64,000 nt of DNA from an uncultured Pseudokineococcus sp. (lineage in GTDB: Bacteria; Actinomycetota; Actinomycetes; Actinomycetales; Quadrisphaeraceae). Positions 1 to 64,000 of this stretch are shown here, piece after piece (the stretch's first letter is position 1; the number at the start of each line of letters is the position of its first letter). Both the position numbers and the translations under genes were made by a program. The DNA lies in contig NZ_CANMPM010000012.1 of NCBI RefSeq assembly GCF_947499845.1, positions 1 to 64,000 on the forward strand, written 5' to 3'. The notes under the pieces were generated by a model that saw only the letters and a program-made list of their open reading frames with translations, ran no database searches and was not told where the DNA came from.

Positions 1-67
1 CCGGGGAGGCCTGCTGCAGCTGCTCGTCGAGGAAGCGGGCAGGGTCCATCATGGGCAGGGCGGTCAT
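1..67 (-). mobile_element. IS256-family transposase, N-terminal fragment (cut by window edge)
   Basis: Read on the minus strand from the ATG at 67, the frame gives MTALPMMDPARFLDEQLQQA and runs off the window. This closely resembles the start of actinobacterial IS256-type transposases, which begin with a short leader, then a D-P-x-x-F-L-x-E-Q-L motif and an A-S-P step. The identification rests on about 22 residues recalled from the family. The DDE catalytic core would lie outside the window, and no terminal inverted repeat was recognised in 68-211. It marks the left edge as insertion-prone. Confidence 0.5.
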
Positions 68-211
68 CGCGTCGAGCAGCCCCCACCCTTCCCAGCGTCA
101 CGCTCGGCCGGACGGTCATCGGCCAGCGCTTCCGCCTGCGAGGTCGTCGGTCGTTCGTCCGGCGGCCGCGTGCGGCGGGACCCTGGCGAGGTGAGCCCCG
201 CGCCGCTGGAC

Positions 212-748
212 ATGCCTCGCCTCGTGCACCCGCCCGTGCTGCTCCGCGCGTTCACCGCTGCGGACGCGCCCCTGGTGGTCGAGGCCAGCCGGGACCCGTA
301 CATCCTGGCCACCACCACCGTCCCCCGGGTGCCGAGCCCGGACGCCGTGAAGGCCTTCCTCGAGCGCCAGCACGAACGCGCCCGCAGCGGGACGGGGTGG
401 TCGCTGGCCGTCTGCGGAGCCCGCACCGGAGCTGGGCGAGGGCAGATCGGGTTGTGGCCCCTGGGGCAGGGCCGCGCCAGCGTGGGCTACTGGGTTACGC
501 CGTCGTCGCGACGCCGCGGCGTCGCCACGGCTGCCCTGGAGTGCCTGTCCCGCTGGGCGCTCGATAACCTCGGCCTGGCCCGCCTCGAGCTCTACGTCGA
601 GCCCTGGAACACCGGATCGCTGCGCGCAGCCGTCACGGCCGGCTACGAGCGGGAGGGGCTGATGCGCAGCTTCCGAGAGGTCGACGGCGGGCGCCGGGAC
701 ATGCTCCTGCTCGCACGCCTGCGTGCCCCCGGCGTGCCGGCCGGGTAG
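212..748 (+). CDS. GNAT family N-acetyltransferase (RimJ/RimL-like)
   Basis: About 178 residues. The fold starts with L-L-R-A-F-T-A-A-D-A and contains the acetyl-CoA loop region S-S-R-R-R-G-V-A-T-A-A-L near residue 105, followed by L-A-R-L-E-L-Y-V-E-P-W-N-T-G-S, as in RimJ/RimL proteins that acetylate N-termini or small amines. The substrate cannot be told. The ATG at 212 is chosen because the conserved fold starts right after it. In-frame GTGs at 170 and 191 would only add a Pro-rich leader. It stands alone, next to the transposase fragment and a hypothetical gene in the same direction. Confidence 0.8.
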   Translation: MPRLVHPPVLLRAFTAADAPLVVEASRDPYILATTTVPRVPSPDAVKAFLERQHERARSGTGWSLAVCGARTGAGRGQIGLWPLGQGRASVGYWVTPSSRRRGVATAALECLSRWALDNLGLARLELYVEPWNTGSLRAAVTAGYEREGLMRSFREVDGGRRDMLLLARLRAPGVPAG

Positions 749-815
749 GGCGGACCAGGGGGAGCGGCCCGCCGAGACGGAGCCGTGCAGGGCGCCTGGC
801 TCCTAGCGTGGGCGG

Positions 816-2009
816 GTGCCTGGTGACGAGGTCGTCGTGGACGAGCTGCTGGCTGGTCCGCGTGGTCGTCGGTTCCTGGCCGAGCTCGCCGAGTGGCGGC
901 TCGCGCCGGAGGAGAGGTGGTCCCTGCAGGCGTGGGCGGGGCCGGCGATGGGTCGTCACAGCGGTGACGACCTGCCGTGCGACCTGCGCAGGGCCTGCCT
1001 GGAGCAGCTGCAGCAGCTCGTCGACCGGGTCGACCTCCACGCCCTGGTCGGCGTGCGCTGGCCCGAGGAGCTGCTCGAGCCGCTGGCAGCCTCGGTCGAC
1101 TCCGCGCGCTACTGGCAGGACGTGGACGCGATCGACGGCGTCCTGGCCGATCCGCGCGCGGTCGAGGTCCTGCGGCCCCTGGTGGCCCCGGTCCTGGCCG
1201 CACCGGCCACGACCTGGTGGCGCGACGACGTCGACCGCAGTCTCCAGCAGCACGTCGACTGGCTGTGGGGCTCGCGAGCCGGGCGGCAGGCTCCGGTGCT
1301 GACCGGTGGCCGGAGGGCGCTGCGGGATCAGCGTGAGGAGGAGACCGTCCGGGAGGCGCAGGAGCGCCGGGAGCACCCCGGTCTGGCGCGGGCGCCGTGG
1401 TCGGGCGCGTGGTGGTCCTCGCCGTCCCACGTCGACGGGGTGGTCGCCACGAGCCCGGTGCTCGAGCCTCCCAGGAGCAGGGAGGTGCTGCCGATCGGGC
1501 TGGCGCTGGTCGAGGACGCCTCCGACGACGGTCGTGCGGTCCTCCGCCCGTTGCGGGCTCGGCCTGACGCGCGGGTCCTGGAGATCCACAGCGCTCGGGC
1601 CTGGTGCGACCTCGTCGAGGCCCACCCGCGGGAGGTGACCTGGTCTCGCGGACTCGACTGGCAGCTGTCCACCGGCTGGGCCGGCTCCTGGGCGCTGCCG
1701 GACTGGGCGACGGTGGCCCGCGAGTGGGACGGCGTGCACCTGTCCGTCCTGGGCCACCTCGCGGTCTCCGGACGCCTGCTCACCACGACGGTCACCGGCG
1801 AGCAGCACGACGCCCTCACGCCGGGACCCTCGAGGACCCTCGTCGCGGGATGGAGCCCCGGACAGACGTTCTGGTTGAACGACGCCCTCGAGGCCGCGGG
1901 CGACGCCCAGCGCTGGAGGAGGGACGAGCAGTGGCGAGGCGACCTCGGTTGGTCCCTCGCCGAGGAGGGCGGTCCAGCTGAGGGACACCGCCCACGCCTC
2001 TCCCAGTAG
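816..2009 (+). CDS. conserved actinobacterial hypothetical protein
   Basis: 397 residues with no recognised domain. The N-terminal 150 residues are Leu/Glu-rich and probably helical. After a charged linker (about 165-190) comes a Trp-rich segment (W-S-G-A-W-W-S-S-P). The C-terminal third contains V-L-E-I-H-S-A-R-A-W-C-D-L and L-P-D-W-A-T-V-A-R-E-W-D-G-V-H-L-S, an arrangement I recall from uncharacterised actinobacterial proteins. No signal peptide or membrane segment is visible. The GTG at 816 sits 6 nt after TAGCGT (804-809), which suggests a leaderless transcript. Third codon positions are strongly G/C, so it is very likely a real gene of unknown function. Confidence 0.7.
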   Translation: MPGDEVVVDELLAGPRGRRFLAELAEWRLAPEERWSLQAWAGPAMGRHSGDDLPCDLRRACLEQLQQLVDRVDLHALVGVRWPEELLEPLAASVDSARYWQDVDAIDGVLADPRAVEVLRPLVAPVLAAPATTWWRDDVDRSLQQHVDWLWGSRAGRQAPVLTGGRRALRDQREEETVREAQERREHPGLARAPWSGAWWSSPSHVDGVVATSPVLEPPRSREVLPIGLALVEDASDDGRAVLRPLRARPDARVLEIHSARAWCDLVEAHPREVTWSRGLDWQLSTGWAGSWALPDWATVAREWDGVHLSVLGHLAVSGRLLTTTVTGEQHDALTPGPSRTLVAGWSPGQTFWLNDALEAAGDAQRWRRDEQWRGDLGWSLAEEGGPAEGHRPRLSQ

Positions 2010-2094
2010 GCGATCGGCTGTGGGACCGACGGCGCCGTCACCGACGCGCCGTCGCCCTCGGGAGGCTGTCGGGAGCGCGGTGGCAGCGCCCGGC

Positions 2095-2452
2095 TCAAGG
2101 CCGCGGGTGGTGCACCAGCGCCTCGGGACCGACCTCGACGAAGTCCGACACCTCCGACGCTGCTCCCATGGCAGTCGCGCTGGTCTCGAACAGCGCAAGG
2201 AGGGTGGCGTTCGACGTGCCGCCCGTCACCACGAGCAGCAGCCGCTTCGGCGTCCCTCGCAGCAGGTGGCCGTCGCGGACGTCGCGGTCCTCGGTGACCA
2301 CGACGCGGTCCTGCTGATCGGCGGCCTCGCGGACCTCACGATCGGTGTTGGCGTCGCCGCGAGGCAGATCGCTGGTGCGCACCACGTCAGGCCCGGCGCT
2401 GGTCAGCGCCCGCGCCAGGCGCACCGGCAGCTGGGTCCAGCAGCAGCCTCAC
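2095..2452 (-). pseudogene. DUF5615 PIN-like toxin, frameshifted
   Basis: Reading from GTG 2452 gives V-R-L-L-L-D and then a break. Two frames are needed: after GAC (2437-2435) a single C (2434) precedes CAG-CTG-CCG-GTG, where the family normally reads L-L-L-D-A-Q-L-P-V-R-L-A-R-A-L. The net change is two lost bases. The rest is a clear DUF5615 protein: T-S-D-L-P, D-R-V-V-V-T-E-D-R-D, R-L-L-L-V-V-T-G-G-T-S-N and F-V-E-V-G. DUF5615 proteins are PIN-like nuclease toxins paired with DUF433 antitoxins. The break separates the first acidic residue from the fold, so the toxin should be inactive unless the indel is a sequencing error. Confidence 0.75.
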
Positions 2453-2606
2453 GCCGCGCCGAGGGTGACGCGCTGCCCTCCTACGGTCAGCGCGGCGAGC
2501 TCGAGCACCGCGGGCAGTCCTCCCGCTCGAGATCCGGGTAGTCGGCGAGGACGTCCTCGCAGGTCATCCCCGAAGCGAGCAGCTCCAGCGCGAGTCGACT
2601 GCCGGG
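2449..2606 (-). pseudogene. DUF433 antitoxin remnant, truncated and frameshifted
   Basis: Directly upstream of the DUF5615 remnant. The minus strand from 2606 encodes P-G-S-R-L-A-L-E-L-L-A-S-G-M-T-C-E-D-V-L, then A-D-Y-P-D-L-E-R-E-D, the hallmark of DUF433 antitoxins. A one-base loss near 2505 then shifts the frame to V-L-E-L-A-A-L-T-V-G-G-Q-R-V, which ends in a TGA (2451-2449) overlapping the toxin GTG by 4 nt, the normal layout of such pairs. The first 20 or so residues of the family are missing, lost next to the membrane-protein gene ending at 2617. Confidence 0.65.
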
Positions 2607-2616
2607 CGCACCGACG

Positions 2617-3009
2617 TCAGTAGCTGGCCGAGGCGGCGACGGTGACGAGCACCGTCCACGCGAGGGAGACCGGCAGGCCCACCACGCCGGCGTGCAGGAC
2701 GAGCAGCCTCCGCGACGGTCGTCGGACGGCGACGACCGAGGCGACGACTGCGGCCACGACGAGCGCTCCCTGTCCCACGGGCCCGGCCCTCAGCCACCGC
2801 TCAGCAGGCAGGCAGTAGGCGTCGACGTCGGGCACGGGCTCGCTCGTGCACCCCGTCATGACGCCGAAGGCGGGGAACCAGTACCCGATGGTGCTCATGA
2901 TCAGCGCCACCAGGACCAGCGTCGTCAGGACCAGCAGCGGCGGCCACCACGACATCGAGGTCGTCCGGCGGTCTCGAGCGGCAGCCACCGGCTCGGTCGG
3001 TGACGTCAT
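2617..3009 (-). CDS. small membrane protein of unknown function
   Basis: 130 residues. A polar N-terminus is followed by a hydrophobic segment at about 22-44 (W-W-P-P-L-L-V-L-T-T-L-V-L-V), an extracytoplasmic-looking loop with two Cys (G-C-T-S-E-P and Y-C-L-P-A), and two more hydrophobic segments near 78-95 and 103-127, suggesting three membrane spans. The ATG at 3009 has a good ribosome site, GGGGGAG, six bases upstream. It points away from the lipoprotein gene at 3281. No family is recognised. Confidence 0.6.
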   Translation of the reverse strand: MTSPTEPVAAARDRRTTSMSWWPPLLVLTTLVLVALIMSTIGYWFPAFGVMTGCTSEPVPDVDAYCLPAERWLRAGPVGQGALVVAAVVASVVAVRRPSRRLLVLHAGVVGLPVSLAWTVLVTVAASASY

Positions 3010-3280
3010 CGTGGTCTCCCCCGTCCAGAGCTGGCCTGTGGGGATGCTGCCGCACGCCCGGGCTCAGCGGGTGCAGGACCGGCCGGACGGTCGCGGTCCT
3101 GCCGAGGTCCAGGCGCACGCCGGGGGTGGAGCTCCGGACGCCGTCGGACTCACGGGCGCCCTCGACCCGCTCCGTCCGGGCGACGAGCCAGCACGGCCCG
3201 TCGCGGACGCTCGGGGCGTGCGTCGCCCCCATCCCTCGAATGGCGAGGAACCTGGGGCGCATGAGCGGCGTCGGAGTGCC

Positions 3281-4123
3281 ATGACTGCGCGTGCCCGTGC
3301 CGTGGTGGCGGCCCTCGTCGTGGTGGTCGGCCTGGGCGGGTGCGGGGCGCTGCCCGGCGGCGGTCCGCCGTCGGTCGTCGTGCGTGGCGAGGGGGACGCG
3401 GTGGCGCTGGCGCCGTGGACGTGGTGCTGGACCAGCGGTTGCGCCGACGGGCTCCCACCGCAGGACCCGACCGACCTCGGGAGCGCCGAGGAGCTGCTGG
3501 TGGGCTTCCCGGCGGACGGGTGGGACTTCGAGGCGGTCCTCCGTCCGGCCGGGCAGCCGTGCGGTCCGGCGCAGACGGTGCCGCTCGAGCGGACCGCAGC
3601 GGGGGAGCACCGCGTCCTGCCGGCGGGCCCGGCTGGGACCTACGACGTGGACCTCCTCGGCCGCGGCCCGCAGGGCGACGTGGTCGTCACCGTGCGGTGG
3701 ACGACGGAGGCCGACGGACCTCTCCCGAGCCCGGTCGCGTCACTGGGCGTCCTGTCCCAGGACGACGGGACCGTGGACAGCTACGGCGTGGAGCTCCTCC
3801 TCGACGACCTCGCTGCCACACCTGGGCGTGCAGAGGTGGACATCACCGTGACCTCCTCGGAAGGGCGGTCGACCACCCTCGAACCGACCAGGCTCGAGGG
3901 CGAGTGCCAGGAGGAGGGCAGGGTGGACTTCACCGGGCCGGCGGAGCAGGGGCAGCGGGCCGCCGCACTGGGCACGGCTCCCTTCACCTACGACGTCGCG
4001 CTGCTCCTGGACGGTCAGCGGCACACGGCCACGGCGACCTGGCCGGACGACGCCCGTGATGAGGACGGCCCGGTCGCGCTGGTCTTCACGCCGGCGCTGC
4101 CGGCGCTGACCTACGACCCCTGA
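3281..4123 (+). CDS. putative secreted lipoprotein
   Basis: 280 residues. The N-terminus is a lipoprotein signal: M-T-A-R-A-R-A, a hydrophobic stretch (V-V-A-A-L-V-V-V-V), then lipobox L-G-G-C with Cys at residue 21 as the probable lipidation site. The mature part contains several Cys (W-C-W-T-S-G-C near residue 50; Q-P-C-G; G-E-C-Q) and beta-rich repeats, as expected for an extracellular domain held at the membrane. No enzyme motif is seen. The ATG at 3281 is chosen because it gives the complete signal peptide, with GGAG just upstream. The open frame extends further 5' but lacks coding character there. Confidence 0.7.
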   Translation: MTARARAVVAALVVVVGLGGCGALPGGGPPSVVVRGEGDAVALAPWTWCWTSGCADGLPPQDPTDLGSAEELLVGFPADGWDFEAVLRPAGQPCGPAQTVPLERTAAGEHRVLPAGPAGTYDVDLLGRGPQGDVVVTVRWTTEADGPLPSPVASLGVLSQDDGTVDSYGVELLLDDLAATPGRAEVDITVTSSEGRSTTLEPTRLEGECQEEGRVDFTGPAEQGQRAAALGTAPFTYDVALLLDGQRHTATATWPDDARDEDGPVALVFTPALPALTYDP

Positions 4124-4497
4124 CCGTCGGCAGCGCACCGGGCCGACCGGACCGAGGAGCGCGCCGTCCAGCGGTCCCGGCGCGACGACCGTCGTCGGTC
4201 CTCGACGTACCCCGTGCGGCCCCTGACCGGAGTGGACGTCATCGGGCGACCGGCGCGGCGCCGGCGGATCGGCTCGGGAACCGGCAGTGCGCCGCTCGAA
4301 GGAGGAGGAGGTCCACGCGACCGAGCAGGCTGGCGGTCGGCTGCTGCGGAGGCTGGCAGATCGCCGAGGGCCGGCCCGTCCCGCTCCGCCCCCGCGGTCT
4401 CCACCTCTGCGGCGCCGACCGTCTCGAGGTGGTCCGACGACGACCCGCCGTCGGGGGGCTCTTGGCCTGGCCCGGACTCTCCGCGCATGCTCGGGTG
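4124..4497 (+). other. 374-bp intergenic stretch, nothing recognised
   Basis: No frame with coding character, RNA gene or promoter of good quality was found. A 15-bp GC palindrome (CCGGCGC-G-GCGCCGG, 4250-4264) is the only structure, and such words are expected at this GC content. Confidence 0.5.
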
Positions 4498-5007
4498 ATG
4501 AGCCACTCGACCGAGCCCGTCAGGACATCTGCACGGCGGCAGCGGGGACTGCTGGCCCTCGTGGCCCTGCCCGCCGTCGCCGTGCTGGTCGTCCTCGGCT
4601 GGTCGAGCGGGTGGGGCGGCGGTGGCGACGCCACGGGCCTCGTCTTCCTCCTCGCCTTCGCGGTCGCCAACCTCGTGCCCTTCGTCCTCATGGCCGTCGT
4701 GGTCGTCGTCGGCGGCCGCGCACACCCGCTGGGCATGCCAGCGGCCGCGGCGGGCGTCGTGGGGGTGGCAGCTCTCACGGCCGTGCTCCTGACCTCCTTC
4801 GTCAGGAGCGAGTCCTCGACGGCGCCTCTGCTCTTCCTCTTCATGCCGTTCTACCTGGGGCTCGCTGTCGGAGTCGTCGCCCTGCTCACCGGCGGTCTGC
4901 ACTCGATCCGTCAGCGGCGCGGACATCCCGGCGGCGCAGTCGACGCCGGCGTCGACCGCACGGCACGATCGACGACTCCGCACCGTCGGCCGGAACGGCG
5001 CGGCTGA
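4498..5007 (+). CDS. membrane protein of unknown function, four predicted spans
   Basis: 169 residues. After a polar start (M-S-H-S-T-E-P) there are hydrophobic segments at about 19-36, 48-70, 80-100 and 112-133, giving four likely membrane spans, with a basic C-terminal tail rich in Arg. The first loop contains the Gly-rich stretch W-S-S-G-W-G-G-G-G. The ATG at 4498 is preferred over the GTG at 4429 because the upstream part is Arg/Pro-rich and non-coding in look. No family recognised, and the neighbouring genes give no functional hint. Confidence 0.6.
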   Translation: MSHSTEPVRTSARRQRGLLALVALPAVAVLVVLGWSSGWGGGGDATGLVFLLAFAVANLVPFVLMAVVVVVGGRAHPLGMPAAAAGVVGVAALTAVLLTSFVRSESSTAPLLFLFMPFYLGLAVGVVALLTGGLHSIRQRRGHPGGAVDAGVDRTARSTTPHRRPERRG

Positions 5008-5290
5008 CCGGCACGGTGACCGGCGACCGATCGGCGCACCGGGCGCGCACGGGCGGACGTCGGACTCTGGCGTCGTCCCGAGGACACGGCTCCCGCCCGG
5101 CCAGCCGCGAGTGAACGGGCGGAGACGCGAGGGACGAGCGCGTCGAGCGACATCTCCCTCGGCTGCCCCGCCGGTCGCGTGCGGGCACCCTGCGCTGGGG
5201 TCGTCCGCTGTGGCGATGCGAGCCGCTACCCCGTCGACCTCCGCGGCGTTGCTGACGGCGACGCTCGGCGGTCTCCCCGATGATCAGTCG

Positions 5291-5869
5291 ATGCGCTCGA
5301 AGAGCACCGAGATGCCGGCACCTGCGAGTCAGGGGCACATGGCGGCCACGATCGCCGTCGGTCTGGCCCTCTTCCTCGGCGGCAGCCGCGTGGTGGACCT
5401 GGCGGGCGCCACGGACGAGGACCGGTACCTGCTGGCGGTCGCGGCCAGCCTGGTCAGCCGCTACGCCGGGGCCTTCGCGGTCGCGCTCTGCTCCTTCGCG
5501 CTCGTGCGTCGCGTCCTGGCGCGCCGGAGTGCTCGCGAGGACGCGGAGACGAGCCCGCCCTCGGAGCCTCGGCGGCGCGACGTGGCCCTCGTCCTGCTCG
5601 TCGTCGGCCTGGTCCTCATGGCGGTCTGGGAGGTCCGGGTGCCCGTCCTCCTGTACCAGGTCCGTGCCGGCAGCTACTCCGGCTCCGTCGTCGACGGGAC
5701 CTCGGACGTCGTGCTCCAGGTCCTCCTGATCGTGAGCGGTTACCTCGGCCCCGTGATGACGGCGGTGGGGGCCTACCTCCTGCTGCGGCGGCTGGAGGTC
5801 GGAGCCGCGGGCGAGCCGCTGGGCACGGCTCCGGCCTCAGGAGAGGTGGTGACGGATCTCGACGACTGA
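5291..5869 (+). CDS. membrane protein of unknown function
   Basis: About 192 residues from ATG 5291; ATG 5312 and ATG 5339 are in-frame alternatives. Hydrophobic segments lie at about 17-33 (A-A-T-I-A-V-G-L-A-L-F-L-G-G), 48-70, 97-115 and 140-168, with a charged cytoplasmic-type loop (R-R-V-L-A-R-R-S-A-R-E-D) between the second and third. The C-terminus is polar. The frame is open upstream to 5111, but that portion is Ser/Ala-rich with weak coding bias. Function unknown. Confidence 0.55.
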   Translation: MRSKSTEMPAPASQGHMAATIAVGLALFLGGSRVVDLAGATDEDRYLLAVAASLVSRYAGAFAVALCSFALVRRVLARRSAREDAETSPPSEPRRRDVALVLLVVGLVLMAVWEVRVPVLLYQVRAGSYSGSVVDGTSDVVLQVLLIVSGYLGPVMTAVGAYLLLRRLEVGAAGEPLGTAPASGEVVTDLDD

Positions 5870-5897
5870 CGGGTGCGCCGCTGCGGGTCGACGCGCC

Positions 5898-6122
5898 TCA
5901 GCGCCGGCCGGGCGTGCGGCGTCGGCCGTGCGCACGGCCGACGGCGACGCCGGCAGTGACGCCCAGGGCCAGCGGCAGGACGGCGACGACGCCGTCGAGC
6001 GGCACCAGGGCGTCGAGGACGTAGGTCGCGACCGTGGCGACGACAGCCGCCGTCGCCACGGCGATCGCGGCGCTCGTCGCGCCCCAGCCGGAGGGCTGGT
6101 CGTCGTCCCGCCTCGTGCTCAT
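5898..6122 (-). CDS. small two-span membrane protein
   Basis: 74 residues from ATG 6122. A charged start (M-S-T-R-R-D-D-D-Q-P) leads into two hydrophobic segments at about 16-37 (A-A-I-A-V-A-T-A-A-V-V-A-T-V) and 43-62 (V-V-A-V-L-P-L-A-L-G-V-T-A-G), then a basic tail (G-R-A-H-G-R-R-R-T-P-G-R-R). It is convergent with the gene ending at 5869. The small size and composition suggest an inner-membrane peptide, but no family is recognised. Confidence 0.5.
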   Translation of the reverse strand: MSTRRDDDQPSGWGATSAAIAVATAAVVATVATYVLDALVPLDGVVAVLPLALGVTAGVAVGRAHGRRRTPGRR

Positions 6123-6282
6123 GTCGTGACGGTAGGCGGCGTGTGACCGGTTCGTCCTCAGGGGACCGCGGCGGCGGGCCCGTCGCGGTGGGTGTCGACG
6201 AGACTCGCGTGCCGTCGCCGAAGGGCACGAGATGGTCTGCAGCGCAGCGACGCAGCGCTGGCGGATGTCGCCGGGCGGACTC

Positions 6283-7278
6283 TCAGAGCTCGGCGGGTAT
6301 GCCGGGGTGGCCACGAGGGGCGACCCACAGCAGCGAGGACGTCGTCGTGCGCCCGATGGAGAGGGCGTTGCGCAGGGACGGTCGGTTGCCGGGGTGGACG
6401 GTGCCCCAGAGCACGTCGCCGGGGCGCGCGGGCAGCTCGTCGACCAGGCGCTGCAGGACGCCGCCGGCGAGCCGGCGCCCGCGGTGCCGGGCGTCCAGGC
6501 ACAGCTCCCTGATGGTGGACCCGACGAGGCCGTGGTCGTCGTCACGGGCGGCGGCGACGACTCCCGCCACCAGCCCGTCGACGACGACCTCGAAGAGCAG
6601 TCCTTCCTCGGCGCACTCCGACAGCGATGCGACGCTCTCGGCGGCGGCCCACGCCCGGCTCTGCGGTCGTGCGACGGCCAGCTCGGCGTAGGCGGTCTCT
6701 GCTCGCTCCGCGGCCTCTCCGGGGTCAGCCGGGCGCAGGCGGACGGAGGGGTAGGAGCTGGCTCGCGGGCGACGGAGGAGGTCCTCGACGCGGCCGGCCA
6801 CCACGTGGAGGGCCGGGCCGCAGCGGCCGAACCGCTCGTCCGAGCCGAGAGCGGCGAGCAGGCCCGCCCCGTCGGGCACCTCGAGCCGCAGCGACACCGG
6901 CCCGAAGGGCGCGTAGGCGGGCAGGACGGTGTCGGTGACCAGCGCGAGGCCGTCCGGGGTCGGTGGGGCCGTGGCCGCGACGACGTCGACGAAGGGTCGG
7001 GTGACGTCGCCGAGACGGAAGCGCAGGTGCGTCACGGCCCACCCGCCGCCTGGCAGCTCGACGACGCGGTTCGCCCGGTCCAGCGGGTCAGGGACGTCCA
7101 GAAGAGCGACGGCGTCGCGGAAGTCGCGACCGAAGTCGGCGTCACCCACCCGCCGTGCCTCGTCCGCCAGCGCCACGCGGAGGTGCCGGCGCAGGTCCTG
7201 CTCGGAGTACCAGCCCCGCACCGTGCTCGACGTCCACGCCCATCGTGCCCTCACCATCGCGTCGAGCAGGTCTCCCAC
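6283..7278 (-). CDS. GNAT family N-acetyltransferase with large N-terminal region
   Basis: 331 residues from GTG 7278; ATG 7257 is a close alternative. The C-terminal 150 residues form a GNAT fold: R-L-R-P-A-D-P-G-E-A, then R-E-L-C-L-D-A-R-H-R-G-R-R-L-A-G-G-V (acetyl-CoA loop) and H-P-G-N-R-P-S-L-R-N-A. The N-terminal half (W-A-W-T-S-S-T-V-R-G-W-Y-S) is unlike common acetyltransferases, so this may be a two-domain enzyme. The substrate is unknown. It is transcribed away from the ArsR gene across a 129-bp gap. Confidence 0.7.
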   Translation of the reverse strand: MGDLLDAMVRARWAWTSSTVRGWYSEQDLRRHLRVALADEARRVGDADFGRDFRDAVALLDVPDPLDRANRVVELPGGGWAVTHLRFRLGDVTRPFVDVVAATAPPTPDGLALVTDTVLPAYAPFGPVSLRLEVPDGAGLLAALGSDERFGRCGPALHVVAGRVEDLLRRPRASSYPSVRLRPADPGEAAERAETAYAELAVARPQSRAWAAAESVASLSECAEEGLLFEVVVDGLVAGVVAAARDDDHGLVGSTIRELCLDARHRGRRLAGGVLQRLVDELPARPGDVLWGTVHPGNRPSLRNALSIGRTTTSSLLWVAPRGHPGIPAEL

Positions 7279-7370
7279 GGGCGGACCCTCGCAGGTCTGT
7301 CGAGGAGCAGAGCGGCCTCCCGACCGAGCGGTGGTCGGCGGGCGGCCTCCGATGACCACCAAAGAACCGC

Positions 7371-7399
7371 TTGACGGTCGCGGAGGGAGGTCGCAGACT
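7371..7399 (+). promoter_or_regulatory. promoter of the arsR-type/MFS operon
   Basis: TTGACG (7371-7376), a 17-nt spacer, then CAGACT (7394-7399), 8 nt before the GTG at 7408. The transcript would be leaderless or nearly so. The position lets the ArsR-type product repress itself by covering the -10 region (inference). Confidence 0.5.
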
Positions 7400-7407
7400 C
7401 CGCCCTC

Positions 7408-8061
7408 GTGGACGAGGGAGAGGCCAGACCGGCGCCCGAGGAGCTCTCGGGCCTGCGGGTGGTCGCGCACCCGCTGCGCCTGCAGCTGCTGTCGCTGCTG
7501 ACCGGGTCGGCGATGAGCGCGGCGGAGGCGGCCCGGCACCTCGACCAGTCCCAGGCCAACGTGAGCTACCACCTGCGGCGGCTGCACGCGGCGGGGCTGC
7601 TGGAGGTGGCCGGCCACGAGGTGGTGCGCGGCGGTCGTGCGGTGCGCTACCGGCACGTGCCCTCCAGCGGGCAGCGGCTGTCGCGGCGAGACCCGTCCGA
7701 CGAGCGGGCGCTGGTCGCGGCCCTGGGTGCGGAGCTGTCGCGGCGCACCGCCCAGCGGGACCCCGACGGCGAGGGCGCCTTCTCCGACGCCGAGGTCTGG
7801 GTCGAGGAGGCGACGTGGACCGAGGTGCTCGAGCTGGTGCGGCGCGCGGGGGCGCTGCTGCACGAGGGCGCCCGGGCTCCGCACGCGGACGGCGCCCGCC
7901 GCGTCAGCGCCCTGCTCTACGTCTTCGAGATGCTCGCCGAGCCGGATCCGGCCGACGACGGTGATCCGGCCGACGACGGTGATCCGGCCGACGACGGCGA
8001 GGGCGGTCCAGGTGCCGTCGGGGGCCGCCCGGCGGCCGAGACCCCGCAGGCCCCGGCGTGA
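7408..8061 (+). CDS. ArsR-family winged-helix transcriptional regulator
   Basis: 217 residues. Residues 14-95 are a winged helix: V-V-A-H-P-L-R-L-Q-L-L-S-L-L, recognition region A-A-R-H-L-D-Q-S-Q-A-N-V-S-Y-H-L, and wing V-V-R-G-G-R-A-V-R-Y-R. This is the ArsR/HTH_20 type often paired with drug exporters. The middle (W-V-E-E-A-T-W-T-E-V) may sense a ligand. The C-terminal tail carries three D-P-A-D-D-G repeats encoded by a perfect 18-bp tandem repeat, and tail length probably varies between strains. The stop overlaps the MFS start by 4 nt (GTGA), so the two genes are co-transcribed. Confidence 0.85.
   Translation: MDEGEARPAPEELSGLRVVAHPLRLQLLSLLTGSAMSAAEAARHLDQSQANVSYHLRRLHAAGLLEVAGHEVVRGGRAVRYRHVPSSGQRLSRRDPSDERALVAALGAELSRRTAQRDPDGEGAFSDAEVWVEEATWTEVLELVRRAGALLHEGARAPHADGARRVSALLYVFEMLAEPDPADDGDPADDGDPADDGEGGPGAVGGRPAAETPQAPA
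7945..7998 (+). repeat. 18-bp tandem repeat x3 inside the ArsR gene
   Basis: Three copies of GATCCGGCCGACGACGGT at 7945-7962, 7963-7980 and 7981-7998. The last differs only at its final base. It encodes the acidic D-P-A-D-D-G repeats. Confidence 0.95.
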
Positions 8062-9293
8062 GCACCACGGCCGCCGGGTGGCGCGCCGACGCCGCCGTGC
8101 TGGGCGTGCAGCCCTTCCGACGGCTGTTCGCCTCCCGGCTGGCGGCGGTGCTCGGCAACGCGATGGTCGCCGTCGCGCTCGCCTTCGGGCTGTTGGACGC
8201 CGACGGGTCCGGCGCCGGGCGGGTGGGCCTCGTCCTGGGCGCCCGGGTGGTCGCGCAGATGGTCTTCCTGCTCGCCGGGGGAGTGCTCGCCGACCGCTGG
8301 CCCCGCCGGTCGCTCATGGCGGCCGCCGAGCTCGTGGCGGGGCTGTCCCTCGCCGGTGTGGCCGTGCAACTGCTGGTCGGGGACCCGCCCCTGGGGTGGG
8401 TCCTGGCGCTGATGGCCGTCAACGGTGCCGCGTCGGCGCTCTACATGCCCGCCGCGGCCGGCATCGTCCCGACCCTGGTGCGCGCCGGCCAGCTGCACGG
8501 GGCCAACTCGCTGCTGCGGCTGTCGGAGAACGTGGGCGCCGTCGTCGGCGCCGCCCTCGCCGGGGTCCTCGTCGCCGCGGCCGGCGCCGGGTGGGCGCTG
8601 GTCGTCACCGCCGTCCTGTACCTCGTCTCCGCCGTCCTCCTGGCCGGGATGCGGGCGAGGCACGTCCCACGGGCGGAGCCGCCGACCCTGCTGGGCGACC
8701 TGGCGGGCGGGTGGCGCGAGACCGTCTCGCGCCAGTGGGTGTGGGTCGTCGTCGTCCAGTTCTCCGTCGTCAACGCCTGCTTCTCCGGCCTGACCCGGGT
8801 CCTCGGCCCGGTCGTGGCCCTGCAGGAGTACGCCGGGCCCGCGTCGTGGTCGCTCGTGCTCACGGCCGAGGCGGTCGGGCTGCTCGTCGGCGGAGCCGTC
8901 GCCCTGCGGGTGCGGCCCCGAGGCCCGGTGCGCGCCGGGGTGCTGGCCGTGCTGCTCCTCGTCCCGCCCCTGGTGCTCCTGGCCCTGCAGGCGCCGGTCC
9001 TCCTGGTGGCTGCGGCGATGGCCCTCGGCGGCGTCGCCGTCACCGTCTTCGACGTCCTGTGGGCCACCGCCCTGCAGCAGCACGTTCCCGGAGAAGCCCT
9101 GTCGCGCGTCTCCTCCTACGACGCCCTCGGCTCCTTCGCCCTGGCGGCCGTGGGTCTCGCCCTGGTCGGGCCCGTCTCCGCCGTCCTCGGCACCCGGGCC
9201 ACCCTGCTCGCCGGCGCCGGACTCGTCGCCGCGGCCACGCTGGCGGCTGCCGCCGCCCCCGGCGTCCGCCGCCTCACCGCCGTGGACCGCTGA
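8058..9293 (+). CDS. MFS transporter (drug-efflux type)
   Basis: 411 residues with 10-12 hydrophobic spans. Family signs are the N-terminal F-R-R-L-F-A-S-R-L-A-A-V-L-G-N-A, the loop 2-3 motif G-G-V-L-A-D-R-W-P-R-R (residues about 74-84), and N-S-L-L-R-L-S-E-N-V-G-A-V-V-G in span 5, as in MFS_3 efflux pumps related to enterobactin and macrolide exporters. It overlaps the ArsR gene by 4 nt, so expression is probably released when the regulator binds its ligand. The exported compound cannot be told. Confidence 0.85.
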   Translation: MSTTAAGWRADAAVLGVQPFRRLFASRLAAVLGNAMVAVALAFGLLDADGSGAGRVGLVLGARVVAQMVFLLAGGVLADRWPRRSLMAAAELVAGLSLAGVAVQLLVGDPPLGWVLALMAVNGAASALYMPAAAGIVPTLVRAGQLHGANSLLRLSENVGAVVGAALAGVLVAAAGAGWALVVTAVLYLVSAVLLAGMRARHVPRAEPPTLLGDLAGGWRETVSRQWVWVVVVQFSVVNACFSGLTRVLGPVVALQEYAGPASWSLVLTAEAVGLLVGGAVALRVRPRGPVRAGVLAVLLLVPPLVLLALQAPVLLVAAAMALGGVAVTVFDVLWATALQQHVPGEALSRVSSYDALGSFALAAVGLALVGPVSAVLGTRATLLAGAGLVAAATLAAAAAPGVRRLTAVDR

Positions 9294-9354
9294 CGACCAA
9301 GGAGCCCGCCGTCCGGGCCGTGGGACGGGCCCCGGAGGCCGCGGACGCCGCCCC

Positions 9355-9750
9355 CTACGGGCGAGGCGCGCCCGCGCTGCGGAGCGCCCGACGGCTGCGG
9401 AGAAGCTGCGCCAGCATCAGGGCGGCCGTCACGAGCAGCAGGACGGCGATGCCGTAGAAGGTCCCGCGGGGGAGGCCCGGGTCGCCCTCGGCGAGCGCGA
9501 CCTACAGCAGGGCCAAGCCCACGAGCATGACGACGGTCCAGTGCGAGGACGCGCGCGACCGCGCCATGCGCAGGGCCGCGGGGCGGTCCTCCTCCGCCAC
9601 CGGCAGCTGGCCGCGGTCCAGCGACCGGGCGACCCTCCTGGCCGTGGCCCTGTCCAGCCGAGGCATCCGGTGCCTCGTCACGGTCACCAGGCTCGCGACG
9701 GCGGACGCCACGGTCACCAGCGTGAGGACGACCAGAGCCCACGGCGTCAT
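9355..9750 (-). pseudogene. small membrane protein gene interrupted by TAG
   Basis: From ATG 9750 the frame encodes a span (W-A-L-V-V-L-T-L-V-T-V-A-S-A-V-A-S-L), an Arg-rich middle (R-R-V-A-R-S-L-D-R-G-Q-L-P) and the start of a second span (V-V-M-L-V-G-L-A-L-L), then TAG at 9504-9502. Reading on in the same frame gives V-A-L-A-E-G-D-P-G-L-P-R-G-T-F-Y-G-I-A-V, then a third span (L-L-L-V-T-A-A-L-M-L-A-Q-L-L) and a basic tail to a second TAG at 9357-9355. The continued hydrophobicity and coding bias argue that the intact protein had 131 residues. If the stop is real, the product has 82. Confidence 0.55.
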
Positions 9751-9808
9751 CGCGCCAGTCTCCCGCGGGCGGTCTCGCAGTGGGGGAGGAGCGGCGCCGC
9801 AGCGGTGC

Positions 9809-10168
9809 TCATGCCGGGGCGTTCGGGTCTCGGCCCTGGAGGCGGACGAGCCCGGGGCCGGGTCCCTGCGAGCTCGTGGCGACCTCGAGGTGGACGACGA
9901 CGTCGCGGTCGCCGGCACGGCTCGCCGCCTATCCGAAGACCTCGGAGACGTCCTCGGCGCCGACGACACGCGTCTCCTCGCACGTCAGCATCCGGTCGCC
10001 AGCCGGCCGGTCCTAGAAGTGGGCGCGGCAGGCGTGGGCGTCCATCTCCCACCGAACGTCCCGCGGCGGGTCGATGGCGCTGAACTCCACGGCGGCAGCA
10101 GTCTCGTCCTCGTCGCCGGAGGTCGCCCACGCCGAGGAGCGACCACCTACTCTCTCGACGGCAAGCAT
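9809..10168 (-). pseudogene. unrecognised gene interrupted by two in-frame TAG codons
   Basis: Minus-strand frame from ATG 10168 to TGA 9809, 119 codons, with TAG at 10015-10013 and 9931-9929. Third positions are about 87 percent G/C, clearly higher than in the antisense open frame of the same stretch, so the frame looks coding on both sides of the stops. Segments: A-V-E-F-S-A-I-D-P-P-R-D-V-R-W-E; D-R-P-A-G-D-R-M-L-T-C-E-E-T; A-G-D-R-D-V-V-V-H-L-E-V-A-T. No family recognised. It may be a two-hit pseudogene; see findings for alternatives. Confidence 0.4.
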
Positions 10169-10196
10169 CTCGACGTCGAGACACCCGGGGGCCATC

Positions 10197-10598
10197 GTGA
10201 TCCACCACGTCCAGCTCGCCTGCCCGCCCGGCTCGGAGGACGCCTCCCGCGCCTTCTACACCGGCGTCCTCGGGTTCGCGGAGATCGAAAAGCCTCCCGC
10301 GCTGGCGGCGCGCGGCGGCTGCTGGTTCCGCGGCCACGGCATCGAGGTCCACCTCGGCGTCGAGGAGGACTTCCGCCCCGCCCGCAAGGCCCATCCCGGT
10401 CTGCTCGTCACCGACCTCGACACCTGGGCGAGGCGCCTCGTGGCGGCCGGTCACCCAGCCGACCGTGACGACGACTTCCCCGGCATGCGGCGCTTCCACA
10501 GCCGTGACTGCCACGGCAACCGGCTGGAGCTGCTCGAGCCGGACGGTGAGGTGCCGCGCGCGCCCTCGGGAGCGTCGTCGGAAGAGCCGCCGCACTGA
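10197..10598 (+). CDS. VOC family protein (glyoxalase/bleomycin-resistance fold)
   Basis: 133 residues from GTG 10197, preceded by GGGGG. It starts I-H-H-V-Q-L-A-C-P-P-G and contains F-Y-T-G-V-L-G-F-A-E-I, the first beta-alpha-beta module with a candidate metal ligand His at its start. It ends D-C-H-G-N-R-L-E-L-L-E-P, the second module with the conserved D-x-x-G-N-x-x-E-L signature. These proteins act as metal-dependent isomerases, dioxygenases or drug-binding proteins; the substrate is unknown. The next gene starts 4 nt after its stop and is probably co-transcribed. Confidence 0.8.
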   Translation: MIHHVQLACPPGSEDASRAFYTGVLGFAEIEKPPALAARGGCWFRGHGIEVHLGVEEDFRPARKAHPGLLVTDLDTWARRLVAAGHPADRDDDFPGMRRFHSRDCHGNRLELLEPDGEVPRAPSGASSEEPPH

Positions 10599-10602
10599 GC
10601 GC

Positions 10603-11274
10603 GTGTGCTCGGCGAGCGGTGCCGGACGGCGCCCCGTGCTGATCGACGAGCTGGCGGCCGAGGTGGACGCCCTGCAGCCGGACCCCTTCGTGCGGGTCGC
10701 GGTCGACGAGGTGGACGGTGCCGGCAAGACCACCTTCGCCGCCCAGCTGGCGCGTTCGCTGCGAGACCGGGGGCGCGCGGTGGTGCACGCCTCCGTCGAC
10801 GGCTTCCACCAGCCGCGCGCCCTGCGCCACGCGCGAGGACGCGACGACCCGGAGGGCTTCTACCGCGACTCCTACGACCTCGCCGCCCTCGAGCGCGAGC
10901 TGCTCGACCCCTTCGGGCCGGGCGGGCACGGGGTGCACCGCACCCACGTCTTCGACGCGCGGGCCGACCGGCCCGACGTCGCGGCGCAGGTACGGGCGGC
11001 TGCCGGGAGCGTCCTCGTCCTGGACGGCATCTTCCTGCACCGGCCCGAGCTGAGAGGTCGGTGGTCGTGGTCGCTGTGGCTCGAGGTCGACCGCGCCACG
11101 AGCCTGCGGCGGTGCGTCACGCGCGACGGCACCGGATCCCCCGACCCGACCGACCCCGCCAACCGCCGCTACGTGGAGGGTCAACGGATGTACGTGCGCG
11201 ACGCGCGCCCCCAGGAGGCCGCCACGCACGTGGTGGACAACGAGGACCTGGACGTGCCGACCCTGCTGCGCTGA
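10603..11274 (+). CDS. uridine-kinase-like P-loop protein
   Basis: 223 residues from GTG 10603; GTG 10636 is a possible shorter start. It matches actinobacterial uridine-kinase-like proteins: P-loop D-E-V-D-G-A-G-K-T-T-F-A near residue 38, D-G-F-H-Q-P-R and D-P-E-G-F-Y-R-D-S-Y-D-L (nucleoside-binding lid region), L-V-L-D-G-I-F-L-H-R (Walker B) and R-R-Y-V-E-G-Q-R-M-Y. It should transfer phosphate from ATP to a small hydroxyl substrate, possibly a nucleoside. The first Gly of the usual Walker A (D-G-V-D-G-A-G-K-T) is Glu here, which may weaken nucleotide binding. Confidence 0.75.
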   Translation: MCSASGAGRRPVLIDELAAEVDALQPDPFVRVAVDEVDGAGKTTFAAQLARSLRDRGRAVVHASVDGFHQPRALRHARGRDDPEGFYRDSYDLAALERELLDPFGPGGHGVHRTHVFDARADRPDVAAQVRAAAGSVLVLDGIFLHRPELRGRWSWSLWLEVDRATSLRRCVTRDGTGSPDPTDPANRRYVEGQRMYVRDARPQEAATHVVDNEDLDVPTLLR

Positions 11275-11411
11275 CGCACCGGAGCGGCTCGACCGAGGCC
11301 CGTGAGCGACGACCTGGACCGCTCGCGGCCCGAGGACGAGGGCTGACATCGGGGCTCGCTCGGTCCCTGACAGGCGCCACGGCTCACCGTGCGTGGTGAC
11401 AGGGTGGGGAG

Positions 11412-11780
11412 ATGGCGGCGCTGCGCTGCGAGCTGTTCCCGGCCGACCTCGACGAGGCGGTGCGCTTCTACGTCGACGTCCTCGACTTCATCCTCGACCG
11501 CGACGAGCGGTCGTCGACGTCCCCCTACGTCGCGCTGCGACGCGGGAGCGTGCGCATCGGACTGGCGCGTCGCGACGACGCGGCGGCCGCGAGGGCCAGC
11601 CGACGCCCGCCGACCGGGGTCGAGCTCGTCCTGGAGGTCGCCGACCTCAGGGCCGCCCACGAGCGGGTCGTCGCCGCCGGGTGGCCGGTGGACGAGCCCC
11701 TCACGCAGCGGCCATGGGGGCTCGTGGACTTCCGGGTCCTCGACCCGGCGGGCTACTACTGGAGGATCACGACCGCCTGA
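11412..11780 (+). CDS. VOC family protein
   Basis: 122 residues. The start A-A-L-R-C-E-L-F-P-A-D-L-D-E-A-V-R-F-Y-V-D-V-L and end R-V-L-D-P-A-G-Y-Y-W-R-I form the two VOC half-modules, with E-L-V-L-E-V-A-D-L-R-A-A-H-E-R-V in the middle. This resembles bleomycin-resistance-type binding proteins. The ATG at 11412 directly follows GGGGAG. The neighbour at 11874 is convergent. Substrate unknown. Confidence 0.75.
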   Translation: MAALRCELFPADLDEAVRFYVDVLDFILDRDERSSTSPYVALRRGSVRIGLARRDDAAAARASRRPPTGVELVLEVADLRAAHERVVAAGWPVDEPLTQRPWGLVDFRVLDPAGYYWRITTA

Positions 11781-11873
11781 GGAGGGCGGCGCCGGACGGC
11801 GGCGTCCTCGCCGGTCCGCAGCCCGAGGACCGCGCGGGGCTGGGACCTCCTCCCGCGCAACGGTGCAGCCTCG

Positions 11874-12884
11874 TCAGGGTCGCGCCGCGCGCCGGGGGAC
11901 GACGGCGTAGGTCCAGGGGACCGCCGGCAGGTCGGCGTGCGCCGGGTGCGGTGAGCGAGGGGCGGCGCCGTCGACGAGGGGCACGTCGAGGTAGAGGCGC
12001 CGCAGCGTGGAGACGACGCCTCCCGGCGTGCTCGCCGGGTCGTCGACGTCGACGACGCGCCAGGCGCCGGGGTCCCGCCGCAGGGCCCGGGCGACCTCGG
12101 CGGTGGTGGGCGAGGCGAGCAGCAGCGCCCAGAGCTCGTCGTCGGTCATCGCGGCGACGTCCGCGCTCGTGCCCGCGGGAGCGTCCTCGAGCAGGAGCGT
12201 GACCAGTCGGCGCACCACGGTCGTCGTCACGAGGTTGAGCTCGGAGCAGTGCAGCCGGGCCTCGTCGGCGACCATCGCGGCCAGGCCGTCGGCCGTGGCG
12301 ACGTCGCAGCTGACGCAGCCCTCCACGACCTCGAGCCGGGCCAGCGTCGCCGGTGGGGCCTCGCGCGTGCGTCCGTGCGCCGACGCGCTGCGGACGAGCC
12401 CGTCGAGGTGGTCGAGCCCCATCGCGCCCGGTGCACCGGTCAGGACGGACGCACGGGTCCCGCTCTCCACGTCGAGGACGTCCTGGACGTCGATGCCGTG
12501 CTGGGCCAGCAGGGGCGCGAGCAGGCGGGTGCGCTGCGCCCCCAGCTCGTGGTGGTCCCAGCCGGCGAGCCCCTCCAGGGTGTGGCTCAGCGGGAGGTGC
12601 CCGACGTCGTGCAGCAGGGCGGCCACCCGCGCCACCTCGTCGTCGGGGGCGAAGCGGGCGGTGAGGGCGAGCACCCCGAGGCTGTGCTCGAGCCGCGACG
12701 TGCTCTGGGTGCTCGCGACCGCGGAGGCCCCGGCGTGGGCGACGAAGGCCAGCCGGCGCACCGGCCAGGACCGCAGGAGCGCGCGCTCGACGTCGGTGAG
12801 CCGGACGTCGATGCGCCACAGCGGGTCCCAATGGGAGCCGGCCTTCCCCGTCGTGTCCGCCATGGGCGGCCCCGTGCGGCTCAT
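11874..12884 (-). CDS. HD-domain phosphohydrolase
   Basis: 336 residues. Metal-binding HD residues are visible: R-L-E-H-S-L-G-V (about 64-71), V-A-A-L-L-H-D-V-G-H-L-P-L-S-H (about 87-101, the HD pair plus two more His) and L-D-H-L-D-G-L-V-R further on. This arrangement is that of dGTPase/SAMHD1-like phosphohydrolases with R-x-x-H-S at the first ligand. Likely substrates are nucleotides, but the specificity is unknown. Start chosen at ATG 12884; ATG 12863 is possible. Confidence 0.75.
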   Translation of the reverse strand: MSRTGPPMADTTGKAGSHWDPLWRIDVRLTDVERALLRSWPVRRLAFVAHAGASAVASTQSTSRLEHSLGVLALTARFAPDDEVARVAALLHDVGHLPLSHTLEGLAGWDHHELGAQRTRLLAPLLAQHGIDVQDVLDVESGTRASVLTGAPGAMGLDHLDGLVRSASAHGRTREAPPATLARLEVVEGCVSCDVATADGLAAMVADEARLHCSELNLVTTTVVRRLVTLLLEDAPAGTSADVAAMTDDELWALLLASPTTAEVARALRRDPGAWRVVDVDDPASTPGGVVSTLRRLYLDVPLVDGAAPRSPHPAHADLPAVPWTYAVVPRRAARP

Positions 12885-12966
12885 CCGCCCAGCCTGCCCC
12901 AGGGCACGCCCCGACCGGCGTCACGCCCGCTCCTGCGCGCGCGACGTGCCGAGGATGCTGGTGCGC

Positions 12967-13725
12967 ATGGTCGAGACGTCCGAGGACCGGGTCCTGGGAG
13001 GCCGCCGCATCTCCGTCGTGGTGCACGACGCGGGTGGCGAGGACGTCGTGCTCTTCTGCCACGGCTTCCTCGGCTCCTCGACGGGGCCCCAGCGCGCCTT
13101 CGTCCGCGCCGCCCGACGCCTGGCCGAGCACGGCGTCTCCTCGGTGCGCTTCGACCAGTACGGCAGCGGCGGCTCCGCGGGGGAGCACGAGGAGTCCTCC
13201 TTCACGGACTGGTGCGCCACGACCGCGGCGCTCCTCGACGCCGAGCTCGAGCGCGGCCGCCGCGTGGTCCTCTTCGGGCAGAGCATGGGCGCCTCGGCCG
13301 CCATCGTCGTCGCGTCCTGGCAGCGGGCGCTGCAGGGCCTCGTCGCCTGGGTGCCGGACCCGAACACCGACCCCCTCGACGTCGGGCCGGACGACGTCCT
13401 CGAGGAAGCCGGCCAGCTGGTCCGCGGTCGGTACTGGCTCGAGGCCCGCGAGGCGGACGTGGCCGCCTGCCTGCGCCGGGTCGCGTGCCCGGCCTACATC
13501 GTGCAGGGCACGGGGGACGCCCTCGTCGACGAGGCCAACCGGCACGCCATCGCGACGGCCGCCCGCGACCACCACGTCGTCGACACCTAGGCGGGGCTGC
13601 CGCACAGCGCGTGGACCCACCAGCAGACGGAGGAGATCGTCGGGCGCAGCGTCGCCTTCGTGCTCGCGGCGTTCGGGCGCCCCCTCGCCGAGGGCTCGGG
13701 CATGCAGCCGCCCCAGCAGGGGTAG
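12967..13725 (+). pseudogene. alpha/beta hydrolase interrupted by an in-frame TAG
   Basis: 252 codons from ATG 12967 to TAG 13723-13725, with an internal TAG at 13588-13590 (codon 208). Before it: V-L-F-C-H-G-F-L-G-S (oxyanion region), F-D-Q-Y-G-S-G-G-S and nucleophile elbow F-G-Q-S-M-G-A-S, with Ser near residue 107, followed by the acid-loop region V-Q-G-T-G-D-A-L-V. After the TAG the same frame continues A-G-L-P-H-S-A-W-T-H-Q-Q-T-E-E-I, matching the end of such serine hydrolases, where the catalytic His sits in an L-P-H-S-type context. Stopping at codon 208 would remove that His, so the short form should be inactive. Confidence 0.7.
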
Positions 13726-13795
13726 GCCGAGCTGGTGCACCGAGGTCGGGCCGTCCTCGGTGCGGACGCGGTGTCGACGGTGCCAGGGTGCCCGG

Positions 13796-14206
13796 GTGGA
13801 CGAGAGAGGGCTGCGCGCGGCCTACGAGCGGTACCTGGCGTGCCTGAACGGCAGGGAGCTCGACCGGTTGCACGAGCACGTGGGCGAGGACGTGCAGCAC
13901 AACGGCCGGCGCCTGGGCCTGCCCGGCTACCGGCGCATGCTGGAGGGGGACTTCGCGCGCATCCCCGACCTGACCTTCGGACTCGACCTCCTGGTCGCGG
14001 AGCGGGACCGGGTGGCGGCCCGCCTCGTCTTCGACTGCACCCCCGGCGGGGAGCTCTTCGGCGTGCCGGTCGACGGCGTGCGGGTCACCTTCTGCGAGCA
14101 CGTCTTCTACCGCTACGTCGACGGCAGGATCGCCGAGGTGCACTCCCTGCTCGACGCCGACGCGGTGAGGGCGCAGTTGCCTGCCGCCGGGCGTGGTGCG
14201 ACCTGA
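13796..14206 (+). CDS. SnoaL-like polyketide cyclase / NTF2-fold protein
   Basis: 136 residues. Features of the ester-cyclase group: A-A-Y-E-R-Y-L-A-C-L-N-G-R-E-L-D near the start, V-Q-H-N-G-R-R-L-G-L-P-G-Y, D-F-A-R-I-P-D-L-T-F and F-Y-R-Y-V-D-G-R-I-A-E-V-H-S. The fold is a cone with a pocket for small hydrophobic ligands. Actual activity is unknown and many homologues are non-catalytic. GTG 13796 lies 6 nt after CAGGGT (13784-13789). It converges with the next gene, with only 7 nt between the two stop codons. Confidence 0.7.
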   Translation: MDERGLRAAYERYLACLNGRELDRLHEHVGEDVQHNGRRLGLPGYRRMLEGDFARIPDLTFGLDLLVAERDRVAARLVFDCTPGGELFGVPVDGVRVTFCEHVFYRYVDGRIAEVHSLLDADAVRAQLPAAGRGAT

Positions 14207-14213
14207 GTGTGGT

Positions 14214-14510
14214 TCAGGCGATGAGCACCTGCTCGAAGTGCTCGACGACCGGGAAGTGCTCGTAGAAGCGGTGGAGCAGCCGGCGCCAGCGCTGGTACTC
14301 GGGCGAGCCGCGGAAGCCGACGGTGTGGTCCTCCAGCCGGTCCCACTCGACGAGCAGGAGGTAGGTGCCGGGGCGCTCCAGGCACCGGGAGAGCGTCAGC
14401 CGCCCGAAGCCGGGCATGCCCGCGATGATGGCGCTCGCCTCGTCGAAGGAGGCCTCGAAGTCCTCCTCCTGCCCCGTCACGACCGACAGGAGGGCGTGCT
14501 CGAGCACCAT
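14214..14510 (-). CDS. antibiotic-biosynthesis monooxygenase (ABM)-type protein
   Basis: 98 residues, the usual size. The frame begins M-V-L-E-H-A-L-L-S-V-V-T-G-Q-E-E-D-F-E and has Y-L-L-L-V-E-W-D-R-L-E-D-H-T, the ABM ferredoxin-like fold motif, followed by G-S-P-E-Y-Q-R-W-R-R-L-L-H. These dimeric proteins include heme-degrading and quinol monooxygenases. The residues needed to place it more closely are not evident. It converges with the SnoaL-like gene. Confidence 0.75.
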   Translation of the reverse strand: MVLEHALLSVVTGQEEDFEASFDEASAIIAGMPGFGRLTLSRCLERPGTYLLLVEWDRLEDHTVGFRGSPEYQRWRRLLHRFYEHFPVVEHFEQVLIA

Positions 14511-14569
14511 GCCCGCGATCGTGGCAGACGCCGCCCGCGAGCCGGTGCGGCGCCTCGGGACCCGTCCTC

Positions 14570-14752
14570 TCAGAGCTGGTTCGAGGGCGCCAGGAGGTTG
14601 TCGGCGACCACCGCCCAGTCCACGTCCGCGCCGGGGTCCTCCACGGTGAAGCCTCGGGGGACGAGGTAGCCGGTGGCGGTCGTCGTGCTCGACGTGGTCC
14701 GCGCCCGGATCCCGCCGTCCGCGAAGGCCCGCGGGGACGTGCACGTCGATCC
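14570..14752 (-). pseudogene. C-terminal remnant of an unknown gene
   Basis: On the minus strand the last ~60 codons before TGA 14572-14570 look coding: T-A-T-G-Y-L-V-P-R-G-F-T-V-E-D, then P-G-A-D-V-D-W-A-V-V-A-D-N-L. The same frame meets a stop upstream near 14,760-14,780 with no clear start, while another frame stays open further 5'. A frameshift or truncation is likely. No family recognised. The rest of the gap up to 15029 holds only the promoter region described next. Confidence 0.35.
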
Positions 14753-14949
14753 GAGGGGTCCAGCGTCCGTCGCTCAGCGCGAGCACGCCTACGACGGCGA
14801 CGGGCGCGGGGCGCAGGCGTCGTACGGGAGGCACGTCTTGCATCGTGCCCCCTGCGGACGTCGAAGGCTTGCGCCGGTCAGGGCTCGCCGCCCCGGACCG
14901 GCCACGTCCGGGACGTCCCGCGCACCCGAGGCGACCTGACGACAGGCGC

Positions 14950-14996
14950 TTGACCCTGGCCCGGGAACCATCGACTATCGGTGTGTCGTCACCGAT
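14950..14996 (+). promoter_or_regulatory. promoter with overlapping operator-like inverted repeat
   Basis: TTGACC (14950-14955), 17 nt, GACTAT (14973-14978). The inverted repeat ATCGGTG-tgtcgt-CACCGAT (14977-14996) starts inside the -10 and covers the expected start point. It is probably the operator for the Xre-type regulator encoded by the second gene of the operon (inference). Confidence 0.5.
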
Positions 14997-15029
14997 CGTC
15001 CGTGGACGTGGTCGTCGGGGAGTGGTCAC

Positions 15030-15500
15030 GTGTCTCGTCCTGCCGGAGCGGCACTGCAGGTGGTGCTCGCCGTCGTGGTCCTGCTGGTGCTGGCCGTCCA
15101 GGTGGTCGTGCTGCCGGACCTCGCCGCGGACGCCGCACGGCGGTACCCGGAGGCGGCGTCCGCGCAGGCGCCCGTGCTCGTGCTGGCCGTCGCGACGCTC
15201 GCGTGCGTGCAGGTGGCGGCCGTCTGCGTCATGGCCCTCCTGCGGCTCGTCGCCCAGAGCAGGATCTTCGACCCGGCCGCCTACCGGTACGTCGACGTCT
15301 TCATCGGCGCCGCCGCGACCGCGAGCGCGCTGGTGCTCGGCACCAGCCTCTGCGTCTCGGCGACGGTCGGGTCCCCGGCGTGGGTCTCGGGCGTCCTGCT
15401 GGCGCTGGTCGGTGCGGGGGCGGCCCTGCTCATGGTCGTGATGCGGGCTCTCCTGCACCAGGCCACCGACCAGCACGCCGAGCTGGCCGAGGTCGTCTGA
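15030..15500 (+). CDS. DUF2975-like membrane protein
   Basis: 156 residues with four hydrophobic spans (about 5-27, 45-68, 87-108, 115-138). V-V-L-P-D-L-A-A-D-A-A-R-R-Y-P-E after span 1 and S-R-I-F-D-P-A-A-Y-R-Y-V-D in the central loop resemble DUF2975 proteins such as B. subtilis YoaS, which are encoded with a small Cro/CI-type regulator. GTG 15030 has GGGGAG upstream. The stop overlaps the next start by one base (TGATG), giving a tight operon. Confidence 0.65.
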   Translation: MSRPAGAALQVVLAVVVLLVLAVQVVVLPDLAADAARRYPEAASAQAPVLVLAVATLACVQVAAVCVMALLRLVAQSRIFDPAAYRYVDVFIGAAATASALVLGTSLCVSATVGSPAWVSGVLLALVGAGAALLMVVMRALLHQATDQHAELAEVV

Positions 15501-15763
15501 TGGCCATCGTGGTCGACCTCGACGTGGTGATGGCCCGGCGCAAGGTGCGGCTCGGCGAGCTGGCGGAGCGCACGGGCATCACGGTCAACAACCTCTCGGT
15601 GCTGAAGAACGGGCGGGCCCGCGCGGTGCGCTTCACCACCCTCGAGGCCGTCTGCGCGGCCCTCGACTGCCAGCCCGGCGACCTCCTGCGGTGGGAGCCC
15701 GACGACGGCGAGGACCCCGACCGGGGAGCGGTGCCGCTCGCCGGACGGCGGGTGGACGCGTGA
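15500..15763 (+). CDS. Xre/YozG-type HTH regulator
   Basis: 87 residues. M-A-I-V-V-D-L-D-V-V-M-A-R-R-K-V, then L-A-E-R-T-G-I-T-V-N-N-L-S-V-L-K-N-G-R-A (helix-turn-helix) and L-D-C-Q-P-G-D-L-L-R-W-E-P, the typical ending of HTH_26/YozG proteins. It should bind DNA as a dimer, probably at the inverted repeat at 14977-14996, and so regulate its own operon (inference). It overlaps both neighbours by one base. Confidence 0.9.
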   Translation: MAIVVDLDVVMARRKVRLGELAERTGITVNNLSVLKNGRARAVRFTTLEAVCAALDCQPGDLLRWEPDDGEDPDRGAVPLAGRRVDA

Positions 15764-16233
15764 TGACGCGGGAGCACCTCGGCGTCCTCCGCGCAGGCCT
15801 CGCCACCGCCGCCGTCGCCGTCCTGGTGCTGCAGGTCGTCGTGCTGCCGCGCACGGCGGCGGACTCCGCCGCCCGCTTCCCCGAGGTGGCGCACCTCGAA
15901 CGCCCGTACCTGCTGGTCGCCGTCCTCGCGCTCGGAGCCGTGGAGCTGGCTCTCCTGGCTACGTGGCGGCTGGTCGCCGCGGCGGAAGGGCGAAGGGGTG
16001 CCACGACGGGAGCGCGCCGCTGGGCGGACGTGATGGCGGCCGCGCTCGTCGTCGCGGTGGCGCTCGTCGCCGGCGTGGGCGCGCACGCCGGCGGGGTCGA
16101 GCACGTCGGAGGGCCCCCCGCCGGGCTCGCGGTCGTCGCGTCCCCGGGCCTCCTGGTCGGGGTGGTCGTCCTGCGGAGGTGGGTGCTCGGGGTCCTGCGG
16201 GACGAGCGCAGCGACCACCGGACGATGCGCTGA
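15763..16233 (+). CDS. second DUF2975-like membrane protein
   Basis: 156 residues, a paralogue of the protein from 15030. The first span and following loop align closely (V-L-Q-V-V-V-L-P-R-T-A-A-D-S-A-A versus V-Q-V-V-V-L-P-D-L-A-A-D-A-A), and the length is identical. Spans lie at about 12-28, 45-68, 85-106 and 118-138. The central loop (A-A-E-G-R-R-G-A-T-T-G-A-R-R-W-A) differs from the first copy. The pair may form a heteromer. Confidence 0.6.
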   Translation: MTREHLGVLRAGLATAAVAVLVLQVVVLPRTAADSAARFPEVAHLERPYLLVAVLALGAVELALLATWRLVAAAEGRRGATTGARRWADVMAAALVVAVALVAGVGAHAGGVEHVGGPPAGLAVVASPGLLVGVVVLRRWVLGVLRDERSDHRTMR

Positions 16234-16287
16234 GCCGGTCGAGCGGGACGCGGGGACGTCGTCGGCAGCGCGCCAGGGTCTCGGTGG

Positions 16288-16815
16288 TCAGGAGAGCTCG
16301 CTGGTCAGGAGCTCGGTGGTCATGAGCGTCTCGTGCAGCGGACTCCCGTCGAGGACGTCGACGCGGGTGCGCCCGTCGACGGACCACCCGCAGCGCTCGT
16401 AGAAGCGGCGCGCCCCCTGGTTGCTCGTCAGCACCCACAGCGAGGCGCGGACGAAGCCCGCCGCGCCCAGCAGCTCCTGCGTCCGCGCCAGCAGCACCGT
16501 GCCGACGCCGGCGCGGGCGTGCTGGGGGTGCACGTACAGGGAGTACAGCTCCGCTGCTCTCGAGGGCTGGTCCTCACGGTGGGGCCCGGCCAGGGCGAAG
16601 CCCGTCGGGAGGTCCTGCGGGTCCACGGCCACGAGGCACGTCTCCGGCGGTGCGCAGGGCAGGTGCTCCCTCCAGCGCGCGGCCGAGCGCTCGGGCGACA
16701 ACCCGTCCAGGTGCCCCTGAGGAATGAGACCCGCGTAGGCGCTCCGCCAGGTCGTCACGTGGATGGCGCCGAGGGCGTCGGCGTCCTCGCGACGTGCCGG
16801 CCTGGTCGTGACCAC
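16288..16815 (-). CDS. GNAT family N-acetyltransferase
   Basis: 175 residues. T-R-P-A-R-R-E-D-A-D-A-L-G-A-I-H-V opens the fold. L-Y-S-L-Y-V-H-P-Q-H-A-R-A-G-V-G and L-L-A-R-T-Q-E-L-L form the acetyl-CoA site. L-W-V-L-T-S-N-Q-G-A-R-R-F-Y-E-R-C-G-W closes it. The start resembles W-R-S-A-Y-A-G-L-I-P acetyltransferases. GTG 16815 lies 7 nt after TACGCT (16828-16823), so a leaderless transcript is likely. Confidence 0.85.
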   Translation of the reverse strand: MVTTRPARREDADALGAIHVTTWRSAYAGLIPQGHLDGLSPERSAARWREHLPCAPPETCLVAVDPQDLPTGFALAGPHREDQPSRAAELYSLYVHPQHARAGVGTVLLARTQELLGAAGFVRASLWVLTSNQGARRFYERCGWSVDGRTRVDVLDGSPLHETLMTTELLTSELS

Positions 16816-16838
16816 GACCGGCAGCGTAGGAAGGCGGT

Positions 16839-17237
16839 GTGGACGGAGCGACGGGGGGCGAGGAGGAGCGCCTGCACCTGACCGGCGTGCGCGCCGTCAT
16901 GGTCTTCTGCGACGACCCGGAGGCCTCCTGCGCCTGGTGGGCCCGACTCGTCGACGTCCGCCCGCGACGCAGCGGCGCCTTCGCCTGGGTGGACCTGCCC
17001 GGCGGGGTCGAGCTCGGCTTCCACCCCGCCGACGCGGAGAAGAACCCCTCCGGCGCCAGCACGGTGCCCTACTGGTCGGTCCCCGACCTCGACGCCGCTC
17101 TCCGGGTGCTCGTCTCGGCGGGGGCGCACCGCCTGCGGGGGCCGCTCGAGGTGGAGCCCGGCCGTCGCATCGCCCAGGTGCGCGACCCCCACGGCGCCGT
17201 CATGGGCCTCGACGAGGGAGGCGCGGCGCCCGGGTAA
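16839..17237 (+). CDS. VOC family protein
   Basis: 132 residues. G-V-R-A-V-M-V-F-C-D-D-P-E-A-S-C and W-W-A-R-L-V-D-V in the first module; S-V-P-D-L-D-A-A-L-R-V-L-V-S-A-G-A in the linker; R-D-P-H-G-A-V-M-G-L at the end of the second. This matches small glyoxalase-like proteins. The start at GTG 16839 keeps a short acidic leader; the fold proper begins about 15 residues in. Divergent from the GNAT gene, with only 23 bp between start codons. Substrate unknown. Confidence 0.75.
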   Translation: MDGATGGEEERLHLTGVRAVMVFCDDPEASCAWWARLVDVRPRRSGAFAWVDLPGGVELGFHPADAEKNPSGASTVPYWSVPDLDAALRVLVSAGAHRLRGPLEVEPGRRIAQVRDPHGAVMGLDEGGAAPG

Positions 17238-17382
17238 GCGACCGGGAGGGGACGCCGCCACGCGCCAGCACCGGCGGAGAAGGCCTGCCTGTCGTCCCTC
17301 GCGGGTGGCCCCTGCGCCATGGCCCTCCGGGAGCCCCCCGCCGCCCGACCTCTCGGTGACGTCGCGAGGACGGCTCGCCCGC

Positions 17383-18336
17383 TCAGCCGTCGCGGCCCGG
17401 CGCGACGAGGGGCGCGCGGTCGGCGCGGTCGACGTCGCGGCCCCGGACGCGGTCCCAGCCCCGGCGAGCTGCGGGCAGGGCCCGCTCGAGGGGCAGGAAG
17501 GCCAGCATCATCACGAGGTGGGGCCAGAAGGCGATGGTGATGGCCGCGTACGTCGCCAGGTGGAAGAGGTACCAGGCCCCGACGACCCGCCGCTGCCACC
17601 GCAGCGCCAGCACGAAGATCAAGGGGGAGAGCAGCTCGGCGCCCAGCAGCCCCCACTGGAAGGCCTGCAGGAGCCACGGCCAGTCGAGCATCCACTCCGA
17701 CACCACGGTGCCGCGGCGGACGACGGCGCGGGCGATGGTCGCGCTCTGCACCCACTCCCAGCCGCCGAAGCGGATCTTGGCGACGGCGGCGAGGAAGTAG
17801 GTGGCGATCGCCATGAGCTGCACCGCGCGCAGGGCGAAGCCGGCGGCCTCGGACCGCCGGCGGTCCGAGAGGTGGGCCAGGCCGACGGTCGGGAGCAGGA
17901 GGAGGGCGACGAGGAAGTCCGCCCGGTCGTGGTCGACCTTGCCGTAGGCAAAGGCGATGTACTGGAACCAGATCCAGCACAGGGCGGTCGCCCACCCGAG
18001 CAGGCGGGGCGCGCGCCCGGTCATCGCGGCGACCGCGAAGGCGACCGAGCCCCACCGGGTCGCCTCGGCGAGGCGCACCGTCGCGGCGGGGACGCCGAGC
18101 CAGTCGCCGAGGACGAGGGGCTGGTACCAGACCGGGTCCGCCGCGCCGTGGTAGCGGCCGGTCGAGTGCAGCCAGAGGACGTCGACGACGACGAAGGCGT
18201 AGACGGCGAGGCGCAGCCACGCCACGCGGGCCAGGGGGGCGTCCCAGAACAGCCACGCCGACAGCCGTCCGCGCGCGGGCCCGCCGACCGGGGTGGGGGA
18301 TGCGTCGTCGGGCCGGCGGTCCGTCGCGCTGCTCAC
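17383..18336 (-). CDS. HTTM-domain-like membrane protein
   Basis: 317 residues with about seven hydrophobic spans. Motifs recall the HTTM (horizontally transferred transmembrane) family related to vitamin-K-dependent gamma-carboxylase: W-L-R-L-A-V-Y-A-F-V early, then F-A-V-A-A-M-T-G-R-A-P-R-L, Y-F-L-A-A-V-A-K-I-R-F-G-G-W-E-W (with the conserved A-K) and Y-L-F-H-L-A-T-Y-A-A-I. No carboxylase activity can be claimed. The GTG start overlaps the upstream gene stop (GTGA), so the two are translated together. Confidence 0.65.
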   Translation of the reverse strand: MSSATDRRPDDASPTPVGGPARGRLSAWLFWDAPLARVAWLRLAVYAFVVVDVLWLHSTGRYHGAADPVWYQPLVLGDWLGVPAATVRLAEATRWGSVAFAVAAMTGRAPRLLGWATALCWIWFQYIAFAYGKVDHDRADFLVALLLLPTVGLAHLSDRRRSEAAGFALRAVQLMAIATYFLAAVAKIRFGGWEWVQSATIARAVVRRGTVVSEWMLDWPWLLQAFQWGLLGAELLSPLIFVLALRWQRRVVGAWYLFHLATYAAITIAFWPHLVMMLAFLPLERALPAARRGWDRVRGRDVDRADRAPLVAPGRDG

Positions 18337-18878
18337 GAGCCCAGCACCTGAGCGCCGCCGTCAGCTGTCCAGACGGCGAGCGGCTGGTCGGTGGTCGCCT
18401 CCCGGTCGGGGACCCCGCCCGCCATGGGGGTGGACCGGCGCACGAGGCGGACGCCGTCCCAGCGCTCCTGCTCGGGCTCGAGGCGCGCGTGGGCGTCGGC
18501 CAGCGTCGCGAGCACCTCGGGCCGCTCCTGCACGAGCGGCCAGCGGCCCTCGAGCTCGGCGCGGTTGAGCCCGACCACCCAGAGGTTGATGGGCACCTCG
18601 CGCCAGCCCGGCTCGCTCGGGGTCGTCACCTCGAGGACGAAGACGCGCACGGCCCCGTCCGGGGAGCTCGACGTCGAGAACATCCGCCAGGGGGAGAAGG
18701 GCCACCAGTGGTCGTCGCCCACGAGGCTGCCGGCGACGAAGCCGACCGCGAGGACCGCGACGACGCCGGCGCGCCAGGCGCGCCCCACCCCGCTCAGCCG
18801 CACCGTGGTCCTCGTCGTCGCGGGCGCGCGACCGCCGTCCCCGTCGGCTGCGCGCACCCCCACGTCGGTCTGCGTCAC
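18333..18878 (-). CDS. single-span protein encoded with the HTTM-like protein
   Basis: 181 residues from GTG 18878, with a GGGGGG ribosome site. One span near 33-53 (A-W-R-A-G-V-V-A-V-L-A-V-G-F-V-A-G), then W-W-P-F-S-P-W-R-M-F-S-T-S, a Trp/Phe-rich motif typical of partners of HTTM proteins in actinobacteria (recollection), then a soluble domain with N-L-W-V-V-G-L-N-R-A-E-L-E-G-R-W. First gene of a two-gene operon. Function unknown; probably forms a complex with the downstream product. Confidence 0.6.
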   Translation of the reverse strand: MTQTDVGVRAADGDGGRAPATTRTTVRLSGVGRAWRAGVVAVLAVGFVAGSLVGDDHWWPFSPWRMFSTSSSPDGAVRVFVLEVTTPSEPGWREVPINLWVVGLNRAELEGRWPLVQERPEVLATLADAHARLEPEQERWDGVRLVRRSTPMAGGVPDREATTDQPLAVWTADGGAQVLGS

Positions 18879-19060
18879 CGCGTCCCCCCTCGGACCGCCC
18901 CGTCGCACCGCCCCGCTCGTCCCGTCATGACGAGCAGCGCCGGACGGTGCCGAGCGGGCAGCCTGCCACGCGCAGCGGTGCCCGAGGGCCGTGCCCGCCC
19001 TGCTCCGCCGGCCTCGGGCGTGTCGGCAGGTCGTCGTCGTCCGAGCGCGCCGGTGCGTGC

Positions 19061-19612
19061 TCAGCCGTCGTCGGCGAGGCGCTGGTGCAGCACGTGGTCC
19101 TGCCAGCGGCCGGCGATGCGCAGGTAGCGCGGCGCGTACCCGATCTCCTCGAAGCCGTTGCGCCGCAGCACGGCGCGCGAGTGCTCGTTCGAGGGGAGCG
19201 TGGCCGCCTGCAGGCGGTGCAGGCCCATGGGCCCGAGCGCGAGGGCGACGGCCTGCGCCACGGCGGCCGTGCCGACGCCGCGACCGCCGACGTGCTCGGA
19301 CACCCAGTAGCCCAGGTGGCCGCTGAGGAAGGGGCCGCGCACGACGTCGCTGACGGTCAGCCGCCCGACGACGGCGCCGTCGAGCAGGACGACGGCGGGC
19401 CAGTGCGTGCCCGCGGCGTGCTGGGCGAGGGCCACCTCGACGAGGCGTCGCTGCCCCTCCTCGGTGGCGTGGTCCGGACCGCGCTCGGGCTCCCAGGGCG
19501 CGAGGAAGGCGGCGTCCGCGACGACCAGCTCGGTGAGGCGCGGGACGTCGCCCTCGGCGACGAGGCGCAGCGCGACGTCGACGCCCCCGCCGGTCGCTGC
19601 CCCCGGGTTCAC
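19061..19612 (-). CDS. RimJ/RimL-type N-acetyltransferase
   Basis: 183 residues from GTG 19612. L-R-L-V-A-E-G-D-V-P-R-L-T-E-L, then L-G-Y-W-V-S-E-H-V-G-G-R-G-V-G-T-A-A (acetyl-CoA loop) and L-H-R-L-Q-A-A-T-L-P-S-N-E-H-S-R, then V-L-R-R-N-G-F-E-E-I-G are classic for the ribosomal-protein Ala acetyltransferase group. The real substrate is unknown. Last gene of the fabG operon; its start overlaps the upstream stop (GTGA). Confidence 0.85.
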   Translation of the reverse strand: MNPGAATGGGVDVALRLVAEGDVPRLTELVVADAAFLAPWEPERGPDHATEEGQRRLVEVALAQHAAGTHWPAVVLLDGAVVGRLTVSDVVRGPFLSGHLGYWVSEHVGGRGVGTAAVAQAVALALGPMGLHRLQAATLPSNEHSRAVLRRNGFEEIGYAPRYLRIAGRWQDHVLHQRLADDG

Positions 19613-20355
19613 GGACGGCGGCCGACGAGGGCCAGCAGCTGGTCCAGGGGGTCCGCCGAGCGGGGCTCGGTCGGGGTGCCGAAGCGCCCCGAGTCGGCGA
19701 GCAGGCGCTGGTGCGCGCGCACCCAGGCCAGGCAGTGCTCCACGCAGGCGCCGGACCCGCCGACGTCCCCGCTGCCCCCACGCCCGGCGGCGGCCAGCGC
19801 CGCACGCACGTCCCAGGCGTGGACGACGAGGTCGAGCAGCAGCCGCTCGGCCAGCTCGGAGGCGGGCGCGTCCTCGCCGGCGAGGGTGACGCGGGCGTCC
19901 TCGGGCGCCGTCGCCCAGGCGACGGTCGAGGCCGCGGCCAGGGCGCGCCACGTCGGCCGCGGGTCCGGGCCGAGCAGGGCGGCGCCCGCCGGGGCGGGGC
20001 GCGCCGTGCCCAGCCCCAGCAGCTGCGGCACCCGGGCGTGCTGCGCCGCCACGTGGTCGACGACGCCCCGCACGTCCCAGCCCGACGACGGCGTGGGCAG
20101 CCGCCAGCCGTCGGCGCGGGCGGCGGCGTCGACGGCGGCGGTGAAGGCGCGCAGGCCGTCCGGCAGCAGCGCCCGGGCGGGGGAGGAGCCGTCGGAGCGC
20201 TCGGCGGTGGCCGACAGCGGCGCAGCCGCCGGGTCGACGGCGCCGCGGACGGTGCGCGCCGTCGCGGACAGGGGAGCGGCGGGGTCGGCCGGGTCGGCGT
20301 CCCCGCCGTCGGGTGAGGCGTCCCCGCGCCCGGACGCCCCGGCGTCGGTCGTCAC
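19609..20355 (-). CDS. DinB-like maleylpyruvate-isomerase family protein (TIGR03086-like)
   Basis: 248 residues. Core from about residue 75: G-L-R-A-F-T-A-A-V-D-A-A-A, then W-D-V-R-G-V-V-D-H-V-A-A-Q-H and L-L-L-D-L-V-V-H-A-W-D-V, whose spaced His residues bind a divalent metal in this mostly mycothiol-dependent family. The first ~70 residues are a low-complexity Ala/Pro/Asp leader with A-A-P-L-S-A-T-A twice. A start further in is possible. Overlaps 4 nt with both fabG and the acetyltransferase gene. Confidence 0.75.
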   Translation of the reverse strand: MTTDAGASGRGDASPDGGDADPADPAAPLSATARTVRGAVDPAAAPLSATAERSDGSSPARALLPDGLRAFTAAVDAAARADGWRLPTPSSGWDVRGVVDHVAAQHARVPQLLGLGTARPAPAGAALLGPDPRPTWRALAAASTVAWATAPEDARVTLAGEDAPASELAERLLLDLVVHAWDVRAALAAAGRGGSGDVGGSGACVEHCLAWVRAHQRLLADSGRFGTPTEPRSADPLDQLLALVGRRP

Positions 20356-21113
20356 AGCGTCTGGCCGCCGTCGACGTAGAGCGTCTGGCCGGTGACGTAG
20401 GAGGCCGTGTCGGAGGCCAGGAAGGCCACCGCCTCGGCGATGTCCTCGGGCTGGCCGATGCGCCCGACCGGCGTGCGCTCGGCGACGGCCTCGCGGTAGG
20501 CCTCCGGCGTCATCCCGAGGCGGGCGGCGGTCGCGTCGGTCATGTCGCTCTGGACGAAGCCGGGCGCCACGGCGTTCGCGGTGATCCCGAACCGGCCCAG
20601 CTCGACGGCGAGGGTCCGGGTGAAGCCCTGCAGCCCCATCTTTGCCGCCGAGTAGTTGGCCTGGCCGCGGCTGCCGAGGGCACTGACGCTCGAGAGGCTG
20701 ATGATCCGGCCCCTCTTCTGCGCGACCATCGGGCCCTGCACGGCGCGCGAGACGAGGAAGGCGCCGCGCAGGTGCACCGCCATGACGGTGTCCCAGTCCT
20801 CCTCGCTCATCTTGAAGAGCAGGTTGTCCCGGGTGACGCCCGCGTTGTTGACGGCCACGTCGAGGCCGCCCAGCTCGTCCACGACCCGCTCGACCCCGCG
20901 GGCGACCGCGTCGGCGTCGGTCACGTCGACGGCCAGCCCGAGGGTCCGCGCGCCCGTGGCCGCGAGGTCGGCGGCGGCCCGCTCGGCGCGCTCGCCGTCG
21001 AGGTCGAGCAGCGCCACCGCGGCGCCCCCGGCGGCGAGGCGCCGCCCGATCGCCGCGCCGATGCCCCGGCCGCCCCCGGTGACGAGCGCCACCCTGCCCT
21101 GCACGCCTGCCAT
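20352..21113 (-). CDS. fabG: 3-oxoacyl-ACP reductase, SDR family
   Basis: 253 residues. NADP site T-G-G-G-R-G-I-G-A-A-I (12-22), D-V-T-D-A-D, N-N-A-G-V-T (88-93), catalytic Ser in S-S-V-S-A-L-G, Y-S-A-A-K (Tyr and Lys of the SDR tetrad) and the ending Y-V-T-G-Q-T-L-Y-V-D-G-G fit FabG. It should reduce 3-oxoacyl-ACP or a related 3-oxoacyl substrate with NADPH. Start ATG 21113 has GGGGGAA upstream. First gene of a three-gene overlapping operon. As it lies outside a fatty-acid cluster, a different oxo-substrate is possible. Confidence 0.85.
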   Translation of the reverse strand: MAGVQGRVALVTGGGRGIGAAIGRRLAAGGAAVALLDLDGERAERAAADLAATGARTLGLAVDVTDADAVARGVERVVDELGGLDVAVNNAGVTRDNLLFKMSEEDWDTVMAVHLRGAFLVSRAVQGPMVAQKRGRIISLSSVSALGSRGQANYSAAKMGLQGFTRTLAVELGRFGITANAVAPGFVQSDMTDATAARLGMTPEAYREAVAERTPVGRIGQPEDIAEAVAFLASDTASYVTGQTLYVDGGQTL

Positions 21114-21474
21114 GGCTTCCCCCTGCTCCGTCGCGGGTCTGCGCCGTCGCCCCGGGCGGGGCGACCGCGGGCACGGTAGCCGGGACCGCGCCGACGGCCG
21201 GGGCGGGGCGCGGTCCCACGGGTCGTGCGGGTGGGCCGGCCCTCGGTGGTGGACCCCGTGGGACCGAGCCTTCGCGGGTGGGCCTCATGGGGCGGCGCGC
21301 CGCCTCGAGCCCCCCGAGGTCGACCACGGCTGCGGTGGTGGACCTCGTGGGGCACCGGCCTGCGGGCTGACGGTCGGGTGTCTCGCGCCGGGCGACCCCC
21401 TGGCGTCGTCCGCGCGCCGGTGGCCGCGCGTGTCCTGGTGGTCGCGGGCCACCCGGGGCGCCAGGGTGGCCCCC
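21114..21474 (+). other. divergent intergenic region with a short direct repeat
   Basis: 361 bp between fabG and the epimerase gene. Contains GGTGGTGGACCCCGTGGGA at 21245-21263 and a copy with two changes at 21334-21352 (GGTGGTGGACCTCGTGGGG). A TACCGT hexamer on the minus strand (about 21178-21173) may serve the fabG operon. CAGGGT at 21462-21467, 7 nt before ATG 21475, may serve the epimerase. No coding frame. Confidence 0.6.
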
Positions 21475-22569
21475 ATGAAGGTCCTCGTCACGGGAGCCAG
21501 CGGCAACCTCGGCACCGCGCTGCGCCGGCGCCTCGCCCGCGAGGACGACGTCGAGGTCGTCGGCCTCGTGCGGCGCCCGCCCGAGCCCTCCGGCGGGCGC
21601 GTCCGCTGGGTCGGCGCCGACCTCGCCTCCCCCGCGTCGGTGCCGGTGCTCGAGCGGGAGATGGCGGACGCCGACTCCGTCGTCCACCTCGCGTGGCTGC
21701 TGCAGCCGAGCCGCGACGAGGCCGCGCTGCGCGCCGCGAACGTCGACGGCACCCGCCGGGTGGCCACGGCGGCCGCCGCGGCGGGGGTCCACCTCGTGCA
21801 CGCCTCGTCGGTGGGCGCCTACGCCCCGCGGGCGACGCCCGTCCCCGACGGCGCCGCGGGCCCCGACGGGCAGCCGCGCGACGCCGTCGGCGAGGACTGG
21901 CCGACGACCGGCGTCCCGACGTCGCTCTACAGCCGCCAGAAGGTGGCCGCCGAGCGGGTGCTCGACGAGGTCCAGCGGGCCGTGCCCGGCGCGCGCGTCG
22001 CGCGGTTGCGGCCCGGGCTCGTGCTGCAGGGCGACGCCGGCTCCGAGATCGGCCGCTACTTCCTCGGCGGGCTGCTGCCGCTGTCCCTCGTGGGGCGCGT
22101 CACCCTGCCGGTGCTGCCGCTGCCGGAGGAGGTCGTCTTCCAGGTCGTCCACGCCGACGACGTCGCCGAGGCGGTGCTGCGGGTCCTGCGGACCGGGGCG
22201 CAGGGGCCGTTCAACCTCGTCGCCCCGCCCGTCGTCGACCGGATGGACGTCGCCGCCGCCGTGCGGGCCCAGCGCGTGCCCCGGCTGCCGGCCCGGGCGC
22301 TGCGCGCCCTCGCGACCGCCACCTGGCGCGCCCGGCTGCAGCCGACCGAGGCCGGGTGGGTGGACCTGCTCACGCAGGTGCCGCTGCTGTCCTCCGCGCT
22401 CGCGCGGGCCGAGCTGGGGTGGGAGCCGGCCGTCCGGGCCCAGGACGCGCTCACCGAGCTCGTCGACGGGCTCGGCCGCGGCCGGGGTGCGAGCACCCCG
22501 CCGCTGCGCCCGCGCGGCGCCCTCCGCGACCGCCGCCCGCCCAGCGCCGGCCCGGCCGACCAGGGCTGA
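21475..22569 (+). CDS. NAD-dependent epimerase/dehydratase (extended SDR)
   Basis: 364 residues. Rossmann start M-K-V-L-V-T-G-A-S-G-N-L-G-T-A-L, V-H-L-A-W-L-L-Q-P-S near residue 68, S-S-V-G-A-Y (Ser), Y-S-R-Q-K (Tyr/Lys, about 158-162), and V-F-Q-V-V-H-A-D-D-V-A-E-A-V, typical of sugar-nucleotide epimerases and related reductases. The ~30-residue C-terminal extension is Arg/Pro-rich and probably disordered. The true substrate cannot be told. It converges on recQ across 75 bp. Confidence 0.8.
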   Translation: MKVLVTGASGNLGTALRRRLAREDDVEVVGLVRRPPEPSGGRVRWVGADLASPASVPVLEREMADADSVVHLAWLLQPSRDEAALRAANVDGTRRVATAAAAAGVHLVHASSVGAYAPRATPVPDGAAGPDGQPRDAVGEDWPTTGVPTSLYSRQKVAAERVLDEVQRAVPGARVARLRPGLVLQGDAGSEIGRYFLGGLLPLSLVGRVTLPVLPLPEEVVFQVVHADDVAEAVLRVLRTGAQGPFNLVAPPVVDRMDVAAAVRAQRVPRLPARALRALATATWRARLQPTEAGWVDLLTQVPLLSSALARAELGWEPAVRAQDALTELVDGLGRGRGASTPPLRPRGALRDRRPPSAGPADQG

Positions 22570-22644
22570 GGGCCCAGCAGGGCCGAGCGCGCGGCGGGCT
22601 CCCCGCGCCCCGAGCAGGCGCGGCGGCCCCGCGCCCGCTCCGGC

Positions 22645-24819
<2,175 letters not shown>

Positions 24820-24827
24820 GGGCGACG

Positions 24828-24918
24828 ACGCTACGGGCCGCCGCCGACGGCGGGGCGCGCCGTCCACAGCGCCGGTGGGCGGACCGCCGCCCCGACCGCC
24901 CGTCGCTCGTCCTAGCGT
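24828..24918. promoter_or_regulatory. divergent leaderless promoters for recQ-like and alcohol dehydrogenase genes
   Basis: The same hexamer, TAGCGT, occurs on the minus strand at 24833-24828 (8 nt before GTG 24819) and on the plus strand at 24913-24918 (7 nt before GTG 24926). Each would serve as -10 for a transcript starting at or near its start codon. Confidence 0.6.
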
Positions 24919-24925
24919 GCGCGGC

Positions 24926-26050
24926 GTGAGAGCCCTGGTGCTGCGCGCGTTCGGCGTCGAGCCCCTCGTGGAGGAGGTGCCCGACCCGGAGCCGCCGGCG
25001 GACGGCGTCGTCCTGCGCGTCGCCGCGAGCGGCCTGTGCCGCAGCGACTGGCACGCCTACGCCGGCCACGACGGGGACGTCGTCCCCCCGCAGGTGCTGG
25101 GCCACGAGCTGGCCGGCGTCGTCGAGCGGGTCGGGCCCGAGGTCGCGCGGTGGCGCCCGGGCGACCGGGTGACGACGCCGTTCGTCTGCGGGTGCGGGCG
25201 GTGCGCGACGTGCCGGGGCGGGGACCCGCAGGTCTGCCCGCACCAGCGCCAGCCCGGCTTCACCGACGACGGGTCGCTCGCCGAGCGGGTGGCGCTCCAC
25301 CACGCCGACGCCAACCTCGTGGCCCTGCCGGCCGTGGAGGACGGAGGGCCCACGGACGTCGCCGCGGCCGCGCTCGGCTGCCGCACGGCGACGGCGTACC
25401 GGGCCCTGGGCGGCCGGGCGCGCCTGCGGCCGGGGGAGAGCGTCGTGGTGCTGGGCTGCGGGGGCGTGGGCCTGTCGGCCGTCGTGCTCGCCCGTGCGAT
25501 GGGCGCCGGGACGGTCGTGGCGGTCGACGTCTCGCCGGCGGCGCTGGCCCGCGCCCGAGAGCTCGGCGCCGACGTCGTCGTGGACGCCTCCGCCGCAGCC
25601 GGTCCCGGCGTGGACGGAGGTGACCGGTCGTCGAGGGGCGGGCTCGGCGGGGACGGCCCGGTCGCCGCCGCGGTGCGGGACGCCACGGGCGGCGGGGCCG
25701 CGGTCGCCGTCGAGGCGCTCGGGTCGGAAGCCACGCTGGCGCAGGGCCTCTGGTCGCTCAGGCGCCGGGGACGGCTCGTCCAGGTCGGCCTCCTGCCGCC
25801 GGGGCCCGACGGCGCGGGCCGCCCGCGCGTCGCCCTCGACCGGGCCATCAGCCACGAGCTGGACCTCCTCGGCAGCCACGGCATGGCCGCGGCCGACTAC
25901 CCCGGGCTGCTCGCGCTCGTCGCCTCCGGCGCCCTCGACCCGGGCGCCCTCGTCGGCGAGGTGCTGCCCCTGGCCCACGCCGGACGCGCCCTCGTCGAGC
26001 TGCCGCGCCGCACCGCGGCGGGCGTCGTCGTCGTCGAGCCCTGGCGCTGA
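24926..26050 (+). CDS. zinc-dependent alcohol dehydrogenase
   Basis: 374 residues. Catalytic zinc ligands: G-L-C-R-S-D-W-H (Cys near 38) and G-H-E-L-A-G-V-V (His/Glu near 61). Structural zinc: C-G-C-G-R-C-A-T-C with a further Cys in P-Q-V-C-P-H. NAD(P) fold: V-V-L-G-C-G-G-V-G-L-S-A-V-V. It should oxidise an alcohol or reduce an aldehyde; substrate unknown. Between the cofactor helix and the last strands lies a Gly/Asp/Ser-rich insertion (about residues 225-250). The first gene to the right of a divergent promoter pair; ends at a strong terminator. Confidence 0.9.
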   Translation: MRALVLRAFGVEPLVEEVPDPEPPADGVVLRVAASGLCRSDWHAYAGHDGDVVPPQVLGHELAGVVERVGPEVARWRPGDRVTTPFVCGCGRCATCRGGDPQVCPHQRQPGFTDDGSLAERVALHHADANLVALPAVEDGGPTDVAAAALGCRTATAYRALGGRARLRPGESVVVLGCGGVGLSAVVLARAMGAGTVVAVDVSPAALARARELGADVVVDASAAAGPGVDGGDRSSRGGLGGDGPVAAAVRDATGGGAAVAVEALGSEATLAQGLWSLRRRGRLVQVGLLPPGPDGAGRPRVALDRAISHELDLLGSHGMAAADYPGLLALVASGALDPGALVGEVLPLAHAGRALVELPRRTAAGVVVVEPWR

Positions 26051-26061
26051 CGACGCCGGCG

Positions 26062-26109
26062 GAGCCGTCCACGAGCGTGACCGAGCACGGTCACGCTGGT
26101 GGACGGCTC
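26062..26109. terminator. long bidirectional terminator hairpin
   Basis: Arms 26062-26082 and 26089-26109 pair over 20 of 21 positions, with the loop GAGCAC. It sits between two convergent genes, and its right arm overlaps the stop codon of the spermidine-synthase-like gene (26110-26108). No long T-run is present, as is common in high-GC actinobacteria. Confidence 0.8.
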
Positions 26110-27007
26110 AGCCCGTGCCGCGCTCGCCGACGTCCGGGCCTGTGACCGGCTCGGACGGCGCCACCGGGTCGTGCTCGGACCTCGCGCCGGCCACGAGCTC
26201 GACGAGGTCGTCACCGTCGACCCACCGCGTGGGCACGGGCGCCCGCGCAGCCCGGCGCACGAGCCGGTCGGCGGGCAGCGGCGACGGCGAGGCGACCACG
26301 ACGGCGTTGGCGTAGCGGCGGCCCCGGAGCAGGCCCGTCTCCGCCAGGACGCCCACGTGCTCGAAGAACTCCGCCACCGTGGCGACCTCGCGACGAAGCT
26401 TCTTCAGCGGCGGCCGGTCGGCGACGTTGGCGAGGTAGGTGCCGTCCGGGCGCAGCACCCGGGCGACGTCCCGGGTGAACTCGAGGGTCCGCACGTGCCG
26501 GGGCGTCGTGTCCCCGGCGAAGACGTCGCGGACGACGGCGTCGGCGCTCGCGTCGCGGCGGGTCGCCAGGCGCTCGCGGGCGTCGCCGACCTGCAGGCGC
26601 AGGGCGGGGGAGCGGGGGAGGTCGAACCACTCGCGGACCAGGCGCGCGAGGTCCTCGTCGATCTCGACGGCGACCTGCCGCGAGCCCGGACGGGTCGCGT
26701 CGACGTAGCGGGCGAGGGCGCACCCCGCGGCGCCCAGGTGGACGACCTCGAGCGGCCCTCCGGCCGGCTCGCGCTCGTCGAGGACGTCGGCCATCCACCG
26801 CAGGTACTCGAACTCCAGGACGGTCGGGTCGCCCGTGTGGACCGAGGAGCTGGCGACGCCGTTGACGAAGACGGTCCAGGCCTGCTCGTCGCTGCCGCTG
26901 CGGGCGAGCTCGACGACGCCGCTCGCCGTCGACCACGTGCCGGGCTGCGGCTGGGGGCGGGAGCCGCGGTCGGCGGACGCGCGGGAGGGGCGGTGGCGGT
27001 CGGGCAC
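26108..27007 (-). CDS. spermidine-synthase-like methyltransferase-fold protein
   Basis: 299 residues from GTG 27007. S-S-V-H-T-G-D-P-T-V-L-E-F-E-Y near residue 55, V-V-H-L-G-A-A-G-C-A-L-A-R-Y (motif I), V-A-V-E-I-D-E-D-L, V-V-R-D-V-F-A-G-D-T-T-P and L-N-V-A-D-type strand Y-L-A-N-V-A-D. This is the spermidine-synthase fold found across actinobacteria as a soluble protein without membrane domain. Polyamine synthesis is not proven; the active-site Asp pair of true SpeE is not obvious. Convergent with the dehydrogenase gene. Confidence 0.7.
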   Translation of the reverse strand: MPDRHRPSRASADRGSRPQPQPGTWSTASGVVELARSGSDEQAWTVFVNGVASSSVHTGDPTVLEFEYLRWMADVLDEREPAGGPLEVVHLGAAGCALARYVDATRPGSRQVAVEIDEDLARLVREWFDLPRSPALRLQVGDARERLATRRDASADAVVRDVFAGDTTPRHVRTLEFTRDVARVLRPDGTYLANVADRPPLKKLRREVATVAEFFEHVGVLAETGLLRGRRYANAVVVASPSPLPADRLVRRAARAPVPTRWVDGDDLVELVAGARSEHDPVAPSEPVTGPDVGERGTG

Positions 27008-27147
27008 CGGCCCACCCTGGCCGAGGCTCCGGCGGCGCGCGCGGGAGGGCCCTCGCAGCCGTGCGAGCGCCGCGCGGACGCCGGGCCGAGGTCGACGGGC
27101 CGGGGAAAGCCGGGGACAGCCCGTCGGCCGCCCCCTAGCGTCGCTGC

Positions 27148-28719
27148 GTGACCACCCCCGCCGCGAGCGACGAGCACGACGGCCGCGCCGAGCCCCCGCG
27201 CGCCGACCTGTCCCCCGAGGAGCGCGCGGAGGTGCGGTCCCTGGCCCGCGCCCTCGACCGGCTCGCCGACTGGGCGGGTGCCCAGGCGCAGCAGGCGCGC
27301 CGGAGCCCCGTCACCGAGCGGCTGCAGGCGCACGTGCCGGCGGAGGGGCGCGCCCGCTCGGTCGTCACGCGCCAGCTGCCCGTCTTCCAGCACGTCAACG
27401 TGCAGGTCGCGCTCGACGCCTGGTGCGCCGAGGCCGGGCGCGAGGTCGCCGTCGAGGGAGTCGCGATGCCGCCGCACTACGGCGGCGTGGTGCTGCACCA
27501 GCTGCTGCACGGCGAGGACCTGCCGCCGCTGCGGCTGGCCGCGCCCGACCTCGTGGACCTGCCGTCGGGTCCCGGCGGGCGCACGCGCGCCTGCTGGCGC
27601 AGCGCGCTGCTGCTCGTCTCGGACGCCCGCGGGCGGTGGGTGCTGCGCGTGCGCGGCCCGGAGCAGCACGAGCCGCCGTCGCTGCAGCTCGAGGTCGGCG
27701 GCCTCGAGACCGCCGACGCGCAGGCGGTCCTCGACGAGGTCGAGGCCCTGCGCTCCCGTCTGGACGTCTACCGCGGTCAGGTCGTGGAGCTCGCCCCCGG
27801 CGACATGGGCGGCGCGCAGCTGCGCTTCGCCGACCTGCCGCCGACGCGGCGCGAGGACGTCGTGCTCCCTGAGGAGGTCCTGCGGCGCGTCGAGCGCCAC
27901 AGCATCGAGGTGGCGCGCCACCGCACCGCGCTGCGGGAGGCGGGCCAGCACCTCAAGCGGGGCCTGCTCCTGCACGGCCCGCCCGGCACGGGCAAGACGC
28001 ACACCACGCGCTACGTCGTCCAGCACGTGCCCGACGCCACCGTGCTGCTGCTCGCCGGTCGGGCCCTCGCGCTCGTCGGCGAGGTGGCCGCCCTGGCGCG
28101 GTCTCTGGCGCCGTCCGTCGTCGTGCTGGAGGACGTGGACCTCGTCGCCGAGGACCGCGGCTTCGGCTCGGGCGCCAGCCCGGTGCTCTTCGAGCTGCTC
28201 GACGCCATGGACGGGGCGGCGTCCGACGCCGACCTGCTCTTCCTGCTGACGACGAACCGCGCCGATCTCCTCGAGCCCGCGCTGGCCGCCCGGCCGGGCC
28301 GCGTCGACGTGGCCGTCGAGATCGGCCTGCCCGACGCGGACGGACGACGCCGTCTGCTCGACCTCTACGCCGCGGGAGTGCCGACGGCCCTCACCGAGGA
28401 GGACCTCGCGGCGGCGGTCGAGCGCACCGAGGGCGTCACCGCCTCCTTCGTCAAGGAGCTCCTGCGCCGCGCGGTGCTGGAGTCGCTCGAGGACTCGCCG
28501 GGCGCGCTGCGGGAGGTCCGCGGCGAGCACCTGCAGCGCGCGCTCGACGACCTGCTCGACAGCACCCAGTCGGTGACGCGGGCGCTGCTCGGCGTTCCCG
28601 CGGACCAGAGCGGACCGCCGCTCGTCGAGCCCGTCGGGGAGGAGGGGGCGTCCTTCGGGTGGGTCGCCGGTCCGGGGGTCGTGCCGCACCGGTACGTCGA
28701 CCGCCCCGGCGACGACTGA
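27148..28719 (+). CDS. AAA+ ATPase with uncharacterised N-terminal domain
   Basis: 523 residues. Residues 1-225 form an unfamiliar domain with helical start and a mid part M-P-P-H-Y-G-G-V-V-L-H-Q. The C-terminal half is a classic AAA module: G-P-P-G-T-G-K-T (277-284), V-V-V-L-E-D-V-D (Walker B), T-N-R-A-D-L-L-E-P-A-L (sensor 1) and R-P-G-R-V-D (Arg finger region). Such FtsH/CDC48-like single modules act as remodelling enzymes on proteins. The partner is unknown. TAGCGT (27136-27141) sits 6 nt before GTG 27148. Confidence 0.8.
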   Translation: MTTPAASDEHDGRAEPPRADLSPEERAEVRSLARALDRLADWAGAQAQQARRSPVTERLQAHVPAEGRARSVVTRQLPVFQHVNVQVALDAWCAEAGREVAVEGVAMPPHYGGVVLHQLLHGEDLPPLRLAAPDLVDLPSGPGGRTRACWRSALLLVSDARGRWVLRVRGPEQHEPPSLQLEVGGLETADAQAVLDEVEALRSRLDVYRGQVVELAPGDMGGAQLRFADLPPTRREDVVLPEEVLRRVERHSIEVARHRTALREAGQHLKRGLLLHGPPGTGKTHTTRYVVQHVPDATVLLLAGRALALVGEVAALARSLAPSVVVLEDVDLVAEDRGFGSGASPVLFELLDAMDGAASDADLLFLLTTNRADLLEPALAARPGRVDVAVEIGLPDADGRRRLLDLYAAGVPTALTEEDLAAAVERTEGVTASFVKELLRRAVLESLEDSPGALREVRGEHLQRALDDLLDSTQSVTRALLGVPADQSGPPLVEPVGEEGASFGWVAGPGVVPHRYVDRPGDD

Positions 28720-28753
28720 CCACGGCTCAGCACCGGCCCGCTCGGTCGGCGCG

Positions 28754-29230
<477 letters not shown>

Positions 29231-29356
29231 CCGCCCAGGGTGCCCGACCGCGGCGGCGCCCCGCCGCTCCCCGCCCCCGGCCGGTCCGCGCGCCCCTCCG
29301 GTGGCGCCCCGGTCGACGACCGGGGAGCCACGGCCGCGGGCCGTACCGTGGACGCC

Positions 29357-30472
29357 GTGGTGGCGGGCGACGACGGCGCGAGCGGTGCCGCCGCCCTGCC
29401 CGCCGAGGCCGTGGCCGCCGAGGCCCTGCTCGCCGAGGCCGTGGCGGCCCCGGCCGAGCGGGGGCGGGCGCAGGACGTCCCGCGCGCGCCGTCCGCGGTC
29501 GACGCGGCGGTCGGCACCTACCTGGGCCACCTGCGCGTGGAGCGGGGGCTGTCGGACAACACGCTGGCGGCCTACCGCCGCGACCTCGTCCGCTACGCCG
29601 ACTTCCTCGCCGCGCGGGGTCGGGCCGCCCCGGCGGACGTCGAGCCCGCGGACGTCAGCGCCTTCGCCGTGGCCCTCGGCACGGGGGGCGACGGGCGCGC
29701 CGTCCTCACGGCCAGCTCGAGCAAGCGGGCCGTCGTCGCCGTGCGGGGCTTCCACCGCTTCCTCGCCGAGGAGGGGCTGACGACGACCGACCCCTCGCAC
29801 GACGTCCGGCCGCCCGCGGAGCCGCGCCGCCTGCCGAAGGCGATCGGCGTCGCCGAGGTGGGGCGCCTGCTCGACGCCGCAGCGGTCGGCGACGGTCCCG
29901 GCGCGCTGCGCGACCGCGCGCTGCTCGAGCTGCTGTACGGCTCCGGCGCGCGCATCTCCGAGGCGGTGGCGCTCGACGTCGACGACCTCGTCGACGTCCT
30001 CGGCGGCCCGCGCCCGCAGGGCTCCGCCGGCGCCCCGGGCGAGGACGACGGGCCGCCGCCGGAGGGGCTGCTGCGGCTGCGGGGCAAGGGGGACAAGGAG
30101 CGGGTGGTGCCGCTCGGGCGCTACGCGCGGGCCGCGCTGGACGCCTACCTCGTCCGCGGCCGCCCCGCGCTCGCGGCGGCGGGCCGCGGCGGGCCGGCGC
30201 TGTTCCTCAACACGCGCGGGGGGCGGCTCTCGCGCCAGAGCGCCTGGGCCGTCCTGCACGCCGCCGGCGAGCGGGCGCGCCTGTCCGGCAGCGTCTCCCC
30301 GCACACCCTCCGGCACTCCTTCGCGACCCACCTCCTCGAGGGCGGCGCGGACGTGCGCGTCGTCCAGGAGCTCCTCGGCCACGCGTCGGTGACGACGACG
30401 CAGGCGTACACGCTGGTCACCGCCGACGCGCTGCGCGAGGTCTTCGCCGCCGCCCACCCCCGGGCGCGCTGA
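29357..30472 (+). CDS. xerD: site-specific tyrosine recombinase XerD
   Basis: 371 residues. N-terminal SAM-like domain: [18 protein letters not shown]. Catalytic set: G-S-G-A-R-I-S-E (Arg near 199), G-K-G-D-K-E-R (Lys near 246), [10 protein letters not shown] (His and Arg near 316-319), L-G-H-A-S-V-T-T (His near 343) and Q-A-Y-T (Tyr nucleophile near 351). It resolves chromosome dimers with XerC at dif. A ~40-residue Ala/Glu-rich leader precedes the fold. Start GTG 29357 is 7 nt after TACCGT (29344-29349). Position beside parA-scpAB matches Mycobacterium. Confidence 0.9.
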
Positions 30473-30566
30473 GCCGGCGCCACGGCCGCCCGGCCGCCGC
30501 CCGCGTCCGCCGCCCGGAGCCGTGGCCGACGAGCACGCCGCCTCGACGGTGCCTCCGAGGCGCGGC

Positions 30567-30572
30567 TAGGGT
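30567..30572 (+). promoter_or_regulatory. -10 hexamer of the parA-scpA-scpB-rluB operon
   Basis: TAGGGT, about 65 nt before the parA start, leaving room for a 5' leader and the GGGAG ribosome site. No clear -35. Confidence 0.4.
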
Positions 30573-30639
30573 CGAGCCGCCCTGGGCGGGCCGCCGCCGG
30601 GCGGCCGACGCCGCCGACCCGAGCACGGGAGTGACCGCC

Positions 30640-31560
30640 GTGAGCACCGACCAGAGCGCCCCGCCCACCGCTGACGCGGACGGGGCGCCCGGTCAGACGG
30701 CGCTCGACGTCACCGGCCTGGGCCTCGGCCCGACGGGGCGCCCGATGCCGGACTTCCCGGTCCCGCCGCCGCTGTCCTCCCACGGCCCGGCCCGGGTCAT
30801 CGCCCTGTGCAACCAGAAGGGCGGGGTCGGCAAGACGACGACCACCATCAACCTCGGGGCCGCGCTGGCCGAGCTCGGCCGCCGGGTGCTGCTCGTCGAC
30901 TTCGACCCCCAGGGCGCCCTGTCCGCCGGGGTCGGCGTCTCGGCCCACGACCGGGAGACCACGGTCTACACGCTCATGGTCGACCGCCACGCGGACACCC
31001 GCGACGCGGTCGTCCGCACGCGCGTCGAGGGCATGGACGTCATCCCCGCCAACATCGACCTGTCGGCCGCCGAGGTGCAGCTCGTCTCCGAGGTCGCGCG
31101 CGAGAACCTCCTGGCCCGCGCCCTGCGCCCCGTCCTCGACGACTACGACGTCGTCCTCATCGACTGCCAGCCCTCCCTGGGGCTCCTCACGGTCAACGCG
31201 CTCACCGCGGCGCACGGCGTCGTCATCCCGCTGGAGTGCGAGTACTTCGCCCTGCGCGGGGTCGCCCTGCTCGTCGAGACCATCGAGAAGGTGCAGGACC
31301 GCCTCAACCCTCGGCTCGAGGTCGACGGCATCCTCGCGACGATGTACGACTCGCGGACCCTCCACAGCCGCGAGGTGGTCGCCCGGGTCGTCGACGCCTT
31401 CGGCGACGACGTCTTCCACACCGTCGTGGCCCGCACGGTGAAGTTCCCCGACGCGACCGTCGCCGCCGAGCCCATCACCAGCTACGCGAGCAGCCACCCG
31501 GCGGCCGCGGCCTACCGCCAGCTCGCGCGCGAGCTCATCGCCCGGGGCGACGCGGCCTGA
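30640..31560 (+). CDS. ParA/Soj-family ATPase
   Basis: 306 residues from GTG 30640, chosen over GTG 30631 because GGGAG lies 8 nt upstream. Deviant Walker A K-G-G-V-G-K-T-T-T (60-68, two Lys), L-V-D-F-D-P-Q-G-A-L, and V-L-I-D-C-Q-P-S-L-G-L-L-T. Such ATPases form ATP-dependent sandwich dimers on DNA. No ParB gene follows. Instead scpA and scpB come next, as at Rv1708-Rv1710. It probably acts with the segregation machinery rather than as the main oriC ParA (inference). Residues 1-50 form a Pro/Asp-rich leader. Confidence 0.85.
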   Translation: MSTDQSAPPTADADGAPGQTALDVTGLGLGPTGRPMPDFPVPPPLSSHGPARVIALCNQKGGVGKTTTTINLGAALAELGRRVLLVDFDPQGALSAGVGVSAHDRETTVYTLMVDRHADTRDAVVRTRVEGMDVIPANIDLSAAEVQLVSEVARENLLARALRPVLDDYDVVLIDCQPSLGLLTVNALTAAHGVVIPLECEYFALRGVALLVETIEKVQDRLNPRLEVDGILATMYDSRTLHSREVVARVVDAFGDDVFHTVVARTVKFPDATVAAEPITSYASSHPAAAAYRQLARELIARGDAA

Positions 31561-31601
31561 GCCCCGACGCGCCGCCCGCGCCCTCGGACCGGCGGGACCC
31601 C

Positions 31602-31661
31602 GTGGACCCCGGCGTGGACCCTGTCGTGGACTCCCGCGTGGACCCCACCGTGGGCGGGGCA
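31602..31661 (+). repeat. 12-bp tandem repeat with five in-frame GTG codons at the scpA start
   Basis: Five imperfect units at 31602, 31614, 31626, 31638 and 31650. The first four begin GTGGAC; the last begins GTGGGC. Encoded residues are V-D-P-G, V-D-P-V, V-D-S-R, V-D-P-T and V-G-G-A. Every unit offers a start codon in the scpA frame. Confidence 0.85.
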
Positions 31662-32591
31662 CCGGCGGACGACGCGGCGCCCGCGGGGGCCGCGCCCGCC
31701 GCGCGCGCCCGCCCCGCCGGCCGGCGGGCGCCCTTCGAGGTCCACCTCGAGGTCTTCACCGGGCCGTTCGACCTGCTCCTGCAGCTCATCTCCAAGCACC
31801 GGCTCGACGTCACCGAGGTGGCGCTGGCCGCCGTCACCGACGAGTTCGTCGCGCACCTGCGCGCCCGGTCGGGCGAGGCGGCGGGGGGCGGGGAGGCGCA
31901 GGGCCCCGACGGGGCGGAGGAGGACTGGGACCTCGGCCAGGCGAGCGAGTTCCTCGTCGTCGCCGCCACCCTCCTGGACCTCAAGGCGGCCCGGCTACTG
32001 CCGAGCGGCGAGGTCGAGGACGCCGAGGACCTCGCCCTCCTGGAGGCCCGCGACCTGCTCTTCGCCCGCCTGCTGCAGTACCGGGCCTACAAGGACGTCT
32101 CGGCGGTCCTCGCCGACCGGCTCGCCCGCTTCGGCCGCTCCGTGCCGCGCTCCGCGCCCCTGGAGCCCGCGCTCGCCGGCCTCCTGCCCGAGCTCGTCCT
32201 GTCGACGACGCCGGAGCAGCTCGCCGAGCTGGCGGCCGCGGCGTCGCGCCCGCGCCCGGCCCCGCCCGGGGTGGGCCTCGCGCACCTGCACGGGTCCGCC
32301 GTGAGCGTCCGCGAGGAGGCCCTGGCCGTGGCCCGCCACCTGCGGCGCGAGGGCAGCGCGACCTTCCGCGAGCTCGTCCGCGACGCCGGGTCGGTGCTCG
32401 TCGTCGTCGCGCGCTTCCTCGCCCTGCTCGAGCTCTTCCGCGACGGCGCCGTGGCCCTCGAGCAGGCGGACGCCCTCGCCGAGCTGTCGGTCCGCTGGAC
32501 CCGGCCCGCCGGGGACGGGGAGGACGAGGATGAGGCGCTCGAGGGCGTGGTGCGCGGCGTGGTCGAGCCGGGGGAGGATGCGCCGTCGTGA
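31602..32591 (+). CDS. scpA: segregation and condensation protein A
   Basis: 329 residues from GTG 31602, though any of five in-frame GTGs could start it. The conserved part begins F-E-V-H-L-E-V-F-T-G-P-F-D-L-L-L near residue 47, followed by H-R-L-D-V-T-E-V-A-L and the kleisin-like middle, and ends with the winged helix F-R-E-L-V-R-D-A. As kleisin, ScpA bridges the SMC heads with ScpB to load and compact chromosomal DNA. The stop overlaps scpB by 4 nt. The upstream stretch holds a 12-bp repeat array (next entry), so the exact start is uncertain. Confidence 0.9.
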   Translation: MDPGVDPVVDSRVDPTVGGAPADDAAPAGAAPAARARPAGRRAPFEVHLEVFTGPFDLLLQLISKHRLDVTEVALAAVTDEFVAHLRARSGEAAGGGEAQGPDGAEEDWDLGQASEFLVVAATLLDLKAARLLPSGEVEDAEDLALLEARDLLFARLLQYRAYKDVSAVLADRLARFGRSVPRSAPLEPALAGLLPELVLSTTPEQLAELAAAASRPRPAPPGVGLAHLHGSAVSVREEALAVARHLRREGSATFRELVRDAGSVLVVVARFLALLELFRDGAVALEQADALAELSVRWTRPAGDGEDEDEALEGVVRGVVEPGEDAPS

Positions 32592-33232
32592 GCGAGCAGG
32601 GGCCGGCGGCGGGCGGCGACGGACGACCGCCCGCGGGGGAGCAGGAGCCCGACGCCGAGCGGGTGCCGGACGTCGAGGACCTGCCCGGCGGCGCGCGGGC
32701 CGCGCTGGAGGCGGTGCTCATGGTCGTCGACGAGCCCGTCGACGAGGCGTCGCTGGCCGCGGCCGTGCGCCTGCCGGTGGACCGCGTGCACGCGCTGCTC
32801 GTCGCGCTCGAGGACGAGTACGCCCGGGACGCCCGGGGCTTCGAGCTGCGCCGCTCCGCCGGCGGCTGGCGCGTCTACAGCCGCGCCGACCTGGCCGACG
32901 TCGTCGCGCGCTTCGTGCGCGACGGCCAGACGGCGCGCCTCACGCAGGCGGCGCTCGAGACGCTGGCGATCATCGCCTACCGCCAGCCGGTGAGCCGGGC
33001 CCGCGTCTCCGCGGTGCGGGGCGTCGACGTCGACGGCGTCGTGCGGACCCTCGTGGCGCGGGGCCTCGTGGTCGAGCAGTCCAAGGACCCCGCCACGGGT
33101 GCGATGCTCTACGGGACGACGCCCTCCTTCCTCGAGCGGATGGGGCTGGCCAGCCTCGACGAGCTGCCGCCCCTGGCCCCGTTCCTGCCCGAGGGCGCGG
33201 ACCTCGAGGACCTGACGGAAGGACAGCTGTGA
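32588..33232 (+). CDS. scpB: segregation and condensation protein B
   Basis: 214 residues. Two winged-helix domains: A-A-L-E-A-V-L-M-V-V-D-E-P-V near 40, and A-L-E-T-L-A-I-I-A-Y-R-Q-P-V-S-R with I-R-G-like V-R-G-V-D-V-D-G, the ScpB signature. It dimerises and binds ScpA to complete the SMC-ScpAB condensin. The first 35 residues are an acidic, Gly/Pro-rich leader. Starts at GTG 32588 overlapping the scpA stop (GTGA), and its own stop overlaps the next GTG. Confidence 0.9.
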   Translation: MSEQGPAAGGDGRPPAGEQEPDAERVPDVEDLPGGARAALEAVLMVVDEPVDEASLAAAVRLPVDRVHALLVALEDEYARDARGFELRRSAGGWRVYSRADLADVVARFVRDGQTARLTQAALETLAIIAYRQPVSRARVSAVRGVDVDGVVRTLVARGLVVEQSKDPATGAMLYGTTPSFLERMGLASLDELPPLAPFLPEGADLEDLTEGQL

Positions 33233-34629
33233 GCGACGACGGACGCGGGCGCGGAGCCGGGGGCCGAGGAGGCCGCCCCGGAGGTGCCCGAGGAGCGGGC
33301 GGTGGGCGCCCCGCGTCCGGCGGCTCGCGCAGCACGGGAGCGAGCCGGGGGAGCCGCCCGCCCCAGGGCGGTCGCGGTGGCGCGCCCACGGGCGGTCGCG
33401 GCGGCCGCCCGGCGCCGGGAGCCGACCGGCGCGACGCGCGCCGTGACGACGAGCGCCGTCCGCGCCGTGATGACGAGCGCGGCCCGCGCCGTGACGACGC
33501 GCGGACCGGGGAGAGGCCGACGGACGGTCGCCGCGGACGACCCGACGGGCCTCGCCCCGGCGGCGGGCGCCCCGACGACCGCCGCGGCGGCCGACCCGAC
33601 GGCGGCCGACCGGAGCGGGGACGACCGGCAGGCGGTCGCCCGTCGACGCGCCCGGGGGGCGCGGGGACGGGCGAGGGCCAGCGGTCGTCGTCGCCCGACC
33701 GCCGCCGCACGCCCGAGGAGATCGCCGAGGAGCGCCGTCGCAACCACAAGGCGAACCGCTGGGGCTCGGGCATCGGGCGCGGTCAGCAGGGCACGAGCGG
33801 TCGTGGTGCCTCCGCGCGCGGCGCGTCCCGCCGCCCGGCCGGCACCCAGCGCGGCGAGCGCGGCGAGCGCCCGGTGGGTCAGCCGGCGGTCGACGTCCAC
33901 GTCGCCGACGGCGTGCGCCTGCAGAAGGTGCTGGCGCAGGCCGGCGTGGGCTCGCGCCGCACGTGCGAGGACCTCATCGCCGCGGGCCGGGTGCGCGTGG
34001 ACGACGTGGTCGTCACCGAGCTGGGCCTGCGGGTCGACCCCTCCCGCCAGGCCGTCCACGTCGACGGGCTGCGCGTCGTCCTGGACGAGACGAAGGTCTA
34101 CCTGGCGCTGAACAAGCCGCTCGGCGTCGTCTCGACGATGTCGGACCCCCAGGGGCGCCCCTGCATCGGCGACCTGCTCGAGCAGCACGCCCACCGGCTC
34201 TACCACGTCGGCCGCCTCGACGTCGACACCGAGGGCCTCATCCTCGTGACGAACGACGGCGAGCTCGCCAACCGGCTCCAGCACCCCTCGTGGGAGGTGC
34301 CGAAGACCTACCTGGCGCAGGTGCCCGGGCCGATCCCGCGCGACCTCGGGCGCCGGCTGCGCGAGGGCGTCGAGCTGGAGGACGGCCCCGTGAAGGTCGA
34401 CTCCTTCCGGCTCGTCGACTCCCAGCCCGGGCGCGCGCTCGTCGAGCTCGTGCTCCACGAGGGGCGGAACCACATCGTCCGCCGCCTGCTCGCCGAGGTG
34501 GGGCACCCCGTCGAGCAGCTCGTGCGCACGCGCATCGGGCCGGTGCTCCTCGGGGACATGCTCCCCGGCCGCTCGCGGGCGCTGGCCGGCCCCGAGCTCG
34601 GTCGCCTCATGGCGGACGTCGGGCTCTGA
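33229..34629 (+). CDS. rluB: 23S rRNA pseudouridine synthase RluB with long disordered N-terminus
   Basis: 466 residues from GTG 33229 (GGAAGGA upstream). Residues 1-218 are Gly/Arg/Asp/Pro-rich, with R-R-D-D-E-R-type repeats, and probably disordered. Then an S4 domain: R-L-Q-K-V-L-A-Q-A-G-V-G-S-R-R-T. The catalytic domain follows: L-N-K-P-L-G-V-V-S-T and G-R-L-D-V-D-T-E-G-L-I-L-V-T-N, with the active-site Asp in the R-L-D motif. It converts a uridine in helix 89 of 23S rRNA to pseudouridine. The low-complexity part is far longer than in E. coli RluB and may bind rRNA. Confidence 0.9.
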   Translation: MSDDGRGRGAGGRGGRPGGARGAGGGRPASGGSRSTGASRGSRPPQGGRGGAPTGGRGGRPAPGADRRDARRDDERRPRRDDERGPRRDDARTGERPTDGRRGRPDGPRPGGGRPDDRRGGRPDGGRPERGRPAGGRPSTRPGGAGTGEGQRSSSPDRRRTPEEIAEERRRNHKANRWGSGIGRGQQGTSGRGASARGASRRPAGTQRGERGERPVGQPAVDVHVADGVRLQKVLAQAGVGSRRTCEDLIAAGRVRVDDVVVTELGLRVDPSRQAVHVDGLRVVLDETKVYLALNKPLGVVSTMSDPQGRPCIGDLLEQHAHRLYHVGRLDVDTEGLILVTNDGELANRLQHPSWEVPKTYLAQVPGPIPRDLGRRLREGVELEDGPVKVDSFRLVDSQPGRALVELVLHEGRNHIVRRLLAEVGHPVEQLVRTRIGPVLLGDMLPGRSRALAGPELGRLMADVGL

Positions 34630-34635
34630 CGCCCC

Positions 34636-34658
34636 GCCCCCGGCGGCCCGCCGGGGGC
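34636..34658 (+). terminator. GC-rich hairpin after rluB
   Basis: GCCCCCGGC (34636-34644) pairs with GCCGGGGGC (34650-34658) around a 5-nt loop, 6 nt after the rluB stop. No T-run. It probably ends the parA-rluB operon transcript. Confidence 0.5.
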
Positions 34659-34827
34659 CGGCGTCCGCCCACCGGGCGCCGCCCGCCCCGCCCGGCGCGC
34701 CGCCGCTAGCCTCGCGACGGCGCCGCTCGGACGCCGGCGACGGGCCGCCGGGCACGACGACGCGGAGGCCCGACGCGGGCCGGGCGACCGGAGGCGTCGG
34801 CAGGGCGGAAGACGGAAGGGGTGCGCG

Positions 34828-35190
34828 GTGGCGGTGCGAGCGGTGCGCGGGGCGACCCAGCTGGACGTCGACGAGCGCGAGCACCTGCTCGCCTCGACCC
34901 GCGAGCTCGTCACCGCCGTCCTCGAGGCCAACCCCATGGGGCCCGAGGACCTCATCTCCGTCGTCTTCACCGTGACCCCGGACCTGCGCTCGGAGTTCCC
35001 CGCCGTCGCGGCCCGCGAGCTGGGCCTCGGCGACGTCCCGCTGCTGTGCTGCACCGAGATCGACGTCCCGGGCGCCATGCCGCGGGTCGTGCGGCTCATG
35101 GCCCACGCCGAGCTCGACGTCCCGCGCTCCGACGTGCGCCACGTCTACCTGCGGGGGGCCGTCGCGCTGCGCCGCGACATCGCCCAGTGA
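34828..35190 (+). CDS. aroH: chorismate mutase, AroH class
   Basis: 120 residues, the normal size for the trimeric AroH type. V-R-A-V-R-G-A-T-Q-L-D-V-D starts it (Arg-7-like catalytic residue in R-G-A-T), V-F-T-V-T-P-D-L follows, and P-L-L-C-C-T-E-I-D-V-P-G-A has the Cys/Glu of the active site. R-V-V-R-L-M-A-H closes it. It converts chorismate to prephenate for Phe and Tyr. GTG 34828 follows GGAAGGGG, and TAGCCT (34707-34712) is a possible -10. Its stop overlaps tyrA, so substrate passes from one enzyme to the next in the pathway. Confidence 0.9.
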   Translation: MAVRAVRGATQLDVDEREHLLASTRELVTAVLEANPMGPEDLISVVFTVTPDLRSEFPAVAARELGLGDVPLLCCTEIDVPGAMPRVVRLMAHAELDVPRSDVRHVYLRGAVALRRDIAQ

Positions 35191-36416
35191 GCGCGGTGAC
35201 AGACGGACCGGCCGCGCCCCGGGCGGCCGGCCCGGGGGCGGAGGGCAGGCCCGCCCGCACCCGCGGCACCGTCCTCGTCGTGGGCACGGGGCTTCTCGGC
35301 GCCAGCGCCGGGCTGGCCCTGCGGGCGCGCGGCGTCGACGTCGCCCTCGACGACCCCTCGCCGACCGCCCGCGCCCTGGCGCGCGACGTCGGCGCCGGCC
35401 GCCCCGCCGGCCCGGCCGAGGACCCGTCCGTCGTGCTCGTGGCCGCCCCGCCGGACGTCACGGCCGACGTCGTCGCCGCGCGCCTGCGGGCGCACCCCCG
35501 TGCCGTCGTCACCGACGTCGCCAGCGTGAAGGGCGCCGTGCTCGACGGCGTCGCGGCGGCGCTCGCCCGCGACGGCGCCGACCCCTCGGCCGTGCGGCGC
35601 TACGTCGGCGGCCACCCCATGGCCGGCCGCGAGCGCTCGGGCGCCACGAGCGCGCGGGCCGACCTCTTCACGGGCCGCCCGTGGGTGCTCGTGCCCCCGG
35701 AGGGCGCCCCGGGCGGTGCCGCGGCGCCGCCCGGAGGTGTCGCCGGGGACCCGGGAGGTGCCGCCGCGGGGGCCCTCGAGCGGGTCCTCGACGTCGTCGC
35801 CGACTGCCGTGGCGTGCCCGTCGTCATGGGGGCCGCCGCGCACGACGAGGCGGTGGCGCTGGTCTCGCACGTGCCGCAGGTGGCGGCGAGCCTCGTGGCC
35901 GCGCGGCTGCTCGAGGCCCCCTCCGGGGCCGTCGCGCTCGCCGGCCAGGGGCTGCGGGACGTCACCCGCATCGCCGCCAGCGACCCGGGGCTGTGGGTGC
36001 AGATCCTCGGGGCGAACGCGGCGCCGGTGGCGCGGGCGCTGCACGCGCTGCGCTCGGACCTCGACGCCGTGCTGGGCGCCCTCGACGCGCTGGCCGCCGA
36101 CGGCGCGGCGCTCGGGGCCCGCGCCCGGGTCGCGCGCGCCATCGACGAGGGCGGCGCCGGCGTCGCGCGCGTGCCGGGCAAGCACGGGGCCGACCCCGTG
36201 CCCGTCGAGGTCGTCGCCGTCCTCGTGCCCGACGAGCCCGGCAGCCTGGCGCGCCTGTTCGCCGACGTGGCCGACCTCGGGGTCAGCGTCGAGGACGTCA
36301 AGCTCGAGCACGCGCCCGGGCGCCTCCTGGGGCTCGCCGAGCTCTCCGTCCTGCCCGCGGGACGGCCGCGCCTCGAGGCCGAGCTGCCGCCGCGCGGCTG
36401 GCGCGTCGCCGGCTGA
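35187..36416 (+). CDS. tyrA: prephenate dehydrogenase
   Basis: 409 residues. NAD site V-L-V-V-G-T-G-L-L-G-A-S-A-G near 28, V-T-D-V-A-S-V-K-G and G-G-H-P-M-A-G-R-E-R-S-G (prephenate-binding signature, His near 155), then A-A-H-D-E-A-V-A-L-V-S-H. A C-terminal ACT domain is visible (V-A-V-L-V-P-D-E-P-G-S-L-A-R-L), giving likely feedback by tyrosine. It oxidatively decarboxylates prephenate to 4-hydroxyphenylpyruvate. Ala/Gly-rich insertion near 180-200. Translationally coupled to aroH by a GTGA overlap. Confidence 0.9.
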   Translation: MSAVTDGPAAPRAAGPGAEGRPARTRGTVLVVGTGLLGASAGLALRARGVDVALDDPSPTARALARDVGAGRPAGPAEDPSVVLVAAPPDVTADVVAARLRAHPRAVVTDVASVKGAVLDGVAAALARDGADPSAVRRYVGGHPMAGRERSGATSARADLFTGRPWVLVPPEGAPGGAAAPPGGVAGDPGGAAAGALERVLDVVADCRGVPVVMGAAAHDEAVALVSHVPQVAASLVAARLLEAPSGAVALAGQGLRDVTRIAASDPGLWVQILGANAAPVARALHALRSDLDAVLGALDALAADGAALGARARVARAIDEGGAGVARVPGKHGADPVPVEVVAVLVPDEPGSLARLFADVADLGVSVEDVKLEHAPGRLLGLAELSVLPAGRPRLEAELPPRGWRVAG

Positions 36417-36568
36417 GGGCGGCGGCGGAGGGCGGCGGCTGAGCCCTGCGCGCTGCGGGCGACCGGCCCCGCGGGCGCCAGCGACTACCCTGGGCGCGAC
36501 CTGAGCCGCTCCGCGCCCGCCCGCGGAGGAGGCCGGTCCTCCCCGACCGCACCGACGTCAGGACCCGC

Positions 36569-37336
36569 ATGTCCGCTCCTCGCCCAGCCGCCGCCCCGGT
36601 CGTCGTCGCCGTGGACGGGCCGTCGGGCTCCGGCAAGTCCAGCGTGAGCCGCGCCGTCGCGGCCCGGCTCGGCACGGCGTACCTCGACACCGGGGCCACG
36701 TACCGGGCCGTCTGCTGGTGGTGCCTGGAGAACGACGTCGACCTCTCCGACCGCGGGGCCGTCGCCGAGGTGGCGCGCCAGATCGAGCTCGAGCTCGGCA
36801 CCGACCCGTCGGCGCCGTCGGTGCGCGTCGGCGGGCGCGTCGTCACCGACGACCTGCGGGCGAGCCGCGTGTCCGCCGCCGTCAGCGCCGTCGCGACCAA
36901 CCTCGACGTGCGCGCCGAGCTCCGCCGCCGCCAGCGCGCGGTCGTCGACCTCGCCCGCCGCGAGCGCGGCGTCGTCGCCGAGGGCCGCGACACCACCACC
37001 GTCGTCGTCCCCGACGCCGACGTGCGGGTGCTCCTCGTCGCCGACGAGGAGGCCCGGCTGCGGCGCCGCTCCCTCGACGTCCACGGCAGCGACGACGCCT
37101 CCTCCCGCGAGGCCACCCGCGACGAGGTGCTGCGCCGGGACCGCGACGACGCGACCGTCTCGGAGTTCTCCGTGGCGGCCGACGGCGTCGTCACCGTCGA
37201 CTCCTCGGCCCTGACCCTCGAGGAGACCGTCGAGGCCGTCCTCGCGCTCGTCGCGCGGGCCGTCCCCGCGGCCCTGCCGACGGAGCAGGTCAGCGCGAGC
37301 GCCCTCGAGCGCGCCGACCGGGCGGGCGCCCGATGA
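36569..37336 (+). CDS. cmk: cytidylate kinase
   Basis: 255 residues. V-A-V-D-G-P-S-G-S-G-K-S-S-V-S-R (P-loop, ~13-28), Y-L-D-T-G-A-T-Y-R-A-V (CMP-binding), V-V-A-E-G-R-D-T-T-T-V and R-R-S-L-D-V-H. It phosphorylates CMP/dCMP with ATP. TACCCT (36486-36491) about 78 nt upstream is a likely -10. The operon cmk-acyltransferase-der follows with a 4-nt overlap and then a 1-nt gap. Confidence 0.92.
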   Translation: MSAPRPAAAPVVVAVDGPSGSGKSSVSRAVAARLGTAYLDTGATYRAVCWWCLENDVDLSDRGAVAEVARQIELELGTDPSAPSVRVGGRVVTDDLRASRVSAAVSAVATNLDVRAELRRRQRAVVDLARRERGVVAEGRDTTTVVVPDADVRVLLVADEEARLRRRSLDVHGSDDASSREATRDEVLRRDRDDATVSEFSVAADGVVTVDSSALTLEETVEAVLALVARAVPAALPTEQVSASALERADRAGAR

Positions 37337-38085
37337 GCGCGGGCGGGAAGGGCGGCGGCGAGAAGGGTGGGGCGCCGGCCCGTCGCCCGGCCTCGGGCGG
37401 CCGCGAGGTGCCCGGCACCTTCGGCCCGAAGTGGGGCAAGCCGGTGGGCTGGGTGCTCTCCCGCACCCTGTGGAGCGTCACGCGCCACGGCCTCGACAAC
37501 GTGCCCGCCGACGGGCCGGTGCTCCTCGCGAGCAACCACCTCGGCTTCCTCGACGGGCCGCTGCTCATGGGCATGGCGCCCCGCGGCACGCACTTCCTCG
37601 TCAAGAAGGAGATGTTCACCGGCCCGCTGGGCGTCGTCCTGCGCGGCTGCGGGCAGATCCCCGTCGACCGCACCGGCGACCGCGGCGCGCTCGTCACCGC
37701 CGTCGGCGTGCTGCGCCGCGGCGGCTCCGTCGGCGTCTTCCCCGAGGGCACCCGCGGGCGCGGCGACGTCGCCGCCATGCAGTCCGGCGTCACGTGGCTC
37801 GCGCTGCAGACCGGTGCGCCCGTCGTGCCCGTCGCGCTGCTCGGCACGAAGCGGGCGGGCGGGTCGCGCACCGACCTGCCGCGCCCGCGCCAGCCCGTGC
37901 ACGTCGTCTTCGGCGAGCCGGTGTCGCTGACCCCCCGCGCCGGCGTGCCGCGGCGGGACGCGCTCCAGCAGGCCACCGAGGACCTGCGCGGGGCGATGAC
38001 GGCCCACGTGCACGCGGCGGTGGACCTGACCGGCATGCCGCTGCCGGACGACGTCGAGCGGCCCGCCGGGCCGGGGAGGTCCTGA
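37333..38085 (+). CDS. 1-acylglycerol-3-phosphate acyltransferase-like protein
   Basis: 250 residues. Acyltransferase blocks: [10 protein letters not shown] (HX4D, near 57-66), [14 protein letters not shown] (block II), [10 protein letters not shown] (block III) and [11 protein letters not shown] (block IV). This PlsC-type enzyme should move an acyl chain to lysophosphatidate or another alcohol. Inserted between cmk and der as in other actinobacteria. The first ~35 residues are Gly/Lys/Arg-rich. ATG overlaps the cmk stop (ATGA). Confidence 0.85.
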
Positions 38086-38086
38086 C

Positions 38087-39643
38087 GTGGACGCCGACGG
38101 GACCGGCCCGGGGCCGGAGGACGAGATGGTGGACCAGCAGATGGACGACGAGCAGACCAGCGAGACCGAGGTCGAGGTCGCCGGAGCGGTCGACGACGTC
38201 GAGGACGGCGCCGTGGGCCCCGACCGGACCACCGCGCTGCGGGCCGGCCTGGAGGACTACGAGCTCTCCGACGAGGACTACGCCCTCCTGCTCGCCGAGG
38301 AGACGGGCGCGGCCGCGGAGCCGCTCGAGGTGCTGCCCGTCGTCGCCGTCGTCGGGCGCCCCAACGTCGGCAAGTCGAGCCTCGTCAACCGCATCCTGGG
38401 CCGCCGCGAGGCGGTCGTGCAGGACCTGCCCGGCATCACCCGCGACCGCGTCAGCTACCCCGCGGAGTGGTCGGGGCAGCGCTTCACGCTCGTCGACACC
38501 GGCGGGTGGGAGCAGGACGTCGCCGGGCTGGAGGCGCGCGTCGCCGCCCAGGCCGAGGTCGCCGTCGAGGCGGCCGACGTCGTCGTGCTCGTCGTCGACG
38601 CGACGGTCGGCGCCACCGGCACCGACGAGGCCGTCGTCCGGCTCCTGCGGCGCTCGGGCAAGCCCGTCGTCCTCGCGGCCAACAAGGTCGACGACCAGCG
38701 CGGCGAGGCCGACGCGGCGACGCTGTGGTCCCTCGGGCTGGGGGAGCCGTACCCGGTCTCCTCCGTCCACGGCCGGGGGTCGGGCGACCTCCTCGACGCC
38801 GTCCTCGCGGCGGTCCCCGAGGAGCTGCAGGCCGCCCGCGAGCGCCCGTCCGGGATGCGGCGCGTGGCCCTCCTGGGCCGCCCGAACGTCGGCAAGTCGA
38901 GCATGCTCAACAAGCTCACGGGCAGCGACCGGGTCGTCGTCGACGCCACCGCCGGGACGACCCGCGACCCGGTGGACGAGGTCGTCGAGCTCGCCGGTCG
39001 CGAGTGGGTCTTCGTCGACACGGCCGGCATCCGCCGCCGGGTGCACCAGTCGAGCGGGGCGGACTTCTACGCGTCGCTGCGCACCCAGGCCGCGCTGGAG
39101 AAGGCGGAGGTCGCCGTCGTCCTCGTCGACGGCTCGGAGACCCTCACCGAGCAGGACACCCGCATCATCTCCACGGTCGTCGAGGCGGGGCGGGCCCTCG
39201 TGCTCGCCGTGAACAAGTGGGACCTCGTCGACGAGGAGCGCCGCTACTACCTGGAGCGGGAGCTCGAGCGCGACCTCGTGCAGGTCCGCTGGGCGCCGCG
39301 GGTCAACGTGTCCGCCCGCACGGGCCGCCACCTCGAGCGCCTCGTGCCCGCCCTCGACGTCGCCCTGGACTCGTGGGGGACGCGCGTCCCGACGGGGCGC
39401 CTCAACAGCTTCCTCGGCCAGGTCGTCGCCGAGCACCCGCACCCCGTCCGCGGCGGCAAGCAGCCGCGGATCCTCTTCGGCACGCAGCCGTCGACCCAGC
39501 CGCCCCGCTTCGTCGTCTTCGCCTCCGGCTTCCTCGAGGCGGGCTACCGGCGCTTCCTCGAGCGGCGCCTGCGCGAGGAGTTCGGCTTCGAGGGCTCGCC
39601 CGTCGAGCTCAGCGTCCGGGTGCGCGAGCGGCGCCGTCGCTGA
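38087..39643 (+). CDS. der: ribosome biogenesis GTPase Der
   Basis: 518 residues. Two G domains in tandem: first [13 protein letters not shown] near 89, with D-T-G-G-W and N-K-V-D; second [13 protein letters not shown] near 265, with D-T-A-G-I and N-K-W-D. A KH-like C-terminal domain follows (P-P-R-F-V-V-F-A-S). Der helps the 50S subunit mature. An ~85-residue acidic N-terminal extension ([15 protein letters not shown]) is longer than in E. coli. Starts 1 nt after the acyltransferase stop. Confidence 0.93.
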
Positions 39644-39748
39644 GCACCGACGGGCGTCGAGCGGCCCCGCCGGTGCGGTAGTGTCTGCGGCGCCGCGGCG
39701 GTCCGCCGGCCGCCCTCCGGGGCGGGCGCGAGCCGGTGCGCGGCAGCT

Positions 39749-39822
<74 letters not shown>

Positions 39823-39827
39823 CGCAC

Positions 39828-39860
39828 GGCCCTGGTGGGAGCACCGCTCCTGCCAGGGCC
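39828..39860 (+). terminator. terminator after tRNA-Pro
   Basis: GGCCCTGG (39828-39835) and CCAGGGCC (39853-39860) with an inner GGAG/CTCC pair, followed by TTCGTCGTCT. Fits a factor-independent stop for the tRNA transcript. Confidence 0.75.
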
Positions 39861-39997
39861 TTCGTCGTCTCCGGCCCCGCCGGCGCCCCCGTTCCTGGCG
39901 GCGCCGCCGGGTGGGCCGCCCTCGTCGTCACCCGTGCCCCGTAGGCTCCTGCCCGGCGTCGGGCACGACCGGTGCCGGACGGGCAGGGGAGGTGCGC

Positions 39998-40678
39998 GTG
40001 GAGGGCTCGAGCGCCCCGCAGCGGGGCAGCGGCAGCTCGCCCGCCCCGCGGGGGTCCACGGCGGCGGAGATGGACACCGACGACGTCCTCACCGTCCCCA
40101 ACGCCATCAGCGCCGCGCGGCTGCTCCTCGTCCCCGTCTTCGCCGTCCTCATCGCGACCGAGCGCGACGGCTGGGCGCTCCTCGTCCTCATGGTCTCGGG
40201 CGCCTCGGACTGGGTGGACGGGTACCTCGCCCGGCGCTGGCACCAGACGTCGCGGCTCGGGCGGGTCCTCGACCCGGCCGCCGACCGCCTCTACATCGCG
40301 GTGACGCTCGTCGGCCTGGCCTGGCGGGACGTCGTCCCGTGGTGGCTGGTCGCGCTCATCGCGCTGCGCGACGTCGTCCTGGCGCTCACGGTCCCCGTCC
40401 TCTCGCGGCACGGGTACGGCACGCTCGAGGTGCACTACCTCGGGAAGGCCGCGACCTTCTGCCTGCTCTACGCCTTCCCGCTCATCCTCCTCGCCCAGGT
40501 CGGCGGCGCCCTGAGCCCGCTCGGGCCGGCGGCCGAGTCGCTCGGCTGGGCCTTCGCCTGGTGGGGCACCGGCCTCTACTGGTGGGCCGGCCTGCTCTAC
40601 GTCCACCAGGTCCGCCTCCTCGTGCGCGCCGACGCCGGGCCGACGGGCGAGCGGGCCGTCGCGGGGGCCGGCACGTGA
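39998..40678 (+). CDS. CDP-alcohol phosphatidyltransferase (PgsA-type)
   Basis: 226 residues from GTG 39998 (GGGGAG 6 nt upstream); ATG 40070 is possible. The family signature is complete: D-W-V-D-G-Y-L-A-R-R then G-R-V-L-D-P-A-A-D, which binds the CDP-diacylglycerol and metal. About six membrane spans. By position it matches Rv1822 (PgsA2) and should make a phospholipid head-group transfer; which alcohol is used is not clear. -10 TAGGCT at 39942-39947. First gene of a tightly overlapping envelope operon. Confidence 0.85.
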   Translation: MEGSSAPQRGSGSSPAPRGSTAAEMDTDDVLTVPNAISAARLLLVPVFAVLIATERDGWALLVLMVSGASDWVDGYLARRWHQTSRLGRVLDPAADRLYIAVTLVGLAWRDVVPWWLVALIALRDVVLALTVPVLSRHGYGTLEVHYLGKAATFCLLYAFPLILLAQVGGALSPLGPAAESLGWAFAWWGTGLYWWAGLLYVHQVRLLVRADAGPTGERAVAGAGT

Positions 40679-41550
40679 GCCCCGCCGCCGGCGCGACGCG
40701 CCGCCGCCCCGACGCGTCGATGACGCTGCTGCGGGAGGTCATGGAGCGACCGCTCGACCCCGGGTACGCGTCCGCCGCCGCGGCCCGCCGCACCGGGACG
40801 GCACCCCCGGCGACCCGCCCCCGCAGGGCGGTGACGGCCGGGCTCGGCCTGCTCGCCGGGCTCCTCGCCGTCGTCGGCGTCGTCCAGCTGCGCGCCCCCG
40901 GCGCCGAGGGCACGACCGCCGCCCTGCGGGCCGAGGTCGAGCAGCGCCAGGGCGAGGTGGACGCGCTCGCCTCCGCGGTCGAGGGCGCGCGCGCCGACGT
41001 CGTCGGCGCGCAGGACGCCGTCCTCGGGCCCGAGGCATCCGAGGGCGGCGAGCGCGCGCAGCAGCTCGGCGCGGCGACCGGGGCCGTCGCCGTCACGGGC
41101 CCGGGCCTGCGCGTCGTCGTCGACGACGCCCCCGACGCGCGCGCCGACGCCTCCGGCTCCCCGCGCACCGACGCCCAGGCCGACCTCGGCCGGGTCCGCG
41201 ACCGGGACCTGCAGGTGGTCGTCAACGGGCTGTGGTCGGCCGGCGCCGAGGCCGTGGCCGTCGGCGGGCAGCGCCTCACCGCCCGCACGGCCGTGCGCGG
41301 GGCCGGGGAGGCCGTCCTCGTCGGCTACCAGCCCCTCGCGCCGCCCTACGAGGTCGAGGCCGTCGGGGACCCGGACGCGCTCGCCACCGGCTTCGCCCGC
41401 TCGGCGGGCGGCCGGTACGCCGCCGGCCTCGCCGACTACGGCATCACCGTGAGCGTGGACGAGGTCGACGAGCTGCACCTGCCCGCCGCCGCCGGTCTGC
41501 GCCCCGAGGCCGCGCGCGTCCTCGACGCCGACGGGGGGAGCCCGCCGTGA
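40675..41550 (+). CDS. DUF881 protein
   Basis: 291 residues. One membrane span near 59-77 (A-G-L-G-L-L-A-G-L-L-A-V-V-G-V), a short coiled stretch (L-R-A-E-V-E-Q-R-Q-G-E-V-D-A-L), then the extracytoplasmic DUF881 domain: A-V-T-G-P-G-L-R-V-V-V, V-N-G-L-W-S-A-G-A-E-A-V-A-V and Y-G-I-T-V-S-V-D-E. Corresponds to Rv1823. Function unknown, perhaps cell-wall related from its neighbourhood. GTG overlaps the pgsA-type stop. Confidence 0.8.
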   Translation: MSPAAGATRRRPDASMTLLREVMERPLDPGYASAAAARRTGTAPPATRPRRAVTAGLGLLAGLLAVVGVVQLRAPGAEGTTAALRAEVEQRQGEVDALASAVEGARADVVGAQDAVLGPEASEGGERAQQLGAATGAVAVTGPGLRVVVDDAPDARADASGSPRTDAQADLGRVRDRDLQVVVNGLWSAGAEAVAVGGQRLTARTAVRGAGEAVLVGYQPLAPPYEVEAVGDPDALATGFARSAGGRYAAGLADYGITVSVDEVDELHLPAAAGLRPEAARVLDADGGSPP

Positions 41551-41879
41551 TCGCCGTCCTCGGCCTCGTCGTGGGGGTCGTCCTGGGGCTCGTGCTGCAG
41601 CCGACCGTCCCCCCGCTCGTCCAGCCCTACCTGCCCATCGCCGTCGTCGCGGCCCTCGACGCCGTCTTCGGCGGCCTGCGGGCGGTGCTCGACGGCGTCT
41701 TCGACGACCGGGTCTTCGTCGTCTCGTTCCTCTCCAACGTCGTCGTCGCCGCTCTCGTGGTCTACCTCGGCGACCAGCTCGGCGTCGGCGCGCAGCTGTC
41801 GACGGGCGTCGTCGTCGTCCTCGGCATCCGGATCTTCTCCAACGCGGCCGCGATCCGTCGGCACCTCTTCCGGGCATGA
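41547..41879 (+). CDS. sbp: small basic protein, DUF1290
   Basis: 110 residues with three hydrophobic spans. G-L-V-L-Q-P-T-V-P-P, Y-L-P-I-A-V-V-A-A-L-D-A-V-F-G-G and F-V-V-S-F-L-S-N-V are the DUF1290 landmarks. Corresponds to Rv1824. In many Gram-positives this gene is flanked by DUF881 genes and sits near division genes, but its role is not settled. Overlaps 4 nt at both ends with the DUF881 genes. Confidence 0.85.
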   Translation: MIAVLGLVVGVVLGLVLQPTVPPLVQPYLPIAVVAALDAVFGGLRAVLDGVFDDRVFVVSFLSNVVVAALVVYLGDQLGVGAQLSTGVVVVLGIRIFSNAAAIRRHLFRA

Positions 41880-42769
41880 GCACGCCCGAGGAGGAGCCCG
41901 GGCCGCGCCCCGAGCAGGAACGGCACGAGCACGGACGGCACGCGGGCCCGGGTCCGGGGGAGGACCCGGCCGCGGAGGGGGAGCAGGGCCCGCCGGCGCC
42001 GCCCTCGGCCCGCCTCGTGCGCCGGCGCCTGGTGTCCGCGCTGCGCCCGCGGGCCGCACGGGGCCAGCTGCTCGCCGGGCTCCTGTGCGCCGCGCTGGGG
42101 TTCGCCCTGGTCGTGCAGCTGCAGGCGACGCAGGAGAGCGGCCTGGCCCAGCTGCGCGAGGCGGACCTCGTCCGCGCCGTGGACGACCTGGGGGAGCAGC
42201 GGCAGCGGCTGCAGGGCGAGCTCACCGAGCTGCGCGACACCCAGCGGGCGCTGCAGGCGGAGGGCGACCAGCGCGCCGAGGCCCTGCGCTCCCAGCAGGA
42301 CGCGGAGGACGCGCAGCGGCTCCTGGCCGGCACAGCGCCCGCGGTGGGCCCGGGCGTCACCGTCAGCGTCGTCGACCCGGACGGCGGCGTCAGCGCCGTG
42401 CGGCTGCTCGGCACGGTGCAGGAGCTGCGCGACGCCGGCGCCGAGGTCCTCTCGGTGGGGGACGCCCGCGTCGGCGCGCGGACCGCCTTCACGGACACCG
42501 CCCTCGGCGTCGAGGTGGGCGGGACGCTCGTCACCTCGCCCTTCACCATCCGCGCCATCGGCGACCCGGTCCGCCTCGAGGCGACCATCGGCATCCCCGG
42601 CGGGGTGCTCGACCTCCTCGAGAGCGAGGGCGCCACCGTGCTCGTGCAGCGCCGCGACGAGGTCCGCATCACGGCGACCGCGCCCGAGCCCGCGCCCGGG
42701 CTGGCCCGCCCCGACGACGCGGCCGGCGAGGGGACCGGGGGCGACGGAGGGGACGCCGGCGACGACTGA
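41876..42769 (+). CDS. second DUF881 protein
   Basis: 297 residues. Acidic/Pro-rich cytoplasmic N-terminus (1-60), span near 63-81 (L-L-A-G-L-L-C-A-A-L-G-F-A-L), coiled segment (L-G-E-Q-R-Q-R-L-Q-G-E-L-T-E-L), then the DUF881 domain with V-G-P-G-V-T-V-S-V and L-G-T-V-Q-E-L-R-D-A-G. Matches Rv1825. It shares the layout of the first copy and may pair with it around Sbp. ATG overlaps the sbp stop (ATGA). Confidence 0.8.
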   Translation: MSTPEEEPGPRPEQERHEHGRHAGPGPGEDPAAEGEQGPPAPPSARLVRRRLVSALRPRAARGQLLAGLLCAALGFALVVQLQATQESGLAQLREADLVRAVDDLGEQRQRLQGELTELRDTQRALQAEGDQRAEALRSQQDAEDAQRLLAGTAPAVGPGVTVSVVDPDGGVSAVRLLGTVQELRDAGAEVLSVGDARVGARTAFTDTALGVEVGGTLVTSPFTIRAIGDPVRLEATIGIPGGVLDLLESEGATVLVQRRDEVRITATAPEPAPGLARPDDAAGEGTGGDGGDAGDD

Positions 42770-42870
42770 CGGGCCGCCCGCCGGGTCGACGCCGGCCCGT
42801 GCCGCGAGGGCGCCGGGGCTGGCATGATCAGCCCCGCCGACCGTCCGACCCAGGAACCACCAGGAGCACC

Positions 42871-43272
42871 GTGGCCGACGACAGCACCGCCGGGACGCCC
42901 GAGGGGCTCCGCTACACCGCCGAGCACGAGTGGGTGACCGCTCCGGGACCCGACGGGGCGGTGCGCATCGGCATCACGGCCTTCGCGCAGGAGGCGCTGG
43001 GCGACGTCGTCTTCGTCCAGCTGCCCGACGAGGGGGCCGCCGTCGAGGCCGGCGACAGCATCGGCGAGGTCGAGTCGACGAAGAGCGTCAGCGAGGTCTA
43101 CGCGCCCCTGTCCGGGGTCGTGCGCGCGGTCAACCCCGCCCTCGAGGTCACCCCGGAGTTCGTCAACAGCGACCCGTACGGCGAGGGCTGGATGTTCGAG
43201 CTCGAGGGGGTCGACCCGGCCGCCGTGGACGCCCTCCTCGACGCCGACGGCTACCGGGCGACCACCTCCTAG
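42871..43272 (+). CDS. gcvH: glycine cleavage system H protein
   Basis: 133 residues from GTG 42871 with CAGGAG upstream. Y-T-A-E-H-E-W-V-T and the lipoylation site V-E-S-T-K-S-V-S-E-V, with Lys carrying lipoate. P-E-F-V-N-S-D-P-Y-G-E-G-W-M-F closes the domain. It shuttles the aminomethyl group from GcvP. The TAG stop here is genuine. CATGAT (42823-42828) is a possible -10. GcvT is not in the window. Confidence 0.92.
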   Translation: MADDSTAGTPEGLRYTAEHEWVTAPGPDGAVRIGITAFAQEALGDVVFVQLPDEGAAVEAGDSIGEVESTKSVSEVYAPLSGVVRAVNPALEVTPEFVNSDPYGEGWMFELEGVDPAAVDALLDADGYRATTS

Positions 43273-43412
43273 GGCACCCGCACGACGAGGCCGGGCGGCG
43301 CCCGTGAGGAGGGCCGCCGTCGAGCACCCGACTGGGCGACCCCAGTAATCTTCCCCCGACCGGAGCGGGTCGGGAGGCGCGACGGACGACCCGTCGAGGG
43401 AGGGCGGCACCG

Positions 43413-43946
43413 ATGAGCACGCAGGACGAGGGCGCGCGCGACGCGCGCGAGGAGGCCCCCCGCGGGGGCGGGCCGGCCGATACGACGTCGAGCCACGCGC
43501 TCCCCGACGTCGAGGCGGCCGCCCGCGACGCGGGGCGGGACGACGAGGCGCAGGCCGAGGACGGCGCCTCGCCGCTGTCCACCGACGAGCAGAGCGCCGT
43601 CGCGGCGCTGCCGCCGGGGTCGGCGCTGCTCGTGGTGCAGCGCGGGCCCAACCAGGGCGCCCGCTTCCTCCTCGACGCCGTCCGCACGACCGCCGGGCGC
43701 AACCCGCAGAGCGACATCTTCCTCGACGACGTCACGGTCTCCCGCCGTCACGCCGAGCTGCTCCGGGACGGCACGGGCGCCGGCGCCCGCTTCCGGGTGC
43801 GCGACGCCGGCAGCCTCAACGGCACCTACGTCAACCGCGTGCGGGTCGACGAGGTCGAGCTCTCCGCGGGCGACGAGGTCCAGGTGGGCAAGTACCGGCT
43901 CGTCTTCCACCCCTCCGCGACGGGCTCCGAGGGGGAGGGCGCGTGA
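43413..43946 (+). CDS. garA: FHA-domain regulator, GarA/OdhI type
   Basis: 177 residues. Residues 1-70 are acidic and disordered, with D-T-T-S at 23-26, resembling the E-T-T-S phosphorylation site of GarA/OdhI. The FHA domain contains A-G-R-N-P-Q-S-D-I-F-L-D-D and V-S-R-R-H-A-E-L, then L-N-G-T-Y-V-N-R. GarA binds 2-oxoglutarate-using enzymes until Ser/Thr kinases phosphorylate it. Located like Rv1827. TAATCT (43346-43351) is the likely -10, with GAGGGAGGG as the ribosome site. Confidence 0.85.
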   Translation: MSTQDEGARDAREEAPRGGGPADTTSSHALPDVEAAARDAGRDDEAQAEDGASPLSTDEQSAVAALPPGSALLVVQRGPNQGARFLLDAVRTTAGRNPQSDIFLDDVTVSRRHAELLRDGTGAGARFRVRDAGSLNGTYVNRVRVDEVELSAGDEVQVGKYRLVFHPSATGSEGEGA

Positions 43947-44704
43947 GCGCACCGGCCCCCCGGGCGGGCGGGCCCACCCCCGGGGCGCGACCGGACCCCG
44001 CGGTGCGGGCGGGCCGCCTCATGAGCATCGGCGAGGTCCTCGGCGAGCTCGTCGGCGACTTCCCGGAGATCTCGCACTCCAAGATCCGCTTCCTCGAGGA
44101 GCGGGGCCTCGTCGAGCCGCAGCGCACCGCGGCGGGGTACCGCAAGTTCCGGGCCGCCGACGTCGAGCGGCTCCGGCTCGTCCTCGAGCTCCAGCGCGAC
44201 CGGTACATGCCCCTCAAGGCCATCGCCGAGCACCTCGACGCGCTCGACCGCGGCCTGCAGCCCCCCTCGCCCGCCGGGCCGCCCCCGCTCGCGCCGCGCG
44301 CGGTCGCCGACCCCGAGCCGGCCCGGCTCGAGGCGTCGCCGCGCCTGCGCCTGCGGCGCTCGGAGCTGCGGGAGGCCGCGGGCGTCGACGAGCAGCTGCT
44401 GGCCGACCTCGAGGGGTACGGCCTGGTGGCGGCCGAGGACGGGCACTTCGGCGCCGACGACCTCGAGGTCGCGACGGCGGCGGGCGAGCTCGCCGCCTTC
44501 GGCATCGAGGCGCGCCACCTGCGCGCCTTCCGCACCGCCGCCGAGCGCGAGCTCGGCCTCGTGGAGCAGGTCGTGGTGCCGCTGCGCCGCCACCCCGGCC
44601 CCGGGGCGTCGGCGCGCGCGGCGGACGCCGCCTCCGAGCTCGCCGCGCTGTGCCTGCGGCTGCACACGGCCCTCGTGCGCGGGGGCCTCGGCCGCCTCAC
44701 CTGA
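43943..44704 (+). CDS. ftsR: MerR-family regulator, FtsR-like
   Basis: 253 residues. MerR helix-turn-helix: M-S-I-G-E-V-L-G-E-L near 27, H-S-K-I-R-F-L-E-E-R-G-L-V-E-P, R-T-A-A-G-Y-R-K-F. A large C-terminal domain lacks metal-binding Cys. Corynebacterium FtsR, in the same place beside GarA (Rv1828 in M. tuberculosis), activates ftsZ. That role is transferred from the family and neighbourhood. GTG overlaps the garA stop. Confidence 0.8.
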   Translation: MSAPAPRAGGPTPGARPDPAVRAGRLMSIGEVLGELVGDFPEISHSKIRFLEERGLVEPQRTAAGYRKFRAADVERLRLVLELQRDRYMPLKAIAEHLDALDRGLQPPSPAGPPPLAPRAVADPEPARLEASPRLRLRRSELREAAGVDEQLLADLEGYGLVAAEDGHFGADDLEVATAAGELAAFGIEARHLRAFRTAAERELGLVEQVVVPLRRHPGPGASARAADAASELAALCLRLHTALVRGGLGRLT

Positions 44705-44835
44705 GGACGCCGGGCGCCCGCGCCCAGGTCGTGCCCGCCCAGCCGGTGCGCCCGGATGGTGCCGCCCGCCGCGGGTGGCCCGGTCGCGCCGGTCCCACCC
44801 CGCCGCGGGCCCGGCGGCGGGCTACCGTGGCTCTC

Positions 44836-45357
44836 GTGCGCGAGCTCGAGGTCGTCGGAGTCCGGGTCGAGATGCCGTCCAACCAGCCGATCGTCCTGCT
44901 GCGGGAGACGGGCGGGGAGCGGTACCTGCCCATCTGGATCGGGGCTCCCGAGGCGAGCGCCATCGCCTTCGCCCAGCAGGGCGTCGTGCCGCCCCGGCCC
45001 CTCACGCACGACCTGCTCAAGGACGTCATCGGCGCCCTGGGCCGCGAGCTCGAGCAGGTCCGCATCGTCGCCGTGCGCGACAACGTCTTCTTCGCCGAGC
45101 TCGTGCTCTCCGGCGGCGTCGTCGTCAGCGCCCGCTCGTCCGACGCCATCGCGCTGGCGCTGCGCGCCGGGTGCTCCATCCTCGGCGCCGACGAGGTGCT
45201 CGAGACGAGCGCCGTCGGGGTCCCCGAGGAGGAGGGGGAGGCGGAGGACGAGGTCGAGCGCTTCCGCGAGTTCCTCGACCAGGTGAGCGCCGAGGACTTC
45301 GAGCAGCCCGAGGAGGGGCCGGGCGACACGCCGGGCCCGACGGGCCCCGGTCGTTGA
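44836..45357 (+). CDS. bifunctional nuclease family protein (DUF151)
   Basis: 173 residues from GTG 44836, 7 nt after TACCGT (44823-44828), so leaderless. Begins V-R-E-L-E-V-V-G-V-R-V-E-M-P-S-N, with R-Y-L-P-I-W-I-G-A-P-E-A and S-A-R-S-S-D-A-I-A-L-A-L-R, the BFN domain. Members have reported DNase/RNase activity. Corresponds to Rv1829. The acidic tail (E-E-E-G-E-A-E-D-E-V) is family-typical. Confidence 0.85.
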   Translation: MRELEVVGVRVEMPSNQPIVLLRETGGERYLPIWIGAPEASAIAFAQQGVVPPRPLTHDLLKDVIGALGRELEQVRIVAVRDNVFFAELVLSGGVVVSARSSDAIALALRAGCSILGADEVLETSAVGVPEEEGEAEDEVERFREFLDQVSAEDFEQPEEGPGDTPGPTGPGR

Positions 45358-45478
45358 CCCGGCCCGAGGGCCTGCGTACGTTCCCCACCGAGAGGACGTC
45401 CGCGGCGGGCCACGCGCCCCGGTGCTCGAGCCCCGAGCATCCGGCCCCGCGCCGCAGGACCCCGCGATGGAGGCCGGT

Positions 45479-46078
45479 GTGAGCACCACGGGTGATGCGA
45501 GCGGAGCGGCTCCGCGCCGTCCCGCACCCCGGGCGGCGCAGGGCGTCCTGTTCTCCGAGGACCTGCCCGTGCTCGACGAGGAGGTCGGGTACCGCGGGGT
45601 CACGGCCTGCCGCGCCGCCGGCATCACCTACCGCCAGCTCGACTACTGGGCGCGCACCGGCCTCGTCGAGCCGGGCGTGCGGCCCGCCACCGGCTCCGGG
45701 ACCCAGCGCCTGTACGGCTTCCGCGACATCCTCGTGCTCAAGGTCGTCAAGCGGCTGCTCGACACCGGCGTCTCGCTGCAGCAGATCCGGGCCGCGGTGG
45801 CGACCCTGCGCGAGCGGGGCGTCGAGGACCTCGCGCAGATCACCCTCATGAGCGACGGCGCCAGCGTCTACGAGTGCACGTCGGCCGACGAGGTCATCGA
45901 CCTCGTCCAGGGCGGGCAGGGCGTCTTCGGCATCGCGGTCGGCCGCGTGTGGCGCGAGGTCGAGGGCACGCTCGCCGCGCTGCCGGGCGAGCGGGCCGAC
46001 GACGCCAAGCCCGGCACCCCGGGCGCCGAGCCGCAGGACGAGCTCTCCGCCCGCCGCGCCGCGCGCCGCACCGGCTGA
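45479..46078 (+). CDS. MerR-family transcriptional regulator (Rv1830-like)
   Basis: 199 residues from GTG 45479, with GGAGG 5 nt upstream. V-G-Y-R-G-V-T-A-C-R-A-A-G-I-T, Y-R-Q-L-D-Y-W-A-R-T-G-L-V and Q-R-L-Y-G-F-R-D-I-L-V-L form the DNA-binding part; the latter half is V-S-L-Q-Q-I-R-A-A-V. Corresponds to Rv1830 in place and length. TACGTT (45377-45382) is a possible -10. The target is unknown; gcvP is the adjacent downstream gene. Confidence 0.85.
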   Translation: MSTTGDASGAAPRRPAPRAAQGVLFSEDLPVLDEEVGYRGVTACRAAGITYRQLDYWARTGLVEPGVRPATGSGTQRLYGFRDILVLKVVKRLLDTGVSLQQIRAAVATLRERGVEDLAQITLMSDGASVYECTSADEVIDLVQGGQGVFGIAVGRVWREVEGTLAALPGERADDAKPGTPGAEPQDELSARRAARRTG

Positions 46079-46087
46079 GCCCCGGGG

Positions 46088-46093
46088 TAGCCT
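46088..46093 (+). promoter_or_regulatory. -10 hexamer of the gcvP transcript
   Basis: TAGCCT, about 25 nt before the first riboswitch helix. No good -35. Confidence 0.45.
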
Positions 46094-46112
46094 GGACGGG
46101 CTGATCGACCCC

Positions 46113-46250
46113 GCGCGGGAGAGTCCCCGCACGCGGCCCCGCGCGCCCGCTGCGCCGGCGCCGGGCACGGGGCGCCGAAGGGGCAACCTCCCCGGAACCT
46201 CTCAGGCGCCAGGACCGCGCGGGCAGGCATCTCTGGAGCCGAGGGCGACA
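46113..46250 (+). ncRNA. glycine riboswitch, single full aptamer
   Basis: Conserved parts in order: GGGAGAG (46117-46123); GCGCCGAAGGGGCAA (46172-46186); CTCTC (46199-46203) pairing with GAGAG; AGGCGCCAGGACC (46204-46216); and GGCAGGCATCTCTGGA (46220-46235). These match the type-1 glycine aptamer. A second complete core is not seen, although the 3' part could form the partial helix found in singlet riboswitches. It ends about 65 nt before the gcvP ATG, so it should switch gcvP on when glycine is high. Confidence 0.88.
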
Positions 46251-46315
46251 GAGGGGGACCCCGCCTCGGCGGGGACGTCGCCCGCGCTCCCGCGCCGACC
46301 CCTCGGAGCCCGTCC

Positions 46316-49258
<2,943 letters not shown>

Positions 49259-49274
49259 GGCACCGGACGCCGAG

Positions 49275-49320
49275 ACGGCAGCGCCCCCGTCCCCCTCGCG
49301 AGGGGCGGGGGCGCTGCCGT
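49275..49320. terminator. bidirectional terminator after gcvP
   Basis: ACGGCAGCGCCCCCG (49275-49289) pairs with CGGGGGCGCTGCCGT (49306-49320). An inner palindrome (CCCCTCG/CGAGGGG) extends the stem. It lies between convergent gcvP and the anti-sigma gene. Confidence 0.85.
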
Positions 49321-49361
49321 GCTCGGCGCACGACCGCGGCCGCCGGGCCGACCGGAGCGGC

Positions 49362-50069
49362 TCAGGTCGGGACCGTGGCCAGGATGTCGCTCGTCGGCTG
49401 CTCGGACCCGCCGGCGGGCTCCTCGGTGATGGCGAGCACCGCGCCGTCCCGCCAGTCGTCCAGCTGCCCGACGAACCCGCCGTCCTCCGGCTCGAGGAAG
49501 CCCTCGGGCACCGGGACGCCGTCGTCGCCGAGCGACCACAGCTGGTAGACGCGGCCGGCGGGGGGCGCCGCGACGCCCTGGCCGAGGACGACGTAGTCGC
49601 CGTCGACCTCGAGCAGGGCCGCCGTGCCGTCGGCGAAGCCGCCGGCGGCCACGAGGGACGGCGCGCCGTCGTCCTGGCCGAGCACGACGGCGCCGAGCCC
49701 CACGCAGCCGGCGAGGAGCACCCCGCACGCGGCGGCGAGCAGGCGGACGGCGCCGCGGCCGCCGCGCCCGGCGCGGTGGTCGGCGGGGGCCTCCCGACGG
49801 GTCGGGGACGCGGGGGCGACCTGCCGGGTGCGGGCCACCTCGGCGAGCACCGCGGCGCGCAGGCGCGGGGGAGGGGACGCCGCGACGGCGACGGCCATCC
49901 GCGAGGCGGCCTCGGCGTAGCCGGCGGCCTCGCCCGCCGCCTCGGGATCCTCGCGCAGCAGCCGCTCGACGCGGGCGCGCTCGACGTCGTCCACGGCGTC
50001 GAGCGCGTGGGCGGCGAGGAGGTCGCGCACGTCCTCGCGGTCGCCGGTGCGGTGGTCCGTCGCGGCCAT
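49362..50069 (-). CDS. rskA: anti-sigma-K factor, RskA family
   Basis: 235 residues from ATG 50069. N-terminal anti-sigma part: V-R-D-L-L-A-A-H-A-L-D-A-V-D-D-V-E. One span near 115-135 (V-R-L-L-A-A-A-C-G-V-L-L-A-G). Extracytoplasmic RskA domain: Y-Q-L-W-S-L-G-D-D-G-V and A-I-T-E-E-P-A-G-G-S. It should hold SigK at the membrane until proteolysis. It overlaps the sigma gene, and the extra GTG at 50072 could also start it. Confidence 0.88.
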   Translation of the reverse strand: MAATDHRTGDREDVRDLLAAHALDAVDDVERARVERLLREDPEAAGEAAGYAEAASRMAVAVAASPPPRLRAAVLAEVARTRQVAPASPTRREAPADHRAGRGGRGAVRLLAAACGVLLAGCVGLGAVVLGQDDGAPSLVAAGGFADGTAALLEVDGDYVVLGQGVAAPPAGRVYQLWSLGDDGVPVPEGFLEPEDGGFVGQLDDWRDGAVLAITEEPAGGSEQPTSDILATVPT

Positions 50070-50689
50070 CACGCCACCACCCCCATCTCGTCGCGCAGGC
50101 GGATGAGCCCGTCGCGCAGGCGCGTCTTCACGGTGCCGAGCGGGATCCCGAGGATCTCCGCGACCTGGCGGTGCGTGTAGCCGCCGTAGTAGGCGAGCTC
50201 CACCGACTCCCGCTGGAGGGCGGTGAGCACGTCGAGCGAGCGCCGCACCTGCTCGGCCTCGAGCCGGTGCTCGACCTCCTCGGTGACGACGTCGAAGGCG
50301 CGGTCGGCGTCGCGTGCGGCCACCTTGTCCTCGCGGTCGGTGCTCGCCTGCGCCGAGCGCACGCGGTCCACGGCGCGGCGGTGCGCGATGGTCAGCACCC
50401 ACCCGCGGGCGCTGCCGCGTGCGGCGTCGTACCTCGGGGCCTGCTTCCAGACCTCCACCATGACCTCCTGCGTGACCTCCTCGGACTGCGCCGGGTCCCT
50501 CAGGACCCGGAGCACGACGCCGTGGACGGGACCGGCGACGGCGTCGTACAGGCCCTCGAAGGCCCGCTCGTCGCCCCGCGCCACCCGGCGCAGGAGGTCC
50601 CCGACCGGGTCCTCCGGCCGCTCGTCCGCGGCCTCGGCGCCCGGTCGGGCACGGCGGCGCTCGGGACGGAGGAAGGACACCTCGCCCAC
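50069..50689 (-). CDS. sigK: ECF sigma factor, SigK-like
   Basis: 206 residues from GTG 50689; GTG 50680 is possible. Region 2: F-E-G-L-Y-D-A-V-A-G-P-V and E-E-V-T-Q-E-V-M-V-E-V-W. Region 4: R-E-S-V-E-L-A-Y-Y-G-G-Y-T-H and I-P-L-G-T-V-K-T-R-L-R. It is freed from RskA by an envelope signal to transcribe a small regulon. The first ~25 residues are Arg/Glu-rich. Its usual autoregulation cannot be confirmed from the upstream sequence. Confidence 0.88.
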   Translation of the reverse strand: MGEVSFLRPERRRARPGAEAADERPEDPVGDLLRRVARGDERAFEGLYDAVAGPVHGVVLRVLRDPAQSEEVTQEVMVEVWKQAPRYDAARGSARGWVLTIAHRRAVDRVRSAQASTDREDKVAARDADRAFDVVTEEVEHRLEAEQVRRSLDVLTALQRESVELAYYGGYTHRQVAEILGIPLGTVKTRLRDGLIRLRDEMGVVA

Positions 50690-51039
50690 TCTGCCACCCC
50701 TGTCGCCGCCAGGACCGGCGGACGCCGCCGGCGCCCGTCCGGTCTCTCCTCCCGACCTCGTGCTCGTCCGGTGTTCGCCCCCTCGGCGGCGCGGGATTGG
50801 CCGTCCGACCACCGCCACCCGACCGGGTGACGCCCGCAGGGGCGCAGGACACGGCCCACCGGGCCCCAGCAGGCCGCCCTCCTGCGCCGGGTACGGGCAC
50901 GCCGGCCCGGCGGACCCGGCGTGGGAGGGGCGGGGCTGTCGGTGCCCGTGGCTAGCGTCGGCGGCGCCGGGCGAGGTGCACGGCACCCGGGGTCGTCACG
51001 GCGGTCGTGACGGCGCGGGGCGCGGAGGGAGGGTGCGGC
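50690..51039 (+). other. 350-bp divergent region between sigK and the nuclease gene
   Basis: No coding frame supported. On the plus strand TAGCGT (50953-50958) may be a -10 for the nuclease gene, followed by GGAGGGAGGG (51024-51033) as its ribosome site. Nothing else recognised. Confidence 0.5.
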
Positions 51040-52236
51040 GTGCGGTTCCTGCACACGGCGGACTGGCAGCTGGGGATGACGCGGCACTACCTCTCCCCGG
51101 AGGCGCAGGCGCGCTCCACCGAGGCCCGCTTCGAGGCGGTGCGCTCGCTCGGGCGGGTGGCGCACGAGCACGGCTGCGCCTTCGTCGTCGTGGCGGGCGA
51201 CGTCTTCGAGACCAACCACGTGGGTCGCGACGTCGTGGCGCGCGCGTGCGAGGCCCTGGCCGAGGTGCCGGTGCCCATCCTGCTGCTGCCGGGCAACCAC
51301 GACCCCCTCGACGCCGGGAGCGTGCTGCGCTCCGAGCTCTTCGCCCGCCTCGCGCCGTCGCACGTGCACGTCCTCGACGGCGAGCCCGTCGACGTCGCCG
51401 GCGTGCGGGTGCTGTCGGCGCCGTGGCGCAGCAAGCGGCCCGTCGAGGACCTGGCGGCGCGCGCCTGCGCCGGCCTCGACCGCGAGGAGGGGGTGCGGCG
51501 GGTCCTCGTCGCGCACGGAGCCGTGGAGGACTTCGGCGCCGCGACCGCGGCCGCGACGATCGACCTCGTCGCGCTCGAGCGGCTCGTGGCCGACGGCGTC
51601 CTCGAGGCCGTGTGCCTGGGGGACCGCCACTCGACGACCGACGTCGGGAGCACCGGCCGCGTCTGGTACGCCGGGGCGCCGGAGCCCACCGACCACGACG
51701 AGGTCGACCCGGGCAACGTGCTCGTCGTCGACCTCGGCGACGAGCAGCCGCCGCCCGGGGCGCCCGGCGCCGTCGTCACCCGCGTCCCGGTGGGGCGCTG
51801 GCGCTTCCGCCGCCACCGCCTCGACCTCAGCACCGACGAGGACGTCGACGCCCTCGAGGAGCTGCTGGCGGGACTGCCCGACAAGTCGCGCACCGCGCTG
51901 AAGCTCAGCGTCGTCGGCTCGCTGTCCGTGGCGCAGAAGGCCCGGGTGGACGCGCTGCTCGAGCACGCGGCCGACCTCCTCGGCGCCCTGCAGGTGTGGG
52001 AGCGGCGCAGCGACCTCGTCGTGCGCGCCGACGCCGAGGACCTCGACGCGCTGGGGCTGTCCGGCTTCGCCCGCGAGGCCGCCGAGCAGCTGGCCGTCCG
52101 GGCGGGGGCGGCCGTGGCCGCCGACCTCGCGGCGGGCGGGGCCGGCGGCGAGCGGGGGCGGGCCCCCAGCACGCCCGACGCCGTCGCCGCCCAGGACGCC
52201 CTCTCGCTCCTGCACCGGCTGGCGGCCGCCGGATGA
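51040..52236 (+). CDS. SbcD-like metallophosphoesterase/exonuclease
   Basis: 398 residues from GTG 51040. Motifs: L-H-T-A-D-W-Q-L-G (Asp, His), V-V-A-G-D-V-F-E-T-N, L-L-P-G-N-H-D-P-L-D and V-A-H-G-A-V-E-D. The later metal site in this group, normally G-H-x-H, is G-D-R-H-S. This is the nuclease half of an SbcCD/Mre11-Rad50-type complex. The C-terminal third has no familiar domain. It overlaps the SMC-like gene by 4 nt. Confidence 0.85.
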   Translation: MRFLHTADWQLGMTRHYLSPEAQARSTEARFEAVRSLGRVAHEHGCAFVVVAGDVFETNHVGRDVVARACEALAEVPVPILLLPGNHDPLDAGSVLRSELFARLAPSHVHVLDGEPVDVAGVRVLSAPWRSKRPVEDLAARACAGLDREEGVRRVLVAHGAVEDFGAATAAATIDLVALERLVADGVLEAVCLGDRHSTTDVGSTGRVWYAGAPEPTDHDEVDPGNVLVVDLGDEQPPPGAPGAVVTRVPVGRWRFRRHRLDLSTDEDVDALEELLAGLPDKSRTALKLSVVGSLSVAQKARVDALLEHAADLLGALQVWERRSDLVVRADAEDLDALGLSGFAREAAEQLAVRAGAAVAADLAAGGAGGERGRAPSTPDAVAAQDALSLLHRLAAAG

Positions 52237-54890
52237 GGCTGCTGCGCCTGCGCCTGCAGTCCTTCCGCGGCGTCGTCGACCACGAGGTGGCCCTGGCGCC
52301 GAGCGGCGTCACGGTCGTCGTCGGCGACAACGAGGTGGGCAAGACGAGCGTCGTCGACGCCCTCGACCTCCTGCTCGACGAGTACGACGACTCCCGCAAG
52401 CGCGCGGTGCGCCAGACCCAGCCCGTCGGGCAGGACGTGCCCACCGTCGTGGAGGCCGAGGTCCGGGCCGGCCGCTACCGGTTCACGTACCGCAAGCAGT
52501 GGCACCGCCAGCCCTCGACCCGCCTCGTCGTCCACGAGCCGGCGCCCGAGCAGGTGGCCGGGCGCGAGGCCCACGCCCGGGTCCTCGAGATCCTCGGCCA
52601 GGAGGTCGACCTGCCGCTGTGGCGGGCCCTGCGGCTGCAGCAGGGCGTGGGGCTGGAGCAGGCCGAGCTCGACGCCCGCTCCTCGCTGGCGCAGGCGCTC
52701 GACGTCGGCGTCGCCGAGCAGGTCGGCGGAGAGCGCGAGGAGACGCTCGTCGCTCGCGTCGAGGCCGAGCACCTGCGCTACTTCACGCCCACGGGCGTGC
52801 CGCGCCAGGAGGCGCGCCAGCTGCAGGCGGAGGTGGCGGACGCCGCCGCGCGGGCCTCCGGGCTCGAGGCCGCCGTCGCGGAGGTCGACCGGGTCGTGGA
52901 GCGGCTCGACCGGGCCCGCGACGACGCCGCGGCCGAGCGCGCCGCCCGGGCCCGCGACGCGCAGGCGCTGCGGGCGGCCGAGCAGCACCTCGGCGCGCTC
53001 GAGCAGGTGCGCCGCGCCGCCGAGGTGGCGCGCGGCGAGGCCGCCGGCGCACGGGCGCGGGCGGCGACGGCGGAGCAGCACGAGGCCGCCCGGGAGGCCC
53101 TCGTGGTGCGGGCGCGCGAGCTCGAGGACGCGGCGGGAGACCGCCGTGACGCCGCGGCGGAGGCCGAGGAGGCCCTGGGGACGGCCCTGCAGCGCCTCGA
53201 GGTCGCCGGCGAGGAGGCGGCGGGCGCGGCGGACGCCCTCGCCCGCCGCCGCGGCGAGCGCGACGCGGCGGCCGCCGCCCGGGCCCGACGGGTCGAGGAG
53301 CGCGAGGTCGCCCGGCTGCGCGCGGTCCTCGTCGCGCACGGGCGGGCGGAGGAGGCCGTCGGCGCCGCGGCCGCCCGGCTCGCCGGCCACCGGGTCGACG
53401 ACGCGGCGCTGGCCGCGGTCGAGGACGCCCACCGCGCGGACGTCGAGGCGGCCGCGCGCGCGGGCGCCGCCGCCCCGACCGTCCTGCTCACGGGGCCCGG
53501 CCGCCGCGTCGTCACGGCGGACGGCGAGCAGCACCTCGGCGAGGAGGGCCTCGAGGTGCGCCTGGCGGGCGGCACCTGGGTCGAGGTCGACGGGGTGCGC
53601 GTGAGTGCCCGTCCCACGGGGGAGCAGGAGCGCGCCGAGGCGGCGGCGCAGCGGACGGGGCGCGCCCTGGCCGAGCGGTGCGCCGCGCTCGGCGTCGCCG
53701 ACGTCGCCGCCGCGGTGGCGGCGGCCCACGCCCGCCGGTCCGCCGCGACGGCCCTGGAGGCGGCGCAGGAGGACGCCCGGCGCGTCGCGGCGGGCGAGGA
53801 CCTCGCCGAGGCCCGGCGCCGCGTCGAGCGCTGGGACGCCGGGGCCGGCGACCGCGGGGCGCGGGCCGACGGCGACACGGAGGACCAGGAGGTCGACCCG
53901 GCGCCACGCGAGCCCGAGCAGGACGGCTCGGCCGCCGAGGAGCGCCTGGCGGCGGCCGAGGTCGCCCTGCGGGCGGCCGTCGAGGGCGACGCGCGCGCCG
54001 CGGCCCGCCGGGAGCAGGCGGTCGCCGGGGTGGAGGCCGCCCGCCGGCGCGCGGCGGAGGCCGTCGCCGCCGTCAAGGGCGCGGACGCCCGCGCGGCCGT
54101 GCTGGCCGCCGACCTGGCGGCGGCGCGGGGGGAGGCCGACGACGCCTCGCTCGCGGCGGCCCGGGCGGCCGCCGCCGACGCGCTGGTCGCCGCGGACGCG
54201 GCGCTCGCGGCCGCCGAGGCGGCCGTGGCCAGCGCGGGGGTCGAGGACGCCCAGGCGGAGGTGGCCCTGCGGGCGCAGCGGCTGCAGGACGCCGACGGAC
54301 GCCTGCGCCGGCTCGAGGACGAGGTGGGCGCGCTCGCCGCGGTGCTCGAGGACCGCGGCGGCGCCGGTCTCGTCGAGCAGCTGGCCGAGGCGCGCGCGGA
54401 GCACGACCGGCTGCAGCGCGAGCAGGTCGCCCGCGACCGGCGCGCGACGGCGGCGCGGACCCTCCACCTCGCGCTGCAGGAGGCGCGCTCGCGGGCCCAC
54501 GAGGCCTACGTGCAGCCGCTGCGGGCGCAGCTCGAGCGCCTGGCCGCGCCCGTCTTCGGGGCCGACGTGCAGGTCGAGGTCGGGGCGGACCTGCGGGTCG
54601 CCTCCCGGACGCTCGGCGGCACGACCGTCCCCTTCGACCAGCTCTCCGGTGGGGCGCGCGAGCAGCTCGCCGTCCTCGGGCGGCTGGCCTGCGCCGTCCT
54701 CGTCAGCGGGGGCGCGGGCGTGCCCGTGCTGCTCGACGACGCCCTCGGCTACTCCGACCCGGAGCGCCTGGACGGCATGGCCCGCGCGCTGGCCGCCGCG
54801 GGGGAGTCATGCCAGGTCGTCGTCCTCACCTGCGTGCCCGAGCGCTACCGCCTCGTCGCGGGCGCCCGCACGGAGCGCCTGCGCGGCTGA
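52233..54890 (+). CDS. SMC/Rad50-like ATPase
   Basis: 885 residues. Walker A V-V-V-G-D-N-E-V-G-K-T-S near 30 and the ABC signature L-S-G-G-A-R-E-Q-L-A with Walker B V-P-V-L-L-D-D-A-L-G near the end. Between them are two long Ala/Arg/Glu-rich coiled coils (about 195-370 and 530-770) split by a globular insert with V-L-L-T-G-P-G-R-R-V-V-T. A zinc hook C-x-x-C, typical of Rad50, is not seen. With the upstream nuclease it should process DNA ends. It is shorter than SbcC and closer to YhaN-type proteins. Confidence 0.82.
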   Translation: MRLLRLRLQSFRGVVDHEVALAPSGVTVVVGDNEVGKTSVVDALDLLLDEYDDSRKRAVRQTQPVGQDVPTVVEAEVRAGRYRFTYRKQWHRQPSTRLVVHEPAPEQVAGREAHARVLEILGQEVDLPLWRALRLQQGVGLEQAELDARSSLAQALDVGVAEQVGGEREETLVARVEAEHLRYFTPTGVPRQEARQLQAEVADAAARASGLEAAVAEVDRVVERLDRARDDAAAERAARARDAQALRAAEQHLGALEQVRRAAEVARGEAAGARARAATAEQHEAAREALVVRARELEDAAGDRRDAAAEAEEALGTALQRLEVAGEEAAGAADALARRRGERDAAAAARARRVEEREVARLRAVLVAHGRAEEAVGAAAARLAGHRVDDAALAAVEDAHRADVEAAARAGAAAPTVLLTGPGRRVVTADGEQHLGEEGLEVRLAGGTWVEVDGVRVSARPTGEQERAEAAAQRTGRALAERCAALGVADVAAAVAAAHARRSAATALEAAQEDARRVAAGEDLAEARRRVERWDAGAGDRGARADGDTEDQEVDPAPREPEQDGSAAEERLAAAEVALRAAVEGDARAAARREQAVAGVEAARRRAAEAVAAVKGADARAAVLAADLAAARGEADDASLAAARAAAADALVAADAALAAAEAAVASAGVEDAQAEVALRAQRLQDADGRLRRLEDEVGALAAVLEDRGGAGLVEQLAEARAEHDRLQREQVARDRRATAARTLHLALQEARSRAHEAYVQPLRAQLERLAAPVFGADVQVEVGADLRVASRTLGGTTVPFDQLSGGAREQLAVLGRLACAVLVSGGAGVPVLLDDALGYSDPERLDGMARALAAAGESCQVVVLTCVPERYRLVAGARTERLRG

Positions 54891-54924
54891 CGCCGACGGG
54901 TGGTCCGCGCTCGCGCGCGGGTGG

Positions 54925-54947
54925 CGCAGATGGTCGGATCATCTGCG
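54925..54947 (+). promoter_or_regulatory. hairpin or operator between nuclease operon and GCL-like gene
   Basis: Perfect inverted repeat CGCAGATG (54925-54932), 7-nt spacer, CATCTGCG (54940-54947). Less GC-rich than its surroundings. No T-run, so it may be a protein-binding site rather than a terminator. Confidence 0.45.
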
Positions 54948-54951
54948 AGGG

Positions 54952-55045
54952 GCACGGGTGCGGGGCACCGCGATGGCATGGGTGCGGCGCACCGCGAGGG
55001 ACGGGTGCGGCGCACCCCGAGGGCACGGGTGCGGCGAGATCACGG
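54952..55045 (+). repeat. imperfect 23-24-bp tandem repeat, four units
   Basis: Units at 54952, 54976, 55000 and 55023 share a G-C-A/T-C/T-GGGTGCGG-C/G-G-CACC core; the last diverges in its second half. They lie between the hairpin and the start of the GCL-like gene. Confidence 0.75.
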
Positions 55046-55060
55046 AGAGGGGTGGGGCAG

Positions 55061-56560
55061 GTGGGTGACGAGGTCTCGGGCACCGTGACGACCCCCGAGG
55101 GGCGTCGCCGGTACCGCGAGCGGCTGCGCAGCCAGCTCGGCGTGCTGCGGCGCCTGCTCGACGACGGCGCCTTCACGACCGACGACACGATGACGGGCAT
55201 GGAGGTCGAGCTGGCGCTCGTCGACTCCGCCGCCCGCCCGTCCCGCGCGAACCGCGACGTGCTGAGGACGCTGGCCGACCCGGACGTCACGACGGAGCTC
55301 GGCTCCCACACCATCGAGGTCAACGTGCCGCCGGCCCGCATGCAGCGGGACGGCGCCGTGGCCCTCGAGGAGGACCTGCGCGCCCGGATGGAGGCCGCCG
55401 ACGTGGCCGCCCGCGCCCACGGCGCGCGCGTCGTCATGATCGGCATCGTCCCGACGCTGCTGCCGGAGGACCAGCGCGAGGGGTGGATGACGCGCTCGCC
55501 CCGCTACCAGGCGCTCGACGAGGCGGTGCGCGCGCAGCGCGGGGAGGACCTGCTCCTCGACATCCGCGGCGAGGACGAGCGGCTCCTGGCCCACTCGCCG
55601 TCCATCGCCCCCGAGGCGGCCTGCACCTCGGTCCAGCTGCACCTGCAGGCCTCGCCCGAGGACTTCGCCGCGGTCCACAACGCCGCCCAGCTGCTCGCGG
55701 GGCCGCAGGTCGCCCTGGCGGCCAACTCGCCCTTCTACGCCGGCCGGCGGCTGTGGGACGAGTCGCGCCTGCCCGTCTTCGCGCAGGCCACCGACTCGCG
55801 CCCCCCGGAGCTCGCGGCCCAGGGCGTGCGCGAGCGCGTGCTGCTCGGGGACGGGTGGACGTCGTCGGCGTACGCCCTCTTCGAGGACTCCGTCCTGCAC
55901 TACCCGCCGCTGCTGCCCGAGCTGGCCGAGGAGGACGCCCTGCGCGTGCTCGCGCGCGGCGGCGTCCCGCGGCTGGCCGAGCTGAAGATGCAGAACGGCA
56001 CCGTCTGGCGGTGGAACCGGCCCGTCTACGACGTCGTCGACGGCGCCCCGCACCTGCGCGTGGAGAACCGGCTCCTGCCGTCGGGGCCCACCGTGCTCGA
56101 CATGGCCGCCAACGCGGCCTTCTGGTTCGGGGCCGTGCGCGCGCTCGCCGACCGGGACCGGCGGCCCTGGGAGCGCGGGGCGCTGCCCTTCTCCGTCGCG
56201 CGCTCCTCGCTGGACGCGGGGGCGCAGCGCGGGATGCGCAGCGCGCTGTGGTGGCCGGACGAGCGCACGGGCCGCGCCGAGGAGCGCGACGCCGCCGACC
56301 TCGTGCGCCGCACCCTGCTGCCCCTCGTCCACGAGGGGCTCACGAGCTGGGGCGTGGACCAGGAGGCCTGCGACCGGTACCTCGGCGTCCTCGACGAGCG
56401 GGCCCGCACGCGGCAGACGGGCGCCCAGTGGCAGCACGACGCCGTGGCCGCCGCGGAGGGCCGCGGCGCCGACCGGCACGAGGCGCTGCACGGGATGCTC
56501 ACCCGCTACGCCGAGCTCATGCGCGGCGGCGGCGCGGTGGGCGGCTGGCCGGCGGGATGA
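55061..56560 (+). CDS. glutamate-cysteine-ligase-like protein (GCS2 superfamily)
   Basis: 499 residues from GTG 55061. M-T-G-M-E-V-E-L-A-L-V-D near 45 (metal/substrate Glu pair), T-E-L-G-S-H-T-I-E-V-N-V-P-P, S-I-A-P-E-A-A-C-T-S-V-Q-L-H and R-V-E-N-R-L-L-P-S-G-P-T match the long actinobacterial GCS2-type proteins of about 490 residues. The family joins an amino group to glutamate with ATP. As this lineage makes mycothiol rather than glutathione, the true substrate may be another amine or amino acid (inference). Upstream lie the 24-bp repeats. Confidence 0.78.
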   Translation: MGDEVSGTVTTPEGRRRYRERLRSQLGVLRRLLDDGAFTTDDTMTGMEVELALVDSAARPSRANRDVLRTLADPDVTTELGSHTIEVNVPPARMQRDGAVALEEDLRARMEAADVAARAHGARVVMIGIVPTLLPEDQREGWMTRSPRYQALDEAVRAQRGEDLLLDIRGEDERLLAHSPSIAPEAACTSVQLHLQASPEDFAAVHNAAQLLAGPQVALAANSPFYAGRRLWDESRLPVFAQATDSRPPELAAQGVRERVLLGDGWTSSAYALFEDSVLHYPPLLPELAEEDALRVLARGGVPRLAELKMQNGTVWRWNRPVYDVVDGAPHLRVENRLLPSGPTVLDMAANAAFWFGAVRALADRDRRPWERGALPFSVARSSLDAGAQRGMRSALWWPDERTGRAEERDAADLVRRTLLPLVHEGLTSWGVDQEACDRYLGVLDERARTRQTGAQWQHDAVAAAEGRGADRHEALHGMLTRYAELMRGGGAVGGWPAG

Positions 56561-56587
56561 CGCCCGAGCCGGCCTGCGCGAGCCGGC

Positions 56588-57049
56588 CTACCCGAGCCGC
56601 GCGGGGAAGCCGCCCGTGGCGACGGGGCTCCAGCGCGTGGGCGTGATGCGGATGAGGGCCTTGCCCTGGCGGGCCATGGCCTCGCGGTACTCGTCCCAGT
56701 CGGGGTGCTCGCCGGAGATGGACCGGAAGTAGTCGACGAGCGGCTCGAGGGCCTCGGGGAGCTCGAGGAGCTCGGCGTCGCCGTCCACCTGCATCCAGGG
56801 GCCGTCCCAGTCGTCCGACAGGACGACGACGCTGGCGCGGCCGGTCGCCCGGACGTTGCCGGACTTCGCGCGCTCGGGGTAGGTGGAGACGACGAAGCGG
56901 CCCTGCTCGTCGACGCCGCAGGCGACCGGCGAGGCCTGCGGGCCGCCGTCGGAGCGCCGGTGGGTGATGAGCAGGACCCGGTGGCGCGGGCGCGCGAACT
57001 CGAGCATCTCCTCGCGGGAGACCGTGGTCGACGTGGCGATCTGCGGCAT
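56588..57049 (-). CDS. PPOX-class F420-dependent oxidoreductase-like protein
   Basis: 153 residues. F-A-R-P-R-H-R-V-L-L-I-T-H-R-R, G-G-P-Q-A-S-P-V-A-C-G-V-D, V-V-S-T-Y-P-E-R-A-K-S-G-N and the ending R-I-T-P-T-R-W-S-P-V fit the small split-barrel TIGR03618-like group that uses F420 or FMN. The substrate is unknown. ATG 57049 is 6 nt after TAGCGT (57061-57056) on the minus strand, so it should be leaderless. Divergent from the P-loop kinase. Confidence 0.82.
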   Translation of the reverse strand: MPQIATSTTVSREEMLEFARPRHRVLLITHRRSDGGPQASPVACGVDEQGRFVVSTYPERAKSGNVRATGRASVVVLSDDWDGPWMQVDGDAELLELPEALEPLVDYFRSISGEHPDWDEYREAMARQGKALIRITPTRWSPVATGGFPARLG

Positions 57050-57055
57050 GGCGGC

Positions 57056-57128
57056 ACGCTACCCAGGTGCGCCGCTGACGCCCCGCCCGCGACGACGAGG
57101 GGAGGGAAGGACGCGCGGGGCCTACGGT
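57056..57128. promoter_or_regulatory. divergent leaderless promoters
   Basis: Minus TAGCGT (57061-57056) for the PPOX-type gene; plus TACGGT (57123-57128), 6 nt before GTG 57135, for the P-loop kinase. Confidence 0.6.
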
Positions 57129-57134
57129 CGGCGG

Positions 57135-57752
57135 GTGCCCGCTCCTGAGCCGCCCGCAGTCGGTCGGTCGTCAGCGGTGCTGCTCGGGCCCGGCGACCGC
57201 CTGGCGCGCCGCCCGTGGCGCGTCGCCGTGGCGGGGACCTCGGGCGCGGGGAAGACGACGCTGGCACGGGCCCTGGCCACCGACCTCGGCGTCCCCCACG
57301 TCGAGCTCGACGGCCTCTACCACGGCCCGGGCTGGGTGCCCCGGCCGACCTTCCGCGCCGACGTCGAGGCCCTCGCGGCTGAGGACGCGTGGGTGACGGA
57401 GTGGCAGTACGGCGACGTGCGCGACCTGCTCACCGGCCGCGCCGACCTGCTCGTCTGGTTGGACCTGCCGCGGCACCGCGTCATGCGCCAGGTCGTGCGC
57501 CGGACGGTGCGGCGCCGTCTGCGGCGCGAGGTGCTGTGGAACGGGAACGTCGAGCCGCCGCTGCGGACGGTGCTCACCGACCCCGCGAACATCGTCCGGT
57601 GGGCGTGGACGAGCCATCACCGCGGGCGCGAGCGCGTCCTCGCCCTCGGCGCGGACCGGCCCGACCTGCCCGTCGTGCGCCTGCCCTCGCACGCGGCGGC
57701 GCTGGCGTGGCGGCGCGGCCCGCTCGCCGACGTCGTGGGCCGCCCCACCTGA
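57135..57752 (+). CDS. adenylate-kinase-like P-loop protein
   Basis: 205 residues. V-A-V-A-G-T-S-G-A-G-K-T-T-L (Walker A, about 29-42), H-V-E-L-D-G-L-Y-H-G-P-G-W, W-V-T-E-W-Q-Y-G-D-V, and R-V-M-R-Q-V-V-R-R-T-V-R-R as a basic lid segment. The group is annotated as adenylate-kinase-related or topology-modulation (FlaR)-like. A phosphate donor is ATP; the acceptor is unknown. The lid has no zinc Cys. Confidence 0.75.
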   Translation: MPAPEPPAVGRSSAVLLGPGDRLARRPWRVAVAGTSGAGKTTLARALATDLGVPHVELDGLYHGPGWVPRPTFRADVEALAAEDAWVTEWQYGDVRDLLTGRADLLVWLDLPRHRVMRQVVRRTVRRRLRREVLWNGNVEPPLRTVLTDPANIVRWAWTSHHRGRERVLALGADRPDLPVVRLPSHAAALAWRRGPLADVVGRPT

Positions 57753-57793
57753 CGGCACGGCCCGGGAGGGGGCGCCCGGCGAGGAGCACCGGG

Positions 57794-58633
57794 TCAGGGG
57801 CCGGCGTCCCAGAGGTCTCGGTAGTAGGCGACCCGCTCGTCGTCGCGGGCGACGCCGTAGGCCTCGAGCAGCAGGTCCTCGTAGCCCGGGCCGACGTTCC
57901 AGGCGGTGCTCCAGGAGGCGACGGCGAGGTCGGCCCAGCGGTCGGCCACGCCGAGGGCGCCCACGTCGACGTGCGCGGCCCACGTGCCGTCGTCGGCGAG
58001 GAGCGTGTTGGGCATGCAGGCGTCGCCGTGGGCGACGACGAGCCGGTCCACGGTCGGCGGGTCCCCCAGGCGCACGCGCACGTCCGGCGCGACGTCCGGT
58101 CGCACGCGCGCCAGGCGGTCGGCGACCGACCACGAGAAGGGGCACCCCTCGACCGGCAGCGTGTCGTGCAGCGCCCGCAGACCCCGGCCCACGGCGGTGA
58201 CGGCCGCCTGGGGCTCGGCCAGCCACCGCGCGTCCACGGCGCTCCGGCCCGGGACGGTCGCGGTGACGAGGACGTCGCCCTCCTCGTCCGCCGCGACGGC
58301 GACGACGGCGGGCACGGGCGTGCGGCCGGCGAGCCACCGCAGGCGCTCCACCTCCGCCGGCAGGTCCAGCGCGGCGGCGCCGCGGGGCGCCCACTTCACG
58401 TGCCGGGCCGGCCCGTCGTCCGTCGTCCGCCACGTCGTGCCGTCCGCCTGGTTGCGCCAGACCGCCTGCAGCACGCGGCCCGGCAGCAGCGAGGCCACGA
58501 GAGCGGGCACCCTGACCGGCCCCGCCGGGACGGCCGCCACGGGCGCCCGACCGGGAGGGGCCCCCGGAGGAGCCCCCGGAGGAGTCGCGGGAGGAGCCCC
58601 AGGAGGAGTCGCCGGACGCGTCGGGTCGGCCAC
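57794..58633 (-). CDS. APH-family phosphotransferase
   Basis: 279 residues. Residues 6-28 form a Pro/Gly repeat of x-P-P-G units. The kinase-like fold follows: V-W-R-N-Q-A-D-G-T-T-W, A-R-H-V-K-W-A-P-R-G (ATP Lys), V-V-A-H-G-D-A-C-M-P-N-T-L (Brenner-type H-G-D-x5-N) and H-V-D-V-G-A-L-G-V-A-D-R (metal Asp). The layout is that of aminoglycoside 3'-phosphotransferases, but a resistance role is not proven. Ends just before the oleD gene, which lies upstream in the same direction (4-nt gap), so it may be the last gene of the ole operon. Confidence 0.8.
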   Translation of the reverse strand: MADPTRPATPPGAPPATPPGAPPGAPPGRAPVAAVPAGPVRVPALVASLLPGRVLQAVWRNQADGTTWRTTDDGPARHVKWAPRGAAALDLPAEVERLRWLAGRTPVPAVVAVAADEEGDVLVTATVPGRSAVDARWLAEPQAAVTAVGRGLRALHDTLPVEGCPFSWSVADRLARVRPDVAPDVRVRLGDPPTVDRLVVAHGDACMPNTLLADDGTWAAHVDVGALGVADRWADLAVASWSTAWNVGPGYEDLLLEAYGVARDDERVAYYRDLWDAGP

Positions 58634-58637
58634 GGCG

Positions 58638-59669
58638 TCAGGCGGCAGCGGCCGCGGCGGCGAGCCGCGCGAACCCCGCGTCGAGGCCGACGCGCGGGCT
58701 CCACCGCAGGAGGCGGCGCGTCTCGCGCTGGTCGAACCAGTGCGCCGTCGAGAGCTGCTCCGCGAGGAAGCGCGTCATCGGCGGCTCGTCGTCCCCGCCG
58801 AGGCCAGGGCGCACCGCCCAGAGGGCCTCGACCAGGCCGCCGGCGGCGCGCGCGAGCCCGGCGGGCACCGACCGCGCCGGCAGCGGGGCCCCGTGCGCGG
58901 CGCACAGGGAGGCGAGGAGCTCGCCGACCGTGCGCGGCTCCCCGCTGCTGACGACGAGGGCCCGCCCGTGCACCTGCGGGTCGGCGGCGCGGGCGGCGGC
59001 CGCCGCGAGCGCGTCGGCGGCGTCGTCGACGTACGTCGAGTCGACGAGGGCCGTCCCGCCGTCGAGGAGGGGCAGGCGGCCCGCCCGCGAGCGCGCGACG
59101 ACGCGGGCGACGAGCTGGGTGTCGCCCGGCCCCCAGACGAGGTGCGGGCGCACGGCCACGACGGCGAGGTCGCGGCCGTCGGCCGCCAGGGCCGCCTGCT
59201 CGGCCATCGCCTTGCTGCGCGCGTAGCGGCCGCGCGCGGCGCCGGGGTCGGCCGGACCGGCGGGGACGCCGACGAGCGGCTCGCCCGCGTGGGCCACGGA
59301 CGGCGAGGAGACCTGCACGAAGCGGCGGACGCCGGCGGCGCCCGCCGCGTCCAGCAGGCGCTGCGTGCCCTCGACGTTCGTGCGCCGGTAGGCCGCCCAC
59401 GGGCCCGAGACGGAGACCTTCGCGGCGAGGTGGACGACGGCCTCGGCGCCCTCCAGGACCGCGCGCAGGGCGGGGGCCGCTCCGGGGGCGGCGAGGTCGA
59501 CCGCGACGTCCTCGACGGCGCCCCCGGTGGGCGAGCGGTGCCCGGCCAGCCCGCTGGGGCTGCGCTGCAGCGTCCGGACCGCGTGGCCGGCGTCGGCCAG
59601 GGTGCGCGCGACGGCGCGCCCGAGCATGCCGCTGGCGCCCGTGACGACGACCGGGCCGCCCGTGGTCAT
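58638..59669 (-). CDS. oleD: OleD, 3-oxo/hydroxy acid reductase of olefin synthesis
   Basis: 343 residues from ATG 59669. V-V-V-T-G-A-S-G-M-L-G-R-A-V (NADP fold), V-H-L-A-A-K-V-S-V-S-G, S-S-P-S-V-A-H (Ser), R-Y-A-R-S-K-A-M-A-E (Tyr/Lys) and V-R-P-H-L-V-W-G-P-G-D are 3-beta-HSD/epimerase features. In the ole pathway OleD reduces the 2-alkyl-3-oxoacid made by OleA. ATG overlaps the oleBC stop (ATGA). The functional call rests on the conserved gene set. Confidence 0.88.
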   Translation of the reverse strand: MTTGGPVVVTGASGMLGRAVARTLADAGHAVRTLQRSPSGLAGHRSPTGGAVEDVAVDLAAPGAAPALRAVLEGAEAVVHLAAKVSVSGPWAAYRRTNVEGTQRLLDAAGAAGVRRFVQVSSPSVAHAGEPLVGVPAGPADPGAARGRYARSKAMAEQAALAADGRDLAVVAVRPHLVWGPGDTQLVARVVARSRAGRLPLLDGGTALVDSTYVDDAADALAAAAARAADPQVHGRALVVSSGEPRTVGELLASLCAAHGAPLPARSVPAGLARAAGGLVEALWAVRPGLGGDDEPPMTRFLAEQLSTAHWFDQRETRRLLRWSPRVGLDAGFARLAAAAAAA

Positions 59670-62626
59670 CGCCGCCGCCGCGCACCGAGCGCGGCCCGCA
59701 GCCGCCCGGCGCGGGACCACGGCGGCGCGACGGGACGCCCCGAGAGCCGGTCCGCGGCCCAGGCGGCGACGAGGGTGCGGTCGACCTTCGACTCGTGCCG
59801 GACGTCCACGGGCAGGGCCGGGACGACGAGCACGGCCGCGACGGCGGGCGCCCCGGGCAGCCCGGCGACCGCCCGCCGCACGGCGGCGACGAGGTCGGGG
59901 GCGGCCCCACCGGCGCGGCGGGTCGCCGGCTCGGTCTCGACGACGACGACGAGGGCCTGCGTGCCGGCGGGGCCCACGCCCACCGCCGCGGCCCTGGTGA
60001 CGGCGGGGACCGAGGCCGCCGCGAGCTCGACGCCCACGGGGGTCACGACGCCGGCGGCGGTGCGCACGAGGTGGGCGGTGCGGCCCTGGACGCGCAGCCG
60101 CACGCCGCCCGCCGCGCCCGTCGCCGCATCCGACGCCGGAGCCCCCGCAGCGTCTTCTCCGACGTCCGGTCGCCCGTCCGCCTCGAGCGTCCCGACGTCG
60201 CCGGTGCGGTGCCAGACGGCGCCGGACGCGTCGACGAGGCGGCTCGCGTCCTCGGTGGCCCAGAGCTGGTCGTAGCGCGCCTTGGTGTGGCCGGCGCGCA
60301 GCAGGACCTCGCCGGTCGTCCCGGGCGTGCGGACGAGGCGGTCGGTCGGCGTCCCGTCGGCGTCGAGCGGCGCGACGGCGACCTCCACCCCGTCGAGGGG
60401 GGCGCCGACGAGGACGCCGTCGGCGACGCCCGCGCCCGCCTGCCCGCCCGCCTCACCGCCTGCCTCCCCGCCTGGGCCGGCGGCCTCGAGGTCGGCGAGG
60501 CGCACGTCGGTCACGGGCAGGCCCTCGGTCATGCCGTAGGGCGTGTGCAGCGACGCCCCCGGCACGAGGGCGGCGACCTGTCGCAGCAGGGGGACGGGCA
60601 CGGGCGCCCCGGCCGACAGCAGGCGGCGCACGCCGCCCAGCGCGGTGCGCCCGCGCGCGTCGAGGCGGCCGCTCGTGGCGACCACCCCGGCGAGCGCGGC
60701 GGGGGAGGCGAAGACGACCGTGGCGCCGACGGCGGCGACGGCGTCGGCGAGCGCCGTCGCCGTGAGCGACGCCGGGGCGGTGACGTCCATGGCCGGGCTC
60801 GCGGAGACGGCCCCGAGGGCCGGGCCGAGCAGCGCGAAGGGGGCGAAGGCCGCCACGAGCGCGGTGCCGTGGTCGACCTCGTAGGCCGCGGCGACGGCGT
60901 CGCGCACCCCGGCGAGCCGGTCGTGGGTGTAGACGGCGCCCTTGGCGGGACCGGTCGACCCGGAGGTGAAGAGGACGGCGGCGTCGTCCGGCGGCGCCGG
61001 CTCGGGCAGCCGGAGGCTCGCGACGGTCGGCCGCTCGCCGGCGGGGACGCCGGCGAGGGGGCTGCGGCGCCCCCGGGCCGCCAGCCCGGCCAGCGTCGAG
61101 CCGGCGAGCCGTCGCCCGAGCGGGCCGAGCGGGCCGGCCGCGGTGCGCCGGCCGGGCCACCCGAGCGCGGCGGCCGCCACCAGGCCGCGCTCGACGGCGA
61201 CGACGTGCCGGGGCGCGGCGCCCCGCACCGCCCGGCTCAGGCCGCGGACGCCGAGGCCCTGGTCGGCGACGACGACGACGGCCCCGAGGCGCAGGCAGGC
61301 GTAGAGCGCCGTGGTGAGGTCGGCGCCGGGCGGCACGAGGAGGCTCACGCGGTCGCCCGGCCGCACGCCCTCCGCGTCCAGGCCGAGGGCCACCTCGGCG
61401 ACGCGGTGGCCCAGCTCGCGCCAGCTGAGGACGGCCGGCGCGCCGCCGCCCTCGGGGACCTCGACGACGGCGGGGCCGTCGTCGTCCGCGCGCGCCGCGA
61501 GCTCGGCCCACAGGGGCCGGCGGTGGCCGTGCGGGGCCGCGGCGGGCTCCGGGGCGGCCGCGGGGGCGCCGCTCCCGACGCCGCGCGCGGCGAGCCAGCG
61601 CAGCAGGAGGGGGCCGAGGTCGACGTCCTCGGGCACGAGGTGCCCGCCCCGCTCGACCCGGTGGACGTCGGCCCGCGGCAGCCGGGCCCGCAGGTCGCGC
61701 AGGTACTGCTCGCCGAAGACGGGGTCGCGGACGCCCCACACGAGGAGGGCGGGGACGTCGGCGGCCCCCAGGGCGTCGGCGCCGGCGGTGACCCGGTCGA
61801 GCGCCGGGCGGCTCAGGTCGTCGGCGCGCCAGGGGATGTCGGCGACGAAGCCCTCGACGGCGGCCCGGTCGGCGACGCCGCGGTAGGGCGCCCGGTAGGC
61901 GGCGCGGACCTCGTCGGGCAGGCGGCGGCGCGGCTGGGCCGCGGCCGCGCGGACGAAGGCGTCGGTCCGCGAGGTCGCCAGCGCGTGGAGGCCGGGGGCC
62001 GTCACGACCTGCAGCGCGAGGGGCAGGGCGGCGCCCGCGGGCGCGTGCACCGCCGTGTTGGTCAGCGCGAGGGCGGCCACCTGCGCGGGGTGCTCGCCCG
62101 CCCACCCGGTGACGACGACGCCGCCCCAGTCGTGGCCGAGGGCGACGACCGGGCCGGTGACCGGCGGCCAGCCGTCGTCCGTCCCCGCGCGGAGCACCTC
62201 GACGAGCGCCCCGAGGTCGGCGACGCGGTCGGCCAGGCGCCACGGGCCGCCCCCGGCGCGCGGGCGGCGGTCGGACAGGCCCATGCCGAGCTGGTCGACG
62301 GCGACCACGCGCCAGCGCCGGCCGGCGGCGTCCTCCGCGACGCCGGCGGCGACGACGTCGCGCCACAGGTAGGACCACGTCGGGTTGCCGTGGACGGCGA
62401 GCACGGTGCCCGCGGGCTCCTCGCCCTCCAGGGAGCCGGCGCCGTCGAGCACGTGCCACGTCCGCCGGGTGCCGTCGACGCTCGGCGCCTCGACGAGGCG
62501 CGACCAGCGCGGGTCGACCCCGGGCAGCGACGCCGGGTCGACGTCGGGCGCCCCCGGCGCGGTGGCGCGGGAGCGGACGGGGGGTGCGGCGAGGGGGGAG
62601 GGCGCGGGGGAGGGGGAGCCCCTCAC
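59666..62626 (-). CDS. oleBC: OleBC fusion: beta-lactone decarboxylase plus beta-lactone synthetase
   Basis: 986 residues from GTG 62626. Residues 40-350 are OleB, an alpha/beta hydrolase related to haloalkane dehalogenases: H-G-N-P-T-W near 79, G-H-D-W-G-G with nucleophile Asp-166, W-G-V-R-D-P with Asp-301, and R-G-G-H-L with His-329. Residues 370-986 are OleC, an AMP-ligase fold: L-F-T-S-G-S-T-G-P-A-K-G (552-563), T-P-Y-G-M-T-E-G and H-R-T-G-D-V-G. OleC closes a beta-lactone using ATP and OleB removes CO2. A GTGA overlap joins it to oleA. Such fusions occur in actinobacteria. Confidence 0.9.
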   Translation of the reverse strand: MRGSPSPAPSPLAAPPVRSRATAPGAPDVDPASLPGVDPRWSRLVEAPSVDGTRRTWHVLDGAGSLEGEEPAGTVLAVHGNPTWSYLWRDVVAAGVAEDAAGRRWRVVAVDQLGMGLSDRRPRAGGGPWRLADRVADLGALVEVLRAGTDDGWPPVTGPVVALGHDWGGVVVTGWAGEHPAQVAALALTNTAVHAPAGAALPLALQVVTAPGLHALATSRTDAFVRAAAAQPRRRLPDEVRAAYRAPYRGVADRAAVEGFVADIPWRADDLSRPALDRVTAGADALGAADVPALLVWGVRDPVFGEQYLRDLRARLPRADVHRVERGGHLVPEDVDLGPLLLRWLAARGVGSGAPAAAPEPAAAPHGHRRPLWAELAARADDDGPAVVEVPEGGGAPAVLSWRELGHRVAEVALGLDAEGVRPGDRVSLLVPPGADLTTALYACLRLGAVVVVADQGLGVRGLSRAVRGAAPRHVVAVERGLVAAAALGWPGRRTAAGPLGPLGRRLAGSTLAGLAARGRRSPLAGVPAGERPTVASLRLPEPAPPDDAAVLFTSGSTGPAKGAVYTHDRLAGVRDAVAAAYEVDHGTALVAAFAPFALLGPALGAVSASPAMDVTAPASLTATALADAVAAVGATVVFASPAALAGVVATSGRLDARGRTALGGVRRLLSAGAPVPVPLLRQVAALVPGASLHTPYGMTEGLPVTDVRLADLEAAGPGGEAGGEAGGQAGAGVADGVLVGAPLDGVEVAVAPLDADGTPTDRLVRTPGTTGEVLLRAGHTKARYDQLWATEDASRLVDASGAVWHRTGDVGTLEADGRPDVGEDAAGAPASDAATGAAGGVRLRVQGRTAHLVRTAAGVVTPVGVELAAASVPAVTRAAAVGVGPAGTQALVVVVETEPATRRAGGAAPDLVAAVRRAVAGLPGAPAVAAVLVVPALPVDVRHESKVDRTLVAAWAADRLSGRPVAPPWSRAGRLRAALGARRRR

Positions 62627-63654
62627 CAGCGGATCTCCGTCATGGCCGTGTTGAGGCCGGAGCCGACGCCCATGCAGAGCACCCGGTCGCCGGGGCGCAG
62701 CGACGGCGCCTCGGCCGCCAGCGTCATGGGCAGGGCGGCCGGGCCGACGTTGCCCCAGCGCGGGAAGGTCAGCGGCACGCGCTCCGGGTCGATGCCGATG
62801 CGCTCCACGAGGGCGCGCGTGTGGACGGTGCTCACCTGGTGGAGGACGTAGCGGTCCATGTCCTTCCACTCCCAGCCGTCGGCCTGCGCGTCGTCCCACG
62901 CGTCGCCGACGAGCTGCATGCCCTCCTCGAGCAAGCCCCGGGCGTCGGTGACCATGCCGTCGTTGCTGCCGACGCAGAGCTCGTGGGCCGAGCTGCGGGC
63001 CCGCGACACGCCCCCGAGGACCTGCGGGGCGCCGGAGTGGTCCTCGGCCGGGCCGAGAACGGCCGCCGCGGCGCCCGAGCCGAGGGTGAGGGTGGCGAAG
63101 GCGTCGGTGTAGTCGCGCCGGGTGGCGTCCTCGGCCGACAGCCGCCGCAGGGTGGACTCGTGCACCGGGCGGGCGTCCTCGCCGTCGACGACGAGGGCGT
63201 AGCGGATCTGCCCGTTCTCGATCATCGTCGCCGCGAGCGTGAGCGCGTTGACGAAGCCGAGGCAGGCGTTGGTGATGTCGAAGTTGAGCGCCGAGGTCGG
63301 CAGCCCGAGCGCGTGGTGGATGCCGACGGCCACCGACGGCTCGAGGTTGGCGCGGTAGACGGACGTGTTGACGAGCAGCCCGACCTGGCCGGGCTCGACG
63401 CCCGCGGCCTCGAGGGCCTGGCGCCCCGCGCGGGCGGCGCCCTGCGCGGCGTCCTCCTCCTCGCCCCACCAGCGGCGCTCCTCGATGCCCGCCAGCGAGG
63501 CGAGCGTGCCGGGGCGCATGCGCAGGCGGCGCAGGGTCGGGGCGAGCCGCTCCTCCATCGACGCCGACGTGACGACGACGGGCGCCTCGACCGCGCTCGT
63601 GCCGAGCAGGGCGGTGCCCTCGTGGTGGATGGAAGTGTTGCCCGACACGCGCAT
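62623..63654 (-). CDS. oleA: OleA, acyl-CoA head-to-head condensing thiolase
   Basis: 343 residues. Active-site Cys-131 in F-D-I-T-N-A-C-L-G-F, His-272 in Y-V-L-H-Q-V-S-T and Asn-302 in W-G-N-V-G-P form the thiolase triad. Glu-105 in R-A-N-L-E-P-S-V matches the Glu that is special to OleA (Glu117 in Xanthomonas). It condenses two fatty acyl-CoAs into a beta-keto acid. First gene of the operon oleA-oleBC-oleD. Possible -10 and inverted repeat lie upstream. Confidence 0.9.
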   Translation of the reverse strand: MRVSGNTSIHHEGTALLGTSAVEAPVVVTSASMEERLAPTLRRLRMRPGTLASLAGIEERRWWGEEEDAAQGAARAGRQALEAAGVEPGQVGLLVNTSVYRANLEPSVAVGIHHALGLPTSALNFDITNACLGFVNALTLAATMIENGQIRYALVVDGEDARPVHESTLRRLSAEDATRRDYTDAFATLTLGSGAAAAVLGPAEDHSGAPQVLGGVSRARSSAHELCVGSNDGMVTDARGLLEEGMQLVGDAWDDAQADGWEWKDMDRYVLHQVSTVHTRALVERIGIDPERVPLTFPRWGNVGPAALPMTLAAEAPSLRPGDRVLCMGVGSGLNTAMTEIRW

Positions 63655-63711
63655 CGTCCGTCCTGCTCGAGGAGTGGCGCCCAGCGGGGGCGGTGCGGCG
63701 ACCGCGCCCCG

Positions 63712-63753
63712 GGCGCACGGGCGAGAAGTCTGCCACTGCTCGGCCCGTGCGCC
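63712..63753 (-). promoter_or_regulatory. 11-bp inverted repeat upstream of oleA
   Basis: GGCGCACGGGC (63712-63722), 20-nt spacer, GCCCGTGCGCC (63743-63753), a perfect match about 60 nt before the oleA ATG. The spacer on the minus strand contains CAGACT, a possible -10. It could be a repressor site controlling the ole operon. Confidence 0.5.
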
Positions 63754-63835
63754 TTCCGGCGACGCCCTGACCCGGTGCCCGAGGTCACGAGCCGGGTCGC
63801 CGGGGCGGCGCGCCGGGAGCGGGAGGAGCTCAGCT

Positions 63836-63902
63836 CCAGGAGGGGCTGGGGTTGAGGGGGGGCTCAGGTCCCAGAGGGGCTGGGCCTCAGGAGGGGCTGA
63901 GG
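63836..63902. repeat. array of four small hairpins
   Basis: CCAG-GAGGGG-CTGG (63836-63849), TGAG-GGGGGG-CTCA (63853-63866), CCCAG-AGGGG-CTGGG (63870-63884) and CCTCAG-GAGGGG-CTGAGG (63885-63902). The loops are near-identical while the stems change in step. The last includes the stop codon of the downstream-edge gene. It may stabilise or end its mRNA. Confidence 0.65.
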
Positions 63903-64000
63903 TTCCACTGCCGCACGGTGGGCACGCGGTGGTTCTCGCCCAGCACGCTCAGCGACGCCGGGCTCAGCTCCAGCGCGGCGGCGGCGCTGGGCGGCAGGCC
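63887..64000 (-). CDS. probable histidine-phosphatase family protein, C-terminal part (cut by window edge)
   Basis: 37 residues before TGA 63889-63887. L-S-P-A-S-L-S-V-L-G-E-N-H-R-V-P, then V-R-Q-W-N-L, resembles the S-x-S-V-L-G...W-N ending of phosphoglycerate-mutase-type phosphatases in actinobacteria. The catalytic R-H-G would lie outside the window. Identification tentative. Confidence 0.45.
   Translation of the reverse strand, partial: GLPPSAAAALELSPASLSVLGENHRVPTVRQWNLSPS

Follow-up and report, generated by a model that had tools for sequence, protein, structure and literature searches.

Intergenic tandem repeats that overlap gene ends are familiar in an actinobacterial setting from the MIRU elements of mycobacteria, which constitute one homologous family distributed over many loci. 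The array described here shares with the MIRUs its intergenic position, its overlap with a gene end and its actinobacterial host, but it is unique in its genome where a MIRU recurs at many places. The published repeats whose geometry comes closest are, as far as we found, those of Borg elements; these tandem repeats can start within the end of a gene, and they evolve rapidly (PMC9879509). The Borg repeats, as outlined in that paper, are perfect, A-rich and carried by archaeal extrachromosomal elements, whereas the present array is degenerate and C-rich and lies in a high-GC actinobacterial genome (PMC9879509).

Minisatellites have been listed as one class of the small segments that vary among the strains of a species (PMC2884548). 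The array resembles the bacterial minisatellites, or VNTRs, in its short head-to-tail units, its mostly non-coding position, its fast divergence and its absence from some relatives, but its 17-bp units are strongly degenerate, in contrast to the 90% identity and the unit of at least 20 bp that are used as thresholds in that account (PMC2884548). The REP and BIME sequences of enterobacteria are intergenic palindromes that can be clustered (PMC2884548), a likeness offset by their size of 30-37 bp and their dispersal as a family, as opposed to the single locus and 17-bp unit found here.

The locus and its neighbourhood

The window, by which is meant the whole stretch of 64,000 nucleotides that was analysed (78% GC), ends within a phosphatase gene, downstream of which, at a spacing of 232 bp and likewise on the minus strand, lies a gene for a 3-oxoacyl-ACP synthase III. 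From its neighbours, we take the latter to be oleA-like. The features that matter for the argument are as follows.

62623..63654, minus strand: 3-oxoacyl-ACP synthase III gene, next downstream (NCBIfam NF006720, 441 bits against a cut-off of 285)
63887..64000, minus strand: 3' part of a histidine phosphatase superfamily gene (258 aa, reaching 64663 beyond the window; Pfam PF00300, E 3e-51; open frame and gene call)
63887-63889, minus strand: stop codon TGA of the phosphatase gene, inside hairpin 63885-63902
63836-63849: hairpin, 4-bp stem, loop GAGGGG
63853-63866: hairpin, 4-bp stem, loop GGGGGG
63870-63884: hairpin, 5-bp stem, loop AGGGG
63885-63902: hairpin, 6-bp stem, loop GAGGGG
63842..63862, plus strand: G-quadruplex motif, on the strand opposite the mRNA

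At 63712-63753, in the stretch that separates the array from the synthase gene, an inverted repeat (GGCGCACGGGC ... GCCCGTGCGCC) flanks a CAGTGGCAGACT core and is largely kept in all four genomes of the genus; it looks like an operator or promoter region of the downstream operon. Elsewhere in the window, a second intergenic tandem array (54945-55058; 24-bp unit, 3.8 copies, TRF score up to 142) sits between a gene ending at 54890 and the next same-strand gene, with the palindrome GGTGCGgCGCACC in its unit. A known RNA family was also sought for the hairpin region, and Rfam returned none up to E 1 in 63000-64000.

Hairpins and tandem repetition

The original prediction had described four small hairpins with shared loops and stems of 4-6 bp, and all four are present as perfect hairpins at the coordinates given for them. 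They were rightly placed over the end of the neighbouring gene as well, the TGA falling within 63885-63902 and the remaining three hairpins lying past the stop. Hairpins as such, nevertheless, are not above chance here. When perfect hairpins with a stem of at least 4 bp and a loop of 3-7 bases were counted, at least four non-overlapping ones per 67 bp occurred at 90 places in the 64 kb against 65-86 in ten dinucleotide shuffles, so that four hairpins in such a span are ordinary at 78% GC.

The predicted folding is equally unexceptional. The fold-energy z was -1.96 (minus strand) and -0.90 (plus strand) for 63836-63902, and -1.83 and -1.94, respectively, for the wider stretch 63815-63910; with a rank of 71 among 173 gene ends of the genome, the locus is unremarkable. 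In the best minus-strand fold of the 96 bases from 63815 to 63910, three of the hairpins form, and the place of the fourth is taken by an alternative that overlaps it; the best fold of the exact 67 bases contains two. Thirteen G-quadruplex motifs occur in the window, and none was found in the 100 nt around the corresponding gene end of the closest relative (G001).

Tandem repetition, unlike the hairpins, is beyond chance. Five degenerate 17-bp units follow one another head to tail on the minus strand over 63819-63903, the first of which consists of the phosphatase gene's final 17 bases, with the stop codon among them.

63887..63903, minus strand: unit 1, last codons and stop; with two more bases it makes the 6-bp hairpin 63885-63902
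63870..63886, minus strand: unit 2, 11/17 identical to unit 1; 5-bp hairpin 63870-63884
63853..63869, minus strand: unit 3, 14/17 identical to unit 1; 4-bp hairpin 63853-63866
63836..63852, minus strand: unit 4, 15/17 identical to unit 1; 4-bp hairpin 63836-63849
63819..63835, minus strand: unit 5, 12/17 identical to unit 1; missing from the original prediction

The tandem arrangement and its position at a gene end had been recognised correctly, and the constant period is borne out by TRF, which reports a period of 34 with a score of 102 and a period of 17 with a score of 49. The 34-bp period arises from units 2-3 and units 4-5 taken together, and because these two pairs resemble each other, a 34-bp duplication probably took place after the first ones. 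Scores of at least 95 were absent from ten shuffles of 201 gene ends and occurred 0.2 times on average in five further shuffles of 203 ends; within the window, three loci score above the array's 102 and one equals it.

Comparison within the genus

The comparison within the genus covers four genomes, one genome per species. The closest relative, G001, shares 98% identity in the phosphatase protein, while the other orthologous proteins are 86% (G003) and 74% (G002) identical. An array of five units is likewise found in G001 (17-bp TRF period, score 70), so that both carriers, each represented by one genome, have the same unit number. Its units 2-5 match the coding end at 16, 12, 10, and 13 of 17 bases, the second unit being a near copy only one base off the gene end. 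In G003 and G002, the orthologous gene and gap are present without the array, and no tandem repeat was detected there at a TRF score of 30.

Between the window and G001, units 2-5 are identical at 44 of 67 bases, a divergence of 34% that depends on a unit-by-unit alignment of degenerate repeats, in which turnover could mimic substitution. The flanks agree far better, with 149/162 bases identical in the rest of the gap (Fisher p 3.5e-6 for array against rest of gap), 750/774 in the gene and 885/900 in the start of the next gene. Since the array is present in two congeners, absent in two, and diverged beyond its flanks, it is probably young relative to the genus as a whole and quick to change. 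In a wider search of 59 genomes with this C-rich query, matches at E of 1 or below appeared in 51, most of them 15-50 bases long; outside G001, the strongest (E 5e-4) was in G044, where two matches of about 60 bases lie on one contig.

Tandem repeats at other gene ends

The occurrence of tandem repeats at gene ends in general was surveyed over 472 kb of the genome, with genes called by a simple self-made caller in place of an established program, and the sample consisted of the 201 gene ends with at least 85 nt free of called genes past the stop. At a TRF score of at least 60, repeats were found at 29/201 gene ends, compared with 10/268 gene starts (Fisher p 6e-5), 3/357 coding middles (p 5.5e-11), and 0-3/201 in ten shuffles. 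At a score of at least 40, the corresponding figures were 57/201, 44/268, 20/357, and 7-14/201. Some arrays are counted at two ends because convergent genes share a gap; once each gap is counted a single time, the 29 ends correspond to 26 separate arrays among 171 gaps (p 5e-5 relative to starts). Restriction to same-strand gaps, where one gap can enter the tally as a gene end and again as a gene start, leaves 14/124 (p 0.006 against starts). Arrays covering the stop codon numbered 12/57 against 1-5 in shuffles, an excess which shows no preference for the stop itself, because gene ends have more arrays overall.

Most of the gene-end arrays listed have units of their own, with two ends of stretch L142 sharing one: the 41-bp tandem repeats at the gene ends L142:15654 and L142:18855 look related to each other (GGCGGACTTCGTAGCCTTC motif), unlike most arrays. 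Five gene-end arrays, picked as strong or stop-covering and hence a non-random choice, were searched in the genus. Three of the five had an orthologous stretch in G001, and the other two, without a G001 match, were counted neither way. All three stop-covering arrays that could be aligned, in which the final 12-18 bases at the stop are copied in tandem, are absent from G001 at the same place.

L130:9253-9310: gene-end array, two extra 18-base copies
L132:18402-18439: gene-end array, two extra 12-base copies
L147:2777-2874: gene-end array, 17-base

Beside the last of these, at L147:2869-2941, a strong palindrome lies past the gene end, parts of which have matches at several further sites of this genome and also in relatives; it might be a repeat of the genus, terminator-like or REP-like, that occurs dispersed.

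Gene ends with arrays (29) were not more folded than those without (144; p 0.59), and their C-skew was not clearly higher (p 0.17), the comparison leaving aside the 28 gene ends with TRF scores of 40-59. In small samples of other genomes, scores of at least 60 were reached at 10/99 gene ends in G003, 3/80 in G002, 0/30 in G004, 7/28 in G006, 1/29 in G057, and 1/27 in G053. The gene-end excess is thus not uniform across genomes and is firmly claimed only for the present one. A limited literature search, which is weak evidence of absence, found no published treatment of gene-end arrays in this genus.

Proposed origin of the array

The reading that we favour, and regard as probable, is that the array is a fast-turning, degenerate gene-end minisatellite whose hairpins stem from a half-palindromic, C-rich unit. 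An ancestor common to this species and G001, the nearest relative sampled, would have undergone a tandem duplication of the final 17 bases of the phosphatase gene with its stop codon, probably via replication slippage or unequal exchange. Lying past the first stop, the copies would be neutral to the protein and therefore free to drift and to turn over fast. The founding unit, rich in C on the mRNA strand, would have been half palindromic: TCAG and CTGA (the stop codon inside the latter) enclose a C-rich loop, so that every copy would start out as a little hairpin with an identical loop. The differing stems would then arise from later copies, the 34-bp secondary duplication, and drift. Because other gene ends carry repeats too and G001 has largely lost the hairpins, these are probably a by-product, not a working device. 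Any effect on transcription, such as the loading of Rho on C-rich untranslated RNA, would be incidental.

A broader proposal, put forward tentatively, is that the gene ends of this lineage may be hot spots at which the last 12-18 bases together with the stop are repeatedly copied in tandem, giving rise to locus-specific arrays of spare stops and tails, the present array among them, with a turnover fast enough to set close species apart. In some of these, including the present one, the copied stop would make a palindrome, whereby new 3' hairpins would appear and terminators could be born from coding ends.

Alternative explanations

The alternative that survives best, albeit at a clearly lower probability than the gene-end minisatellite, is that the C-rich, G-poor array after the stop might serve as a candidate rut site, on which Rho would load as the ribosomes leave, thereby separating the phosphatase from the synthase. 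Such a site has been described as some 78 nt in which C outnumbers G and the cytosines are spaced (PMC6407284); the array fits the C>G part of this description. The 85 nt past the stop contain 47 C, 20 G, and 34 YC dinucleotides, with a skew of 0.40 that ranks third among the 201 gene ends; an excess of C over G is by itself a weak criterion, a C/G ratio above 1 being found at over half of these ends (median skew 0.03). Further marks of a rut site are cytosines at intervals of 11-13 nt and a pause site downstream. The G001 array, though diverged, retains the same skew (48 C, 20 G), and the same-strand gap holds the separately conserved inverted repeat, which resembles a control region of the next gene's own. 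Against this, the array-less orthologues display little or no bias (33 C and 36 G, and 41 C and 33 G), so that the excess of C over G is not conserved at the phosphatase gene end, and a shared C-rich unit yields the same skew without selection. Moreover, the predicted hairpins would impede the use of a rut site, and array-bearing gene ends in general are, as given above, not clearly more C-skewed. Given the covariation of the units, set out below, together with the strong C>G bias, a role of the array in termination is possible.

Less likely still is the explanation originally put forward, namely an array of hairpins selected for its structure, which would act as a putative terminator or as a protector of the mRNA 3' end. 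The matching stem changes on which it was founded are real at two stem positions among the units of the window: at the first, UA occurs in two units and CG in two, and at the second, CG occurs in three and GC in one. The covariation score of the five units was reached by 25 of 500 shuffles, a modest support; with all ten units of the window and G001, a single shuffle in 500 reached it, and no slid register scored as high as the true one. For G001 by itself, four of the five units were taken, omitting one with a deletion that the ten-unit run includes, and 28 of 500 shuffles reached the score. The ten-unit value is inflated by the relatedness of the units, and related sequences in general can beat shuffles without any structure. 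In addition, all four extra units of the window retain a stem of at least 4 bp, for which a simple neutral model gives a probability of about 0.02 for at least three of the four and, by multiplication of the per-unit values, about 0.001 for all four; for comparison, 25% of random 19-mers with a similar base composition contain such a stem. Folding of 63815-63910 on the minus strand, with three of the claimed hairpins and an alternative to the fourth, points the same way.

These indications are countered by the closest relative, in which none of the four extra units has a 4-bp Watson-Crick stem (one of four if G-U is allowed), and the fold z of the array is 0.09 on the transcribed strand, no better than that of shuffles, and -1.48 on the plus strand. 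The array is also devoid of a T-run and an Rfam match, and its fold does not stand out among gene ends. Without any selection, matching arms could, furthermore, be produced when imperfect palindromes are repaired by template switching. The locus had also been chosen out of the 64 kb for showing just such paired stems. Selection on structure is weakly indicated at most: the units covary somewhat and the stems are kept in this genome, but stems and folding are largely lost in G001, and two congeners are without the element. We conclude that the palindromic founder unit accounts for most of the pairing, with some evidence hinting at more. The more specific notion of an intrinsic terminator array was not borne out, in that no hairpin with a T-run was found in 62000-64000 on either strand.

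Lastly, a dispersed mobile palindromic repeat of the REP or BIME kind, which the palindromic, tandem, and intergenic unit might bring to mind, is highly improbable: the genome search for its units found the element in a single copy (next best match E 0.08), CAGGAGGGGCTG, the unit proposed for such a search, is rarer than its reversed control (6 against 12), only G001 among the congeners has an array at this place, and the unit resembles the local coding end.

Significance

With the gene-end minisatellite as the preferred explanation, a pattern resembling selected RNA structure would be a likely consequence of the way in which short tandem repeats originate at the gene ends of a very GC-rich genome. 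The excess of repeats at the sampled gene ends over gene starts and coding interiors, with at least three of these repeats absent from the closest relative, offers a modest lead on the making of bacterial 3' untranslated regions and on the reason for which hairpin counts, taken by themselves, are misleading in DNA of 78% GC.
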